Of a stretch of DNA of 64,000 nucleotides, positions 1 through 64,000 are shown piece after piece. The notes under the pieces were generated by a model. The model was given only the letters and a program-made list of their open reading frames with translations. It did not search any database and was not told the origin of the DNA. This stretch comes from Acholeplasmataceae bacterium. Lineage in GTDB: Bacteria; Bacillota_I; Bacilli_A; Acholeplasmatales; Acholeplasmataceae. The translations under genes were made by a program, and so were the position numbers. Position 1 is the first letter of the stretch. Every line of letters starts with the position of its first letter. The DNA lies in assembly GCA_007692425.1 (NCBI GenBank), contig RECG01000008.1, positions 1-64,000 on the forward strand. Reading direction: 5' to 3'.

Positions 1-663
1 TTGAACCTGCCTTTTCTCAGCATCGATCTGATTTATGCCATACCCGGTCAGACCATGGCCGACCTGACGACGGATCTCTTAAAGGTGGTCGCGCTTGATA
101 TCGGCCATGTCTCCTGTTACAGTCTGATCCTTGAAGAAAAAACCGCGTTTTATCAACAGTTTCTCCAAAACCGTTTCCAACCAGTTGCAGAGGATCTTGA
201 AGCCGAGATGTACCAACATGTCAGCACCATCCTCACACAACAAGGTTATGCGCATTACGAGATCTCCAATTTTGCCAGACCCGGATATCATTCCAGACAC
301 AATTTGATTTACTGGTCGCTTGGTGAATATATCGGGACCGGCCTTGGCGCGCATGGTTTCATCGGCGGGCAGCGTACGCACAATCATCATCTGCTCAAGG
401 ATTATGTCAACCAACCCAGGGCGTCATCTGTCAAACAGACGCCAGCCGATCTGTTGAGCGACGCCATGATTTTCGGACTCCGCAAGATCGAGGGGGTTTC
501 CCTCCAGGCAATCAAGGATGTACACGGCGTTGATGTCTTTTCAGCGTTTCCCGAACTTTCAGATAAACAACAACAAGGCTTGGTCGAGGTACATGACGGT
601 TTTCTACGTTTGACGGAAAAGGGCCTGCGTCTTGGCAACCAGGTGTTCATGGTGTTCTTATGA
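1..663 (+). CDS. hemW: HemW-like coproporphyrinogen III oxidase family protein, C-terminal part (5' truncated by window)
   Basis: IDLIYAIPGQT, YEISNFARPGYHSRHNLIYW and GLGAHGF motifs typical of HemW; stop TGA overlaps the next ATG. Confidence 0.85.
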   Translation: MNLPFLSIDLIYAIPGQTMADLTTDLLKVVALDIGHVSCYSLILEEKTAFYQQFLQNRFQPVAEDLEAEMYQHVSTILTQQGYAHYEISNFARPGYHSRHNLIYWSLGEYIGTGLGAHGFIGGQRTHNHHLLKDYVNQPRASSVKQTPADLLSDAMIFGLRKIEGVSLQAIKDVHGVDVFSAFPELSDKQQQGLVEVHDGFLRLTEKGLRLGNQVFMVFL

Positions 664-1568
664 AATACGTCTTGAAGGATTATGAGTACCATTTGAAGCA
701 TGAACGCAAAGTCAGTCCGAACACATCGGCCTCTTATTTGCGTGATCTCAAACAATATACCGCCTTCCTGGCCACCTACCATCATGTCAAACATCCAAAA
801 GACATTGAGAAGCGGCACATCGAAGGGTTCATGAAAAGCATGCGCAAATCACTAACCGCCAAAAGCGTGGCCCGGAAACTGGCGGCCATCAAGAGTTTCC
901 ATCATTTTCTGTTGATGGAAAATGAGACGGATATTGATGTGGCCAAGGCGTTCGCCTCGCCCAAAATCGAAAAAAGCCTGCCCACCGTGTTGGCGGTCGA
1001 TGAAGTGGTCGCGTTGCTTGAACGCATCGACCGCACCAAGCCGCTCGGCCTACGCAACAACGCCCTGCTTGAACTGATCTACGGATCCGGACTCAGGGTC
1101 ACCGAGCTTTTAGACATCAAGATGGAAGACATCCATCTCAACCAGGGCTACGTACGCGTGTATGGAAAAGGCGGCAAGGAACGAATGGTGCCACTGTCAG
1201 ACATGGCGGTCGTCGCACTCAGGAACTACATCATCAAGGCACGTGAACCGTTGCTTGACGGCAAGACCGATCCCCATCTTTTTCTCAACCAGAAAGGCGC
1301 TCGCCTTTCACGCCAAGGCTTTTTCAAGGCCCTCAAGAAACTCGCTGACGAGGCCGGTATCGAGACTGAATGTTCGCCACACACGCTCAGGCATTCGTTT
1401 GCCACCCACCTCTTGGAAAACGGCATGGATCTGCGCAGTCTGCAGACCTTGCTCGGCCACGAGGATATCTCAACGACCCAGATTTACACCCATATCAGCC
1501 AGAAACGGATTCATGACATTTATCAAAACACCCACCCCAGGGCCAAGGAGGACAAGCATGATGTATAA
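660..1568 (+). CDS. xerD: Tyrosine recombinase XerC/XerD
   Basis: [50 protein letters not shown] motifs. Confidence 0.88.
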
Positions 1569-2859
1569 ACGGATCTTTTTGATTGTCTTGGACAGCATCG
1601 GTGTCGGCGAAGCCCCCGATGCCAAAGACTATGGCGACGAAGGCGCCAACACACTTTTGCATATTGCACAGGCCATGAAACTGCAGATTCCCCATCTTCA
1701 ATCGCTTGGTATCGGCAACATCATCGACCTGCCGCACATCCCCCCGGCAACGCCCCCCAAGGCTTTCTTTGGCAAGATGCAGGAAGCCTCTCTAGGCAAG
1801 GATACGATGACCGGCCATTGGGAGTTGATGGGCTTGTATATCACCAAGCCTTTCCAGACCTTTACCGAGACCGGCTTTCCCAAAGCCTTGATTGATGAAC
1901 TTGAACAACAGACCGGCCGGAAGGTGGTCGGCAACATCTCCGCTTCCGGTACGGAGATCATGAAGGCATTCGGTGAACATCACATGAAGACCGGTGACTT
2001 GATCGTCTATACGTCGGCTGATTCGGTTTTACAAATCTGCATGCACGAAGACATCATTCCGATTGACGAACAATACCGTATTTGTGAAATCGCCAGGGCG
2101 ATCACCATGAAACCGGCGTGGAAGGTCGGACGGGTGATTGCCAGACCTTTCATCGGGTCGAACCGCGACGATTTCAAACGGACGCCGAACCGGCATGACT
2201 ATGCGCTCAAGCCTCATGAAAAGACCACGCTCAACTTCTTATCCGAGGCCGGTTATGATGTCATCGCCTTGGGCAAGATCAATGACATTTATGACGGTGA
2301 AGGCATCACCGCTTATGAAAAGACGGTGTCAAATGACGACGGCATGGCGAAAATCATCAAGACCGCCGCCACCGATTTCACCGGACTCTGCTTTTTGAAC
2401 CTGGTCGATTTCGATGCCATCTACGGCCATCGCCGCAATCCAATCGGCTATGGCAAGGCAATTGAAGCGTTTGACCGCCAACTGCCGCGATTGATGGACA
2501 AGCTTCATGCGGATGACCTGCTCATTCTGACCGCTGATCATGGCAATGATCCTGTCCACCACGGCACCGATCATACGCGTGAATACGTGCCGCTTTTGAT
2601 TTGGTCAAGCCGCTTCGAACAAGGCTTTCCGTTATCTCAGGCCAAGACCTTCGCGAATGTCGGCATGACGATCGCCGACAATTTCGATGTCGAGCGGCCC
2701 AAACACGGCAAAAGTTTTTTGCCGGAACTGGTTGATCCAGACCAACAAAAAAGGTTTATGGAAGCCTGGGACAAGCTCCATCAATCGCACACTGAGACGA
2801 TGCGTTCAAAACAACCGGTCAAACCGCCTAAAAAAGCGAAAGCAATCAAACGCAAATAA
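1558..2859 (+). CDS. deoB: Phosphopentomutase
   Basis: [50 protein letters not shown] motifs; the longer ORF from 1162 is an upstream extension overlapping xerD. Confidence 0.93.
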
Positions 2860-2863
2860 AAAA

Positions 2864-2889
2864 AAGACCGACCCTCACAGGTCGGTCTT
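2864..2889. terminator. Bidirectional terminator between deoB and cysteine desulfurase
   Basis: AAGACCGACC-CTCACA-GGTCGGTCTT with long A/T run. Confidence 0.8.
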
Positions 2890-2899
2890 GTGTCATCTG

Positions 2900-4039
2900 T
2901 CAGCGAAGTTCCAGCAACGCATCCTGAAGATGTCCGAGAATGATGGGCAGGTCATCGGTCTTGTTGTCATGACCAAAACTGATCCTGATCGTGCCCAGGT
3001 TTTCCAGTTCAGGGACATTGATCGCTTCAAGGACGTGCGAGGGGACCAGGGAATCGGCTGAACAAGCGCTGCCTGTTGAGACAAAGACGCCTCTGCGGTC
3101 AAGCGCGAACGCCAGCTGCAAACCTTCAATGTGTCTAAATGAAAGACTGAGCAAACCGGGCAAGCGCTGTCTGCCCGGCAACGGACCGTTGAGACGGACA
3201 TCATCAAAGGTTTCCCTGGCCATGGCCAAAAAGGTTGTTGACAGCCGGGAAAGATGTTCATGGTAAGCCTGTTGTCTTTCGACCGCGCGTCTCAAGGCTT
3301 CCGCCATGCCGACGATGCCGGCGACACACTCGGTGCCGGCCCTGAGATTCATCTCATGCCGGCCACCATGAATCAAGGGTGCCACATCGGTCCCTTTTTT
3401 GATATAGAGCAAGCCCATGCCTTTCGGCCCGTAAAACTTATGGGCGGAGATGGTCATCAAGTCGATGTCGACTGCTGTCAGATCGATGGGCAATTGTCCG
3501 ACGGCCTGCACGGCATCGACATGCAAGGCGACATCATGTTTCTGGCAGATGCGGGAAACCGCCTCAATGTCCTGGACCGTGCCGATTTCATTGTTGCCCC
3601 AGATGACAGTGACCATCAAGGTCTGTTTGCTGATGGCCTTTTCCAAGGCCTTGAGATCGAGAAAACCGTCTTTGTCAACATCAATTTTCCTTAAGACGTG
3701 GCCTTTTCGTTCCAGCGATTCACACGCATGAAGCGTGGCATGGTGCTCAATCGTGCTCGTGATGATTTCTGTCAAATCAGGATGGGTGTCCGCATACCCC
3801 TTGATTGCCCAGTTGCTCGCTTCCGTGCCACCGGAACAAAAGTAGATTTCCTCAGGCAAGGCACCAAGGGTATCGGCGATGGTCTTACGGGCCTGATTGA
3901 TGGCTTTGCGGTTTTCAACACCGATCCGATAAATCGATGAGGCATTGCCATAATGATCATGCATGTATGGCCACATGACCTCAAGGACCTGGGAATCGAC
4001 AGGTGTCGTCGCTGCATGATCAAGATAATAAGTCTTCAT
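2900..4039 (-). CDS. Cysteine desulfurase (NifS/IscS family)
   Basis: YLDHAATTPVD, GGTEASNWAIKG, HVDAVQAVGQLPID, SAHKFYGPKGMGLLYIK, STGSACS. Confidence 0.93.
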   Translation of the reverse strand: MKTYYLDHAATTPVDSQVLEVMWPYMHDHYGNASSIYRIGVENRKAINQARKTIADTLGALPEEIYFCSGGTEASNWAIKGYADTHPDLTEIITSTIEHHATLHACESLERKGHVLRKIDVDKDGFLDLKALEKAISKQTLMVTVIWGNNEIGTVQDIEAVSRICQKHDVALHVDAVQAVGQLPIDLTAVDIDLMTISAHKFYGPKGMGLLYIKKGTDVAPLIHGGRHEMNLRAGTECVAGIVGMAEALRRAVERQQAYHEHLSRLSTTFLAMARETFDDVRLNGPLPGRQRLPGLLSLSFRHIEGLQLAFALDRRGVFVSTGSACSADSLVPSHVLEAINVPELENLGTIRISFGHDNKTDDLPIILGHLQDALLELR

Positions 4040-4335
4040 CGTTTCACCTCGATGGTCAAAAGACATGTTTCGATAGCCGGCAAATCAATGAATGAAAGAT
4101 CACTTTCGATATCCTTAAACGGCATATCGTTGAAAGGTGGACCGGGCAAGCGCGCCAAAAACGCATCCATGATTTTCTGGATGGCATATGATTGATGGAT
4201 TACACAGGGGTCGTCATCACCGAACAGTTCGATTGACTTGGCGACGACTGCCGTCTTGGTCATGGGTAAAGTGATGGGTTTTCCCTTGAAGATGACATGA
4301 TCGTCTTGGTTTTTGATGATGAGCGTCAGTTTCAT
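4036..4335 (-). CDS. Small hypothetical protein coupled to cysteine desulfurase
   Basis: 99-aa ORF, 4-nt ATGA overlap with the desulfurase start. Confidence 0.6.
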   Translation of the reverse strand: MKLTLIIKNQDDHVIFKGKPITLPMTKTAVVAKSIELFGDDDPCVIHQSYAIQKIMDAFLARLPGPPFNDMPFKDIESDLSFIDLPAIETCLLTIEVKR

Positions 4336-4345
4336 GGCAACCTCC

Positions 4346-5530
4346 TTAAATGATGAAGATCAGATAATATACGACGATGGCCAGAAAGACCAGCGCATTA
4401 AATAGTTTGATCAGATGCAGCCGCTCGCGCATGAAGGCCGAGATCGACACCACGGATTGTGTCTTGACGGCAACAAGGGTGATGATGATCAAAGGGAGCA
4501 CGAAAATCAAATTATACAAGAGCAGAAGCAACATGCCTTGCGTGATGCTATCCGTAAAATGAATCAGATGCAAGATGGCGGTCAGGTACGCCTGACCGGT
4601 ACACAAGAACTCAGTGAAGGAAACAATCAAGCCGATCACGAAGGTGATGACATAAATCATCGGACTGCCTTCCTCCATCTTGGCGGTGAACGCCTCCATC
4701 AGACGACGGTTGAATTTCTGGATGCCGCGCGGCAGCTGGTTTTTGACCTTGTCATAGCGTTGTTTGGTGGTGATGATGAAATCATAGAAATTAAGCAAGA
4801 AGAGGAATCCTGCCAAAGCGATGATGATCCATGGCACGATGACGATCAAAACACTGCCAAAGCGGAAGGTGGACAAATACCGGTAAAGGATCGTCCCGAA
4901 TAAAAAGTAACTGATGAAGATGGCCAAGATAAACGTGAAAGCCACTGACAACAGGACGCGCTTCTTGTTGGTGAAACTGAGCAGCGAGATAAACAGCAAC
5001 AACATCGCGATTGCACATGGATTGACACCATCGACCAACCCGAGCAAGATGAAATAGGCGAGCGAGAAACCACTGGCCGGCGCGGAAGCGACCGGCAACA
5101 TCGACTGGGTCGCAATGATGTTTTGGACCGTTCCATCCAACACCCGGTCCCGGATATGGAAATGACCGATCAGATAGGTTTCGCCGACAAATATGACCGG
5201 CACCTGGTTTTCAGACAGAGGCACGTCGTAGGTGTGTTGATAGTCCCTGAGCAATGCCGTATAGGCCGTCTCATCTTCGAGCGTGTATTTCCTGATGTTG
5301 TATCCTTGCGCGATCAGCAGGTCAAAGATATTGTCGTAAGCGACATCTTCAAACACGACCGCATCATTTTCAAGTGCGATGCAGGTAGAGCAAAAACGCG
5401 ACCCGAAATAGACCAGGTCATAGGGTGACTCGTCATTGGCATGGACTTCCGGGCTCGTGAATGAGAAAGCCCAGAGACTCATGAAAAACAAGGCAAGGAT
5501 GAAACTGAATTGTCCAATCGTACGACGCAT
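4346..5530 (-). CDS. Membrane thiol-redox protein: extracytoplasmic thioredoxin-like domain (FCSTC) fused to CcdA/DsbD-like membrane domain
   Basis: Signal-like N-terminus, GSRFCSTC, then multi-TM domain with GLVDGVNPCAIAML and FLCTGQAYL; GGAGG upstream of ATG at 5530. Confidence 0.7.
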   Translation of the reverse strand: MRRTIGQFSFILALFFMSLWAFSFTSPEVHANDESPYDLVYFGSRFCSTCIALENDAVVFEDVAYDNIFDLLIAQGYNIRKYTLEDETAYTALLRDYQHTYDVPLSENQVPVIFVGETYLIGHFHIRDRVLDGTVQNIIATQSMLPVASAPASGFSLAYFILLGLVDGVNPCAIAMLLLFISLLSFTNKKRVLLSVAFTFILAIFISYFLFGTILYRYLSTFRFGSVLIVIVPWIIIALAGFLFLLNFYDFIITTKQRYDKVKNQLPRGIQKFNRRLMEAFTAKMEEGSPMIYVITFVIGLIVSFTEFLCTGQAYLTAILHLIHFTDSITQGMLLLLLYNLIFVLPLIIITLVAVKTQSVVSISAFMRERLHLIKLFNALVFLAIVVYYLIFII

Positions 5531-5591
5531 GTTGAAAGCCTCCGAAGTTAAGTTGTCATCAAGGATGGCAGGTGTTGAAAATCCGTGATGG

Positions 5592-6287
5592 TCATGTGGA
5601 ACTGTGTTGGTCGAGTGTGTTTTCCAGTCGATTCTTGCCAATCATCATGAGGGCGGCAAGCACGACGATGAGCGGTGCGAGAAAGCCAAAATTGAAGATA
5701 ACCAGGCCCCATGCGCCACGTGGGAAAACGTTTGGATCAAAGAAGGGATAAACGAAACGTGCACTCTCGAATTCAAAAAAGGTACGCGCCAGCAGATCAC
5801 CGAAGAAAGGATTGATCCAAGTGTAGACGGAAATGACATAAACGAAGGGATGAATCAAGACCAACCATACCTGCCGGATTGGCAAACGGTGGTCTGTGAA
5901 TCCATAATAATAAAGGATATAGGCCAAAGGAGAAACGGTGTGCAAGACGTGTTGCATGAGGTCAACTTCCGGCATGTATGAGGCCAGCATGATGTGAAAA
6001 ATCAAACCGGTGATGGTAATGTTGACCAAGGTGATGAACGCAAGACGCCGAAACCATGTGGCATGTTGACATCCCACGAAAATCAAAATGGGAATCAAGA
6101 AGACCATGACATTGCTCTGGGTGGTGAAATAAAAGGAGGTGACAAGCAGACGACCACCGATGTCATCACTCTCAAAGACTCTCAATATGAGTAAGATGAC
6201 GGCCCAGGATGAGATTAGAAACAATCCGGCTGTCGCCAGCCAAAACGATGATTTGCTTTGGCGCATGCGAAGAAGAAGTTCCATCAT
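5592..6287 (-). CDS. Pr6Pr-like integral membrane protein
   Basis: Six predicted TM segments; FTTQSNVMVF and YTWINPFF resemble Pr6Pr family. Confidence 0.6.
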   Translation of the reverse strand: MMELLLRMRQSKSSFWLATAGLFLISSWAVILLILRVFESDDIGGRLLVTSFYFTTQSNVMVFLIPILIFVGCQHATWFRRLAFITLVNITITGLIFHIMLASYMPEVDLMQHVLHTVSPLAYILYYYGFTDHRLPIRQVWLVLIHPFVYVISVYTWINPFFGDLLARTFFEFESARFVYPFFDPNVFPRGAWGLVIFNFGFLAPLIVVLAALMMIGKNRLENTLDQHSST

Positions 6288-6301
6288 TCAACACCTTTGG
6301 G

Positions 6302-7285
6302 TCAAGACTTGAAATAAGTGCTGATCTGGTCCATGTCAAGATCAAGACTGAGGGCAATCATCAGTTTGAGTCGTGCCTTTTGACTATTGAGGTTTTCAGC
6401 AAAAATGACACCAAGCTGTTTAAGTTGGTCGCCACCACCATCATAACCATAGGTATCAAGCACTCTGCCCATCGGACAGCGCGAAGTCAGGACAACCGGA
6501 ATACCAGTCGTGATCGCACGCTTGATACCAGCGACCATCGGTGGTGGGACATTGCCTCTTCCGAGCCCTTCGATGACAAGACCCTTGATGTTTTGCTCGA
6601 TGAGTAAGTTTAGTATAAGTGAACTTGAGCCGGCATATGCTTTGACAATTTCAACCTCATCAATCAACTTGACCGGTTTGTCAGAAACATGATGAGATGG
6701 TTTCCGACGATAGTATAAAACGTTATCTTGGTCGACAATGCCGATTGGTCCGAACTCAAGAGACTTGAATGTATCCAAAGCCAGTGTGTGAGATTTGGTC
6801 ACTTCCGAAGCGGCATTGATTTCGTCATTCATGACGAGAAGCACGCCTCGTCCTCTTGATTCGTCACAGGCTGAAACAAGAATCGAAGACACCAGGTTGC
6901 TCAATCCGTCATAACCAAGCTCTGAGAAATTACGCATTGAACCGGTGAAGATGACCGGTTTTTCAGTGTTCAAATAAAGATCCAAAAAATAAGCGGTCTC
7001 TTCAAGTGTGTCGGTTCCATGCGTCACGACGATGCCATCGATGTCAGATTGTGAAAGTTTTTCATCTGAAAGCTTCGCCAGATCAAACATATTAGCAGGC
7101 GTGAAGGAAGGCGATGGAACCATGGAGAACTCATGTGTCAGGATCTCGATCGCTGAGAGCTCGTTCTTGATGCTTTCCATAAGCTCAAGATGATTGTCGT
7201 AGATGATGGCCTTTTTGGTGCGGGCATGCTTTTCCATGGAGATGGTGCCACCTGTGAAGATAACAAGGATTGTCTTTTTCTGCAT
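6302..7285 (-). CDS. L-asparaginase family protein
   Basis: TGGTISM, VVTHGTDTLEETAYFLDL, PVIFTGSMR motifs. Confidence 0.9.
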   Translation of the reverse strand: MQKKTILVIFTGGTISMEKHARTKKAIIYDNHLELMESIKNELSAIEILTHEFSMVPSPSFTPANMFDLAKLSDEKLSQSDIDGIVVTHGTDTLEETAYFLDLYLNTEKPVIFTGSMRNFSELGYDGLSNLVSSILVSACDESRGRGVLLVMNDEINAASEVTKSHTLALDTFKSLEFGPIGIVDQDNVLYYRRKPSHHVSDKPVKLIDEVEIVKAYAGSSSLILNLLIEQNIKGLVIEGLGRGNVPPPMVAGIKRAITTGIPVVLTSRCPMGRVLDTYGYDGGGDQLKQLGVIFAENLNSQKARLKLMIALSLDLDMDQISTYFKS

Positions 7286-7318
7286 AATATCACCATTTAT
7301 ATTGTAACATAAGTCCAT

Positions 7319-8451
7319 ATCTGATACGTGATGACAAATGTAAGTTTAGTATTTGTCGTTTTTTGATAGTTTATAGGGCTACCCGCACGAAGAAGACGAA
7401 ATTTGGCCCTATCCACATTATCAACTTACCCACACAAACACAAGTGACCGCACAGTAAAGGTAACATCTAATGGTTAACATAATATACATTATACGAACA
7501 TATAGGAAATAAAAAGAAGCGTTTATACGCAATTAATGGGTGTAATGTTTTAGCGTTTACGACGTTTATTGGCGCTTTCAACCGCTTCTTTTGGCCTTAA
7601 ATATATCTATAATTTGGACATGATGCCGTTTATAAAAACCGAGAGTACGCTATGGGCGTGTGAATGCTGCTGAGACGACCATTGGCCTTTTTGGGGCGTT
7701 CGATGGCTCATATGCCGTTTACGCCAAAATGATAGCAAGTGTTGTTTGACTATTTCATCTGCTTGTTCTTCTACTCCCAACCTGGGTGTGTGATATTTTT
7801 TCAAGTTCATCACCAGTCGCAGAAACTGAAAGCATCAAGATCATTTGTGATGACGCGCTCTCGTCGACTGACAAACTGATTTTTCATAGAGACATCTTCT
7901 ACTTTGATTGGGTAGATGTGTCTGACAAGTTTTTTCTTGAAGCAAATGAACAACTGTTCCCAAAATGATAATCATGAAAACATTTCACCAGTTTTCATTA
8001 TACACAGTGAAACCTAATGCGTTGTTTTCATCTTATTTACAAACTAACCGTATTCTTTAAACATGTATTGCGGATCAGTCCGGCTGGTTTGCAAAACCCT
8101 GTTGGTCAATGATGTGACATTGTTGTTGATTCTGATGTGCGTGTGATCATTTGATTCGACTGGTGCTTCTAACGGTTCTTCCTATATGACAGGTCCATGC
8201 GTGAACAACCGATGTTTGGATTCTTGGATGTCAAAGGTGATCTCATTGGTTTGCAGCGAATCCAGATTTTGGCAACCTTGATTTTCTTTTTTCTTTTTTC
8301 GATCTCATTATTCAATTAAACAAGTTTATATATAAATATAATAAAGAAATAAATATCGTCTATAAGTTTACAAATAGTAAACATACAGAAAAATATTGAA
8401 TCAAGGGCTACCTTATATTTATTGTACGCGCGCACGCGCGCGTGAGTAAGA
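7319..8451. other. Gene-poor AT-rich region with no convincing intact gene
   Basis: Only short ORFs (<=68 aa) with no recognised family; composition differs from flanks. Confidence 0.6.
8424..8444. repeat. Alternating purine-pyrimidine tract / GC-rich inverted repeat
   Basis: GTACGCGCGCACGCGCGCGTG: 21 nt perfect alternation; ACGCGCGC-AC-GCGCGCGT inverted repeat just past the stop at 8452. Confidence 0.85.
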
Positions 8452-9252
8452 TCAACAATGCTTTTGCACAAAGCCAATCAGCAATGTCGAGAGCTCTTTC
8501 GGCTTTTCAAAAATGGTGACATGTCCGCATTCCGGGATAATGACATATTCGCTTTGTGCAATTTCGTCATGGATGATTTTAGAGAATCTTCTTGGTTTCA
8601 ATTTGTCGTCTTCACCACAAACCACCAGTACCGGTGCGTTGATTTCCTTCAAACGGTCGGTCATCTGAATGTCTTGGTTGAATGTCTGATACAAAGCGAT
8701 CTGGCCTTCGAAATAACTTGGGTCGACATGAGCGGTCGCTTTGGCCCGTTCTTCCAAAAAGGCTTTGTTTTCTGCTAAAAACCGCGATCCGTATATGATG
8801 TCGGCCATCCCCCAGAAAAACTGATATCCATCTTTCTTTTCACAAAGTTCGATCCAGCGGTTGATCTCCGTCTCCATGGCATCATCGATCTCGCTGACCG
8901 AATCAATGACGACCAGGCTTTTCACCACTTCAGGATACCTGAACGCGATGTTCATGCCGACTTCACCGCCATAGCTCGTCCCGATGAAATGGGCTTTTTT
9001 GACACCGAGTTTCTCAAGCACCATGATGGTTTCCGCGGCATGTTCGGCGAACGTATAAGGGCCTTTCGGTTTATCCGAACGCAACTGTCCTTTGAAGTCA
9101 TGCAAAATGACATGAAAGCCCATCTCGACGAAAGGTTTCATCAAGATGTACCAGCTGTTCACCGATGCCATGACACCATTCAAAAAGACAATCTTATCAC
9201 CTTTCGGATTGCCATGTTCCTCGACATGTATGTCCATCTGATTAATACGCAT
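8452..9252 (-). CDS. Alpha/beta hydrolase
   Basis: Nucleophile elbow GTSYGGE, C-terminal ECGHVTIFEKP His motif; RBS GAGGGCAG. Confidence 0.8.
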   Translation of the reverse strand: MRINQMDIHVEEHGNPKGDKIVFLNGVMASVNSWYILMKPFVEMGFHVILHDFKGQLRSDKPKGPYTFAEHAAETIMVLEKLGVKKAHFIGTSYGGEVGMNIAFRYPEVVKSLVVIDSVSEIDDAMETEINRWIELCEKKDGYQFFWGMADIIYGSRFLAENKAFLEERAKATAHVDPSYFEGQIALYQTFNQDIQMTDRLKEINAPVLVVCGEDDKLKPRRFSKIIHDEIAQSEYVIIPECGHVTIFEKPKELSTLLIGFVQKHC

Positions 9253-9290
9253 ATCTGCCCTCCTCATCTAGCAAAAAGGGGACAAGTCCC

Positions 9291-10178
9291 CTAAGATTGC
9301 ATGAATGTTACAATATCCTTTGTCAATGCATCCGGCACATCGACAAAAGGTGAATGACCACATTGGTCATAAACGACCAAAGTCGAGTTGTCCTTCAATG
9401 CTTTGACATTATCCATGACCATCGCTTCCGGCACGACGATGTCCTGTTTGCCCCAGGTATGGAGCACGGGCATCTTGAGCGTACTGATGGTGTTGGTCCC
9501 GGCCGTGTAACCATTGTGCTCACCGGACATGTTCAAGGTCGCCAACGCCCAGTTGGCATCAATCAGGTTGCGCTGTTTGAGCGATTCCTCAATCCAGATG
9601 CGCGTCTCTTCCATGGTCGGTTTGTTGACGGTGTAGATCGAGACATCAAATATGTAACTCATGACCGGAAAATTCTTATCACGTTGCGCGTCCAAAAGCG
9701 GTTTGACCTGGATTGGATCATTACCGATTTCCTCAGGCGAGGCATAGACATCACCTTCACGGATCTGGCCGTTCTCATCTTTCTTGTAAAGCGGGTAGCC
9801 ACGGTACGTGGTTGAACTGATCAAGATCAATTTCTCGACCATCTCGGGATGTCTGGCCGCCATTTCAAGGGCGACACCGCCGCCGAGCGACCAACCCAAC
9901 ACGGTGACCTTCTCAATTTGTTTGACCTTGAGAAACATCACCAGGTCGCTGACAAAGTCAGCCATCGACGTGATCCGTTCGTGATAGCTCGAGTCACCGA
10001 AACCACGCAGATCCGGTGCCAGTATGCGGATGTCCTTCGGCATGCGTGATAACAAAGGTGTGAAGTACAGTCCGGATGAAAAATTGCCGTGGATCAATAA
10101 CAGGGTCTGGTCACCCTGGCCTTTTTCAAGGTAATGGATGACTTCATTGTTTGGTAAGACGATTTGCCGTTTTTCCAT
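9291..10178 (-). CDS. Alpha/beta hydrolase with GWSLGG lipase box (PhaZ-like candidate)
   Basis: LLLIHGNFSSG, APDLRGFGDSS, LGWSLGGGVALEMA, QCGHSPFVDVP. Confidence 0.78.
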   Translation of the reverse strand: MEKRQIVLPNNEVIHYLEKGQGDQTLLLIHGNFSSGLYFTPLLSRMPKDIRILAPDLRGFGDSSYHERITSMADFVSDLVMFLKVKQIEKVTVLGWSLGGGVALEMAARHPEMVEKLILISSTTYRGYPLYKKDENGQIREGDVYASPEEIGNDPIQVKPLLDAQRDKNFPVMSYIFDVSIYTVNKPTMEETRIWIEESLKQRNLIDANWALATLNMSGEHNGYTAGTNTISTLKMPVLHTWGKQDIVVPEAMVMDNVKALKDNSTLVVYDQCGHSPFVDVPDALTKDIVTFMQS

Positions 10179-10192
10179 GCTAAGACCTCCCA

Positions 10193-11014
10193 TCAAATGT
10201 CATATTGCGCTTGAAGCGCATTGATGAAACCCAGGACCAATGTGACAAACAATATTGGTCGTTCATACATCGAGGCATGCCCGGTACCCGGTAACAGTAC
10301 CATTTCAGCATGTTTCAGTGCATCCTTCAACGCTTTCTGGTTGTTGATCGGTGTCAGGTAGTCTTCATCGGCTGCGACGATCAATGTCGGTGCGTTGATC
10401 TTGCCAAGTCCGTCACGGACATCAAATGCTTCAGCGCTGTTGGTCAGACGTTCCATGGCATCGAGAAAGACTGGATTGGAAAAAATCGGCAGCAGATAAG
10501 CTTCGCGCTTTTTCATCCAGTCCAGTTTTGCCTCGTAGAAACTTGGTGAGTAAATGACCGGAATGGTTGCCTTGTAATAGGTGGCACCGTCCCGGGTTTT
10601 ACCGATTGCGTTCCATTGGTGGCCGATTTCCGCCAACCAGGGCGAGGTATAGGCGGTCGTGTTGAACAAAACCAACCGCTCCACCCTGTCGGGATGTGTG
10701 ACGGCAAACAGCAAGGCGACTTCGCCGCCGTAGGAAATGCCCACCAAATTGATGGTCTTGATGTCCAGTTCATCCAATAAGGCTTTGATCACCTCGACCT
10801 GGATGTCCTGGCCATAGGTTTGGCCCTCGAGCCGGTCGCTCTGGCCCTGGTCGAGAAAATCAAGCCTGATCACCATGTTATCGGCCGAAAGCGCAGCCAG
10901 GAAAGGATCCCAGCTTTTGGTCGACATCATGATGCCGTTCAAGATCAGCAAAGGCCGGCCTTTGCCGTGGACATCATAAAACACGTTGTGGTTATTGACC
11001 TTTAGTGTCGGCAT
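10193..11014 (-). CDS. Alpha/beta hydrolase
   Basis: LLILNGIMMS, GISYGGEVALLFA, GTGHASMYERP. Confidence 0.8.
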   Translation of the reverse strand: MPTLKVNNHNVFYDVHGKGRPLLILNGIMMSTKSWDPFLAALSADNMVIRLDFLDQGQSDRLEGQTYGQDIQVEVIKALLDELDIKTINLVGISYGGEVALLFAVTHPDRVERLVLFNTTAYTSPWLAEIGHQWNAIGKTRDGATYYKATIPVIYSPSFYEAKLDWMKKREAYLLPIFSNPVFLDAMERLTNSAEAFDVRDGLGKINAPTLIVAADEDYLTPINNQKALKDALKHAEMVLLPGTGHASMYERPILFVTLVLGFINALQAQYDI

Positions 11015-11018
11015 CGTA

Positions 11019-12329
11019 TCAACCTCTGATATAACCGAACTTGACCGCTTCGCGGCGAAGTTCATCTCTGAATTTCGGATGGGCGATGCTGATCAACATC
11101 GCGACGCGTTCCGCCACGGAGGCGCCGGATAATTTGACACAGCCATATTCGGTCACGACGTGGTCGACATCGCTCCTCGACAAGGTCACGGCCGCACCCG
11201 GTTTGAGGGTCGGGACAATCTTCGAAATTTCTTCCCTTTCACCGGTTTCACGATTTTTGACCATGGCGGTCGAATAAAGCGTGATGAAACTCATGCCGCC
11301 CTTGCTATTCTGGGCGCCCACGGCCGTATCAGTCTGGCCGCCGGTACCGGAAAACTGACGCGTGCCGATTGATTCACTGGCACATTGTCCGGTCAGGTCA
11401 ACCTCCAGGGTCGTGTTGATCGACACCTGGTTATCATTCAAGCCAATGATGTGAGGGTCATTGACGTAGTGTCCGTTTAAGACGAGCACACTCGGGTTCT
11501 GGTCGATGAAATCATAGAGTTCCTGTGTACCCAGCGCGAAACAGCAGACATGTTTACCGTTATACACCTGTTTGCGCTTGCCGTTGGCCGCGCCGGCCTT
11601 GACCAGTTTCATCAAGCCCGTGGTGAACATTTCGGTATGAATGCCTAGATCCTTTTTCTCCATCAGTGCATGCGCGACCGCATTGGGAATCCCACCGATG
11701 CCGAACTGCAAGGTCGAACCGTCCTTGATCTTGGCTGCGACATGGCCACCGATTTTCAAGTCTTTCTCATTGGGTTCGATGTCCGGCAGGACGGGTGCAG
11801 GATAATCGACTTCGATGATGTAATCAATCTCGCTTTCATGTAATTCAAGATCACCATAAGTGCGTGGAAAATGGGGATTGATCTCCAAAATCACGGTTTT
11901 GGCGGCCGCCACAGCCTCTTTCTCATAGACATTGGAAAGGGACAGCGAGACAAACCCGTGCTTGTCAGGCGGTGTCGCGGTACCGACAAATAAATCGGTT
12001 TTCGTGTGTGCCAGACGTTGCCGTCCGGCCAGATGTAAATGATTGGGGATGTAAGAGATGTTGCCGTGCTCGTAGGCCTTGCGGACGGAAGGTCCGAAAA
12101 ACCAGCAATCCACGTCAAACTGGGCCGCATGATCAGGATTGATGAAAAACTCACAATCCTCCATCGGCAGGCAGTTGGTCACCTTGACATGCTTGCCATC
12201 GGCAGCGGCATGATGAAGCAACCTTAAAAATTCCTTGGGCTCTGCCGCAGCCATGCCGGAGACGATGACGTCGCCGTCTTTGACCAGACCGACAGCTTCC
12301 AAAGCGGTGATCTTACGTGGTTTATTCAT
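11019..12329 (-). CDS. Acetyl-CoA hydrolase/4-hydroxybutyrate CoA-transferase family protein
   Basis: LQFGIGGIPNAVAHAL, LGIHTEMFTTGL, QFSGTGGQTD, FITLYSTA motifs. Confidence 0.87.
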   Translation of the reverse strand: MNKPRKITALEAVGLVKDGDVIVSGMAAAEPKEFLRLLHHAAADGKHVKVTNCLPMEDCEFFINPDHAAQFDVDCWFFGPSVRKAYEHGNISYIPNHLHLAGRQRLAHTKTDLFVGTATPPDKHGFVSLSLSNVYEKEAVAAAKTVILEINPHFPRTYGDLELHESEIDYIIEVDYPAPVLPDIEPNEKDLKIGGHVAAKIKDGSTLQFGIGGIPNAVAHALMEKKDLGIHTEMFTTGLMKLVKAGAANGKRKQVYNGKHVCCFALGTQELYDFIDQNPSVLVLNGHYVNDPHIIGLNDNQVSINTTLEVDLTGQCASESIGTRQFSGTGGQTDTAVGAQNSKGGMSFITLYSTAMVKNRETGEREEISKIVPTLKPGAAVTLSRSDVDHVVTEYGCVKLSGASVAERVAMLISIAHPKFRDELRREAVKFGYIRG

Positions 12330-12354
12330 GTTATGCCTCGTTTCGTGTGATGCG

Positions 12355-12382
12355 TTGAAGGGAGAGTCGTCTCTCCCTTCAA
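12355..12382 (-). other. Intra-operon RNA hairpin (12-bp stem, TCGT/ACGA loop) without U-tract
   Basis: TTGAAGGGAGAG-TCGT-CTCTCCCTTCAA between substrate-binding protein stop and CoA-transferase start. Confidence 0.75.
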
Positions 12383-12409
12383 CCGCTCACAAGTGTGAAA
12401 AACTAACGA

Positions 12410-13723
12410 TTATTTGTCTTGAATCTCTTCGATGCCTTCGATGTCTCTGACTTTTGTCCAGTTCCAACCGGTTCTATCCGTTGGATCTTCTGGATCAAAG
12501 ACTGGTGAAAGTTTCAACAAGGCCATAGAGGCGATGCCCCAGCGCTTGCCACCACCAAAATCGACAAAGCCGCCCATCGGCACGCTGATTGGTTCAGATT
12601 CCATGGCTTCGATGTAGGAAGCCCAGGTCAACTCGTCTGTACCAACACGGTTCAATCCTTCGACAAAGATGCTGGCGGCGATATAACCGGCCATCGCAAA
12701 CGCATTGGCGGTGTAGTTCGGCTTGCCATCAACGGTGCCGTCATATCCGGCATCAGTCATGATCGCGACAAAATCCCAGTATGACTGTGCGAAACCAAAG
12801 AGACCTTCCGGATCAACGATGTCGATCCAGGCGTTGGCATACATGTCAAACTGATAGTTGGTTTCCGCATCAATCGAGGTCGCATCGGCGTTGACATAAG
12901 AAGTGAAGACAGGCACGTGCAGACCCTGGGTGTTCATGAGGCCTGCGGCAACCTTGAACGGTGCCTGGTTAGAGGCGATGATGACGGCTTGGACGCCATC
13001 GCTTTGCAATTCAAGAATCGCGGTGGTCAGGCTGGCGGTATCCTCGGCTGAAAATGGCTTGTAGATAAAGTCATCTTCACGTCCGGCGAACGCCGCTTCC
13101 AGTTCAATGCCTTCCATGATGGAAATACCGTCATCGGAAGTGGTGTGCAAGACACCGATCTTGGCATCAGCCGGCAGGGGTTCATCACCATCGACGCCAT
13201 AGAGTGACTCATACAACGCACGGGCGGTCATGACACGGCCATCGGTCAGATAAATCGGCTGAACGGCCATGACAGGGTTGCCAGGTGATTCTTGGAAATA
13301 CAGGGCGTTGATGCCGGTTGCGGCATAAACCATCGGGATGCCGACATCCTGGATGATGTCAAGCGTCCCACCAACTGTCGGTGTGCCAAAATGACCCACC
13401 AGGGCGAAGACCTGGTCTTCTTCAATCAGTCGCTTGGTGTAGGTGATACCGGTCGCTTGGTCAAACCCATCATCATAGGTGACGAAACTCAGGGTGCGGC
13501 CGGCAATGCCACCTTCGGTGTTGATGGCTTCAAAGACAGCCGTGATACCTGCATTGAACGGTAGTCCGACAAATGCAAACGCACCGGATGTCGCAGCTGT
13601 GTTACCGACAATGATTTCGGTGTCGGTGACACCTTGGACAATGATCTTGTCCTCGCCTTCGACGCAGGCGGCCACGGTGACCAGCCCGACAATGGCGAGC
13701 ATAAGTACTAAAATCTTTTTCAT
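12410..13723 (-). CDS. Branched-chain amino acid-type ABC transporter substrate-binding lipoprotein (LivJ/K family)
   Basis: MKKILVLMLAIVGLVTVAAC lipobox; GNTAATSGAFAFVG, ALVGHFGTPT, VYAATG. Confidence 0.85.
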   Translation of the reverse strand: MKKILVLMLAIVGLVTVAACVEGEDKIIVQGVTDTEIIVGNTAATSGAFAFVGLPFNAGITAVFEAINTEGGIAGRTLSFVTYDDGFDQATGITYTKRLIEEDQVFALVGHFGTPTVGGTLDIIQDVGIPMVYAATGINALYFQESPGNPVMAVQPIYLTDGRVMTARALYESLYGVDGDEPLPADAKIGVLHTTSDDGISIMEGIELEAAFAGREDDFIYKPFSAEDTASLTTAILELQSDGVQAVIIASNQAPFKVAAGLMNTQGLHVPVFTSYVNADATSIDAETNYQFDMYANAWIDIVDPEGLFGFAQSYWDFVAIMTDAGYDGTVDGKPNYTANAFAMAGYIAASIFVEGLNRVGTDELTWASYIEAMESEPISVPMGGFVDFGGGKRWGIASMALLKLSPVFDPEDPTDRTGWNWTKVRDIEGIEEIQDK

Positions 13724-13792
13724 ATATTCTCCTTTTTCTTGCCTGTGGCAATCTATTTTTTCCTGCCCACAGGGGCAGAGTGCTACCTTCAT

Positions 13793-14560
13793 TTACTTAG
13801 AACCCAGATAGGCGTTGACGAGAGCTTCATCCTTGAGCAGCACCTCACCGGTTCCCTTGGTCTTGATCTTGCCGAGTTCCATCACATAGACATAATCCGC
13901 GATCTTCAATGTCTGATAGGCATTTTGTTCGACAATCAGGATGGTTCTTCCACTGGCCTTGATCTGGCTGATGATCTTGAAGATGTCTCTGACAATCAGC
14001 GGTGCCAGGCCGAGTGACGGCTCATCAAGCAATAACAACTTCGGACGGCCCATCAAGGCCCGGCCGATGGCAAGCATCTGCTGTTCACCACCCGAAAGGG
14101 TCGAGGCCTGCTGGCGCCGTCTTTCCTTGAGAATCGGGAAATAGCCGAAGACTTCCGCCATGGTCTCGTTGACCAGTTTGGAAACGCTGATCTTGACAGT
14201 TTGTTCGACACCGTTTACGGTGCGGGTCCGTTTTTCCGGCTTGAGTGCATAAGCGCCCACCCTGAGGTTTTCTTCAACCGTCAAGCCGCTCAGGATGAGG
14301 CGGCCTTCCGGTGATTGCAGGATACCCTGGGCTGTAATCTTGTACGACTCCTTGTTGGCGATATCCTTGCCTTCATAAAGAATCTGGCCGCTCTTGGCCT
14401 TGACGACCCCTGAGATGGTCCGAATCGTCGTCGTCTTGCCGGCGCCGTTGGCACCCAGCACGGCGACAATCGTTCCCTCCTCGACTTTCATGTTGATACC
14501 CTTGATGGCACGGATGATCCCGTAATCGACCACCAGGTCTTTCAATTCCAAAAGGGCCAT
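13793..14560 (-). CDS. ABC transporter ATP-binding protein, LivF type
   Basis: GANGAGKTTTIRTISG, LSGGEQQMLAIGRALM, LLLLDEPSLGLAP. Confidence 0.9.
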   Translation of the reverse strand: MALLELKDLVVDYGIIRAIKGINMKVEEGTIVAVLGANGAGKTTTIRTISGVVKAKSGQILYEGKDIANKESYKITAQGILQSPEGRLILSGLTVEENLRVGAYALKPEKRTRTVNGVEQTVKISVSKLVNETMAEVFGYFPILKERRRQQASTLSGGEQQMLAIGRALMGRPKLLLLDEPSLGLAPLIVRDIFKIISQIKASGRTILIVEQNAYQTLKIADYVYVMELGKIKTKGTGEVLLKDEALVNAYLGSK

Positions 14561-14561
14561 C

Positions 14562-16007
14562 TCATTCACCACCCAGGTAAGCTTCTTGAACAAGCTTGTT
14601 TGACTTGATTTGACGCGGTGTGCCAATCGCGAGTTTCTTGCCGAAGTTGATGGCACAAATGGTATCACAGACTTCCATCACAAGTTGCATGTCATGCTCG
14701 ACCAAGAAGATCGTGCAGGCATATTCCTCCCTGATTTTCCTCAGTGTTTCTGCCAATGCCCTGGTCTCAAGATCATTCAAGCCCGCGGCTGGTTCATCCA
14801 AGATGATCAGATTCGGCTGGGTCATTAATGTCCGCGCCAGTTCAATGCGTTTCAACACGCCATACGGCAGTCCGATGGGATGATGATCCTTGTACATGAT
14901 CAGATCGAGATCGGTCAAAATCTTGATGGCCTTGGCATGGATGACCGCTTCTTCGCGCTTCAATTTGTTCAAATGCAAAAGTTGTGTGAAGAATCCGGCG
15001 TTATACAGGCTGTGGGCCCCGACCAGCATGTTGTCCAAAATAGACAATTCCCAGATCAGTTCGACATTCTGGAATGTTCTGACGATCCCTTGTTTGATCA
15101 CGTCATGAACCTTGAAAGCATTCAATGAAACCACTTCGCGATTGACGTTACGATAATACATATTTCCGGCATTGGGCCTGTGAAACTGCGTGATGCAGTT
15201 GAAGACCGTGGTCTTGCCAGCCCCGTTGGGACCGATCAAACCGAAGATTTCACCTTCCCGGACGTTGAATGTCAAGTCATCGACTGCTTTGAGACCACCG
15301 AACTTCATGGTCAGGTTCTCAATGCCCAGAACGTCCTTCTCATCCAATTTGTCCAGTCGTTGTTCTGTATCCGGATCCTCTGCCAGGACCTTGAGCAGTT
15401 GCGCCCGCTTGGTTTCCAGCAATTCATTGAGCGGTTCAATTTTTTTCAACCGTTTTTCACTGATGCGTTTGAACCGGTCCTCATCTTGTGTTTCCAAACG
15501 TGTCTGGAGTTGCTGGTATTGGGCTGTCAATTCGGCTTTTTTTGCCTCATAGGCGGCACGATTGGCTTCAATGACCGCCTGCTCGAGGTGTCGTTGATGT
15601 TTATCAAGCAGTGTCTGCTTCTTGTTGTCAAGTGCTTCTTCAAGTTGCTTCAACCTGGCATCGCGCTTGACATCAGCCTTCTTTTCGTCATCAGGGTTGC
15701 GCTTGACGGCACGGGCATGTGATTGCCTGACCGCCCGTTTTTTCCAGGCGTAGGCGTCTTCAAGCCGCTTGATCTGATCAGCCGTCATGACTTCTTGGTA
15801 AGCGTCATCATCGAGTGTGGCAAGTTCAAGCGGCAACAAGAGACGCTGATGTTTCTGTTTCAAGCGTTTTAGTTTCTTCTCGGTCCGTTGATCAAGGCGC
15901 TCTTTGATGATGGGCAGATAAGACTCATTGAACTGAACCCTGTATTCAAGCCGGTTGATATGGCGGACGAGCAACGTTTTCTTAAGACGGATCCACATCT
16001 TTGCCAT
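14562..16007 (-). CDS. ABC transporter ATP-binding protein, LivG type, with ~228-aa N-terminal coiled-coil extension
   Basis: C-terminal NBD: GLIGPNGAGKTTVFNCITQ, LIILDEPAAGLN; N-terminal heptad-like K/E/Q-rich region in the same uninterrupted frame. Confidence 0.87.
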   Translation of the reverse strand: MAKMWIRLKKTLLVRHINRLEYRVQFNESYLPIIKERLDQRTEKKLKRLKQKHQRLLLPLELATLDDDAYQEVMTADQIKRLEDAYAWKKRAVRQSHARAVKRNPDDEKKADVKRDARLKQLEEALDNKKQTLLDKHQRHLEQAVIEANRAAYEAKKAELTAQYQQLQTRLETQDEDRFKRISEKRLKKIEPLNELLETKRAQLLKVLAEDPDTEQRLDKLDEKDVLGIENLTMKFGGLKAVDDLTFNVREGEIFGLIGPNGAGKTTVFNCITQFHRPNAGNMYYRNVNREVVSLNAFKVHDVIKQGIVRTFQNVELIWELSILDNMLVGAHSLYNAGFFTQLLHLNKLKREEAVIHAKAIKILTDLDLIMYKDHHPIGLPYGVLKRIELARTLMTQPNLIILDEPAAGLNDLETRALAETLRKIREEYACTIFLVEHDMQLVMEVCDTICAINFGKKLAIGTPRQIKSNKLVQEAYLGGE

Positions 16008-17085
16008 AACGGTACTCCTTCCAGCTTGATTTCAGTTTGCGTGCGCCCTTCATGACAAGTTGCTTGATATCGGTGAACAGGCGGACGATGCCGCCGGGAT
16101 AAAACATGACCACCAAGATGATCAACATGCCGTTGATGATGAAATAAGCGCTCGGATAGTTGCCAAAGAAAGGGAGGCGTTTCAAGACCAGATCATTCAT
16201 GGCGAAGACGATGAACGTCCCTGCCATGACCCCATACATCGATTTCATGCCACCGATGACGACGGCCGCCAAAATGTTCAATGTCAAGGCCAGCCCCCAC
16301 GTACTGGGGTGGGAGACCAACTTGTTCATGAAGTACAGCGATCCTCCCAGTCCGGCGACGATGGTCGCCAGGATGAATGCCAGCAAACGGAACTTCATGA
16401 GGCTGATGCCCATCGCCTGGGCGGCGGATGTGCTGTTTTTCATGGCCAGCATCGCACGTCCGGTCGGACTCTTGATCAGGTTGTAGAGGAAGATCATGAC
16501 CAGGACCAGCATGACGATGATGATGTAATAGGAGAAAGTGAAGCGGTCGCTTTGCTTGAACTCCCAAAACAAGAAACGCATCCTGAACAAGGAATAACCG
16601 GCATTGCCACGCGTCACCGACAAGAACTTGCGGAATATCTCCACCAGGATTTCCGCGATACCCAGCGTGATGATTGCCAGGTACATGCCTTCAATCCTGA
16701 GCGAGATGAAACCGACGACCACACCGACAATGATGGAAATGGCAAGACCGATCAAGACACCTGTGAAGGCGGGCCAGCCCAGATTACCGGCCACATGGGC
16801 CAGCACATAGGCGTTCAGGCCGACAAAGCCGGCCGTACCGAGTGATGCCAGGCCTGCGTAGCCCAAAAGAAAGGTGAATCCGAGCGCGACGATGTAGTAG
16901 ATGATGACAGGGGTCAAAAGATTGATGGTCGAGGCGCGGATGACACCCGCGATGCCCAAAAATTGCAGCATCAACAGCAGGATGCCTGTCAACAAAATGC
17001 CAAAATAGGGATGACGGACGATGGATTGAGACGACAATTTGATGTCTGTGAAGATGGTGCGGGTGACTTTGTTTTCAAGTTTCAT
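15982..17085 (-). CDS. Branched-chain-type ABC transporter permease, LivM
   Basis: GYAGLASLGTAGFVGLNAYV, IVAGLGGSLYF, VVIGGMKSMYG. Confidence 0.87.
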   Translation of the reverse strand: MKLENKVTRTIFTDIKLSSQSIVRHPYFGILLTGILLLMLQFLGIAGVIRASTINLLTPVIIYYIVALGFTFLLGYAGLASLGTAGFVGLNAYVLAHVAGNLGWPAFTGVLIGLAISIIVGVVVGFISLRIEGMYLAIITLGIAEILVEIFRKFLSVTRGNAGYSLFRMRFLFWEFKQSDRFTFSYYIIIVMLVLVMIFLYNLIKSPTGRAMLAMKNSTSAAQAMGISLMKFRLLAFILATIVAGLGGSLYFMNKLVSHPSTWGLALTLNILAAVVIGGMKSMYGVMAGTFIVFAMNDLVLKRLPFFGNYPSAYFIINGMLIILVVMFYPGGIVRLFTDIKQLVMKGARKLKSSWKEYRYGKDVDPS

Positions 17086-17088
17086 GGG

Positions 17089-18018
17089 CTACACCTTCTT
17101 CGCAATTTTCTTGCCGAACAAACCGACCGGCTTGATCAGCACAATCAACAAGATGATCATGTAGACCATCGCGATGTTCCACAAGTTGTCGACGCGGTAA
17201 AGGAAGACCGTCAAGAGGGGAATCATGATCGCACCCACGACCGGTCCGAAAAAGGTTGTGAAACCACCCAGGACAGCGGCCAGAAAGCCGTTGACCTGCA
17301 TGAAGACCATCATCCCGACGGTCAACGTCTGCTGCGAGGGTGCGTATAACGCGGCCGCCAAAGAACCGATCCCGGCAGCAATCCCCCAGCTCATCGCCGT
17401 GATGAAACGGGTGTTGACACCCATCATGCTGGCGACTCTTTCATTTGATGCGGTCGCCCGCACACCAAGTCCCCACTTTGTGTATTTAAGCAAGGCGAAG
17501 ATGGTGCCGATGACGACAATCGCAATCACGATGGTCAGAAAATTATGCACCGGTATGGTGAATGTGCCACCACTGACAGGAATGCGCCAGATCTCGGTTG
17601 ACAATGGTCGTGGCGTCGGTGGATGATCGATGACATCGGCATAGATGGTCGGAATCAAACCGGTCAGGACCAGGACGATTCCCATCGTGATCATCTGCTT
17701 GGTCAGCGGATTGGGAAATTTCGACTGCCTGATCAAGACAATGTCAATGAACAGGCCGAGCAGGAAACCAAGGATGATGCCGGTCAATATCGCAATCACG
17801 ACCAGGGCGGGACCCCGCAAAGCCGGAAACTGTGCCGACAAATAGAAAGTATAAAACATCGTGACGAAAAATGCCATCAATGTTCCAATCGAGCCTTGGG
17901 CGAAGTTGGTGGTGTAAGAGGTTCTGAAAATCAGCACGATGCCCAGTGTCACCAATGATAAGACAGCAGCTTGTGACAAGGCGGCAAAGATGATGTTGAG
18001 TAACATGGCGAGTGACAT
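17089..18018 (-). CDS. Branched-chain-type ABC transporter permease, LivH
   Basis: SLVTLGIVLIFRTSYTTNFAQGSIG, NERVASMMGVNT, VLGGFTTFFGP. Confidence 0.87.
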   Translation of the reverse strand: MSLAMLLNIIFAALSQAAVLSLVTLGIVLIFRTSYTTNFAQGSIGTLMAFFVTMFYTFYLSAQFPALRGPALVVIAILTGIILGFLLGLFIDIVLIRQSKFPNPLTKQMITMGIVLVLTGLIPTIYADVIDHPPTPRPLSTEIWRIPVSGGTFTIPVHNFLTIVIAIVVIGTIFALLKYTKWGLGVRATASNERVASMMGVNTRFITAMSWGIAAGIGSLAAALYAPSQQTLTVGMMVFMQVNGFLAAVLGGFTTFFGPVVGAIMIPLLTVFLYRVDNLWNIAMVYMIILLIVLIKPVGLFGKKIAKKV

Positions 18019-18021
18019 AGG

Positions 18022-19047
18022 CTACCCCCAACGGATGACATTGGCCGCCCAGACATAACCGATGCCGGCGGCGATCATGCATACCACGGTGCCGTCCTTG
18101 ACCTTGCCTTTTTGCAAGGCGAGATGTAACGACAGGATCTGGTCGATCTGACCGATGTGTCCGTAGTCTTCAAGGTAAATGGTTTGTGCAGGTGACAGGT
18201 CCAGTTCGGCAAGCATCGCCTCATGGCCTGAGCGTTTGATATGCAAAATATCCAGATAATCGATGTCTTTGCGGGTCATGCCTGACTTGCGCAACGCCTC
18301 ATCGATGCAGGTGAACCAGTTGGGCATCGAGACTTCGTTGAGGCGGTTTTTCATCTTGACGGGGTCCAGCAGTCGAAGCGACCGTCTGGCCTCCTCAAGA
18401 TTGTCTTTCGTCAACGGATTGCATAAGCCGCCGATTTCCACACCCGCTGTTCTTGACAACGAGCCATCGGCGATGATATGTGATCCCAACAACAGGTTTT
18501 TGCCATGATTCTTTTTCAAGATGATGGCACCGCCGCCCGCCCCAAGATTGTACATCATCGACATGTCCTTGTCGGTATAATCCACAAAATCGCCATTGCG
18601 ATAACCACCCACGACCATGATGATGTTGATGTCATCATCAGCCACAAGCATGTCTTTCGCCATTTTCATGGCGGACACGGTGGTACAGCAACGGTTTTGT
18701 ACATCGATACCCCATGCGTTGACCGCACCGATGCGGTCTTGAATGTATAATGCGGAGGTGGTGAGCGGATATTCCTTCCACTCTTCCGTCACGCTCAGGA
18801 TGATGTCGATCGTCTTGGGATCAATGCCGGTGTTTTGCAATGCGTCGAGGGCGGCGCGTGCCCCCATCTCCTGGGTCCCGTCATCCGGGAGCGCCAGAGG
18901 AATCACTTTTTCTTTGATACCGAGCTTGTCGTATATGGCCTGCTCGCTCCAGACGCCGTTGGTCTGTTCACTGATGGCTTTGGCGCTCATCCGTCCTTTG
19001 GGCAGGTAGACGCCCGTGCCGACGATGCCGACGTTTGTTTCTTGCAT
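18022..19047 (-). CDS. Beta-ketoacyl-ACP synthase III-like (thiolase-fold) protein
   Basis: VGIVGTGVYLPKGR, QNRCCTTVSAMKMA (catalytic Cys), LHIKRSGHEAML, DYGHIGQID. Confidence 0.8.
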   Translation of the reverse strand: MQETNVGIVGTGVYLPKGRMSAKAISEQTNGVWSEQAIYDKLGIKEKVIPLALPDDGTQEMGARAALDALQNTGIDPKTIDIILSVTEEWKEYPLTTSALYIQDRIGAVNAWGIDVQNRCCTTVSAMKMAKDMLVADDDINIIMVVGGYRNGDFVDYTDKDMSMMYNLGAGGGAIILKKNHGKNLLLGSHIIADGSLSRTAGVEIGGLCNPLTKDNLEEARRSLRLLDPVKMKNRLNEVSMPNWFTCIDEALRKSGMTRKDIDYLDILHIKRSGHEAMLAELDLSPAQTIYLEDYGHIGQIDQILSLHLALQKGKVKDGTVVCMIAAGIGYVWAANVIRWG

Positions 19048-19084
19048 CAGGGCAACCCCTTCTTTCATGTATGTTTCAGTGGTG

Positions 19085-19804
19085 TCAAAGTCTCATGCCA
19101 CCATTGACGTCAAGCGTATGACCGGTGACATAGGATGACTCTTCGGATGCGAGATACAAGGTCGCGTCCGCAACCTCTTTAGGTTGACCAAGTCTGCCAA
19201 GCATGGTCATTTTGGCAAAACCGTCCAAAAGGTCCTGTGGCACGGTTTTCAAGATATCGGTCATGATGTAACCAGGTGCGATGGCGTTGACGCGTACATT
19301 CGCACCCTTGCGGGCAAACTCCTTGGCCCATGTCTTGGTCAGGCCGATCACACCGGCCTTGGTGGCCGCATAATTGGCCTGTCCGATATTGCCGAAAAGT
19401 CCGACGACGGACGAAATGTTGATGATTGATCCATAACCGTTCGTCTCCATCAGGGGACCGAACAGGCGGGTCATGTTGAAGACGCCTTTCAAATTGACAT
19501 CGATGACCAGACTCCACTGCTCATCGGTCATCTTGCGGGTCATGGCATCACGGGTGATGCCGGCATTATTGACCAAGATGTCAACCTTGCCGAAACGTTC
19601 CACGACTTCGGTGAAGAAATCCTGAACAGCTGCCACGTCAGTGACATTCAGTACATAACCATGCACGTTATCGGCCTGGTAGGATAATTCAGTCATATCG
19701 GCGGCGATGACGATCGCGCCTTCTTTGGCAAAGGTTTCACAAATAGCCTGTCCCAGGCCTTTCGCACCACCGGTGACGACGGCGACTTTGTCTTTTAATC
19801 TCAT
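19085..19804 (-). CDS. SDR-family 3-oxoacyl-ACP/acetoacetyl-CoA reductase (FabG/PhaB-like)
   Basis: VTGGAKGLGQAI, VNNAGITRDAMTRKMTDEQW, YAATKAGVIGLTK, VNAIAPGYI. Confidence 0.88.
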   Translation of the reverse strand: MRLKDKVAVVTGGAKGLGQAICETFAKEGAIVIAADMTELSYQADNVHGYVLNVTDVAAVQDFFTEVVERFGKVDILVNNAGITRDAMTRKMTDEQWSLVIDVNLKGVFNMTRLFGPLMETNGYGSIINISSVVGLFGNIGQANYAATKAGVIGLTKTWAKEFARKGANVRVNAIAPGYIMTDILKTVPQDLLDGFAKMTMLGRLGQPKEVADATLYLASEESSYVTGHTLDVNGGMRL

Positions 19805-19814
19805 ATCGGTCTCC

Positions 19815-21023
19815 TTAAACTTTTTTCAAAATGACAGCAGTGCCCATGCCGCCGCCGATGCAAAGGCTTGCCAGGCCGAGTCTGGCCTTCGGTTGCTTGT
19901 GCATCTCATGCAGCAGGGTCACCAGGATGCGGTTGCCGCTGGCGCCGACCGGATGGCCGAGCGCGATTGCGCCACCGTTGACATTGGTCTTGGCCATGAT
20001 GTCATCCATCGACATGCCATGTTCTTCGGCCAGTTCGGTGACGACACCGAGCGACTGGACAGCAAACGCTTCATTGAGTTCGAGTAAATCCATGTCGGCC
20101 AGTTTCAGTCCGGCGTGACGCAATGCCTGCCTGATGGCGGGCGTGGGTCCGAGTCCCATGATGCCGGGATCGACGCCACCTTGTCCGATGCCGACGACTT
20201 CGGCAAGCGGGGTCAGCTTGTATTGTTTGACAGCGTCCTCACCGGCCAAAAGCATGAAGCTGGCGCCATCGTTGATACCGGATGAGTTCCCGGCGGTCAC
20301 CGAACCGTCCTTCTTGAAAGCAGGTCTCAATTGGGACAGTTTTTCAAGGTTGGTCTGCCGGTTGATGTATTCATCTTTGTCAAAGACGATATCGCCTTTG
20401 CGTGAAGCGATGGTGATGGGGATGATTTCATCCTTGAAACGACCCGCATCATCGGCCTTGGCCGCCTTTTGCTGTGAAGTGAACGCGAACGCGTCCTGGT
20501 CTTCACGGCTGATCGTGTACTTGTCAGCGATATGTTCGGCTGTGACGCCCATGTGATAACCTTCAAAAGCGTCAGTCAAGGCATCATGTGTCATGTGGTC
20601 AAGCAGGGTCTGGTCACCAAACCTGACGCCTGAACGCACTTTGGCAGGCACCAGATACGGGGCCATACTCATGGATTCGATGCCACCGGCCACCACCAGG
20701 TCATGCAGACCCAGGGCGATGTTGGCAAATCCGTTCATCACCGTTTTCATGCCACTACCGCAGACCATGTTGACACCATAAGCCGGCACGCTGATCGGCA
20801 CCCCTGCTTGGATGGCAATCTGCCGGGCGAGGCCGTGCTTGAGTCCGGCTGGCAGGATGTTGCCGACCGACACTTCATCAAGCTTGGCCGGATCGATGGC
20901 GGTCTCGGCCAAAAGAGCCTTCAGCACCTGTGCACCGAATTCAGCCGGATGCAAGGTGGATAATGTGCCAAGAAATGATCCGATCGGACTTCTTTTGGCA
21001 GCAATCACATAAACTTTTTTCAT
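19815..21023 (-). CDS. Acetyl-CoA acetyltransferase (thiolase)
   Basis: KRSPIGSFLG, NMVCGSGMKTVM, NVNGGAIALGHPVGASGNRI, CIGGGMGTA. Confidence 0.92.
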   Translation of the reverse strand: MKKVYVIAAKRSPIGSFLGTLSTLHPAEFGAQVLKALLAETAIDPAKLDEVSVGNILPAGLKHGLARQIAIQAGVPISVPAYGVNMVCGSGMKTVMNGFANIALGLHDLVVAGGIESMSMAPYLVPAKVRSGVRFGDQTLLDHMTHDALTDAFEGYHMGVTAEHIADKYTISREDQDAFAFTSQQKAAKADDAGRFKDEIIPITIASRKGDIVFDKDEYINRQTNLEKLSQLRPAFKKDGSVTAGNSSGINDGASFMLLAGEDAVKQYKLTPLAEVVGIGQGGVDPGIMGLGPTPAIRQALRHAGLKLADMDLLELNEAFAVQSLGVVTELAEEHGMSMDDIMAKTNVNGGAIALGHPVGASGNRILVTLLHEMHKQPKARLGLASLCIGGGMGTAVILKKV

Positions 21024-21152
21024 ATCATCATCTCCTCTATATAATCGTAAAAGCGTTTTCAAATCTTGATAAAAAAGAGGCTCCAATCAATGATTCTCAC
21101 ATAAAAGGGCTTCATGGTCGCTTCATTCTTGGAGTATTCGTTTAACCGTTCA

Positions 21153-21168
21153 GTGAATAATTATTCAC
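21153..21168. promoter_or_regulatory. Candidate TetR-family operator: perfect 16-bp palindrome GTGAATAATTATTCAC
   Basis: Perfect dyad just downstream of the thiolase-operon -10; divergent TetR gene adjacent. Confidence 0.75.
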
Positions 21169-21179
21169 ATTACGAAATC

Positions 21180-21208
21180 ATTTTATCACAGGCATCACCC
21201 TTTGTCAA
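21180..21208 (-). promoter_or_regulatory. Sigma-A-like promoter of the thiolase-to-hydrolase operon
   Basis: Minus strand TTGACA-17 nt-TAAAAT (21203-21208 and 21180-21185). Confidence 0.75.
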
Positions 21209-21247
21209 GACGGCCCATTTCATTTCATCATGTCAATTGTCAAAAAT

Positions 21248-21264
21248 GACACCTTTTAGGTGTC
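21248..21264. repeat. Inverted repeat GACACCT-TTT-AGGTGTC in TetR/thiolase intergenic region
   Basis: 7-bp perfect arms, 3-nt spacer. Confidence 0.6.
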
Positions 21265-21335
21265 GCACACAAATACATGGCCTGGGTGTTGTCTTTTCAC
21301 CTTTTTTCGGCTACACTAAACATGGAGTTGAAAAG

Positions 21336-21950
21336 ATGGACCAAAATAATTATCGTCTGCCCAAACGCAAGGATGGCCAGAAAACATTCGAGCATATCAT
21401 CGAGACCGCCCGTAAATTGTTTTCCAAAAAGGGGTACCAGGCGACCTCGATCAATGAGATCATTGAGAAGTCGGGCATTGCCACCGGTACGTTTTATCTA
21501 TACTTTGATGACAAGTTCGCCCTCTATTCCTATTTGTTGTCCAAATACCGTCGCTCTATCCGGAAAGCCATCAGTGAAGGCATCAAGGGTGCCCACACGC
21601 GTCATGACAAGGAACGACTCGGCATCCGGGCCTTCCTGAAGTTCGCCTGGCAGGATCCGCTTGCCTACAGGATCATCTGGGAATCGATGTTTGCCGATCA
21701 AGCGCTCTTCCGCGAATATTATGAAACCTTCAGCCGTGATTATGTCCGCCAGCTCGACCTGGCCGTCAAGGACGGCGAGGTACGTCCTGATATCGACCTT
21801 GAGACCTTGTCGTATGTCCTGATGGGCATCTCCAACTTCGTCGGCTTGCAGGTCCTCTTCCGCGAGACCTTGACCGATCGTGATCTTGACCACATCACCG
21901 AACAGGTGATGAAGGTGCTCAAATCCGGCATGTTCACCAAAACCGAATAG
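21336..21950 (+). CDS. TetR/AcrR-family transcriptional regulator
   Basis: IIETARKLFSKKGYQATSINEIIEKSGIATGTFYLYFDDKFALY helix-turn-helix. Confidence 0.9.
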   Translation: MDQNNYRLPKRKDGQKTFEHIIETARKLFSKKGYQATSINEIIEKSGIATGTFYLYFDDKFALYSYLLSKYRRSIRKAISEGIKGAHTRHDKERLGIRAFLKFAWQDPLAYRIIWESMFADQALFREYYETFSRDYVRQLDLAVKDGEVRPDIDLETLSYVLMGISNFVGLQVLFRETLTDRDLDHITEQVMKVLKSGMFTKTE

Positions 21951-21969
21951 GCGCGAGCCTATTTTTTTT
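21946..21969 (+). terminator. Terminator of TetR gene
   Basis: AATAGGC-GCGA-GCCTATT followed by T8, overlapping stop codon. Confidence 0.75.
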
Positions 21970-21980
21970 GATTCACAAAT

Positions 21981-22005
21981 AAAAAAAACAGCACGACTGT
22001 GCTGT
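21981..22005 (-). terminator. Terminator of DUF2892 gene
   Basis: ACAGCAC-GACT-GTGCTGT with minus-strand U-tract. Confidence 0.75.
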
Positions 22006-22007
22006 CT

Positions 22008-22241
22008 TCACATCTCTTTCCCGTTTGGATCCTTGTCTTCGCCTTTCAAGATGACCTTACAAGTATTGAGACCGAATAATTTGTATAGAAAGCAAAATCC
22101 CAGATAGGCGGTGCCGACCATGACGGCCGTGCCAATCAAAAGCAACCATTGCCGGTAGACGATGGCGAATACCAAAAAACCGATGCCAAGTGTATAACGG
22201 ATGAGTTTGTCAATGGTGCCGACATTATATCGCATGTTCAT
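22008..22241 (-). CDS. DUF2892-like inner membrane protein
   Basis: MRYNVGTIDKLIRYTLGIGF...GFCFLYKLFGLNTCK. Confidence 0.75.
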   Translation of the reverse strand: MNMRYNVGTIDKLIRYTLGIGFLVFAIVYRQWLLLIGTAVMVGTAYLGFCFLYKLFGLNTCKVILKGEDKDPNGKEM

Positions 22242-22328
22242 GCACAACCCTCCTTTAGACAATTCCATTATAGTGCATTCTTGGCCGAATGCGTAAACAT
22301 ATGCTTGAACGTGGCAGGTTGACAAGCC

Positions 22329-23384
22329 TCAATCATTGAAAAGCGATAGCTGTTCCATGCCCAGTTTTTTATGTCCGGAGACGATCCGTTGCCACTTCGA
22401 ACTCCGTCCCTTGCCCAAGGGTCGGATTTTGTTTTCATCCTTCAAACGCTTCAAGGTGCGGTCGATGGTCGCGTCGCTGACATTGGGATGACGTTTACGC
22501 AGGTCCTCCTTGCAGAAAATCTCGCTCAGCTTCAAAATGCTGTTTTCAATGTTGTCAGACTTGTTCAAGTCACGTTCGAATGAGTATTCATGCGCCATCT
22601 TGTCGACATCCTGATAGGCATCGATCAACAGGTGGATGAGCATTCTTGAGAGCATGTCGGTCTGGGCGAAACCGGAAGACCAGTAATAGTTGGCCGTGAT
22701 GATGCCGCTTTGCCAGGCGGCTTTGTTTTCGGCGAAATAGGCGAAAAAGGGCACGTATTTAAAGACCGTGAAGTCTCTGAACAAAAGGGCATAAAGTAAA
22801 ACCAAAGCAATCAGTTCGTTATGCTTTGTCATGATTTTCATGTTCAAAAAATCGACATAAAAGTTGGCGATCAACTGGGTCAGTTCAAACTTGTTGCTGC
22901 GCATGTTCTTGTCAAACAGACGCATCAACTCTTCTAAATCCTCACGCCTGCTCTTCTTCCTTGACTTGTTGAGCATGCCCTCGTCCTTGGCGGCATAGCT
23001 GGCAAAACCGATCGGCTCGGTTTGTCGCGACAGCAGCCTGGCGAGATTGTCGACCTCATTTACGAGCAGTTCGAAAGACTCCGGATTGGCATGCAGTTTA
23101 TGAAGTGCCTGCCGGATGTTGGCCATCAGTGCCTCGTCCTTGTTTTTCGGCGCCATCTGCTTCTTGGCGAACAACTTGATGCGGGCATCGGTCATGTCCA
23201 GTTCGAGGGTCGAGGCAATCGCGACCAGGTTGGACTCCAGTGTCTTTTTCTCGAAAGCACCCTGGTCACGATTGAAAAGGTCGTCATAATAAAACGACTT
23301 GCCCTTGTATTCATATAATGACAGCAGCAGGAGGACCAGCTCGTTCGAAATCTGGATACGCTCCATATTGTTCAGTGCTTTCAT
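22329..23384 (-). CDS. Hypothetical protein, possible degenerate Fic-like protein with C-terminal winged-helix-like segment
   Basis: C-terminal half resembles the post-active-site helices of Fic proteins but no HPFxxGNGR motif; SDATIDRTLKRLKDENKIRPLGKGRSSKW. Confidence 0.5.
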   Translation of the reverse strand: MKALNNMERIQISNELVLLLLSLYEYKGKSFYYDDLFNRDQGAFEKKTLESNLVAIASTLELDMTDARIKLFAKKQMAPKNKDEALMANIRQALHKLHANPESFELLVNEVDNLARLLSRQTEPIGFASYAAKDEGMLNKSRKKSRREDLEELMRLFDKNMRSNKFELTQLIANFYVDFLNMKIMTKHNELIALVLLYALLFRDFTVFKYVPFFAYFAENKAAWQSGIITANYYWSSGFAQTDMLSRMLIHLLIDAYQDVDKMAHEYSFERDLNKSDNIENSILKLSEIFCKEDLRKRHPNVSDATIDRTLKRLKDENKIRPLGKGRSSKWQRIVSGHKKLGMEQLSLFND

Positions 23385-23394
23385 GGTCACACTC

Positions 23395-25032
23395 CTAATA
23401 GAAACATGAACCGCCGATGAATTCGCGTAAGAGCGAATGGCACGGCACGAGGTCATCATCGATGTCACGGAAGTACTTCAAGAACTTCAACAGCCGGTTG
23501 GCGGTGATGAAATAGGGATCATCCTCGGCAATCGCCTGCAATTGCTTGACGGCATGTTTTTTCAAGACGGCAAACTCATAAGTCAGTTCGGAATTGAAGA
23601 CATAATTGGCTTCACGCTGCGCCGGATAGATCCAACGGAACTCGCCGCGGCGGACCGAGGCCCACATTTTCATTGTTTCGATCGGCGAAGCGTTGCGGTA
23701 CTTCTGGTCACGGACGATCCGTCTTAACAATCTGAGTTCGGTGATACTGACAGGGTTGTGGTCATCGATGTGCAACTGCGTCTGGGGCGAGATGTAGATG
23801 TTGAACTTCTGGTGTTTCGGGATGCTCGCCGTCAACTGCCCGCTCAAGGCATGGATGCCTTCGATGATGATCGGTGAATCCGCTGGCAGGCTGAGCGTCC
23901 TGCCAGTTTCTCTCAGACCCGTCTTGAAGTTGAAATGCGGCAAGGTGACCTCATCACCTTGAATCAGGGCCACCATGTCATGGTTGAAGAGTGCGATGTC
24001 CAACGCTTCGACATGTTCGAGGTCGGGACTGCCATCAGGATTTTTCGGTGCCATCTCGCGTCCCAGGTAATAGTCATCGATTGAGACCATGACCGGACGG
24101 ATGCCACGGCTCATCAACTCGATCCGCAGCCGGTTCGAAAATGTCGTCTTTCCCGATGAGGACGGTCCGGCGATGCCGATCAGGCGTGTATCCGGCATGT
24201 CACGTTCAATCAGTTCGCCCAGTTCGGCCAACTGGCGGTGGTGCTTGGTTTCACACATGTTGACGAAATCGACGGCTGACAGGCGGTCCTTGGCATATTC
24301 GTTCATCAAGGGAATGGTGTTACCCTTGATGATCCGCCCCCACTGGGCGGCTTCCTTGAGTGCCTGGCCGAAAGTCGGCTCATCGATGAACTTGGGGATT
24401 TCACCATTAAACTCAGCCCGTGGATACTGGATCAGGAAACCGGGATGATACACGAACATGCGAAAGTCACGCAAGTATCCGGTCGAAGGTAGCATGTAAC
24501 CGAACATGTAGTTGATGTAGCGGTTACATTCATACAGGTTGACATAGTCTTCATCGCGGTATTGCAGGATGTCGACTTTGTCGTTCATGCCGAATGACTG
24601 GTAAAGCTTGATGGCTTCACCGACCGGCACACGACGTCTTTTAACCGGATGGTCGGCCTTGATGATTGCGCGGACTTCCGTCATGATGGTCTGGACGACA
24701 CCTTGGTCAAGACGCATGCCATGGTGATCCAGCACCGCCAGGATGGAACGGGATATGCTATAGTTGTAGGTGATGCGGGCATCCGGATAAAGCCGGTGCA
24801 CCGCCATGGCGATCACATAGCGCAAGGTCGATTCATAAATCCGGATGGCATCGGGATGGTCATAGCCCAGAAAGCGGACATCGGCATCCTTGGTCATGAC
24901 ATAGGTCAATTCACGCAGACGGCTGTTGACCGTCGCGGCCAGGACGTGATCTAGACCGGCCTTTTTGGCAATTGCCTGCAAGGTCACCGGTTGATCGAAC
25001 GTCAGGGTCTGATCAGATAATGTGATGTTCAT
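23395..25032 (-). CDS. Uridine kinase-like nucleoside kinase with N-terminal TGS/ThrRS-like domains
   Basis: IAGPSSSGKTTFSNRL Walker A, SIDDYYLGR, LPHFNFKTG, IIIEGIHALS. Confidence 0.83.
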   Translation of the reverse strand: MNITLSDQTLTFDQPVTLQAIAKKAGLDHVLAATVNSRLRELTYVMTKDADVRFLGYDHPDAIRIYESTLRYVIAMAVHRLYPDARITYNYSISRSILAVLDHHGMRLDQGVVQTIMTEVRAIIKADHPVKRRRVPVGEAIKLYQSFGMNDKVDILQYRDEDYVNLYECNRYINYMFGYMLPSTGYLRDFRMFVYHPGFLIQYPRAEFNGEIPKFIDEPTFGQALKEAAQWGRIIKGNTIPLMNEYAKDRLSAVDFVNMCETKHHRQLAELGELIERDMPDTRLIGIAGPSSSGKTTFSNRLRIELMSRGIRPVMVSIDDYYLGREMAPKNPDGSPDLEHVEALDIALFNHDMVALIQGDEVTLPHFNFKTGLRETGRTLSLPADSPIIIEGIHALSGQLTASIPKHQKFNIYISPQTQLHIDDHNPVSITELRLLRRIVRDQKYRNASPIETMKMWASVRRGEFRWIYPAQREANYVFNSELTYEFAVLKKHAVKQLQAIAEDDPYFITANRLLKFLKYFRDIDDDLVPCHSLLREFIGGSCFY

Positions 25033-25042
25033 GGCCTCTCCT

Positions 25043-27646
25043 TTATTCCTCGTCCTCGTCAAACAGGTCAAGACGGCTCAAATGGATCTTGGTGTCACGT
25101 TTGACGATGACTTCCTCTTTCACGATATCGACCGCTTCCAACACCGGAAGCGGGTCTTTCTTCGGTTCGATGCGGACGACGGGCGTCTTGTCTTCTTCCC
25201 GTTCTTCCACGGCCGGGGTGATGTGTATGGCGTAGCCCCTGCCCACCGCATCCTCGTCATACATCTTCTTGCCGAATTTGTTGTTTTGATATTTCAAGTC
25301 GCTGACCAGGCAGCTGAGACTGCTTTTCTCCGTGACAATCAGCACCTTGGTGTCCTCACGTTGTTGGGCTCTTGACAAACGGCTTGCCGAAGCGACAAAA
25401 TGCGGATTGGCCTTTTGTTGTTCGACTGCCAGGATGCCTCTGCGGTTACGGTTGTAAACGGGCAGTTCCTCGACCACGTCCTTGATGACGTGTCCACGGA
25501 CCGTCAGCATGATGAATTCATCGGTGGGATCGACATACATGGCTGCCATCAACTGGTCATCCTTGCCTAAAGACATGCTCTTGACCCCACCGGCCTGCAA
25601 CCCGTATTCGGGCAGGTCAGTGGTCTTGAAACGCAAGGCATACCCTTTCTTTGACACCGAGACGATGTTGGGGCGTTCACCGATGTCGACAGCAGCCAGC
25701 TCGTCGCCATCACTTAATTTCATCGCCCGGATCGTCTTGCTGTAACGCGAGACTTCGAAATCGGACAGTTTGGCTTGTTTCATCATGCCTTCGCGGGTGG
25801 CCAGAAGCAATGTCTGCTCTTCCTGGAAATCACGGATGGCGATGACCTTGACGACCCGTTCGTTGCGTTCGATCGGCGTGATGTTGTTTAAATACACGCC
25901 AAGATCCTTCCAACGCTGTTCATCGATCCGGTAGACCGGCATGAAGATGTAGTTGCCCAGGTTGGTGAAAATCAACAACGTGTCAAGCGTGTTGACCTCT
26001 TCTTCAAACAAAAGGGCGTCGTCAGCCTTCAGGCCAACGGATTGCGAAGCTTGGTGACTGCGTGTGCTTGACCGCTTCACGTAGCCGTCTTTGGTAATAC
26101 CGATGACGACCCGTTCATCGCTGATCAGTTCTTTCTGGTCGATGCGGATGTTTTCAATTTCGGCTTCGATTTCACTGCGTCGGTCCTCACCCAGGGTGCG
26201 CGCGACATCCGAAAGCTCACGCTTGATGACGCGTCTGAGTGCATGCTCGCTCGACAAGATATGATGAAGTTCCTTGATGCGTTCATTCAACGCATCACTT
26301 TCCTTTTTCAAAGCCTCGATGTCGGTATTGGACAAACGATAGAGCTGCAAGGTCACGATCGCTTCCGCCTGGACATCGGAAAAACCGAATGTCGCCATGA
26401 TGTTTTCCTTGGCGTTCTGCTTGTTCTCAGATTGACGAATGATCTTGACAATCTCTTCGACCACCGACACCATCTTGATCAGACCTTCAACGATGTGCTG
26501 ACGCTTGGTCGCCTTGGCCAGTTCATAGTTGGAACGGTTGGTGATGACTTCCTTCTGATGGTTGATGTAAGCCTTCAAGACGGGCAGGACGCCCACCAAA
26601 ACGGGGCGGTGGTTCAAAATCGCCACCATGTTATAGTTGTAGGCCACCTGCAAATCGGTAACCTTGAACAAATAAGTCAAGACAAACTGCGCATCCGCGC
26701 CTTTGCGTAAATCGATGGCGATACGAAGCCCTTCCTGGTCTGATTCATCACGGATTTCAGTGATGTCGTCAATCCGCTTGTCGATTCTCAACAGGTCGAT
26801 CGATTTGACCAGGTCGGCCTTGTTGACCTCGTAAGGGATTTCCGTGATGATAATGCGGTCCTGGCTGCGCGAGACTTCTTCAATCTCGGTCTTGGCCCTG
26901 ATGATGACCTTGCCAGCGCCGGTCTCAAGCGCGGATAAAATACCGCCCAGACCTTGGACGATGCCGCCGGTCGGAAAATCCGGCCCTTTGATGATGCGGG
27001 CCAGTTCCGGCAGCGTGATCGCTTCGTTATCGAGATAAGCGATGGTCGCCTCGACGACTTCCCGCAAGTTGTGGGGCGGAATCTTGGTGGCATAACCGGC
27101 ACTGATGCCGGTCGCACCATTGACCAGGAGATTGGGAAACTTGGCCGGCAAAACCGTCGGTTCGAGTTCCTCATCGTCAAAGTTCGGTACGAAGGGGACA
27201 GTCCGTTTTTCAATGTCTGCAAGCAACGCTTCCGACGCCGCTGACAGCCTGGCTTCGGTATAGCGCATCGCCGCGGCCGAATCACCGTCAATTGAGCCGT
27301 TGTTGCCATGCATGTCGACCAAGGGCAGACGCATCTTGAAATCCTGGCTCATCCGCACCATCGCCTCGTAAATAGAGGCATCACCGTGCGGATGATACTT
27401 GCCCATCACCTCGCCGGCGATGCGGGCCGATTTCTTGTAAGGTCTGTTTGAAAACATGCCCATTTGCTGCATGGCATACAAGATACGCCGCTGGACCGGC
27501 TTGAGGCCGTCCCTGGCATCCGGCAGGGCGCGTTCTTGGATGATGTATTTGGAATAACGGGCAAAACGCTCGGACACGATGTCCTCGAGCGTTTCGGCCA
27601 TGATCTTCTCAATGTATTGGTCGACCTTCTTGATGACAGACATCAT
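25043..27646 (-). CDS. parC: DNA topoisomerase IV subunit A
   Basis: [41 protein letters not shown]. Confidence 0.92.
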
Positions 27647-29604
27647 TCGACCCCTTTCTGCAGGTCAAAATCATCGCTGATTTCAAAATCAACATTGTCT
27701 TCGATCCAGGCACGCCGGGGCATGACCTCATCACCCATCAGCACAGAGATACGACGGTCGGAAGCCGACAAGTCGTCAATCCTGACCTGGATCAGCTTGC
27801 GGGTTTCCGGATTCATGGTCGTCTCCCACAATTGGACGGCGTTCATTTCACCAAGCCCCTTGTAGCGTTGCAGGTTATAAGGACTTTCGTTGAGCATCGC
27901 CTTGAGCGCGTCATCGCTCCAGGCATACATGACCTCTTCCTTCTTGCCCTTCTTGCGGGTCAGTTTGTACAAAGGCGGTTGGGCGAGATAAAGACGCCCG
28001 TCTTCAATCAAGGGTCTCATATAGCGGAAAAAGAAGGTCAGCAACAAGACCTGGATGTGAGCCCCGTCGGTGTCGGCGTCGGTCATGATGATGATCTTGG
28101 CATACTGGCATTTCTTCAAATCGAAATCGGCACCGAAATCACCGCCGATCGTATGGATGATGGTGCTGATTTCTTCATTCTTCAAAATCGTGTCAACCGG
28201 CGAACGCTCGGTGTTGATGACCTTGCCGCGCAGGGGCAGGATTGCCTGGAAGCGGCGGTTGCGACCTTGCTTGGCTGAACCGCCGGCCGAATCCCCTTCG
28301 ACCAGAAAGAGCTCGTTGACGGACTTGTCCTTGCCTTGTGCAGGGGTCAGCTTGCCGCTCAAAGAGACTTCCTTTTTTTGCTTGCCTCTGCCGTTTCTGG
28401 CCTCGTCACGCGCCTTGCGCGCCGCCTCACGGGCGCGTTGCGCCTGCAAGGCACGACCGATGATCTGGCTGGCGATCGGTTTGTTTTCTTCCATGTAGGT
28501 CGTGAAAAACTCATAGACGACCTGGTCGGTCGCGTTCCTGGCCTCGGGTGTGCCGAGTTTGCCTTTGGTCTGTCCTTCGAACTCAAGGACTTCTTCCGGG
28601 ATTCGCAAGGACATCACCGCGGTGAGCCCCTCCCGGATATCGGAACCGTCCAAATTGGGATCCTTGTCCTTGAGTAAGGCATACTTGCGGGCATAGTCGT
28701 TGATTGAACGGGTCAGCGCGGACTTGAAGCCGATTTCATGCGTGCCGCCGTCCTTCGTCCTGACGTTGTTGACGAAAGACAAAATCGTCTCCTGGTAGCT
28801 ATCGGTGAACTGGAAGGCGATTTCGACTTCGATGTGCTTGCTTTTCTTCTTGGCTAGCGGATATGTTGCCTCAATCAGATGGGTCTCGTGCACACCTTTC
28901 TTTTCTTTGTTTAAAAAGCGGATATAGGCCTTGATGCCGTCTTCATATTTGAAGGATTCCTTATGGTTGGTCCGTTGGTCGATGAGCGTTATCTTCAAGC
29001 CGGAAATGAGAAAAGCCGCCTCACGAAGGCGTTCCTTGATGACATCATATTGGAAAAGGGTTGTCATGAATATTTTCGGATCGGGTTTGAACCAGACGGT
29101 CGTGCCGGTCTTTTTGGTCTCGCCAATCCGCTCGAGAGCGGCGATCTTGCGACCACCGTCTTCAAAGCGTTGACGCCAAATGGCGCCATCACGATAGATT
29201 GTCACTTCCAAGAACTGGCTCAGGGCGTTCACCACCGATGAACCGACGCCGTGCAATCCACCTGAGACCTTGTAGCCGCTGGTCTCGCTGAACTTGCCGC
29301 CGGCATGCAAAACCGTAAAAATAATCTCGGTCGTGGGTCTTCCGGATACGTGTGTTTTATAAGGCATGCCACGACCGGCGTCCACCACCTCGATGCTGTT
29401 ATCGCTCTTGATGGTCAGCGTGATTTCCTTGCCGAAACCAGAAAGCGATTCATCGATGGCGTTATCGACGATTTCCCAGACCAGATGATGCAGTCCGCGG
29501 CCGTCAGTAGAGCCGACATACATGCCTGGTCGCTTGCGGACGGCTTCTAATCCTTCAAGGATCTGGATTGATTTTTCATCATAGATTTTGTTTGCTTTAC
29601 TCAC
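27643..29604 (-). CDS. parE: DNA topoisomerase IV subunit B
   Basis: [64 protein letters not shown]; proposed GTG start at 29604 because the upstream ATG at 29634 overlaps the -10 element. Confidence 0.88.
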
Positions 29605-29632
29605 GTCATCACCATCTTCTTTGCTTGATTTC

Positions 29633-29661
29633 ATTATAGCAAAAAATATAGTCATGCACAA
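29633..29661 (-). promoter_or_regulatory. parE promoter
   Basis: Minus strand TTGTGC-17 nt-TATAAT. Confidence 0.65.
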
Positions 29662-29710
29662 TGATTTGACGGTGTTTTGTAAATTTATTTTCATTCTAAC
29701 ATCGTTATGA

Positions 29711-29716
29711 TATAAT
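29711..29716 (+). promoter_or_regulatory. Extended -10 element (TGATATAAT) upstream of plsY
   Basis: TG-A-TATAAT ahead of plsY ATG at 29739. Confidence 0.5.
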
Positions 29717-29738
29717 GATGTGGTAACGAGGTATATAT

Positions 29739-30419
29739 ATGATTGTCGCGGGCATCATCATCTTCATGATCCTGTCCTATTTCCTGGGTTCGATCCCCAG
29801 TGGACTGCTGATCGGCAAGATATTTAAAAACATCGATATCAGGCAATACGGATCCAAAAACATGGGCGCGACCAACGCCATCCGCGTGCTTGGTTTCCGT
29901 TATGGCGTCTTCGCCTTTGTCTTTGATGCGCTCAAAGGTGCATTAGTCATGATCATCCTGGCGATTTTCCAGTTGACCGACTTATATCTCCTGAGTGTCA
30001 ACGGCATCATCCTGGACATCACCATCCTTTACGGCATGGCCGCGGTGCTGGGCCACGTCTTTCCCATCTATATCAATTTCAAAGGTGGCAAGGCCGTCGC
30101 CACGAGCGCCGGCATGGTCATCGCGATCGAGCCGTTTGTCGCCTTGATCGCCATCACGCTTTTCTTCGCCATGTTCAAGAAGACGCGCTATGTCTCGCTT
30201 TCATCGACCACCGCCGCGACCATCGCGGTCGCCATGTTTGTCATCAGGGTGCCGATTCTGGTGCTGACACCGTTGCGTGTCGTGTTCACCAAGCCGGGGG
30301 CGTCTTTGAGCACCTATCTGCTTGAAATGGTGGTTGTCATCGCCCTTGCCGTCTTGATCCTGATCCGGCATCGAAAAAATTACCAACGTCTCCGTGAAGG
30401 GACCGAACACCGCTTTTAA
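29739..30419 (+). CDS. plsY: Glycerol-3-phosphate acyltransferase PlsY
   Basis: YFLGSIPSGLLIGK, YGSKNMGATNAIRVLG, GHVFPIYINFKGGKAVATSAG. Confidence 0.93.
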   Translation: MIVAGIIIFMILSYFLGSIPSGLLIGKIFKNIDIRQYGSKNMGATNAIRVLGFRYGVFAFVFDALKGALVMIILAIFQLTDLYLLSVNGIILDITILYGMAAVLGHVFPIYINFKGGKAVATSAGMVIAIEPFVALIAITLFFAMFKKTRYVSLSSTTAATIAVAMFVIRVPILVLTPLRVVFTKPGASLSTYLLEMVVVIALAVLILIRHRKNYQRLREGTEHRF

Positions 30420-30422
30420 CAA

Positions 30423-30446
30423 AAAAGTCTCCATGTGGAGACTTTT
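30423..30446. terminator. Bidirectional terminator
   Basis: AAAAGTCTCCA-TG-TGGAGACTTTT. Confidence 0.85.
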
Positions 30447-30449
30447 CTT

Positions 30450-31358
30450 TTAATCGTCAAAGTGATGAATCAATGACATGTAATGGAGGGCGATCATGCC
30501 CTGCCAATCCTTTTTGGCTTTTTCGAATGCCTCCGGATAGGCATGCCATGACCAGGTCACGGACCAGAGACCGTCCGGTCCTCTTGCCTGCAAGGCTTCC
30601 TTGATTTCTGTGATGATCAAAGGTTTGAATACATCACCCAGTAATCCATCCGGTCTTTGGACGAGATCCGAGGGCTTGGTGACATAGTCCTTGAACCAGG
30701 CGTTCTTGTCCCGACAAACGGTGTTTATCATCTCATGGGTGATGCGCTCGCGCATCTCGTGATAAAAAGGATGGTCGAGGTCAAGGGCGGTCAGATCGTC
30801 AATCATCTGGATGAAACAACGCAGTTCATGACTTTCAATCGGTTGTTGTCCGTGGACCAGACTTTCAAGCGCGTCGGCCAAGACCTTGTTCGCACAATCC
30901 AGCGCCAGCGGATCGGCCACGTGACGGACCAGGAAGCCGGCCAGCGCCGCACTCGGATTGAAATTATCGACGGCATCGTCGTCATGATGCCACCAGGGCG
31001 CATGCGGATGGTCATTATTCGTCCTGATGGTGAAAGGCCAGCGGCGGGTCACCGGATCAAAGGATGATGCCAGATAGGATGCCGTCTTCACCATGACCGG
31101 ATGATGTCGGCCAAGTGCAAGCGTCCGGAGGATGCCGGTCGCCGCCCAGGTCTGGATCGGTGAGGAAAAGGGATTGGTGAAATCCGGTTCGAGTCCATGT
31201 CCGAACCCGCCGTCTTCATTTTGAAACTTGCGCAGTTCGGTCAGAACGTCCTCATCGCCGCCATTTTCAAACGCATGGCGCCACCGCGCCTGCTCAAGTG
31301 GTCTCGCCACCTGTTCGAAGGCCTGTTTGATCTCAAGATATAAGGATTTGTCTTTCAT
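30450..31358 (-). CDS. Prenyltransferase/squalene-oxidase-repeat-like protein
   Basis: FQNEDGGFGHGLEPDF and RPDGLLGD repeat-like motifs. Confidence 0.55.
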   Translation of the reverse strand: MKDKSLYLEIKQAFEQVARPLEQARWRHAFENGGDEDVLTELRKFQNEDGGFGHGLEPDFTNPFSSPIQTWAATGILRTLALGRHHPVMVKTASYLASSFDPVTRRWPFTIRTNNDHPHAPWWHHDDDAVDNFNPSAALAGFLVRHVADPLALDCANKVLADALESLVHGQQPIESHELRCFIQMIDDLTALDLDHPFYHEMRERITHEMINTVCRDKNAWFKDYVTKPSDLVQRPDGLLGDVFKPLIITEIKEALQARGPDGLWSVTWSWHAYPEAFEKAKKDWQGMIALHYMSLIHHFDD

Positions 31359-31370
31359 GGGACCTCCAAT

Positions 31371-31395
31371 AAAAAAAGGCATGTCTTGCATGCCT
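31371..31395 (-). terminator. Terminator of yneF-like gene
   Basis: AGGCATG-TCTTG-CATGCCT with minus-strand T7. Confidence 0.75.
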
Positions 31396-31399
31396 GATT

Positions 31400-31615
31400 T
31401 CATTTATACTGGTTCATCGAAGCCATGATCTGGCGAACCTGCTTCTCAGACGGGGTCCGTCCCATCTGACGCATCATTTCACGAATCATCTTCTCATTGA
31501 CGGGCGGGTTCTTGTCCAAATAGCGTTTGAACCAGGCACGTGCGAGGAAAAAACCGATCAGTGCGCCAATCAGCAGGGCAACAACGGGTATAACAATCTG
31601 GGCCCAGACAGGCAT
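31400..31615 (-). CDS. YneF/UPF0154 family membrane protein
   Basis: LIGALIGFFLARAWFKRYLDKNPPVNEKMIREMMRQMGRTPSEKQVRQIM. Confidence 0.87.
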   Translation of the reverse strand: MPVWAQIVIPVVALLIGALIGFFLARAWFKRYLDKNPPVNEKMIREMMRQMGRTPSEKQVRQIMASMNQYK

Positions 31616-31747
31616 TGTGCATCACTCCTTGCTTTCCCTTCCATTTTACTTGATAAAGGCTGGAATTACAAGTGCCAAGATTCACAGTTTGACAAGTCAG
31701 GCAACTTTCGTTTATACTGGTTGCAGGATAAACCAAGGAGGGTGGTC

Positions 31748-32587
31748 ATGGATCTCATCTTCAGTTTCATCTCCCGCATGATCAGCGCCTTTTTCATTGC
31801 CTATATCATCTATCTGATCGCCGCCAGAAGGCCCAAGGTCCCCATCATCGTGCTGGGCATCTGGACCTTGTTTTCACTCATTGAATGGCTGGGCGTCGCG
31901 CGTCTCGGTCTGGAACCGGCCCGTCTGGTCGTGACTTTCCTGTTGCGTGTCATGCCCAATGTGGCCGCTTTGGTGATTTTTGCCTATGCCACGGGCGCCC
32001 TCCGTCTTGGCAGTCGTGTCAGACGGGCCAGGATGCCACGCATCAGCACGGACGTGAGTACCTTGTACAAAGATCGTCTATGGCTTTTTTCCGCCATCAC
32101 CGGTGGTCTGGTGTCCGCCTTGACAGGCTATCTCTTCATCGAAGGGTTCATGCGCATGGTCATTCTCGTCGTCTCGCTTCTGGTGGTCTTTGTCAGTCTA
32201 TGGCGTCTTTGGGTCATCGCTCGGATCAAAGAAGAAAAGGTGATCGTCTTCGTCGGCCGGCAAAAAGACCGTATTTATGCTTATGACATCGCGTCCGGGA
32301 CGTTTAAAGTGACGATTCGCGATTTCTTCACCAACCAGGACTACATCGTCGATCCGATCGGCGAAGCCTTGATCGAGGAGGGACCCCGCGTCTTTGCCCG
32401 TCATCACCTTTACTGGATCGCCACCGGCGATGCGATTGACATGACGACACAACCGCTCCAGCCGCACGCATCACTGTCATATCAGGACCATCTCGACACC
32501 TTTGAGAAGTATCATTACAAGCTGGTCACCTTCAAAGTCGTCGGGACAGGCCGGGCCGAACTGGTCAAAAGTATCACCATCCGTTAA
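31748..32587 (+). CDS. Hypothetical membrane protein
   Basis: Multi-TM N-terminus; RBS AAGGAGGG upstream of ATG. Confidence 0.75.
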   Translation: MDLIFSFISRMISAFFIAYIIYLIAARRPKVPIIVLGIWTLFSLIEWLGVARLGLEPARLVVTFLLRVMPNVAALVIFAYATGALRLGSRVRRARMPRISTDVSTLYKDRLWLFSAITGGLVSALTGYLFIEGFMRMVILVVSLLVVFVSLWRLWVIARIKEEKVIVFVGRQKDRIYAYDIASGTFKVTIRDFFTNQDYIVDPIGEALIEEGPRVFARHHLYWIATGDAIDMTTQPLQPHASLSYQDHLDTFEKYHYKLVTFKVVGTGRAELVKSITIR

Positions 32588-32589
32588 AA

Positions 32590-32614
32590 AAAACAGGACT
32601 ACAGGTCCTGTTTT
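32590..32614. terminator. Bidirectional terminator overlapping rsmD stop codon
   Basis: AAAACAGGAC-TACAG-GTCCTGTTTT. Confidence 0.75.
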
Positions 32615-33147
32615 CGTTGATAGAGGATGACACGTTTGGAACCGTAATAACGTTCCTTCTTTTTTGTGAAGATGCCCATTTCATCAGGCAAAATGTTTTC
32701 ACGGATCATTTCACAGACAATGATGCCGTCCTTGGCGATAAAAGGTCCCAGTTCAAGCATCACATTCGCGTACACGTTCATTTTATAAGGCGGATCCAGA
32801 AAGACGATGTCGAACAGGTCGTCATCACCGAGTCCGGCCAGAAAGCGCAGGTAATCCTTATGTTGGATGGAAGCCTGTTTCTCCTCACCGAGCATCTTCG
32901 TATTCGCGATGATGGTGCTGACGGCTTCGCGGTCATGGTCGATCATGTAGGCGAAACGCGCCCCGCGGCTCAAAGCCTCAAGACCATACGCACCGTTGCC
33001 GGCGAACAAATCAAGCACGACGCCTGAAACCGTACCGCCGAGCATGTTGAAAACAGCTTCCTTGACCATGTCGGCAGTCGCCCTTGTGGTCTGTTTGCCA
33101 ACCATCATCAAACGTCTGCCTCCGTGCTTGCCACCAACAATCCGCAT
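32599..33147 (-). CDS. rsmD: 16S rRNA (guanine966-N2)-methyltransferase RsmD
   Basis: MRIVGGKHGGRRL, VLDLFAGNGAYGLEALSRGA, FLDPPY. Confidence 0.9.
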   Translation of the reverse strand: MRIVGGKHGGRRLMMVGKQTTRATADMVKEAVFNMLGGTVSGVVLDLFAGNGAYGLEALSRGARFAYMIDHDREAVSTIIANTKMLGEEKQASIQHKDYLRFLAGLGDDDLFDIVFLDPPYKMNVYANVMLELGPFIAKDGIIVCEMIRENILPDEMGIFTKKKERYYGSKRVILYQRKQDL

Positions 33148-33237
33148 GTCCGTCACTCCCTTTATCCATATACGGTGACCAGCCCCGTTTTATTGGTTCT
33201 TTTTCAAGTGATCATCATCAAACAGCACGCCGGCGTG

Positions 33238-34299
33238 CTATCGTTCCAAAATGGCATCCACCGTTTTCCGGTCAAGACGCGCAAGCAAGGCCGACACGAG
33301 CTTAATGGCATGTTCCACATCGTCATGATGGATGATGGCGGTGTGCGAATGCAAATAACGGGTGGGGATGCAAAGCGAGAGTCCGGCTGCACCGGTATGC
33401 GCCAGATGCATGTTGCCCGCATCGGTGCGTCCGACATTGATGAACGCTTCCTGATAAGGGATGTTTTCCGCTTTGGCGGTCTCAATCGCCAGCCGGCGTA
33501 ATGCCTGGTTCGGAATCAGACCGCTGTCATAAAGCAGGATCTGCGGTCCCTTGCCCAGTGACTGCTCGATCGGATCACCGCCCGGCACATCATTGGCGAT
33601 GCCGCTGTCAATGGCAATCGCTATCTCTGGAGCAACGAGATGACTGGTCGTCTTCGCACCGCGCAGACCGACTTCCTCCATGACGGTGAACGTGCCGAAC
33701 AACTGGTTGGGCAGCGCCTTGTCAAGCCGTTTGAGCACTTCGATGACGATTGCACTGCCGATGCGGTTGTCCCAGGCCTTGCCCATCAGGTATTTGCCGT
33801 TGCCGAGCACCTTGAATTCGGTATGCGGCACGACCATTTGTCCGGGCAGGACACCGAGCGCTTCGGCTTCTTCCTTGGAGCCGGCCCCGATGTCAAGATA
33901 CATCTGGTCGATCGGAATCGCTTCCTTGCGCTTGTCCTGGGGGATGATGTGTGGTGGTTTGACACCGGTGACGCCGAAGACGACGCCTGTCGGTGTATGG
34001 ATCTCCCAGACTTGTGCGAGCATGACTTGTGAATACCAGCCGCCAAGCGTCTGGAATTTGACAAAGCCCTCCTTGGTAATCTGGGTGACGAGCAGACCGA
34101 CCTCGTCCATGTGGCCGGCAATCATCACGCGCGGCCCCTTGTCGCCCTTGATGGCGATGACCGATCCGAGATTGTCACGTTCGACCTTGTCTGCATAAGG
34201 TTTGACCTCGTCAACAATGAAACGGGCCACCGCCTTTTCGTTGCCGGGCGTGCCCGGCAGCATCGACAACGTTTTCAACAACTTGTAAGCATCATTCAT
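33238..34299 (-). CDS. M42 family metallopeptidase (glutamyl aminopeptidase-like)
   Basis: AGHMDEVGLLV, KAWDNRIGSAIVIEVL, VMEEVGLRGAKT, GRTDAGN. Confidence 0.88.
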   Translation of the reverse strand: MNDAYKLLKTLSMLPGTPGNEKAVARFIVDEVKPYADKVERDNLGSVIAIKGDKGPRVMIAGHMDEVGLLVTQITKEGFVKFQTLGGWYSQVMLAQVWEIHTPTGVVFGVTGVKPPHIIPQDKRKEAIPIDQMYLDIGAGSKEEAEALGVLPGQMVVPHTEFKVLGNGKYLMGKAWDNRIGSAIVIEVLKRLDKALPNQLFGTFTVMEEVGLRGAKTTSHLVAPEIAIAIDSGIANDVPGGDPIEQSLGKGPQILLYDSGLIPNQALRRLAIETAKAENIPYQEAFINVGRTDAGNMHLAHTGAAGLSLCIPTRYLHSHTAIIHHDDVEHAIKLVSALLARLDRKTVDAILER

Positions 34300-34363
34300 T
34301 GATCATGTCTCCCTGTTTTGGTATGAAAAGCCAACATCTCGATTATAACACAAGATGTGGGCA

Positions 34364-34514
34364 TAAAAAAAGCCTAGAAAGCTGTGAGAACGAGATATGT
34401 TCAAGGTGGGTATTACCTTTTCTACGTTTCGGGATTCCATGGGATTGGCATTCACGCCCACGTAGTTTCAACACCCTAAATAAAACTTTGGGTTCCACGG
34501 CTGCTTCCTAGGTT
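34364..34514 (-). ncRNA. ssrS: Candidate 6S (SsrS-like) RNA, ~150 nt
   Basis: Promoter TTGACA-17-TAAAGT immediately upstream; closing stem CCUAGGAAGC/GCUUUCUAGG followed by U7; large internal bubble and long apical hairpin. Confidence 0.55.
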
Positions 34515-34521
34515 CACATCC

Positions 34522-34550
34522 ACTTTACCACGAAACAAGCCGGATGTCAA
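34522..34550 (-). promoter_or_regulatory. Promoter of the candidate 6S RNA
   Basis: Minus strand TTGACA (34545-34550), 17 nt, TAAAGT (34522-34527). Confidence 0.75.
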
Positions 34551-34555
34551 GCGAT

Positions 34556-34588
34556 AAAGAAAGCGCTTTCTGATGATCAGGAAGCGCT
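34556..34588 (-). terminator. Terminator of upstream membrane-protein gene
   Basis: AGCGCTTCCTG-ATCAT-CAGAAAGCGCT then TTCTTTA on minus strand. Confidence 0.65.
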
Positions 34589-34591
34589 CTC

Positions 34592-34613
34592 TTATAAAAT
34601 ATATATTTTATAA
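34592..34613. repeat. 22-bp perfect AT palindrome
   Basis: TTATAAAATATATATTTTATAA just past the stop of the 34615 gene. Confidence 0.85.
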
Positions 34614-34614
34614 C

Positions 34615-36072
34615 TCAGTAATAGACCGAAATCCGCACGAAACGACCGCGGTGGGTCATCATGTCCAACAAGACTTCCGTGACCTTGGCTTCGATCAGGA
34701 ACTCATCATTCAAGGTCGGCACGTCGACCCTGATGGTTTTCACCTGCTCGCTGCTCATCTCATCAAGCCTTGTCAAGGGGCGTTCCAGGGCAAACGCCTC
34801 CAGTTCCTCCTCGCTTTCAAAATACATGACGAAACTGAGGATGATCTTGCTGTCAATCTCGAGATCGAGCAACAACTGGGCCAGATTCTGGGCCCGGGCG
34901 ATGATATAGCCCGGCCGGTGGAAAAACATCTTTTCATAACGTGTCTTGCCTGGGTCATCGACCAGTTCAAGCGGCACCGCCATCTTGAAGTGTGATTCGA
35001 GCCAGACCTTGAAGCGTTCCGCCCGCCTGGCCTGGTTTTCATGGAAATCGGCATGGAGATGGACCATTTCCTTGCCATAAGCGTAAGCGGTGATGATGAA
35101 ACGGAAATAATTGGCATAGACCAAGATGTCATGCCAATGTTTTTGAAACGTCTCCGGCTTGACCTTGATCTGGTAATGGGCGCACTTCGTATAGGTGTCA
35201 TTGTACACCAATGGCTCGAAGAGCGCATTGGCATGGACTTCCTTCTGCTGGTCGACATCATAATAACGATATGCGTCATACGCGACCCGTTGATAGAACT
35301 TGACGATTTCAAACACGGAAACGACCACGAACATGACCAGGACCGCCAACGCCAGAATGAACTTGAGCGGCGGTTCGACCGCGCTGATCAGCACCAGATG
35401 GATCATGACCGGAAAGAGCCCGATCACAAAGACCCTAAAGGTCGATGAAAAACCTTTCTTGAAAAGGATGAAAGTCAGGATGAACACAATGATCACGAGA
35501 TAAAAGACCATGAAGTTGTCAAGACTGAAATTATTGAGGGAATTTTTGATGTTGTTGATCTGGTTGATGAACAAGAAGACACCCAGCATCAACAACGTCA
35601 AAGTCAAGAGCTGCCGCGTGATCAAATACCACCGCTTGGTATACAACTTCCTGGCCTGCGGCAGATGATAAAAGTTCTTCATTTCCTTGCGGTAGCTGTA
35701 AAACGGCCAATAAGAACCGAAAAGACTGATGCGGATCGGTAAGACATCCTCATCCTTCAAATGGTTTTCAAACCAGGTCTCAAGGACGGCCAGCGGATTG
35801 AGTACGAACAAGAGCGTGCCGATGATGACAAACGGCAACTGGTATCCTTCTGGTAAAAACAACAAAAACAAGGTCGTTGCGACACCATAGATGAGATAGA
35901 CGATCAGTTTTGCCACGCCGCCGAAGACATAGACACCGATATAGACCAAAAGCAAGATTGCCGAAATGGAAAAAATGCCTTGATTCCGGAGTTCGGAAAA
36001 AATCAAGGCGATCGGCAGCAGGATGAACACGAGAATGGTCAGCGAACCGGCGATGGCAATGCGTGTCTTCAT
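34615..36072 (-). CDS. Hypothetical multi-TM membrane protein with C-terminal soluble domain
   Basis: At least eight hydrophobic segments then ~210-aa soluble region. Confidence 0.75.
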   Translation of the reverse strand: MKTRIAIAGSLTILVFILLPIALIFSELRNQGIFSISAILLLVYIGVYVFGGVAKLIVYLIYGVATTLFLLFLPEGYQLPFVIIGTLLFVLNPLAVLETWFENHLKDEDVLPIRISLFGSYWPFYSYRKEMKNFYHLPQARKLYTKRWYLITRQLLTLTLLMLGVFLFINQINNIKNSLNNFSLDNFMVFYLVIIVFILTFILFKKGFSSTFRVFVIGLFPVMIHLVLISAVEPPLKFILALAVLVMFVVVSVFEIVKFYQRVAYDAYRYYDVDQQKEVHANALFEPLVYNDTYTKCAHYQIKVKPETFQKHWHDILVYANYFRFIITAYAYGKEMVHLHADFHENQARRAERFKVWLESHFKMAVPLELVDDPGKTRYEKMFFHRPGYIIARAQNLAQLLLDLEIDSKIILSFVMYFESEEELEAFALERPLTRLDEMSSEQVKTIRVDVPTLNDEFLIEAKVTEVLLDMMTHRGRFVRISVYY

Positions 36073-36097
36073 GAATGGACCTCCACCCCCATTATAC

Positions 36098-36125
36098 AAA
36101 AAAAGAGTGGCGTTTACCACTCTTT
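36098..36125 (-). terminator. Terminator of infC-rpmI-rplT
   Basis: AAAGAGTGG-TAAACG-CCACTCTTT + U-tract on minus strand. Confidence 0.8.
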
Positions 36126-36131
36126 ATGCGA

Positions 36132-36743
36132 TTAATCGAGGTCTTTGAGCGCTTGGACCAGATCGGCCTTGAGCATTTTCGAATACCCTTCGATGTTCTT
36201 TTCAGCCGCCAACGCCTTTAACTCTTTGACGAGCATGGCATCGTAATCGACGGCAGCCTTCTTTTGCGCTTTGGGCTCAGGCTTGGGTTCAACCTTCTTG
36301 TCCACTTTGGGTTCAGCCTTCTCAACCGGCTTTGCCGCTTTCTTCGCAGGTTCCTTGACCTTGACGACCGGCTGCTCGGGCAACTTGCCGTCAAGCGCTT
36401 CCTTGGCAAGGGTGCAGTACGCAGTGAAATCTTCCGGCTGATGTACGGCGATGTCAGCAAGCATCTTGCGGTTGACGCCGACACTGGCCAGTGACAGGCC
36501 GTGGATGAGCGTCGAATATTTCATGCCGTTCAGCTTGGCAGCCGCGTTGATCCGGCTGATCCAGAGCTTGCGGAACTGACGTTTGCGTTGCTTGCGGTCA
36601 CGATAGGCATAAGCCAATGAACGCATGACCTGCTCATGGGCGGTCCGGTACAATGTCCGTTTCGACCCGAAATAACCTTTGGCTAACTTTAAAATCTTCT
36701 TGCGGCGACGTCTTGTGGTGTAACCACCTTTGACTCTTGGCAT
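36132..36743 (-). CDS. rplT: 50S ribosomal protein L20 with C-terminal K/P/E linker and SAP/Rho-N-like domain
   Basis: [28 protein letters not shown]...[18 protein letters not shown]; extra ~85 aa to [30 protein letters not shown]. Confidence 0.92.
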
Positions 36744-36756
36744 GGTGTCATCCCTC

Positions 36757-36957
36757 CTACAACATGTTCGAAATCAGACTCTTGATGCGCTTCTTGTCAC
36801 TAGGTGACACGTCGGTCTGTTTCCGCATGTTTCGGTTTTGTTTGGTTGTCTTTGATGCAGCGAGGTGGTTGCTGTATGCCTTGCCACGCTTCAGTTTGCC
36901 TGTCGCGGTGACTTTGATACGCTTCTTCAAGCCGCTATGTGTTTTTTGTTTTGGCAT
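36757..36957 (-). CDS. rpmI: 50S ribosomal protein L35
   Basis: [42 protein letters not shown]. Confidence 0.93.
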
Positions 36958-36973
36958 GGTTGTTTCCTTCTTT

Positions 36974-37510
36974 CTACTTGGTGGTGCTTGTCTGGGGTAC
37001 AATGATGGCAATCAAATGCCTGCCATCCATTCTGGGCCTTGATTCAACGGTGCCCTTTTCGCCGATCGCGACGATAAAACGTTCCATGACCGTCCGTCCG
37101 ACGTCGATGTGGGTGATCATCCGACCGAAAAAGCGGATCGATAACTTGACCTTGTGACCTTTGTCCAGAAAACGGAAAGCGTGTCTGAGCTTGGTGTCGA
37201 AATCATGCGTGTCGATGGTCGGGCTGAGCCTGATTTCCTTGAGTTCGACGATGTTCTGGTTTTTCTTTTGTTCACGCAGGCGGCGCTGCTGTTCATAGCG
37301 GTACCGGGAGAAATCCATGAACTTCGCGACCATCGGCTTGGATTCGGGTGAAACCACGACGAGATCCAATTCCTTCGCATAGGCAGCATCCAATGCTTCC
37401 TGCCGGGAAATGATGCCCAGTTTGTTGCCGGCATCATCAATGACAAGCAGGTTGACATTGGGAATATCGTCGTTGACCAGTTCGGTTGATCGTTTTTTGT
37501 TTTGCTTAAT
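36974..37510 (-). CDS. infC: Translation initiation factor IF-3, proposed AUU start
   Basis: LLVIDDAGNKLGIISRQEALDAAYAKELDLVVVSPESKPMVAKFMDFSRYRYEQQRR; GGAGGTG upstream of ATT codon at 37510. Confidence 0.9.
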   Translation of the reverse strand: MKQNKKRSTELVNDDIPNVNLLVIDDAGNKLGIISRQEALDAAYAKELDLVVVSPESKPMVAKFMDFSRYRYEQQRRLREQKKNQNIVELKEIRLSPTIDTHDFDTKLRHAFRFLDKGHKVKLSIRFFGRMITHIDVGRTVMERFIVAIGEKGTVESRPRMDGRHLIAIIVPQTSTTK

Positions 37511-37664
37511 CGCATTCACCTCCGTTTCTGGAAAAGATTTGAAGAAAAGAAAATGGGCTGTGAGCAGCCCATGGGTAACGTGATCGTAATCAAACGTGAC
37601 GGTTTGCCCATGAAATGGTTCATCAGGCGAGAGGCAGCTCTTCTTTTCACTAGGATTCAATTCC
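37511..37664 (-). promoter_or_regulatory. infC-rpmI-rplT leader, L20-leader-like attenuator
   Basis: ~154-nt leader with terminator ATGGGCTG-CTCA-CAGCCCAT-TTTCTTTTC (37553-37572) and competing upstream ATGGGC (37606-37611). Confidence 0.6.
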
Positions 37665-37670
37665 GAAGTG

Positions 37671-37699
37671 ATTATACCTTTTCTGCTCTTGTTTGTCAA
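37671..37699 (-). promoter_or_regulatory. infC operon promoter
   Basis: Perfect consensus TTGACA-17-TATAAT on minus strand. Confidence 0.85.
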
Positions 37700-37711
37700 G
37701 CAAATGCGTGA

Positions 37712-38389
37712 TCATAATGGTTCCTGACAACCCTTTTTGATAACAAACAAGTATAAAAGCGCCAGATAAGCCATTTTGATCCACCAATGATGGGTCATCT
37801 GGTGACGTTCCGGGTGATATAAAGGCAAGATGACATACCACCAGGGGTCAAGATCATCGTAGAGGTTGATCATGACCACCTGCAGCAAGCCCAGCAGCAA
37901 GGCCAGTGCCCGGCTCTTGTTTCGTACCACATACAAGATGAAGCCGAGCAGGATCATTCCGTCAAGCAGATGTTCAGCCATTTGCGGTATATCTGCATAA
38001 GGCGGGACATAACCCGGCCACAACAAGACGGGAAGATAAAGGTAGAGAAGGGTGAACAAGACCATCGTCCAGGTCAGCATGCCCGTGAAAAAGATGATCT
38101 TGCCGAGGATGACCCGGCCTCTGCCCAGATAGGCATGAAGCGGCTTGACGAAACGCATGTCATGCTCGAAGGCAAGCATCACGACCACGAATGGAAAGAC
38201 CAGGCTTGCCAGCCTTGGCAACAAGAGACGCCAACGCAAGGTGGCGGCGTCGACAAAGAGCCAGGTCTCAAGGGCGGACGGGTCCGGCCAGGCCAGTACG
38301 ACCATGGCAAAAAGGCAGGCCACGACCAACCAGACAAAGAGCGGACGTGAGCGCCCCTTGATGTAGTGGACATATAAGAACCAAATCAT
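37712..38389 (-). CDS. Putative ABC transporter permease-like membrane protein
   Basis: Multi-TM, 4-nt overlap with upstream ABC ATPase gene. Confidence 0.6.
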   Translation of the reverse strand: MIWFLYVHYIKGRSRPLFVWLVVACLFAMVVLAWPDPSALETWLFVDAATLRWRLLLPRLASLVFPFVVVMLAFEHDMRFVKPLHAYLGRGRVILGKIIFFTGMLTWTMVLFTLLYLYLPVLLWPGYVPPYADIPQMAEHLLDGMILLGFILYVVRNKSRALALLLGLLQVVMINLYDDLDPWWYVILPLYHPERHQMTHHWWIKMAYLALLYLFVIKKGCQEPL

Positions 38390-38940
38390 AAGACAAGGTG
38401 TTCATCGGCCAACGACAAAAAGAACTTGGGCTGATGGGTCGCCACCACGAGCGCAAGACCGGCCGCCTTCTTCTCGGCCAGCACCCGTTTGACGACATGA
38501 CGGCTTTTGACATCAAGACCGGACAACGGTTCATCCAAAATGACCAGGTCCGGCCCCCCCATGAACGTCGAGACCAGCGCCAGTTTCTGCTGGTTGCCCT
38601 TCGACAAGGCATGGATGCTTTTAAAAAGCGGAATCTCGAAGGCATGGATCAACGTTTCGTCCACCGTCGTCTTCTTCAACCTGGCCAACGTCTCTATATA
38701 GGTCTGGACGTTGATGAATCGTGGCAACATGATCTGCTCGGGCAGATAACCGATCTTGACACCATGACCCGTCCGGCTGCCATGATCTGGACGGACATAT
38801 CCCAACAACAACCTGATCAAGGTCGTCTTGCCTTGTCCGTTCGCGCCGGAAACAAGAATGAAGCGGTGCCGCTCGACCGCGACATTGAAGCGCGCCGGCA
38901 CATAGTGTTTGCCGGCTTCTTTCAGTTCAAGCAAGGGCAT
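38386..38940 (-). CDS. ABC transporter ATP-binding protein
   Basis: SGANGQGKTTLIRLLLG, ALSKGNQQKLALVS, LVILDEPLSGLD. Confidence 0.87.
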   Translation of the reverse strand: MPLLELKEAGKHYVPARFNVAVERHRFILVSGANGQGKTTLIRLLLGYVRPDHGSRTGHGVKIGYLPEQIMLPRFINVQTYIETLARLKKTTVDETLIHAFEIPLFKSIHALSKGNQQKLALVSTFMGGPDLVILDEPLSGLDVKSRHVVKRVLAEKKAAGLALVVATHQPKFFLSLADEHLVL

Positions 38941-39715
38941 AAGTCTGGATGAGCGGACCGCTTGAGGCCAGGATCCGGTGGTCGATGACATACGTGAAAT
39001 TACCGATCATGGCATGATGGGTCGTGCCTTGGTGATGGTAACGGATGATGAGCGGCACATCCGTCAACAACATCGCCTCCGGTTCAATCGATAACACAAG
39101 CACGTCCGCTTCCCTGGTCACACCGACTTCCCGGTCGACACCGATCATGACAGCCTCGATCGCGATGTCGGTAAACGCCAAGGTGACATGGATGGTCGAC
39201 AATCTCGACAAGAAACTGTTTTCCGCCTTCATGCCATGCAGGGCCGTCCAGTCGAACGGCCCGAGATGGGGCCTGGCCGCCAAAAGATGAAACTCGCCCA
39301 GGCTGAAGCGATGACGTGAGGCATCGGCGAGCATCACGTTCAAGTAAGCGTCCGTGATGACGAAATCGGCATCGAGCCAAGGCATCTCAAACACCAGGAT
39401 GACACGCGTGAACCATTCACCGAGCCATGTTTCCCGGTGTCCCTTCCTGATTGTCACCAGATGCAGTTCAAGTCTTTTGTCTTCATCACCATCACTCAGA
39501 TAAGCGTGTGCATGCGCGTCTTCATGCACGAGCGGATGATGGACATCATTGAGATAGACGGGAATCTCGACATGCCGGCCGTCTTCGTAAAGATAACTGT
39601 AAAACTGCCGGACGGTCAACAGTTTTGATGACGGCACCGGTTGGTTCATCTTGATGAGCGCGGCCATGACGACCAGCAACACGGCCGCGCTTGCCACAAA
39701 CAGGCCGTTTCTCAT
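38927..39715 (-). CDS. Hypothetical membrane-anchored protein, ABC-cluster partner
   Basis: N-terminal TM (NGLFVASAAVLLVVMAALI); overlaps both neighbours. Confidence 0.65.
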   Translation of the reverse strand: MRNGLFVASAAVLLVVMAALIKMNQPVPSSKLLTVRQFYSYLYEDGRHVEIPVYLNDVHHPLVHEDAHAHAYLSDGDEDKRLELHLVTIRKGHRETWLGEWFTRVILVFEMPWLDADFVITDAYLNVMLADASRHRFSLGEFHLLAARPHLGPFDWTALHGMKAENSFLSRLSTIHVTLAFTDIAIEAVMIGVDREVGVTREADVLVLSIEPEAMLLTDVPLIIRYHHQGTTHHAMIGNFTYVIDHRILASSGPLIQTYALA

Positions 39716-40335
39716 ATCCGTTTCTTCTCCAGCCTTTGATACTGCGTCGTCACGACAAAGACCTCGTAACCACCCCGGTCGAAACGCATCCAAAAGATGT
39801 AATAAGCGGCGACGCCGTTGGTGATCCGCCCTTCACCATAAATATACAAATCGACCTGTGTGCCCGGATCGATCTTGAGGGCGATGTCGATGATCTCCCG
39901 CTCCTGACGGCTGACCTGGTAATCAGAAGACAATCTGAGCGAACCGTCAAGGTTGTTTCTGAAAGACGCTTCACCCCTCGTTGTCTTGATACCGATCGAC
40001 CCAGTGGCTGACAAACTGAACTTGCTCGATGACTGCGTATCGAGCTTGTATTTGTAATCAATGGCTGTGAAGCCGTCATTGTAATACGAAAACAAGGTTT
40101 CGGTCACATAAGAGACCTTGACGTTCTTGTGTACCGTATGGACGCGCCAGCCGAAAAAGCGGCGCTTGTCGACGTGCGGATAATATTCCCGGTACTCCCC
40201 GTCGGTATAATCCCTGAGCAGTTTGCCCCTGCTCATCTCCAAATGCTCGTAATTCGTGTAACCGCTGTCGGCATGAGACATCCCGGTCACCAGCAACAAG
40301 CCCATCATCAATAACAACAAACACCCTGTACGCAT
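39712..40335 (-). CDS. Hypothetical secreted protein, ABC-cluster partner
   Basis: Signal peptide MRTGCLLLLMMGLLLVTGMSHA; ATGA overlap with next gene. Confidence 0.65.
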   Translation of the reverse strand: MRTGCLLLLMMGLLLVTGMSHADSGYTNYEHLEMSRGKLLRDYTDGEYREYYPHVDKRRFFGWRVHTVHKNVKVSYVTETLFSYYNDGFTAIDYKYKLDTQSSSKFSLSATGSIGIKTTRGEASFRNNLDGSLRLSSDYQVSRQEREIIDIALKIDPGTQVDLYIYGEGRITNGVAAYYIFWMRFDRGGYEVFVVTTQYQRLEKKRI

Positions 40336-40396
40336 GTGTGATCGCCTCCTTGCCTTATGATAGGCGAAGACGATCAAGATTACTCATCCGGGCATG

Positions 40397-40422
40397 AAAA
40401 AAGCCGGTGGTCACCCACCGGC
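40397..40422 (-). terminator. Terminator of Xaa-Pro aminopeptidase gene
   Basis: GCCGGTGG-GTGA-CCACCGGC then TTTTTT on minus strand. Confidence 0.85.
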
Positions 40423-40436
40423 CAGCTCACATGCTT

Positions 40437-41684
40437 TTAGCGAAACAGGGCTTCGATCTCATCAATCTCTTTGACCAGACCGGCCGAGAGGTTGACCGCA
40501 CCGTCTTTGGTCACGAGCACGTCATCCTCGATCCGGATGCCGATGCCCTCATCGGCGACATAAAGTCCTGGTTCGACGGTGATGACGGCGCCTGCTGGAA
40601 TCGGCAGGCTGTGGTCACCCACGTCATGGACGTCCAACCCCAGATAATGACCGAGCGAATGATAATAGACCTTGTTGATTTCTTCATCTGACGTGATCAA
40701 ACCGAGTTTTTTCGCCCCTTCGATCAAGATGGCCTTGCCGTAATCGTTGAATTCCTTCAAGGTGACACCGGCCTTGAGCCAGGCAATCGTCTTTTTGTTG
40801 GCCGCCAGGACCACCTCATAAATGTCCTTCTGGCGTTTGGTGAAACGTCCTGAAACGGGATAGACACGGGTGATATCCGAATGGTAACCGTCAACCTCGA
40901 CACCCAGGTCCAAAAGCAAAAGGTCTTCTTTTTTCATCTTGTCCTTGTTGTCGCCATAATGCAACACGGTTGCATTTTTACCGCTGGCGGCGATGATGTC
41001 AAACGCAGGATTCTTCCGGTGCAGGTTCAAGACATGGGTATAGGCCGCCTGGGCCTCATACTCATATTGCCCCGGTTTAAGCGATTTGACGACGGCATCA
41101 AGTCCCTTGCGGGTGAGTGCGATCGCATCCTTGATCTTGTCAACCTCAATGTCGTCCTTGACCATCCTGAGGCGTGCCATAATGCCATGGCTGGCCTTGA
41201 TGTCCAAAAAAGGATAGGTGTCATGAACCATGTCACAGAAACGTCCCGCTTCCGTCTTCGGCGCGTCGGGACTTTGTCTTTCAAGGTCGAGATAAAGCGA
41301 CCCGATCGGACCATGAACAGCTTTTCTTGTCGTCGAGAGAAGCTGATGCAGAAACATCTTCAAGGTCGTAATGTCGCGGACGCAAGCCACCTCGATGCCA
41401 CTTGTTTCAGCGGCCTTTTCGAAAGTGATGACCGGTCCGTCCCACAACGCCTTGACAGGATCCTGTTTCTCGACAAACAAATAGGCGGCCTGGTCGTTTT
41501 CACCTTTGACCAGCATCAACACGGCTTGTGGCTGCGTGATGCCGCTCAAATAAAAAAATTGCCGGTTGACATGGAAAGGATAAGACTGGTCGGCTGATTT
41601 CTGTGGCGCACTGCCGGCGAAAAAGAGCGAAACCGATCCGTTTTCAACTTGATTCAAATACTGTTTCCTGCGCGTTTCAAACAT
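40437..41684 (-). CDS. M24B Xaa-Pro aminopeptidase
   Basis: LLLLDLGVEVDGYHSDITRVYP, SLGHYLGLDVHDVG, ITVEPGLYV. Confidence 0.9.
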   Translation of the reverse strand: MFETRRKQYLNQVENGSVSLFFAGSAPQKSADQSYPFHVNRQFFYLSGITQPQAVLMLVKGENDQAAYLFVEKQDPVKALWDGPVITFEKAAETSGIEVACVRDITTLKMFLHQLLSTTRKAVHGPIGSLYLDLERQSPDAPKTEAGRFCDMVHDTYPFLDIKASHGIMARLRMVKDDIEVDKIKDAIALTRKGLDAVVKSLKPGQYEYEAQAAYTHVLNLHRKNPAFDIIAASGKNATVLHYGDNKDKMKKEDLLLLDLGVEVDGYHSDITRVYPVSGRFTKRQKDIYEVVLAANKKTIAWLKAGVTLKEFNDYGKAILIEGAKKLGLITSDEEINKVYYHSLGHYLGLDVHDVGDHSLPIPAGAVITVEPGLYVADEGIGIRIEDDVLVTKDGAVNLSAGLVKEIDEIEALFR

Positions 41685-41699
41685 ACGTTGTTCTCCTTT

Positions 41700-43367
41700 T
41701 TATCGATCTTCGATCATGGCCAGCATTTGCTGGTTGAGGATGTTGACATGCTGCCTGGCTTGCGCCATGTCAGCTTGCTTCGTCCCATAATAGATTTTCA
41801 GTTTGGGCTCGGTGCCACTGGGTCTCAAGACCATCCAGGTATCTTCTTCATACATGAACTTGAGGACGTCCGAAGACGGCAGTCCGAGTGGTGAGGATTG
41901 CTTATTTTCGTATCGTACCCCTGCCTTGAAATCATCAAACGACTTCAAGGTCAGGCCTTTCAATAGAGGCGGATCCTTTCGGAAACGGGTCATGATTTCA
42001 GCAATTTTCTGCTTGCCCTCAAGCCCGGCCAGTTTGATGTTTTCGGTATACTCATGGTAATGCCCGTAGGTCTTGTAGATCGTTTCAAGATAATCGACGA
42101 GTGTCATCCCTTTGGCTTTGACATGACAGGCGATTTCAGCCAGTAAATAGACAGCTTGGACCGCATCCTTGTCCAAGACGAAATCTTTGACAAGGCTGCC
42201 GTAAGATTCTTCACAACCAAACAGGTATTCGCCTTCCTGACGGTTTTTCCAGGCTTGTTCACCGATGAACTTGAATCCGGTCAAGGTCGTCACGACCGGA
42301 TAGCCGAAAGCCTCTGCGATGACATGGACAAGATCGGTGGTGACATTGGTCGTATAAATGATTCCCTTGTCTGGCAAGGTGTTGTTTGCCTGACGCTGGT
42401 TCAAGATGTAGTCAAGTTCGATGACCGCCGTCTGGTTGCCTGAAAGCAGGGTGTAGCCGTCCTCGTGCAAGACCGCGATGCCTAATCTGTCGGCGTCCGG
42501 ATCGGTGACCATCACAAGGTCGGCACCGATTTCAGCGGCAAAGGCAACGGGTCGTTCAAACGCTTCCTTCTCTTCGGGATTGGACGAGCGGGTGTTTGGG
42601 AAATCAGGCGAGATGATCATTTGCGGATCATAGGAGTGGATGTCATAACCTTCATCACGCAGCAAGCCCGGGATGACCGTGCCGCCCGTGCCGTGCAGGG
42701 GCGAATAGACGATCCGGACGGCCGTTTTGTCGACATCGTTGATGCGGATGCTTCTGACCTCGTCCAGATAAGACCGTTCGAGGTCTTCGCCGATCCATTG
42801 GATCAAACTGCTGTCCAACGTCTTGATGGCAAAGGGGTCATCGATCTGGTTGATCGCCTTGATGATGGCGGCCGCTTCATCCAGGTTGACCTGTGCGCCG
42901 GTCGCATTATAAACCTTGTAGCCGTTATCGGATTTCGGGTTGTGGCTGGCGGTGATCATGATGCCGCCCGAGGCCTTGTAATAACGGACCGCATAAGAAA
43001 GCATCGGGGTCGGACGTAGCGCCGGAAAGATGAAAGACGGGATGCCATGGGCGGCCAGCACCCGTCCTGATTCCAAGGCGAATGTCTCGGAATCACGGCG
43101 GTTGTCATAGGCGATCGCCACACCGTCCATGAGCCCTTCCGTCTGCAAATAGCGGGCAAACCCTTCGGTTGCCTTGCGGATGGTATAGATGTTGACCCGG
43201 TTGGTCCCCACGCCCATCTGGCCGCGCAGACCGCCGGTCCCGAAAGACAGGTCGGCATGAAAGGCCTCCTTGATCGCATCTTCATCCATGGATTCGAGTT
43301 CAGACCGCATGTCAAGGTCAAGCGACGCGTCGTCTTGCCATTGCTTGTATTTGTCTTTGTAGTCCAT
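41700..43367 (-). CDS. Phosphoglucomutase/phosphomannomutase
   Basis: FGTGGLRGQMGVGTNRVN, GIMITASHNPKSDNGYKVY, DPDADRLGIAV, RPSGTEPKLKIY. Confidence 0.92.
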   Translation of the reverse strand: MDYKDKYKQWQDDASLDLDMRSELESMDEDAIKEAFHADLSFGTGGLRGQMGVGTNRVNIYTIRKATEGFARYLQTEGLMDGVAIAYDNRRDSETFALESGRVLAAHGIPSFIFPALRPTPMLSYAVRYYKASGGIMITASHNPKSDNGYKVYNATGAQVNLDEAAAIIKAINQIDDPFAIKTLDSSLIQWIGEDLERSYLDEVRSIRINDVDKTAVRIVYSPLHGTGGTVIPGLLRDEGYDIHSYDPQMIISPDFPNTRSSNPEEKEAFERPVAFAAEIGADLVMVTDPDADRLGIAVLHEDGYTLLSGNQTAVIELDYILNQRQANNTLPDKGIIYTTNVTTDLVHVIAEAFGYPVVTTLTGFKFIGEQAWKNRQEGEYLFGCEESYGSLVKDFVLDKDAVQAVYLLAEIACHVKAKGMTLVDYLETIYKTYGHYHEYTENIKLAGLEGKQKIAEIMTRFRKDPPLLKGLTLKSFDDFKAGVRYENKQSSPLGLPSSDVLKFMYEEDTWMVLRPSGTEPKLKIYYGTKQADMAQARQHVNILNQQMLAMIEDR

Positions 43368-43426
43368 ATCATCACCTGATTTCATTATACGCGATTATGA
43401 GAACAATCACCACAGGCCGGTTATGA

Positions 43427-44176
43427 TTATACGGTTTCGTTTTTGTGATAAATACGTAACAAGCCATTTAGCACCAGTTCAGGCTCCAAGGTCAGCGGCG
43501 TGCTGCACAACGGTGCGATGATCGGCGCGAGACCACCGGTCAGGATGACGTCGAAAGGGATATCGACTTCTTTTCGGATCCGCTCAACCAGGCCGTCGAC
43601 CTGGGCGGCGACCCCGTAGGTGACGCCTGACTGCATGCAGGTGATCGTATTGGTGCCAAGCACTTTTTTCGGCACGTCGATGTCGATATCAGGCAAAAGG
43701 GCGGTGTTGCCGACCAAAGCCTTAATCGAAATATCGACACCGGGTGTGATGACTACACCGAGAATATGCCGGTCTTTGACATAGATGTATTTGTTGGCGG
43801 TCCCCAGATCGACAATCAGCATCGGCGTGCCGGCATCCTCGACACCGACCGCGCCACAAATCAGATCGGCACCGACCTCCTTGGGATGATCGGTCTTGAT
43901 GTTCACACCGGTCTTGATGCCGGGGCCGACAATGAGCGGCACGACCTTGAAAAAGCGCTGACAAATCTCAACGAGTTTCTCGGTGACCCTGGGGACGACG
44001 CTGGCAATGGCCACCGCCGTCACTTCCTTGACATCGAAAAGGCTGCGGATGGCGACGTAATACTCATCCGCCGTCTTGTTGGTCTCGGTGTTGAGCCGGT
44101 AAGATTCGATGATGACATGGTCTTTCGCCAGACCGATGTTGATATTGGTGTTGCCGACATCAAATAATAAGATCAT
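43427..44176 (-). CDS. coaX: Type III pantothenate kinase
   Basis: LLFDVGNTNINIGL, DLGTANKYIYV, GVVITPGVDIS, TGGLAPII. Confidence 0.88.
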   Translation of the reverse strand: MILLFDVGNTNINIGLAKDHVIIESYRLNTETNKTADEYYVAIRSLFDVKEVTAVAIASVVPRVTEKLVEICQRFFKVVPLIVGPGIKTGVNIKTDHPKEVGADLICGAVGVEDAGTPMLIVDLGTANKYIYVKDRHILGVVITPGVDISIKALVGNTALLPDIDIDVPKKVLGTNTITCMQSGVTYGVAAQVDGLVERIRKEVDIPFDVILTGGLAPIIAPLCSTPLTLEPELVLNGLLRIYHKNETV

Positions 44177-44197
44177 CAAAACCACTCCTTGCCATGC

Positions 44198-44959
44198 TTA
44201 TCCTGCTTTGACCTGTTCCAATGCGAACAGGATCGGCGTGCCGACAAAGGCCGCCAAAATTGCCTCGACCAGTCCATTGGACACGGCAATCGTGAAAATC
44301 AGGCTTAAAAGCTGGTCGGCGGGGACAAGGGTCGTGATCAAGCCTCTTTCAAAAATGACCAAAGCCGACAGGACCAACACCGTATGGATCACAGTCGCGA
44401 CGATCAAGGTCGAGGGCACCAGGATCCGCCGGTTGTCATCCTTCTTGATGAACGCGAAATAAGCCGTGATGAAGGCCACATTGACCAGCAGGAAGAACAC
44501 CGTCACCACGGAAGCGTTCCAACTTGAGAACTCAATGATCGCCTGTCCGGCATAATAGATGCCAAACGAGGTGATCAGCGTGACGATGGCGAAAATGTAG
44601 ATGTTCGAATGTTTGACCGTCCGTTCAAACCATCTGAACAAAGCCAGCAGATAAATCGCCGCCAAGGCGAACAACAACCGTGGCAAGACCGAAACAAGCG
44701 GATTGACGAACGCCGGGTCTAGCGGTCCGGTCGGTGTCGTCGCCGCCCGGATCAAGGATCCCAGACCGAAAAACAACGCCAGCATCAAGCCATAGCGCTT
44801 GGGCAACAGAAAAGCACCGATCAAGACAGGGATGTGAATCAAGGTCAGGGCGACAGTGCCGACGGTGATATAACCGATCTGCGGCACGAACGTCATGACC
44901 AAGATGATCGCTGCAAAAACCGATGCCAAGGTTAAATCCTGGATATTGCTTCTTTTCAT
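44198..44959 (-). CDS. ECF transporter S component, probable pantothenate (PanT-like)
   Basis: LTLASVFAAIILVMTFVPQIG...LTLIHIPVLIGAFLLPKRYGLMLALFFGLGSL; adjacent to coaX. Confidence 0.72.
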   Translation of the reverse strand: MKRSNIQDLTLASVFAAIILVMTFVPQIGYITVGTVALTLIHIPVLIGAFLLPKRYGLMLALFFGLGSLIRAATTPTGPLDPAFVNPLVSVLPRLLFALAAIYLLALFRWFERTVKHSNIYIFAIVTLITSFGIYYAGQAIIEFSSWNASVVTVFFLLVNVAFITAYFAFIKKDDNRRILVPSTLIVATVIHTVLVLSALVIFERGLITTLVPADQLLSLIFTIAVSNGLVEAILAAFVGTPILFALEQVKAG

Positions 44960-45041
44960 CTTTTTTCTCCTTTTCAGGCCTCCTTGGGAGGTCCCATAAG
45001 TACACATCCATTATACGCTTCTTTGTCGTTCAATACAAGTC

Positions 45042-45070
45042 AAAAAAAGCGCCCGCCGAAAGGCGGACGC
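45042..45070 (-). terminator. Terminator of aldo/keto reductase gene
   Basis: GCGTCCGCC-TTTC-GGCGGGCGC-T7 on minus strand. Confidence 0.85.
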
Positions 45071-45077
45071 CTGATGC

Positions 45078-45923
45078 TCATGGATAAGGCTTGAAGACAC
45101 CCCAAGGATTGTTGTCAGGGTCGGTGTAGACGCGCTTGCCGCGCGAGAGCTTGTTGACGGCCTTGATGTCCTCATCGGTCAAGATCAGGTCTTTGGCCTT
45201 GAAGTTCTCTTCGATGCGGGCCGGTGTCGCCGATTTCGGGATCATGATGATGCCACGCTGCAGCCCCCAGGCGATGACGACCTGGGCGATCGTCGCCTTG
45301 TGTGTCTTGGCGATTTCACCAAGCGTCTCGCCGTAATGCTCTTCAAAGACGCCACCTTTCATGAACGGCCCGTATGATTCGGTCGCGATGCCTTGCTCGT
45401 CCAAATAGCGCTTGAGCCAGATCTGGGGCAGACCCGGGTGGAGTTCGACCTGGTTGACCATCGGTTTGATCTTCGCGGTCTCATAAAGGTCTTCAAGATG
45501 ATGGCGTTGGAAGTTGCAGACGCCGATCGCCCGGATCTTCCCGCCTTCATAAAGCGATTCAAACAAGCGCCAGGTCTCCTGATTGACCTCCTTGTCATGG
45601 TTGGGCCAGTGAATCAGGTATAAATCAACATAATCGGTCTTGAGTTTTTGCAAAGACTCCTCGAAGGCCGTGACAGCATTATCAAGCGGCATGTGGAAAC
45701 GCTGCTTGGTCGTGATGAAAATCTCTTCCCGGGGGATGCCTGAATCCACCACCGCTTGTCCCACGCTTGCTTCATTGTGATAAAGCTGGGCGGTATCGAT
45801 GTGGCGATAACCGGTCTTCAAGGCATGCTTGACCATCTCATAAGCAACCTGGCCGTCGGGCGCCATGAAGGTGCCGAGGCCCAATAAAGGCATCTTGTAG
45901 CCATTGGCTAATCTCTTATGCAT
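45078..45923 (-). CDS. Aldo/keto reductase
   Basis: MPLLGLGTFM, GYRHIDTAQLYHNEASVG, LYLIHWPNHDK, VNQVELHPGLPQ. Confidence 0.92.
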   Translation of the reverse strand: MHKRLANGYKMPLLGLGTFMAPDGQVAYEMVKHALKTGYRHIDTAQLYHNEASVGQAVVDSGIPREEIFITTKQRFHMPLDNAVTAFEESLQKLKTDYVDLYLIHWPNHDKEVNQETWRLFESLYEGGKIRAIGVCNFQRHHLEDLYETAKIKPMVNQVELHPGLPQIWLKRYLDEQGIATESYGPFMKGGVFEEHYGETLGEIAKTHKATIAQVVIAWGLQRGIIMIPKSATPARIEENFKAKDLILTDEDIKAVNKLSRGKRVYTDPDNNPWGVFKPYP

Positions 45924-46977
45924 AGGTTCCCTCCTTCAATTCTCGGATCAAATCCGGTGTAAACGTCTCTAACAAGGTCAAGAGCATCTTGCGGGCATGA
46001 TCAAGATCACCAAGATCCATCATGGCCGCCGTGCTGTGGATGTAACGGGCGGGCAGGCCGATGGTTGTCGCGGGGATGCCGGCGTGCATGTCAAGTGCTT
46101 TGGCGGCATCCGTCCCGCCTTTGGATGTGAAGTACTGATAAGCAATGTCATGTTTTTTGGCCAGGTCGACGAACAGCTTGAGCAGGCCTTGGTGCATGAC
46201 ATTCCTGGGATCGTACATGCGGATCAGAAAACCTTTGCCAAGCGCACCAAGACTGTTGGCATCAAGGGTGTCATTGACCGGTGAGGCGTCAAGGGCGATG
46301 AAGATGTCCGGTGCGAACAGGTTGGTGGCCGTCTCCGCGCCTCGCAGGCCGACTTCTTCCTGGACGGTCGCGCCGGCCACGAGCGTGAAAGGTAATGTTT
46401 GCTTGTCAAAGTATTCAATGGTTTCGAGCGCCAGCCCGCAACCATAACGGTTATCGATCGCCTTGGCGATCACCCGTCTTTTGTTTTGCGTATAGGCGAA
46501 AGGATTGTCATATAGCACCATGTCGCCCAGTTGGACGCCGAAAGAGACGGCTTCTTCCTTGGAAGACGCACCGATGTCCAAAAGCAGTTCCTCGAGCTTG
46601 GTGTTCTGTTCTTTTCTCATATGGGGTGGAATGGCGCCGATGACGCCCTTGATGACACCATGCCTGGTATGGACATTGAGCACCTGGGAGACAAAGACCT
46701 CGCCGATCAGACCACCGATGTTCTTGACGTGCAACATGCCGTTGTCCTTGATGGCCACGACCATCAGGCCGACCTCGTCCATGTGTCCGGCAATCATCAC
46801 GACCGGTGCCTTCGGATCTTTGGCCCTTTTGATGGCAAACAATGATCCCAGGCCGTCCTGTCTGACCTCGAAAGACGGAAAACGGTTCATGAACGCTTTC
46901 ATATATGCTCTCACATCATGCTCGTAACCGCTCGTTCCCGCCAAATCGAACAAGTCCTTGTATAGGGGTTTCAACAT
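45916..46977 (-). CDS. M42 family metallopeptidase (second paralogue)
   Basis: AGHMDEVGLMV, KAIDNRYGCGLALETIEYF, VQEEVGLRGAET, KGGTDAAK. Confidence 0.88.
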   Translation of the reverse strand: MLKPLYKDLFDLAGTSGYEHDVRAYMKAFMNRFPSFEVRQDGLGSLFAIKRAKDPKAPVVMIAGHMDEVGLMVVAIKDNGMLHVKNIGGLIGEVFVSQVLNVHTRHGVIKGVIGAIPPHMRKEQNTKLEELLLDIGASSKEEAVSFGVQLGDMVLYDNPFAYTQNKRRVIAKAIDNRYGCGLALETIEYFDKQTLPFTLVAGATVQEEVGLRGAETATNLFAPDIFIALDASPVNDTLDANSLGALGKGFLIRMYDPRNVMHQGLLKLFVDLAKKHDIAYQYFTSKGGTDAAKALDMHAGIPATTIGLPARYIHSTAAMMDLGDLDHARKMLLTLLETFTPDLIRELKEGTYA

Positions 46978-46978
46978 G

Positions 46979-47575
46979 TCATTTGACCTCCAGCGTCAGT
47001 TGATAGATCGGACCGTCTGCCCGTTTTTTCTCCTCGTACTCGGTCATGTAGGGACCAGGTGGCAGATCATAGCGGATGTCGGTGATGGCATAACGGCCAT
47101 GCACCGTCATCAGCGTGTCTTCGAAAAAGCCTTCGTGGTCGGTCCGAAACTGGATGATGCCGTGTTTCTTCATGACCTTGTCATACAAATCAAGAAAGGC
47201 AGGCGCCGTTAAACGGCGCTTGTGGTGCCTGGCCTTGGGCCAGGGGTCTGAAAAGTTCAGATAGAGCCGGTCCACCGAAGCGGGCGGCAGGTACTGGTCA
47301 AGTTCCTTGGCATCACCCAAGATGATGAGCAGGTTGTCAAGTCCCATCTCCTGTTTTTTCTGCATGATGCGGTAACAGACGTTGATGTTGATTTCCATGG
47401 CCAGAAACAACGCGTCAGGGTGGTCTTTGGCCAGGTCGGTGATGAAGCGGCCCTTGCCGCTGCCGATTTCCAGCGAGACCGTCTTTTTCGTCAACATCAA
47501 TGGTGTCGGGCCGATGATGACACCGGCGGCTGCCATGGCCTCGCGGGTGGCCTGCCGGATCCGTTTTTGTCGCAT
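46979..47575 (-). CDS. trmB: tRNA (guanine46-N7)-methyltransferase
   Basis: LEIGSGKGRFITDLA, NFSDPWPKARHHKRRLT, FRTDHEGFFE. Confidence 0.9.
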   Translation of the reverse strand: MRQKRIRQATREAMAAAGVIIGPTPLMLTKKTVSLEIGSGKGRFITDLAKDHPDALFLAMEININVCYRIMQKKQEMGLDNLLIILGDAKELDQYLPPASVDRLYLNFSDPWPKARHHKRRLTAPAFLDLYDKVMKKHGIIQFRTDHEGFFEDTLMTVHGRYAITDIRYDLPPGPYMTEYEEKKRADGPIYQLTLEVK

Positions 47576-47637
47576 GTCATCCATCCGTTCTAAAAGGCAA
47601 AAGGCGGTCGGGCCGCCATTTGCGCTGATATGATGAT

Positions 47638-47916
47638 TTATTCGCCGTCCAGGCGTCCGATGCCTTCAATGATGATGAAATCAGTGATGGCGGCGATCGC
47701 TTTGTCCGCATCGCTGCCATCGGCAGTGATGGTGACAAGCTCACCTTTGTAAATCCCCAGTGACATGAGACCCATGATCGATTTGAGGTTGATGGTCTTG
47801 CCCATCGCCGCCAGATCGATGTCCGCCTCGAACGACATGGCCAGGTTGACAAGCCGGGTGGCCGGCCTGGCATGGATGCCATATTCCGAAATGATCAAAA
47901 ATGACTGTTTCATCAA
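47638..47916 (-). CDS. ptsH: Phosphocarrier protein HPr
   Basis: GIHARPATRLV (active His), NLKSIMGLMSLGI (regulatory Ser). Confidence 0.9.
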   Translation of the reverse strand: MMKQSFLIISEYGIHARPATRLVNLAMSFEADIDLAAMGKTINLKSIMGLMSLGIYKGELVTITADGSDADKAIAAITDFIIIEGIGRLDGE

Positions 47917-48269
47917 ATCCCCTCTTTCTTGCGCGCTGACAAATAAGCCAAGGCGTCTTCTGTATGTGCGCGGACCAACAGTTTGACTTCCTTGCCGGCG
48001 ATGACCGCCGGGATGTCAAGCTGTTTCAGTTTGGTCGCATCAATATCCTTGATATTCAAAACTGTGACCTTGAGACGCTGATGTTCGGCGGAAAGTCGTT
48101 GAATGTTTTCACTGCCGCCCAGCGCGTCAAAGAGATCGTTCATGACCACCAGGTCAAGTCCTTTGATTGGTGTCTTGGTTTTCTTGGTCAGGCTGCCCAG
48201 CACGAGTGCGATCACGCTGATAATCAGGATGACGCCCAGGATGAAGGCAAAATTCATCAAACCACCCAT
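47913..48269 (-). CDS. Membrane-anchored PTS EIIB(Glc)-like protein lacking catalytic Cys
   Basis: N-terminal TM; DALGGSENIQRLSAEHQRLKVTVLNIKDIDATKLKQL resembles ALGGxxNI...CxTRLR of EIIB. Confidence 0.65.
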   Translation of the reverse strand: MGGLMNFAFILGVILIISVIALVLGSLTKKTKTPIKGLDLVVMNDLFDALGGSENIQRLSAEHQRLKVTVLNIKDIDATKLKQLDIPAVIAGKEVKLLVRAHTEDALAYLSARKKEGI

Positions 48270-48325
48270 ATACATTCTCCGTTCAGTTCAATTATATCAT
48301 ATCCGGATCTCATGCAAACGTTCCC

Positions 48326-49342
48326 TCATTTGATGAACATCGCGTCGCCGAAGGAAAAGAAACGGTACGCATGACTGATGGCTTCCTGATAAGCCGTTTT
48401 GACGAACGCCGTTCCGGCGAAGGCTGAGACGAGCATGATCAAGGTCGACTTCGGCAAATGGAAATTCGTAATCAGGCGGTCGGTGACCTTGAAACGGTAA
48501 CCGGGATAAATGAAGATGCCGGTTTCAAAGGTGCCGGGTTGAAACGTCTTGTCATGATTGCTTTCAAGCGTCCGCACCGTCGTGGTGCCGACGCAGGTGA
48601 TGCGTCTCTTTTCCGCAACCGCGGCATCAAGCCTCGCTGCGGCTTCTTTTGAAAGCGTGTAAGTCTCTTCATGCATGTGATGGTCTTCGACCCTTGTCGC
48701 CGTCACCGGCTTGAAGGTGCCCAGTCCGACATGCAGGGTGATGGCGATGATGTCGACGCCTTTGGCTTTCAACCGGTCAAGCAGGTCCGGGGTGAAATGC
48801 AATCCCGCGGTCGGTGCGGCCGCACTGCCCGCTTCTTTCGCATAGACGGTCTGATAGCGTGCGGGATCCTTGAGGGTCGCCGTGATGTAGGGCGGCAGCG
48901 GCATGGTCCCGAGTTGTTCAAGCCGTTCGATCAACAGTCCGTCATAATCGAGCCTGAAATGGCGGATGCCTGCTTCAAAGACGGTCATGCAAGTCATCCT
49001 TAACTGGTCGTCCATACGGATGACAGTGCCTTCCTTGACGCGTCTGGCCGGTTTGACGAGCGCTTCCCAGATGTCTTTTTCAATGGCTTTGAGCAACAAT
49101 ACCTCGATGACAGCACCGGTCCCGTCCTTGAGGCCGTAGAGCCTGGCCGGAATGACTTTGGTGTCATTGATGACGAGGACGTCGCCCTTGTCAAACTCGG
49201 TTGTGATGTCATAGAAATGGCGATGGTCGATGGCCTGTGTCAGGCGGTCAAGAACCAATAGTTTGGCATGGTCACGCTTGTCGCTCGGATGTTGGGCAAT
49301 CAGTTTCTTCGGTAGATGGAAATCAAAATCGCTGACGTTCAT
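48326..49342 (-). CDS. queA: S-adenosylmethionine:tRNA ribosyltransferase-isomerase
   Basis: [52 protein letters not shown]. Confidence 0.93.
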
Positions 49343-50349
49343 GTGTCCAAAAGCCCCTTGTAATACTTGATGCCGAGCGCTTGATAAGCCTTTTCGGTGG
49401 CCACACGGCCACGCGGCGTACGCTTGATGTAGGCTTCCTGCATCAAAAAGGGCTCATAGACGTCTTCGACCGTGGTGATCTCTTCACTGATGGTGGCGGC
49501 GATCGACTCGATGCCGACCGGTCCGCCGGCAAACTTCTCGACGATGCTCCGTAAGTAATTGTAATCGGTCCGGTCAAGACCGTTATGGTCGATGCCGAGC
49601 TTGCCAAGGGCATGGTCGGTAATCTCGTTCGTGATGGTGCCGTCACCGATGATTTCGGCGAAATCGCGCACCCGTCTGAACAGACGGTTGGCGATCCTGG
49701 GCGTGCCGCGGCTGCGTTTGGCCAATGCCAGGACGGCGTCTTCCTTGATCTCGGTTTGATAGACGCGGGCGGTCCGCCTGACAATCTGTTCGAGTTCGGC
49801 ATCGGTGTAATAGTTCAGACGCAGCACCACGCCGAAACGCTCACGCAGCGGCGGTGACAAGTCACCGAAGCGGGTCGTCGCGCCGATCAACGTAAAAGGT
49901 GGCAGGTCGATACGGATCGACCGTGATTCGTGGTCCTTGCCGATGACGATGTCCAAGACATAATCCTCCATCGCCGCATAAAGCACCTCTTCGACAAAGC
50001 GGGGCAGGCGGTGGATTTCATCGATAAAAAGCACGTCACCGGGTGACAACGCGCTCAACACAGCGGCTAAATCACCACTGCGTTCAATCGCTGGTCCCGA
50101 GGTGATACGGATATGGACGCCCAGTTCATGGGCGATGATCTGGGCGAGCGTCGTCTTGCCCAGTCCCGGCGGACCGTAGAGCAAGATATGGTCGAGTGCT
50201 TCTTTCCGTTTTAAAGCAGCCTTGATGTAAACATCAAGCATTTCCTTGATATCGTGTTGCCCCACATATTGGTCAAGCGTCTGGGGGCGTAAAGTCTGGT
50301 CCTCGTCTTCTTTCAAGGACATCGCGGTGACAATCCGTTCCTTGTCCAT
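49339..50349 (-). CDS. ruvB: Holliday junction DNA helicase RuvB
   Basis: [58 protein letters not shown]. Confidence 0.95.
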
Positions 50350-50356
50350 GGTCCAC

Positions 50357-50908
50357 CTACTTCAACAAGAGCTGCAAGGCAGCCTTGATCATCGTTTCGA
50401 CCGGTTGGTCCTGGTCGATTTTCTTCATCACTTTGCGTACTTCCGCACGTGAGTAGCCGAGGGCCAGCAAGGCGGCCTCGACATCATTGGTCTGGGTCGG
50501 CAGCAACTCATCGGTTTCCACGAGCCGCCCCTTGAGATCCAAAATGATCTGCTGGGCGCTTTTCAGGCCGATGCCGGGAAACTTGGTCAGGTATTTGGCA
50601 TTGCCTGATTCAATCGCGAAGATGGTGTCATCGACGGCATCGCTGGCCAAAATGGAAAGGGCGCTCTTCGGCCCGATGCCGGAGACGCCGATCAGACGGA
50701 TGAACAGTTCCTTGCTTTCCGTGGTCTTGAAACCGTAAAGGTGGTTGACATCCTCGCGCACATGGTGGTACGTGTGGACGACAAGCCGTTCCTGCAGATG
50801 ATATGCATAAGGGTTCGGGACCAGTATATGATAGCCGACCCCGTTGTTTTCCAAGATGATGTGATTCGGTCTTATGACCGTTACCACGCCCTCGATGTAC
50901 GCATACAT
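50357..50908 (-). CDS. ruvA: Holliday junction DNA helicase subunit RuvA
   Basis: [62 protein letters not shown]. Confidence 0.93.
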
Positions 50909-50989
50909 GCCATCAACTCCAAACTGAATCATGCTTAGTTATCATTATATCATTTTTTGCCCTGTGGCGCTATCATTTACCTTGATTAT

Positions 50990-50997
50990 GATATAAT
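50990..50997 (+). promoter_or_regulatory. Extended -10 promoter of coiled-coil gene
   Basis: TGATATAAT ending ~10 nt before GTG/ATG start region. Confidence 0.5.
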
Positions 50998-51009
50998 TGT
51001 CTTAAGGTG

Positions 51010-54000
51010 ATGGTTATCCAAAAGTTCGAGTATTTGAAAACATTTGAACAAGACCTCAAACAGCAGCTCGGCAGTGACAAGAAATACCTGCCCGTCGCGA
51101 GACGATGGGCGGCGCTTTTACGTGCCGTCAATCCGATGATCAATCAGACGGAGAACACGCTCAAGACGCTCAAGGAAGATGCCGATCATGACAACCTGCT
51201 CTTGAACCGCAGTTACCTCGAATTTGTTGAAAACAGCCAACGTTCCTTCAAGGTTTTACTCGATAAGAACCAAGAAGAAATCGAGAAAAGCCTTGAACGC
51301 AAGCAAGCCAAGAACCACACCTTGAACCAACGCTACAAAGAACAACTCAAACAGCTTGACGCCAAGTTGGAAAAAGCTGAATCGACGCATCAGGAAGGTC
51401 TTCACAAGGCGGAAATGGTGCTCAAGCGGGAACTCGCTGTCATCCAGAAGACGATGCTTCAGATCCGCAACACCCATCAGGAAAACACGACCGCCATCGA
51501 AGCGGAAAAGAAAGTCACCCTTGACAACCTCGATGCCCGCTATGCATCTGAACGAAAACAACTTGAAGAAGCTTATGAAGTCTTCAAGGAAGACATCGCC
51601 GCCGACCGCCTGGTCATCCAGGAGGAAGGACAGGCCACGGCCGCCGCCAATGACGAGACGTATTTGTTGATCAAGAACACCTACAACGAACTCTCGATCC
51701 AGTTCAACAAGAAAATCAGCGGCTTGAAAAAGGCCCACAACCGTGCCTTGGCCGAGATTGAAAAGTCCTTTCAGGCGAAACACAAGCCGCTTGAAAAGGA
51801 CATCGAGCAGATTCGCCGGTCCTATGAGGACAACAAGACGAAGATCGAAACCGGACACGCCCAAAAAATCATCGATCTCAACACTGCCTTCGAACAACAA
51901 AAAGAGTCATATGAAGCCAAAAAGGCTCGTATCATCCATGAATCAGGCGAAGCCGTCACACTGCTAAACTCAAAACTGTCCGCCTACCGCGAAGGCGTCA
52001 TCAAAGACAAACTCGAGACTTCCAAAGCGATGCGCGACGAGATGAAATCGATCGCCCCCGGACCGGACCGCGACCGGATGAACCACCAACTGACCAAAAA
52101 GCTCAACAGTTTTGACAACGAACTCAACAAGCAGATCCTCAGAACCCAGAAAGACATCCTGGTCAAGCAGCGTGAGATGCAGCGCAAGCTTTTTCAACAC
52201 GACCAGGAGCATTTGCAGAAAACCAATGAGTGGCGCTTGCGACACAAACTTTTGGAATACAGTAAAAAACACGAACAAAACACGCTTGACATGCGTTACA
52301 AACTGAGCATGACCGTCCACCAGCACCGATTAAAACTGCTCGAGACGGACTTTGCCCACCACAAGGACCTGCTGCTGCTGGTCCATAACAACGACGCCCT
52401 CAAGCTTGAAACGCAAGTCTACCTGGCGGCTGCCGTCCAGGAACGCGATTTGAACACGCTTGCCAATGACGCCCACCTTGACATCGCCGGTGTCCGTCAT
52501 CTCGAGGCCGAACTCGATCATAAGCTCAAACAAAAAGCGCTTGCCCATGACCATGCACTCGCCCTTCTGAAACACAAATATGATGACGACCAGCAAGTCC
52601 TCAACATCACCATCCAGCTCGAAATCGAAAAAGAAAAGATGAAACGCGACTACGGGCTCAAGGAACAGGAACTGCGTCTTGAGATGAACCAGCGCATCCG
52701 CGACAAGACCGCACTCATGCTTGAAGACGCCCTCAACCAGGAGGAAGCCCGTCTCGATACCGAACGGACGTTGTTGTTGATCGGTTTGAACCATGAACAG
52801 GACCTGGTCAGGGAGGAAGCCGAACGTGAGGCCGACAAGCGTCGCTTCTTGTCCAACGAGGGCCGTTTTCGCATGCAACAACGGCTGTCCAACGAAAAAG
52901 CGGGCCGTTTTTTGAAAGTCTACCGGCTCGAACTCGAACTGATGCAGACCCAGTCCGAGACCTTCATGGCCCTCATGCATCTTCTGCACGGGCAACGCCT
53001 GTCTTTCAAGAACATCGTCAATGACCTTTATGTCCTGCCTTCCCATCCCGAGGACTTCAAAGCCGTTTTGAACCTGATCAACGATTTATTGGAAAAACTG
53101 GAAATATCGACGCTTGAACTGATCACCTTCTATCAGACACTGGATGAAACGTTCTTCAAGCGTAAGATCGATGATCTGACCAGCTACAAGTACATGCTCA
53201 AGCATGAAGACATGATGAACCTTTTTGACACCGAAATCAAAAAGGTCCAGGACCAGAAGGCCGCCATGCTCGACATCATTAACCAGATGGAAGGCAGCAT
53301 GCTCATGCTGCAGACCAATCTGGAAAAAGAACAGGCCTTCATCGCCCAGCTTTTGAAAATCAACCAGGGCATCAAGGACCAGGAAATCAAAAGCAAGGAC
53401 CGGAGCGCGGACATCAAGGAAAACCTCAAACTCATCAGCAACCACGAGCACGAGGTCAAACGCATCCAGGGCGAGCGTCAACGTCTTGAGAAAGAGATCA
53501 ACGCCCGTCACCGCCAGATCGTGCCGCTCAACCGCGCACTTGACAAGCTTGATCTCAGGCAACAGCGCGCCAAAAGCAAGTTAGACCTTGAAAAGCACCG
53601 CGAGGCCGCTTTCTTCCACCGTTATCTCAACAAGAGCCAGATCATTTACAAGAAACTTGCCAGAAGCTTGAAAGCCCACACCCGTGCCACCACCCAGGCC
53701 TACCGCCTGTTGACCAACGAGGTCTATGTCACGGACACCTTCCTCGCCCAGATCACGAAGACCATCGACAAGGCCGACCGGCAATATGAAACCCAGCTGA
53801 TCGGCACCCAGCAGGCCCTGTTGGACCTGATGCGTGCCTTCTACCGTCAAAACGAACAGGAGCAGCGTGCCATCATGCAAGGTTTCCAGGCTTCGACACA
53901 TCGTTTGATCAAGAGCCTGAACCATGATTATGAAAACACCGAAAAGCTCCATGAGGCCCATGCCAAGGAAGCACTGCTCCAAAAAGACCGCCAAACCCGG

Positions 54001-54618
54001 GAACACCAGGACAAACTGACCAAGAAACTGGAACTGATCAAGGTCACCCACCAGAAACACATGGCCATCAAGCAACGTCAGTTGAAAGCGACCGAAGACG
54101 ACATCACTGAAAACAACCGCCAGCTGACCCAGGAACTGACCTTGCTCAACGACAACCAGACTGCGGTTGCCGCCCAGTATGAAAGCGAGCACCAGGTCAA
54201 GACCGGCCAGATGACAGACGCCTATGACAAGACACGTCATCACAACGAGGCCGCCTGGCAAGCATTGGTCAAGAACCTCGAATCACTGCGTGAATCACTG
54301 GCCAACAAGAACCAGGTGTTATTAAACCGTTATGAAGCCCAGCATGAAAAGGTCGTCGCCGCCTTGAAACAAAAGGAAGAACAGCATTTCCAATCCGAAC
54401 AGAAAGCCAAGGAGACAAACGCGCTTCGTCACACCCAGGACGATGAGATGCTGGCCAGACTGGCCGACAAGCTTGAAGCCGAACTGAAAACCATGCATAA
54501 CCATTACAAGCGGTATGTGCAGGAGACGACCAAGGCCCAGGCGCGGATGCTGAAAAAAGAAACGCGGATGCTGAAGAAGAGCCAGCGCTTCAAACTGAAG
54601 ATGCTTGATCTGAACTGA
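51010..54618 (+). CDS. Giant (~1200 aa) coiled-coil protein of unknown function
   Basis: Uninterrupted ORF (GTG 51007 or ATG 51010), extreme K/E/Q/L/R composition with heptad-like spacing. Confidence 0.87.
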   Translation: MVIQKFEYLKTFEQDLKQQLGSDKKYLPVARRWAALLRAVNPMINQTENTLKTLKEDADHDNLLLNRSYLEFVENSQRSFKVLLDKNQEEIEKSLERKQAKNHTLNQRYKEQLKQLDAKLEKAESTHQEGLHKAEMVLKRELAVIQKTMLQIRNTHQENTTAIEAEKKVTLDNLDARYASERKQLEEAYEVFKEDIAADRLVIQEEGQATAAANDETYLLIKNTYNELSIQFNKKISGLKKAHNRALAEIEKSFQAKHKPLEKDIEQIRRSYEDNKTKIETGHAQKIIDLNTAFEQQKESYEAKKARIIHESGEAVTLLNSKLSAYREGVIKDKLETSKAMRDEMKSIAPGPDRDRMNHQLTKKLNSFDNELNKQILRTQKDILVKQREMQRKLFQHDQEHLQKTNEWRLRHKLLEYSKKHEQNTLDMRYKLSMTVHQHRLKLLETDFAHHKDLLLLVHNNDALKLETQVYLAAAVQERDLNTLANDAHLDIAGVRHLEAELDHKLKQKALAHDHALALLKHKYDDDQQVLNITIQLEIEKEKMKRDYGLKEQELRLEMNQRIRDKTALMLEDALNQEEARLDTERTLLLIGLNHEQDLVREEAEREADKRRFLSNEGRFRMQQRLSNEKAGRFLKVYRLELELMQTQSETFMALMHLLHGQRLSFKNIVNDLYVLPSHPEDFKAVLNLINDLLEKLEISTLELITFYQTLDETFFKRKIDDLTSYKYMLKHEDMMNLFDTEIKKVQDQKAAMLDIINQMEGSMLMLQTNLEKEQAFIAQLLKINQGIKDQEIKSKDRSADIKENLKLISNHEHEVKRIQGERQRLEKEINARHRQIVPLNRALDKLDLRQQRAKSKLDLEKHREAAFFHRYLNKSQIIYKKLARSLKAHTRATTQAYRLLTNEVYVTDTFLAQITKTIDKADRQYETQLIGTQQALLDLMRAFYRQNEQEQRAIMQGFQASTHRLIKSLNHDYENTEKLHEAHAKEALLQKDRQTREHQDKLTKKLELIKVTHQKHMAIKQRQLKATEDDITENNRQLTQELTLLNDNQTAVAAQYESEHQVKTGQMTDAYDKTRHHNEAAWQALVKNLESLRESLANKNQVLLNRYEAQHEKVVAALKQKEEQHFQSEQKAKETNALRHTQDDEMLARLADKLEAELKTMHNHYKRYVQETTKAQARMLKKETRMLKKSQRFKLKMLDLN

Positions 54619-54629
54619 TGATCAACGAA

Positions 54630-54663
54630 AAGGCAAGCCCCTTTTGAAAGGGTTTGCCTTTTT
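54630..54663. terminator. Terminator between convergent coiled-coil gene and obg
   Basis: AAGGCAAGCCC-CTTTTGAAA-GGGTTTGCCTT-TTT. Confidence 0.75.
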
Positions 54664-55918
54664 ATTCAATGAATTCGAATTCATACTCGAAAATGCGGAT
54701 GACATCACCATGTCTGGCACCTTTCGCCCTGAGGGCCTCATCCACGCCCAGACCACGCAACTGCCTGGCAAAACGCTTGACTGCCTCGTCCTTGGTGAAA
54801 TCGGTCCTTTCAAAAAGCAGTCTGAGTTTCTCGCCGGACAGTTCATAGATACCATCCTTGATCTCGACTGTGAAAGCAGGTCCCTCATCTTCAAAACGGT
54901 AGATGGCTTCATCAGGTGCCGGCGGCTCGATCTTCGGCGCCTTTTGCAAGGCTTCAAGCAAGGTCCGCATGAGTGGCATGACATCCTTCTTTTGCGCGGC
55001 CGAGATGACATGGAGCGTGGTGTCACCAAGTTGACGACGCAAGGTTTCAAGTGTCTGATCGACACCAGGCAGGTCGATCTTGTTGGCGACCACGACCTGT
55101 GGTCGTTCAAGCAATGCCTCATCATACATCTCAAGTTCATGGTTGATGTCAAGATAGTCCTGATAAGGATCTTCCCGGCTCAAATCCAGCATATGCAAGA
55201 ATACCCGGCAGCGCTCGATGTGACGCAAGAAACGGATGCCGAGTCCATGCCCCTGATGGGCATTCTCGATCAGTCCGGGCAGGTCTGCCATGACAAACGC
55301 GTCATCACCGATCTCGACCATGCCCAGATTAGGCTGGAGGGTCGTAAAGGGATAGTCTGCGATCTTTGGTCTGGCATTCGAGACGACCGAGACGAGTGTT
55401 GACTTGCCGACGCTCGGATAACCGATGATGCCGACATCGGCCAGCACCTTGAGTTCGACCACTATCGTTCTTGATTCACCGGGATCGCCTTTTTCGGCGA
55501 TGTTCGGTGCCGGATTTTTCGCGGTCGCGAACGCGATGTTCCCGCGTCCGCCCTTGCCGCCTTTGGCGACGACCAGTTCTTCACCATGCCGGGTGACCTC
55601 GCCGATGACAGATTGCTTGCCTTCGGTATGGACAATGGTGCCCAAAGGCACCCTGACATATTCCTGGGGGGCGTTCTTGCCATGCATGCCTTTTGACATG
55701 CCGTTGACGCCGGGCTTGGCCTTGATGTGGCGCCGGTAGCGCAAATCAAAAAGAGTCGACCTGCCTTCGTCACCGACAAAGATGACCGCACCGCCATGTC
55801 CGCCGTTGCCGCCGGAAGGTCCGCCGAATTCAACGTACTTCTCACGCCTGAAAGAGGCCATGCCGTTGCCGCCCTTGCCACCTTGCACATCGATTTTGAT
55901 TTCGTCGACAAACATCAT
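54662..55918 (-). CDS. obg: GTPase Obg/CgtA with C-terminal OCT-like domain
   Basis: GGKGGNGMASFRREKYVEFGGPSGGNGGHGG, GYPSVGKSTLVSVVSNA, ADLPGLIENAHQG. Confidence 0.95.
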   Translation of the reverse strand: MMFVDEIKIDVQGGKGGNGMASFRREKYVEFGGPSGGNGGHGGAVIFVGDEGRSTLFDLRYRRHIKAKPGVNGMSKGMHGKNAPQEYVRVPLGTIVHTEGKQSVIGEVTRHGEELVVAKGGKGGRGNIAFATAKNPAPNIAEKGDPGESRTIVVELKVLADVGIIGYPSVGKSTLVSVVSNARPKIADYPFTTLQPNLGMVEIGDDAFVMADLPGLIENAHQGHGLGIRFLRHIERCRVFLHMLDLSREDPYQDYLDINHELEMYDEALLERPQVVVANKIDLPGVDQTLETLRRQLGDTTLHVISAAQKKDVMPLMRTLLEALQKAPKIEPPAPDEAIYRFEDEGPAFTVEIKDGIYELSGEKLRLLFERTDFTKDEAVKRFARQLRGLGVDEALRAKGARHGDVIRIFEYEFEFIE

Positions 55919-55956
55919 CCCACCTCGTTTCCGGCGTCAAAAAAAGGATAACTGGG

Positions 55957-56235
55957 TTATCCTTCGTAAACGGACACTTGCGTGCGGTCCCTGCCTTTGC
56001 GCTCAAATTTGATGATGCCTGTGGCTGTGGCGAAAAGCGTGTCGTCTCCACCGCGTCTGACATTCTGGCCTGGATGGACCTTCGTGCCACGCTGGCGGTA
56101 GATGATCGAGCCGGCGGTTGCATATTGACCGTCTGAAAGTTTCGCGCCGAGACGCTTGGATTGGGAATCGCGACCGTTACGTGACGAACCCACACCTTTT
56201 TTTGATGCGAATAACTGTAAGTGTAATTGGAGCAT
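55957..56235 (-). CDS. rpmA: 50S ribosomal protein L27 with Prp-type N-terminal presequence
   Basis: [37 protein letters not shown]. Confidence 0.95.
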
Positions 56236-56238
56236 TAG

Positions 56239-56556
56239 TTATTCCTCCTTTCGGTATCTGACAAAATCAGGATATTGTCTGTATAAATCAATGAAGGCAT
56301 GTTCCAGGTTTCTCAAAAGTCCGTCGACCACCGGATCGATGGTCTTGACCTTCAACTTGAAATGTCCTTCTTCCACGCTGGATACCACCTTGGCATCCAA
56401 TCCAAGTTGCTCAAGCGCATTGACCGTGATGATGATCGCGGTCGAGGCACCGGCACAGACGATGTCTTTGCCGTAAGCCTTTGCCTGGGCATGGCCGGTG
56501 ACGGTGATCACATCGAGATGACCGTCCCGGTACGCAAATGTGGACTCGATCATGGT
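56239..56556 (-). CDS. prp: Ribosomal-processing cysteine protease Prp
   Basis: VTGHAQAKAYGKDIVCAGASTAIIITVNALE; located between L21 and L27 genes. Confidence 0.88.
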   Translation of the reverse strand, partial: TMIESTFAYRDGHLDVITVTGHAQAKAYGKDIVCAGASTAIIITVNALEQLGLDAKVVSSVEEGHFKLKVKTIDPVVDGLLRNLEHAFIDLYRQYPDFVRYRKEE

Positions 56557-56557
56557 C

Positions 56558-56866
56558 TTAAGCCAGGATCTGTTCGACCACAAGCTTGGTATAAGCCTGG
56601 CGATGGCCCTGCTTCTTGCGGTAGTTCTTCCGGCGCTTGTACTTGAAGACGATGATCTTCTTGCCACGGCCGTGCTTGATGACTTTGGCCACGACTTTGG
56701 CGCCGATGACATTAGGCGTGCCGATCAAGACCTTCTCGCCCCCGACCATCAACACGTCGTCAAATGTGAATGATTCACCTTCGGCGACATCAAGCCGTTC
56801 GACATAGATTTCCTGGCCTTCGCTGACGCGCACCTGCTTACCGCCGGTCTGAATGACTGCGTACAT
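56558..56866 (-). CDS. rplU: 50S ribosomal protein L21
   Basis: [25 protein letters not shown]...[16 protein letters not shown]. Confidence 0.95.
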
Positions 56867-56949
56867 TGTTGCTTCCTCCTTTTTTTTGATTGAAGACACA
56901 CTATCAAGGTAGCCGTCAGGCGTTTGAAACCTTTCCCATGTGGTACAAC
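56867..56949 (-). promoter_or_regulatory. L21 leader RNA (autoregulatory leader of rplU-prp-rpmA)
   Basis: UUGUACCACAUGGGAAAGGUUUCAAACGCCUGACGGCUACCUUGAUAGUGUGUC, resembling the Firmicute L21 leader. Confidence 0.7.
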
Positions 56950-56955
56950 AAAGAT

Positions 56956-56984
56956 ATTTTAACGCAGTTAAGGGCAAATGTCAA
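56956..56984 (-). promoter_or_regulatory. rplU promoter
   Basis: Minus strand TTGACA-17-TAAAAT. Confidence 0.75.
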
Positions 56985-57070
56985 TCAAATGATGTCACAA
57001 AACGCAAAAAGGACGTCAACCAGCCGGATCATCAAAAAAAACAACCGGACGGACCGGTTGTTTGATTGGC

Positions 57071-58081
57071 TTAACGTTTGCCTTGGTCGTAGATCTGACC
57101 GAGCGCCTTCGGCGCACGACTCGTCTTCGAGAAGATGGCGAGCACGACCAGGGTGGCGACATAAGGTGTCATCCTGAAGAAGGTCGCCGGGATGCCGAGA
57201 TCACGCAGGAAGGGAATATTGAGATAATACTGCCCAAGCACACGCATCAAGGCGAAGAATACGGCTGCCAACGCCACCATGTGCGGTTTCCAGTTACCGA
57301 AAATGAGCACGGCGATGGCCAGAAAGCCCAGTCCTTCAACGGTCGGTGCATACTCGGTTGACGTGCTGATCGTGTAAAAGACACCGCCGATACCGGCCAG
57401 CATGCCGGACACCGCGACCGCGAAAAAGCGGTAACGGTAGATATTGATGCCGAGCGAGTCGGCCGCATGCGGGTTTTCACCGCAGGCCCGCAGACGCAGA
57501 CCGATGCGGGTCCGGTACATGATGATGATCGTTGCCGTCAAAATCAAGATCCCGACGATCAGGCCTAGATACATCTGCCTGAAAAAGATATCGCCAATGA
57601 AGGGGATGCGCCCCAGTCCCGGGAACTCCCGGATGATGAAACGCGACGTGTAACCGACTTGCGATCCGCCGGTCGGACGACCGTCCGGATGCGTCTGGGT
57701 CGTGCGCGCGACAAAGACGACAAACGAGACCGCCAGCAGATTAAGCGCGGTCGCACTGATGATCTGGTCTGATTTCATGTAGACCGAGGCGTAGCCATGC
57801 AACATGGCGAACGCACCACCAGTCAAGGCACCGACCAGCATGGCGATCAGATAGATGGCCTGCCGGTCCCAGCGGATGCCCCAGAGCATCATGTCCCAGG
57901 CGGTGTTGCGTTCGACGAACTGGACCGCCCAGATGCCGAAGAAACCGCCAAACAGCATCAAGCCTTCGAGCGCGATGTTGGTCACACCGCTTCGTTCCGA
58001 AAACAAGCCTCCCAAGGCGACGATCATCAGGGGAACGGCGACCCGCAAGGTCGCCTGCATGACTTCGTAAAAGACGGTCAT
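57071..58081 (-). CDS. Nucleoside ABC transporter permease (YufQ/NupQ-like)
   Basis: GGLFSERSGVTNIALEGLMLFGGFF. Confidence 0.87.
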   Translation of the reverse strand: MTVFYEVMQATLRVAVPLMIVALGGLFSERSGVTNIALEGLMLFGGFFGIWAVQFVERNTAWDMMLWGIRWDRQAIYLIAMLVGALTGGAFAMLHGYASVYMKSDQIISATALNLLAVSFVVFVARTTQTHPDGRPTGGSQVGYTSRFIIREFPGLGRIPFIGDIFFRQMYLGLIVGILILTATIIIMYRTRIGLRLRACGENPHAADSLGINIYRYRFFAVAVSGMLAGIGGVFYTISTSTEYAPTVEGLGFLAIAVLIFGNWKPHMVALAAVFFALMRVLGQYYLNIPFLRDLGIPATFFRMTPYVATLVVLAIFSKTSRAPKALGQIYDQGKR

Positions 58082-59262
58082 GACGACACCTCCCCTTGTT
58101 TCTTCTCCTTACGGGCGGCGCGCCAGGCGGCGAAATCCTTGCGATAACGTCTGAAAATCAATTGCAGGGAAACCGAAATGGCCGTCGTGTAGATGATCAC
58201 ACCGATGATGATGTTGGCGATCTCGGGCACGAAATGCGGCTGCATGAAGACGCCACCTTGTTTGATGTGGCTTAAAAAGATGCCGGCGATGATCGCACCG
58301 ATTGGCTCACCAAGGCCCAAGAGGGCGACGGAAATCCCTTCAAAGCCTTCCATGAACAAGGCGATCGTGGTCGGGATTGTTTTGCCGTAATTGGTATAAA
58401 GCACACCGCCGGCCATCCCGGCGATCGCCCCGGAAATGCCCATTGACAAGACGACATTGCGTTTCGTGTTCATGCCGGCGTACTTGCTTCCTTCCATCGA
58501 GAATCCGGAGGCCCGCAACTGGAAACCGAGCGTGGTCTTGTATAAGACGATATGGACGATGATGCCAAGCGCGACGGCAAACAAGAAACCGATGGTGAGC
58601 TGCGAGGTCGCTCCTAGAAAGCCCCTGAACAAATGGGGGATTTGCGCGGAGCGCTGGATGTTGCGTGAAGCACCCTGGGTGAACTCGTTCCAGATGTTCT
58701 GGATGATGAGATAGACCACGAGGTTGGCGGCAATCCAGTTGAGCATGATGGATGAGACAACCTCATGGACGTTGCGATACGCTTTCAACAGACCGGGGAT
58801 GAGTCCCCAGACCATGCCGGCCAGGCAGGCAAAGAAAATCGCCACCATCCAATGCCAGGGTGCGGGAATGTTCCATAAGATACCGATATGGGCGGTCACG
58901 TAGGCCGCCACCATCATTTGTCCTGACGCACCGATGTTGAACAAGCCGGTGCGAAAGGCAAAGACGACGGCGAGTCCGGTGAAGATGATCGCGGTAGAAT
59001 GATGAAGCATTGCCGAGAAGCCACGGATACCAAAAGAGAAACCACCCATCAAGAGACGGGAGAATCCCCAGATGGCGCGTTCCGGATTGAAGATGAGCAT
59101 GACGATGATGCCGGCGAACAGGCCGACCGCGACGGCGATCAGACTCGGCTGGATCTTGATGAATGCCCGTGTCAAACCACGGCGGAACGCCTGCCTGACT
59201 TTCGGCATTGCGGTTTTGAATCCTTGCCAGACTTTCAGAAGCCATGTCTTCACTTTTTTCAT
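58078..59262 (-). CDS. Nucleoside ABC transporter permease (YufP/NupP-like)
   Basis: AFRTGLFNIGASGQMMVAAYV, GLIPGLLKAYRNVHEVVSSIMLNWIA. Confidence 0.87.
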   Translation of the reverse strand: MKKVKTWLLKVWQGFKTAMPKVRQAFRRGLTRAFIKIQPSLIAVAVGLFAGIIVMLIFNPERAIWGFSRLLMGGFSFGIRGFSAMLHHSTAIIFTGLAVVFAFRTGLFNIGASGQMMVAAYVTAHIGILWNIPAPWHWMVAIFFACLAGMVWGLIPGLLKAYRNVHEVVSSIMLNWIAANLVVYLIIQNIWNEFTQGASRNIQRSAQIPHLFRGFLGATSQLTIGFLFAVALGIIVHIVLYKTTLGFQLRASGFSMEGSKYAGMNTKRNVVLSMGISGAIAGMAGGVLYTNYGKTIPTTIALFMEGFEGISVALLGLGEPIGAIIAGIFLSHIKQGGVFMQPHFVPEIANIIIGVIIYTTAISVSLQLIFRRYRKDFAAWRAARKEKKQGEVSS

Positions 59263-60779
59263 GACGGCATGCTCCTTTTCTCGCCCAGCATATAGAGACC
59301 GAGTTCATTGACATCGGCGTCCTTGGCGAGGATATTGGCGACAATCTCCCCTTCATACATGACAAGAATCCGGTCGGAGATATCCATGATCTCGTCAATC
59401 TCAAAGGAGACCATTAAAATGGCTTTTTGTTTTTTTCGTTCATCCAAGAGTTGCTTGTGGATCATTTCGATGGCACCGACATCAAGACCGCGGGTCGGCT
59501 GCATGGCAATCAGAAACTGATGCGGTTTCTGGATCTCACGGGCCAGAATCGCTTTCTGCTGGTTGCCACCGCTCATGCTGCGGACCATGGTTGTCGCGCC
59601 TTGCTCGGAACGGATGTCAAATCGTTCGATCTGTTTGTTGGCATGCTGATAAATCGCATCCATGTCTAAAAAGAAACGACGTTGGAACTTGGGTGTGTAA
59701 TAGTTTTGCAAAATCAGGTTGCTTTGCAAATCAAAATCAAGGATCAAGCCATGCTTCTGCCGGTCTTCCGGGATATGGGCCAGTCCCATCTCATACTTTT
59801 GACGGATTGACATCCTGGTGATGTTGTCATGGCCGAGCCAGATGTCGCCCGTCTGCATCGGACGAAGTCCGGTGATCGCCTGGATCAACTCGGTCTGTCC
59901 GTTGCCGTCGACACCGGCGATGCCGACGATTTCACCGGCCTTGACTTCGAAACTGACATCGTTGACAACCGTTTTACCCCAAGTCTGGACACTGATGTTG
60001 TCCGCCTTGAACACCACGTCGCCCGTTTTGACATCAGGCTTGTCGACGGTGAATAAAACCGCCCGGCCGACCATCATCTCGGCCATCTGCTTGATGCTGA
60101 CATCCTTGACATCAAAGGTGTTGATCAGCTTGCCGCGCCTGAGCACGGTGCAGCGATCAGCCACTTCCTTGATTTCGTGGAGTTTGTGGGTGATGACGAC
60201 GATTGTCTTGCCTTCCTTGGCAAAACTCTTCATGATCTGGATCAGTTCCTTGACTTCCTGTGGTGTCAGGACGGCCGTCGGTTCGTCAAAGATGAGCATG
60301 TTGCTGTCACGATACAACATCTTTAAAATTTCGACGCGTTGTTGCATGCCGACCGAGATGTCACGAATGGTCGCGTCCAGATCAACCTTGAGATGATAAC
60401 GGTTGATCAGGTCATTGATTTTCTTGCGTGCCTGTTTGTCGGACAAGATGCCATAACGGGTGTCCTCTTGTCCCAACATGATGTTTTGAATGACCGTGAA
60501 GGCCTCGACCAGTTTGAAGTGCTGATGCACCATGCCGATCCCGAGACGGTTGGCATCGTTGGGATTGTTGATCTCGACTTTTTGGCCGTCGAAAAGAATC
60601 TCCCCTTCTTCAGCCTTGTAAAGGCCGAAAAGGATCGACATCAAAGTCGATTTCCCAGCGCCGTTTTCACCCAGGATGCCATGGATTTCACCAGGTTTGA
60701 CACCCAGTGTGATGTTGTCGTTGGCGACCAGGGTGCCGAACACCTTGGTGATGTTTTTCATTTCGACTTTATAGGTCAT
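59259..60779 (-). CDS. Nucleoside ABC transporter ATP-binding protein, duplicated NBD (YufO/NupO-like)
   Basis: GILGENGAGKSTLMSILFGLY, GIGMVHQHFKLVEAFTV, MSGGNQQKAILAREI. Confidence 0.9.
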   Translation of the reverse strand: MTYKVEMKNITKVFGTLVANDNITLGVKPGEIHGILGENGAGKSTLMSILFGLYKAEEGEILFDGQKVEINNPNDANRLGIGMVHQHFKLVEAFTVIQNIMLGQEDTRYGILSDKQARKKINDLINRYHLKVDLDATIRDISVGMQQRVEILKMLYRDSNMLIFDEPTAVLTPQEVKELIQIMKSFAKEGKTIVVITHKLHEIKEVADRCTVLRRGKLINTFDVKDVSIKQMAEMMVGRAVLFTVDKPDVKTGDVVFKADNISVQTWGKTVVNDVSFEVKAGEIVGIAGVDGNGQTELIQAITGLRPMQTGDIWLGHDNITRMSIRQKYEMGLAHIPEDRQKHGLILDFDLQSNLILQNYYTPKFQRRFFLDMDAIYQHANKQIERFDIRSEQGATTMVRSMSGGNQQKAILAREIQKPHQFLIAMQPTRGLDVGAIEMIHKQLLDERKKQKAILMVSFEIDEIMDISDRILVMYEGEIVANILAKDADVNELGLYMLGEKRSMPS

Positions 60780-60807
60780 ACGTCGCCTCCAATCATCATA
60801 CAAAGAA

Positions 60808-60828
60808 GGGGAAACGATTTGTTTCCCC
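60808..60828 (-). other. Intra-operon hairpin without U-tract after BmpA-like gene
   Basis: GGGGAAAC-GATTT-GTTTCCCC. Confidence 0.7.
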
Positions 60829-60864
60829 ATTCTCTGTCAATGTGTGTGTCTTGGACTCAAATCA

Positions 60865-61962
60865 TTAACTGCCTCCGGCTTTGGCAATCAAGCCGGCAGG
60901 CACATCATAGCCCAGGGCGATGATGTAAGCTTCCAACTCAGCTGGAGAAATCGGTGCAGTGACATCGCCAGCGGCCAATTCCGCAAAAATGGCATCGTAA
61001 TCGGCACGTGTGAAGTTATCAAAACGGTCAAAGGAATCAGGACCGGTCGGCAGGCCGACACCGTCTTCAGCGGCGCCGAGGAAAATCGACTGACCACCGA
61101 CAAAGGTGCCGTCAAAAATCTGCTCAAGTGCGGTCTGGACTGCGACACCAAGTGCCTTCAAAGCGGATGTGATGACAGTATCGCTTTGTTCACCCTGGTC
61201 GATATCAACACCGATGACCCACTTGTCAACTTCTTCAGCAGCCAGCATGACGGAGTTACCGGCACCACCGGCGGCGGCATGGATCACTTCGACACCACGG
61301 CCATACATGGCAGCGGCGGCAGCCTGGTTGTCAGGCGTCGGGGCAAAGTTGCCAAAATACAAGTAGTTGTCGGCTTCAAACTCGAACTCTTCGAGGTCAA
61401 GGACGCTGGCGGCATAATAAGCACCACCGACAAAACCAACACCGAAACGAACGACAGCAGGAACTGCCATACCACCCGTGAAACCAAGGCTTGTAAAGCC
61501 TTCCATCACAGCGGCATAACCAGCCAGCCAGCCGGACTCATGCTCGTTAAAGAAAATCGAGAGCGTGTTGTCTTCAATGTCCGGAACCCAGTCGCCGGCA
61601 TGCGGTGCGCCGTCAATCAGGATGAAATAGACATCGGGATATACGGATTGGACCTGATGAATGGCTTCCTCGAAAAGGAATCCGGGGCAGACGATGATGT
61701 TATAGCCCTGGCCAATCGCAAACTCAATGGTGTCGACATAGTCCGCGGTGGAAACAGCGGCAGGTTGGAAATAGTCATGAACAATGTCATTGGCAGTCGC
61801 GTATTCCACGATGCCTTCCCATGTGCCTTGGTTGAATGACTTGTCATCAATGTCACCGACATCGGTGATCATGGCAATCTTCATTTCTTCCACTTGTTCG
61901 ACACAAGCGAAAAACATGAAGGCAAAGACAAACAATACAGCAATTAACAGGCCTTTCTTCAT
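60865..61962 (-). CDS. BmpA/PnrA-type nucleoside-binding lipoprotein
   Basis: Lipobox FMFFAC; DIDDKSFNQGTWEGI, FNEHESGWLAGYAA, IHAAAGGAGNSV. Confidence 0.9.
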   Translation of the reverse strand: MKKGLLIAVLFVFAFMFFACVEQVEEMKIAMITDVGDIDDKSFNQGTWEGIVEYATANDIVHDYFQPAAVSTADYVDTIEFAIGQGYNIIVCPGFLFEEAIHQVQSVYPDVYFILIDGAPHAGDWVPDIEDNTLSIFFNEHESGWLAGYAAVMEGFTSLGFTGGMAVPAVVRFGVGFVGGAYYAASVLDLEEFEFEADNYLYFGNFAPTPDNQAAAAAMYGRGVEVIHAAAGGAGNSVMLAAEEVDKWVIGVDIDQGEQSDTVITSALKALGVAVQTALEQIFDGTFVGGQSIFLGAAEDGVGLPTGPDSFDRFDNFTRADYDAIFAELAAGDVTAPISPAELEAYIIALGYDVPAGLIAKAGGS

Positions 61963-62002
61963 TCTCTCCTCCTATTTTATAGGCTTCGCCTAATTTATCT
62001 TT

Positions 62003-62031
62003 ATTTTATACGAAAACATCTTAAATATCAA
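62003..62031 (-). promoter_or_regulatory. Promoter of bmpA-like operon
   Basis: Minus strand TTGATA-17-TAAAAT. Confidence 0.7.
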
Positions 62032-62094
62032 CCTTTAATGACGAATTCGCATGGTGCGAACATGACCGACCTTGGTGGAATCGGTTGATAAAGG

Positions 62095-63051
62095 TCAAAC
62101 CGCTTCGGCATTGGCCGTATCACGCGGGGCCTGTTCCTTCTCAAATTTCTTGAACATGGCCGCCACCCGCTTGGGAAACATGGTCATGGCATCGGCGATG
62201 ACCAGCGGCGTCATCGAGGCCGCTTCCAAGAACGCCGTCCTTCTGATTTCCTCCTTGGTGATTTCCTTGGCGTCGCTAAAGAGGAACTTGCGGCAGACAA
62301 TGCCGATCCGCAAGGTCAGCAAGGCATTGGATATCCCTTGCACGATCGATGAGATGAGCGGTTTGATGAACGGGATTTCCCCCAGTGTATTGACCGTGCT
62401 CGTAGGCATCAGGTCATAGATGTTCATGTTCTCAAGCCCTTCGGCAATCAAGGCGGTCGTGAAGACATTAATGGTCAGCTTGGACATGTGTTTCATCGAC
62501 GGCCTGAAGCCACAGACCTCGACCAGTTCCTTGATCATGCGCAAATTGACGACGACGACCGTGAAGAAATCGAGCCGTCCGTTTTGCGAAATGGCGGTCG
62601 AAATCATGACCGTCTTCGCGTTTTTACGGATGATCTGGTTCATCTTCTTCTTCATGTGCTTGTTAAACGTCTGGTTCAAGGCCAGCCTGAGCTGTTCCCG
62701 GTCACGCATTGCCTCGTTCAGGCGGGTGCGCTCCTCATCAGGAAAACCTTCCTGGGCCTGCAACCTTCTCGCCACACGCTTGTAAAGCGCATGGTTTTTG
62801 CGTGCTTGATCATCAATCGTCGTCTCGACTGAAAAGGTCGGTGAAAACATGATGATGTGCACCGGACGCAGGATCAAAATATAGACCAGCAAAACAGACA
62901 GGCCATAGAAACCATATTCAAGATAAGCATGGATGGCACGCAGCCGTTCGCCCACGGACATGACGCTTGACAACAAAATCAAGACAAACAACAAGATGAA
63001 ACCGATGGCAATCGCGTACCAGAACCACTTTGTATTGTCGCGTTTCTTCAT
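62095..63051 (-). CDS. DUF697/YcjF-like membrane protein
   Basis: Two N-terminal TMs; DFFTVVVVNLRMIKELVEVCGFRPS. Confidence 0.65.
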   Translation of the reverse strand: MKKRDNTKWFWYAIAIGFILLFVLILLSSVMSVGERLRAIHAYLEYGFYGLSVLLVYILILRPVHIIMFSPTFSVETTIDDQARKNHALYKRVARRLQAQEGFPDEERTRLNEAMRDREQLRLALNQTFNKHMKKKMNQIIRKNAKTVMISTAISQNGRLDFFTVVVVNLRMIKELVEVCGFRPSMKHMSKLTINVFTTALIAEGLENMNIYDLMPTSTVNTLGEIPFIKPLISSIVQGISNALLTLRIGIVCRKFLFSDAKEITKEEIRRTAFLEAASMTPLVIADAMTMFPKRVAAMFKKFEKEQAPRDTANAEAV

Positions 63052-63077
63052 ATCATCACTTCCTTGATTTGATTATA

Positions 63078-63773
63078 TCACAAGGACGGGCGCACGGATA
63101 TCAACTTTTGTTCTTTCAAGGAATAGAGTGCATGGTGGCCGATGATGACATGGTCGATGACATCGATGCCCATCAACTCGCCGCATGCCACCAAGGTCTT
63201 GGTGGCGGCCTCATCGGCCTTGCTTGGCGTGGGATCGCCGCTTGGATGGTTGTGGACGAACAACACTGCGGCGGCTGACAGCCTGATGGCCGTTTTAAAG
63301 ATTTCCCGCGGATGGATCAAGGTCTGGTTGATCGTGCCGATGAACACTGTCTCGCGCCTGATCAACATGCTCTTGGTGTTGAGATAGAGCACCATGAAAT
63401 GTTCCTGCTCCAAATGGGCGACCTCGCTTGCCAGCAAGTGATAGACATCATGCGCTGACTGGAGACATGTCTTTTGACCATGATCGAGTCTTGACAACCG
63501 CCTGCCGAGCTCGATGGCGGCGAGCACCGTCGCCGCCTTGGCGAGCTTGATGCCCTTGACCATCATGATTTCTTCCAAGGTCAACCGTTTCAAGTCGTCC
63601 AGGGATGCCAGATGATAAAGCACATTTTTCGATAATTCCAGGACGGACAGGTCTTTCAAGCCGGTCCTGAGCAGGACCGCCATCAGTTCTTCATTGGACA
63701 AGGCGGATGCGCCGTGTTGCATCATCCGCTCACGTGGTCTGGCATCGACGGGCATTTCTTTGATCATATACAT
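63078..63773 (-). CDS. radC: RadC family (JAB/MPN domain) protein
   Basis: LSNEELMAVLLRTG, VLFVHNHPSGDPTPSKAD. Confidence 0.92.
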   Translation of the reverse strand: MYMIKEMPVDARPRERMMQHGASALSNEELMAVLLRTGLKDLSVLELSKNVLYHLASLDDLKRLTLEEIMMVKGIKLAKAATVLAAIELGRRLSRLDHGQKTCLQSAHDVYHLLASEVAHLEQEHFMVLYLNTKSMLIRRETVFIGTINQTLIHPREIFKTAIRLSAAAVLFVHNHPSGDPTPSKADEAATKTLVACGELMGIDVIDHVIIGHHALYSLKEQKLISVRPSL

Positions 63774-63774
63774 G

Positions 63775-63811
63775 AAAAAACACCTCCTCTACTTATGGTA
63801 GGGCAGGTGTT
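63775..63811 (-). terminator. Terminator downstream of guaA
   Basis: AACACCT...AGGTGTT followed by T-run on minus strand. Confidence 0.65.
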
Positions 63812-63821
63812 TCTGTTTTGC

Positions 63822-64000
63822 TTATTCCCACTCGATTGTTGCCGGTGGTTTCGACGTGATGTCATAAACGACCCGGTTGATGCCGTCGACCTCGTTGACG
63901 ATGCGGGTGGCGATGTTTGTCAGGACATCATAGGGAATCTTGGCGGTGACGGCGGTCATGCCGTCGATGGAATGAACGGCCCGGATAGCGACGACATGGT
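63822..64000 (-). CDS. guaA: GMP synthase, C-terminal end (truncated by window)
   Basis: Minus translation ...[57 protein letters not shown]. Confidence 0.92.

Follow-up and report, generated by a model that had tools for sequence, protein, structure and literature searches.

A conserved Acholeplasmataceae gene cassette joining a Liv-type importer to a PhaZ-family hydrolase, probably serving the use of short-chain polyhydroxyalkanoate fragments

In the intracellular nPHA(scl) depolymerases with a lipase box, represented by BtPhaZ of Bacillus thuringiensis, a Trp at position x1 of the box marks the family (PHA Depolymerase Engineering Database, PMC2666664). Fermentation of 3-hydroxybutyrate (3HB) to acetate, or to acetate and butyrate, proceeds via CoA esters in Ilyobacter polytropus and I. 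delafieldii, of which the former uses the monomer only and the latter degrades PHB (PMC3035301, PMC10096456). The pathway proposed here resembles these fermentations, whereas an operon combining an ABC importer with an intracellular depolymerase is undescribed there (PMC3035301, PMC10096456). The importer shares the five-gene architecture of the Liv/HAAT ABC importers that take up aromatic or fatty acids. A search of the accessible literature found no paper on the cassette.

Gene content and control region

The window analyzed here comprises 64,000 nt from an Acholeplasmataceae bacterium (GCA_007692425.1, contig RECG01000008.1, positions 1-64,000, forward strand). By ORF reading and profile searches, 12 closely spaced genes were found at 8452-21023, all on the minus strand, in the order thiolase, SDR, KASIII-like enzyme, LivH, LivM, LivG, LivF, substrate-binding protein (SBP), CoA-transferase, ABH3, PhaZ-like hydrolase and ABH1. 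The features are as follows, scores being given in bits against the model's cut-off and cassette counts referring to the complete cassettes described below.

21336..21950, plus strand: TetR-family regulator, divergent (PF00440); in 64 of 70 cassettes
21180..21208, minus strand: strong sigma-70 promoter TTGACA-17-TAAAAT, extended by a TG and matching the consensus at 11 of 12 positions
21153..21168, no strand: perfect palindrome GTGAATAATTATTCAC, presumed TetR operator, directly downstream of the -10 element
19815..21023, minus strand: thiolase (acetyl-CoA C-acyltransferase); TIGR01930, 464 against 240
19085..19804, minus strand: SDR of FabG / acetoacetyl-CoA-reductase type; NF009466 (FabG subfamily), 240.6 against 222
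18022..19068, minus strand: KASIII-like enzyme, NF005308/PRK06840; 472.8 against 315
17089..18018, minus strand: LivH-type permease (PF02653)
15982..17085, minus strand: LivM-type permease (PF02653)
14562..16007, minus strand: LivG-type ATPase (NF008449 from residue 224; PF12399)
13793..14560, minus strand: LivF-type ATPase (NF008626, 239 bits)
12410..13723, minus strand: SBP, substrate-binding lipoprotein with lipobox VAAC (PF13458)
11019..12329, minus strand: CoA-transferase of 4-hydroxybutyrate / butyryl-CoA:acetate type (3eh7/3gk7, E about 1e-89)
10193..11017, minus strand: ABH3, cytoplasmic alpha/beta hydrolase of the MGS-M2 family (4q3l, 405 bits)
9291..10178, minus strand: ABH2, here PhaZ, intracellular short-chain-length PHA depolymerase family; NF050089, 337.1 against 300
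8452..9267, minus strand: ABH1, accessory alpha/beta hydrolase (PF00561); in 4 of 70 cassettes

An earlier note on this DNA had described eleven consecutive minus-strand genes with mostly short spacers. Strand and close packing were borne out, but the genes number twelve. All genes named in that note were recovered at 8452-21023 on the minus strand, in the families claimed for them. Most neighbouring genes indeed overlap or stand no more than about 25 bp apart, the widest gaps (about 70-80 bp) flanking the SBP gene on both sides, and the importer is complete as described, with the SBP, two permeases and two ATPases together. The divergent TetR gene, the promoter and operator, the status of ABH1 as a rare accessory and the unusual KASIII subfamily are features beyond those noted before.

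The promoter is the best site of the scan and spans, together with the presumed operator, 21153-21208. A palindrome of the TATGAATNNNNATTCATA type is kept in the equivalent intergenic region of most relatives, as judged against shuffled sequences. The hairpin GACACCTAAAAGGTGTC at 21248-21264 was also considered as operator and rejected, since relatives lack it and the GTGAATAATTATTCAC palindrome is conserved instead. Transcription as one operon and repression by TetR are inferred, as are the reaction directions and the substrate discussed below.

Importer and enzymes

The SBP is the only Peripla_BP_6 protein found in a family search of the genome, and LivG carries an additional charged N-terminal extension of about 220 residues. 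All scores against branched-chain amino acid models lie under the cut-offs (SBP 39.6 against 477, LivF 239 against 441 and LivG 256 against 362 bits). In a fold search, the neighbours of the SBP included proteins that bind fatty acids, aromatic acids or Leu, the nearest being 4n03 (titled fatty-acid SBP) and hydroxybenzoate binders; in sequence, all solved SBPs are only distant relatives of it. This search did not decide on the substrate, and any assignment of what is transported is an inference from sequence.

The earlier note had likened the middle hydrolase to PhaZ because of its GWSLGG box. This likeness holds: the protein exceeds the NF050089 cut-off of 300 with 337 bits, and its closest solved structure is 8ynv, a poly(3-hydroxybutyrate) depolymerase (E=2.5e-69). 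The box comprises residues 101-106 and is GWSxGG in orthologues; W102, S103, G105, G106, D252 and H281 are conserved, including a Ser-Asp-His triad. Direct reading of the N-terminus (MEKRQIVLPNNEV...) gives no signal peptide. These sequence criteria place PhaZ among the intracellular nPHA(scl) depolymerases with lipase box of the B. thuringiensis type. Family, the Trp at x1, the triad and the absent signal peptide are shared with the B. thuringiensis enzyme, whereas the cassette protein sits in a putative uptake and fermentation operon, in hosts without PHA synthase, and has no granule of its own to mobilise. No PhaZ on plasmids was found. ABH3 belongs to the conserved core and has a conserved Ser-Asp-His triad; in structure-sequence matches it is nearest to MGS-M2, followed by esterases. 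ABH1 is a distant paralogue of ABH3 with 27% identity.

A PF00108 search identified the cassette thiolase as the sole true thiolase of the genome. The SDR is expected from its sequence to be an (R)-3-hydroxyacyl-CoA dehydrogenase; it remains below the cut-offs of TIGR01829 (acetoacetyl-CoA reductase, PhaB type; 252 against 302 bits) and of TIGR01830 (266 bits). The CoA-transferase retains the active-site glutamate E233 of the HTEM motif; it scores below the TIGR03948 cut-off (butyryl-CoA:acetate; 295 against 674.8 bits), with family resemblance remaining. Members of this family accept many short acids.

The KASIII-like enzyme belongs to a subfamily, NF005308/PRK06840, that is widespread and apparently uncharacterized. 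Its AlphaFold2 model (pTM 0.84) has FabH structures as top PDB matches, a fold search that did not decide on the substrate. Fold and catalytic Cys and His are shared with FabH (KASIII), while alignment with FabH shows a triad Cys127-His276-His304 in place of Cys-His-Asn and HxKRSxH in place of an HQAN-type motif. This triad, with His at the position of the catalytic Asn, and the HxKRSxH motif are invariant across the family, haloarchaeal homologues included. The reaction would most likely be an acyl transfer to or from CoA.

Conservation and co-occurrence

The arrangement TetR, thiolase-SDR-KASIII-LivHMGF-SBP-CoA-transferase-ABH3-PhaZ, mostly with the operator, recurs in Acholeplasmatales, Clostridia, Erysipelotrichaceae and one Sphaerochaeta MAG. 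Synteny in relatives, which the earlier note had proposed as a check of its claim, is very strong: gene order is identical in 43 of the 70 complete cassettes of other genomes, a few of these loci being duplicates of one genome, and the remainder are near variants. Such an arrangement is far beyond chance. Thiolase is missing from 6 of the 70 and PhaZ from 8; a few relatives, L053 and L095 among them, have the enzymes and no Liv genes nearby. In about ten relatives a block of MaoC hydratase, acyl-CoA dehydrogenase (Bcd) and EtfB-EtfA lies inside the operon, and in others acetate kinase adjoins it.

Within a survey of 295 genomes of the phylum, KASIII was found in 26, PhaZ in 25 and both in 24 (Fisher p about 7e-32, phylogeny ignored). 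The two genes lie within 12 kb of each other in 23 of the 26 genomes, the exceptions lying on fragmented contigs. The only genome with PhaZ and no KASIII (G111) shows the scar of a deletion, which fuses the SDR to SBP remnants. PHA synthase was found over cut-off in none of the 26 genomes with KASIII, whether by PF07167 or by TIGR01836 (0/26 each). An own PHB storage cycle was rejected on this basis, and the depolymerase, being cytoplasmic, probably has imported esters as its substrate.

Proposed pathway and competing explanations

We consider it probable, judging from gene content and conservation, that the cassette is an operon under TetR control with which the cell scavenges and ferments pieces of short-chain polyhydroxyalkanoates, mainly oligomers of (R)-3HB. 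Oligomers would be imported by the lipoprotein SBP and LivHMGF and cleaved to 3HB in the cytoplasm by PhaZ, ABH3 (and ABH1). The CoA-transferase would then form (R)-3HB-CoA and acetate from 3HB and acetyl-CoA, the FabG-type SDR would oxidise (R)-3HB-CoA to acetoacetyl-CoA, and the thiolase would yield two acetyl-CoA, one recharging the CoA-transferase and the other giving ATP via acetate kinase, while the electrons would be disposed of as H2. Family searches found acetate kinase and [FeFe]-hydrogenase in the genome. They found no acyl-CoA dehydrogenase there, so that butyrate formation by this organism is unsupported; in several relatives the inserted MaoC-Bcd-EtfAB would turn some of the (R)-3HB-CoA into butyrate, so that both acetate and butyrate are formed. 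Since the Esterase_PHB model had no match in the genome, the oligomers would probably have to originate from other organisms. Conversion of 3HB to acetate yields about 1 ATP, too little for ABC import of the monomer; import of oligomers combined with cytoplasmic esterases would therefore make sense.

The earlier note had suggested a hydroxyalkanoate oligomer or another carboxylic acid as substrate; the two points of its interpretation that sequence can test, the family of the middle hydrolase and synteny, favour it, and so do the lack of PHA synthase, the (R)-type character of the enzymes and the butyrate genes that relatives carry inside the operon. We regard it as supported. Counted against 3HB oligomers are the amino-acid binders among the fold neighbours of the SBP, the scores of SDR and CoA-transferase under the acetoacetyl-CoA reductase and butyryl-CoA:acetate cut-offs, the relatives without nearby Liv genes and the cassettes without thiolase (6/70) or PhaZ (8/70). 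Nor does the textbook pathway of 3HB include a step for the KASIII. This enzyme might be a new polyester-cleaving acyltransferase: its Cys-His-His site would bind a 3HB unit of the imported oligomer as a thioester and pass it on to CoA, a thiolytic depolymerisation to which we give only a slim chance.

The same catabolic logic could serve another hydroxyacid ester or mixed short acyl esters, with PhaZ and ABH3 acting as general short-chain carboxylesterases. The nearest relatives of the core ABH3, the eight complete cassettes without PhaZ, the varied carboxylates bound by the SBP neighbours and the breadth of the CoA-transferase family all fit this, but membership in the PhaZ family is specific and above a curated cut-off, and within the phylum nearly every genome with PhaZ also has the KASIII and vice versa; we therefore hold such a substrate to be rather unlikely. 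Import of free 3HB or another monomeric hydroxy acid, with the hydrolases acting elsewhere, e.g. on acyl-CoA or ester by-products, is improbable. Fermenting anaerobes such as I. polytropus do use monomeric 3HB (PMC3035301), but ABC import would cost at least as much ATP per monomer as its fermentation gains, and the absence of PHA synthase would leave conserved cytoplasmic ester hydrolases without an evident ester. That an ordinary branched-chain amino acid importer lies beside lipid or acyl-CoA genes by chance is hardly credible: all five transporter proteins are of the Liv/HAAT family and Leu-binding proteins occur among the SBP fold neighbours, but the linkage of transporter and enzymes survives several rearrangements and spans classes, the genome has no second Peripla_BP_6 protein, and LivG, LivF and SBP fall far under the cut-offs of the amino-acid models.

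The 3HB-oligomer reading is testable in named, sequenced relatives (Peloplasma aerotolerans, Acholeplasma granularum and Paracholeplasma vituli). If it is correct, Acholeplasma-type bacteria, which lack a cell wall, and Clostridia of gut and sediment would have a dedicated route to a diet of PHB fragments, derived from a common bioplastic and storage polymer, and an intracellular PHB depolymerase would be placed in an uptake pathway instead of a storage cycle. Thiolytic instead of hydrolytic cleavage by the KASIII, if it occurs, would spare activation energy. A biochemical setting would also be defined for the NF005308/PRK06840 KASIII subfamily.

Gene cluster and regulatory region

The window lies on contig C11 of a genome of 1.45 Mb that is 97.8% complete. 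The nearest named relatives of its KASIII-like protein (KASIII) are found in Acholeplasmataceae MAGs, Peloplasma aerotolerans, Acholeplasma granularum and Paracholeplasma vituli; the host is thus an Acholeplasmatales-type bacterium. The earlier note had described an eleven-gene cluster on the minus strand. The cluster itself is confirmed, but it comprises one gene more, and its twelve genes are transcribed in the order thiolase, SDR, KASIII, LivH, LivM, LivG, LivF, substrate-binding protein (SBP), CoA-transferase, alpha/beta hydrolase ABH3, PhaZ-like hydrolase and alpha/beta hydrolase ABH1. Start codons were refined by direct reading of the sequence.

Gene starts in and beside the operon
21023, minus strand: ATG of the thiolase gene, refined from the sequence
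14560, minus strand: start of livF, refined from the sequence
13723, minus strand: ATG of the SBP gene, with lipobox, refined from the sequence
21336: start of the TetR gene, divergent from the operon

Within the region, the top-ranking promoter-like sequence (TTGACA-17-TAAAAT, extended -10) lies at 21208-21180 and is directed into the operon. About a dozen bases past it a perfect palindrome, GTGAATAATTATTCAC, is present. Palindromes of the type TATGAATNNNNATTCATA, with at most two mismatches, occur in the matching intergenic region of most relatives, while shuffled sequences average about four mismatches. The palindrome has the place and form expected of a TetR operator, and TetR may repress the operon.

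In LivG an extra, highly charged N-terminal extension of ~220 residues (15342-16007, minus strand), probably a coiled-coil, precedes the ATPase domain. Long LivG reading frames of about 480-525 aa are also found in the Acholeplasmataceae loci L036, L039, L041 and L042, and short ones in L049 and L057. Downstream of the operon, some 1.1 kb with no long ORF (7319-8451) separates it from an asparaginase-family gene (6302-7318, minus strand).

Conservation of the cassette and of its PhaZ

KASIII scored above the curated cut-off in 26 of 295 phylum genomes. The same cassette genes recur in the neighbourhoods of these KASIII genes and in those of 80 further loci, among whose source genomes are Clostridia, Erysipelotrichaceae, Christensenella and a Sphaerochaeta MAG. 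The exact order thiolase-SDR-KASIII-LivHMGF-SBP-CoA-transferase-ABH3-PhaZ is kept in 43 of 70 complete cassettes, a number in which some genomes count twice as the two collections overlap; TetR and thiolase are each present in 64 of the 70, PhaZ in 62 and ABH1 in only 4. Of 104 loci, 97 have SDR immediately before KASIII and 93 have LivH immediately after it. Where the Liv block is relocated (L035, L037, L039, L080) or not found nearby (L053, L095), KASIII is still accompanied by the enzymes, and is thus to be placed with the enzyme module of the pathway.

PhaZ, the middle one of the three hydrolases, reaches 337 bits with the intracellular scl-PHA depolymerase model, for which the cut-off is 300. 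The best solved relatives of PhaZ are the poly(3-hydroxybutyrate) depolymerase structures 8ynv and 8ynw (E=2.5e-69). The Trp of GWSxGG is the mark of the lipase-box intracellular depolymerase superfamily (PMC2666664). Alignment A4 comprises 16 cassette homologues, some of them from Clostridia and Sphaerochaeta, and every one matches the depolymerase model. When six divergent homologues were scored singly, four exceeded the cut-off, L118 fell slightly below it (281) and L119, a divergently oriented gene, clearly below (207). The family is above cut-off in 25 phylum genomes, 24 of which are KASIII genomes, and the remaining two KASIII genomes have a PhaZ just under it (286 and 285 bits; Fisher's p for co-occurrence 7e-32, uncorrected for phylogeny). 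The cassette genes travel as one unit. G111, the single PhaZ genome without KASIII, has TetR, thiolase, CoA-transferase, ABH3 and PhaZ, and between these a 60-residue SDR fragment followed by a 98-residue C-terminal SBP fragment (L144, 5806-6300), pointing to loss of the central part, SDR-KASIII-Liv-SBP, by deletion (or to a misassembly).

Probable cargo and fermentation products

No PHA synthase was found over cut-off with the PhaC_N or class III model in any of the 26 KASIII genomes, which rules out PHB storage of their own. Signal peptides are absent from PhaZ, ABH3 and ABH1. That cytoplasmic ester hydrolases are conserved beside an importer, in cells unable to synthesise the polymer, speaks for esters taken up from outside. 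For each 3-hydroxybutyrate (3HB) fermented to acetate a cell gains about one ATP, less than the cost of ABC import of one monomer; oligomers would therefore be the sensible cargo. The fold of the SBP model (pLDDT 90) comes nearest to that of 4n03, whose title names it a fatty-acid SBP; next in rank is a mixture of proteins that bind 3- and 4-hydroxybenzoate, p-coumarate or leucine. The SBP scores far under the cut-offs of amino-acid models. The predicted fold and these scores would permit a hydroxyacid ligand.

The SDR matches FabG/acetoacetyl-CoA-reductase-like profiles; such enzymes act on (R)-3-hydroxyacyl thioesters, and the units of PHB are (R). The classical 3-hydroxyacyl-CoA dehydrogenase model gave only short fragment matches in the window genome. 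The CoA-transferase groups with 4-hydroxybutyrate CoA-transferases (3eh7, 3gk7, E about 1e-89) and retains the active-site glutamate. A search of the genome identified the cassette thiolase as its only true thiolase, the second match being a FabH-type gene on contig C27.

About ten distinct relatives, Acholeplasma-type and clostridial, carry a MaoC-Bcd-EtfB-EtfA block inserted in the same direction between TetR and thiolase, upstream of the latter (L036, L040, L042, L045, L063, L076, L085, L122, L127, L137); in other relatives it is divergent. PhaJ-type MaoC hydratases act on (R)-3-hydroxyacyl-CoA. As hydratase and acyl-CoA dehydrogenase (Bcd) would lead to butyryl-CoA, relatives with the block seem equipped for dismutation of 3HB into acetate and butyrate, and their cassette is probably a butyrate-forming operon. 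The same dismutation is known from Ilyobacter (PMC3035301). The window genome lacks an acyl-CoA dehydrogenase but has acetate kinase and [FeFe]-hydrogenase domains, so that acetate and H2 are its likely products. Six loci have an acetate kinase gene flanking the cassette. It lies directly beside it in L037 (G055), where it adjoins PhaZ, and in L035 (G100).

The KASIII-like protein

KASIII belongs to family NF005308/PRK06840, whose sole annotation is 3-oxoacyl-ACP synthase. Its predicted structure is FabH-like (pLDDT 82, best PDB match 4dfe), and Cys127 and His276 align with the catalytic Cys and His of FabH. In contrast to FabH, the catalytic Asn is replaced by His304 in every KASIII sequence compared, and the HQAN-type motif by HxKRSxH. 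Haloarchaeal megaplasmids encode homologues of about 33% identity in which the Cys-His-His and motif residues are all kept.

Haloarchaeal KASIII genes
L032, 12001-13083
L033, 11950-13017
L034, 11998-13008

There KASIII directly follows an SBP-LivFGMH operon; genes for an alpha/beta hydrolase and an AMP-forming ligase lie close by, as does MaoC in two of the three loci. Similarity of the haloarchaeal SBPs to the window SBP was not detectable. KASIII is thus repeatedly tied to a Liv importer, an association found in Archaea as well. The enzyme could transfer an acyl group thiolytically from an ester to CoA, cleave or form a 3-oxoacyl thioester, or move acyl groups between CoA esters.

Overall, the interpretation of the cluster as serving uptake and catabolism of hydroxyacid or polyester oligomers stands after every test run, the cargo of the importer being putative. 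The parts of the cassette are known families. Their combination, of which we found no description in the literature searched, joins an oligomer importer, an intracellular depolymerase, a fermentation module and an unexplained KASIII, and is widespread in Firmicutes-type bacteria.
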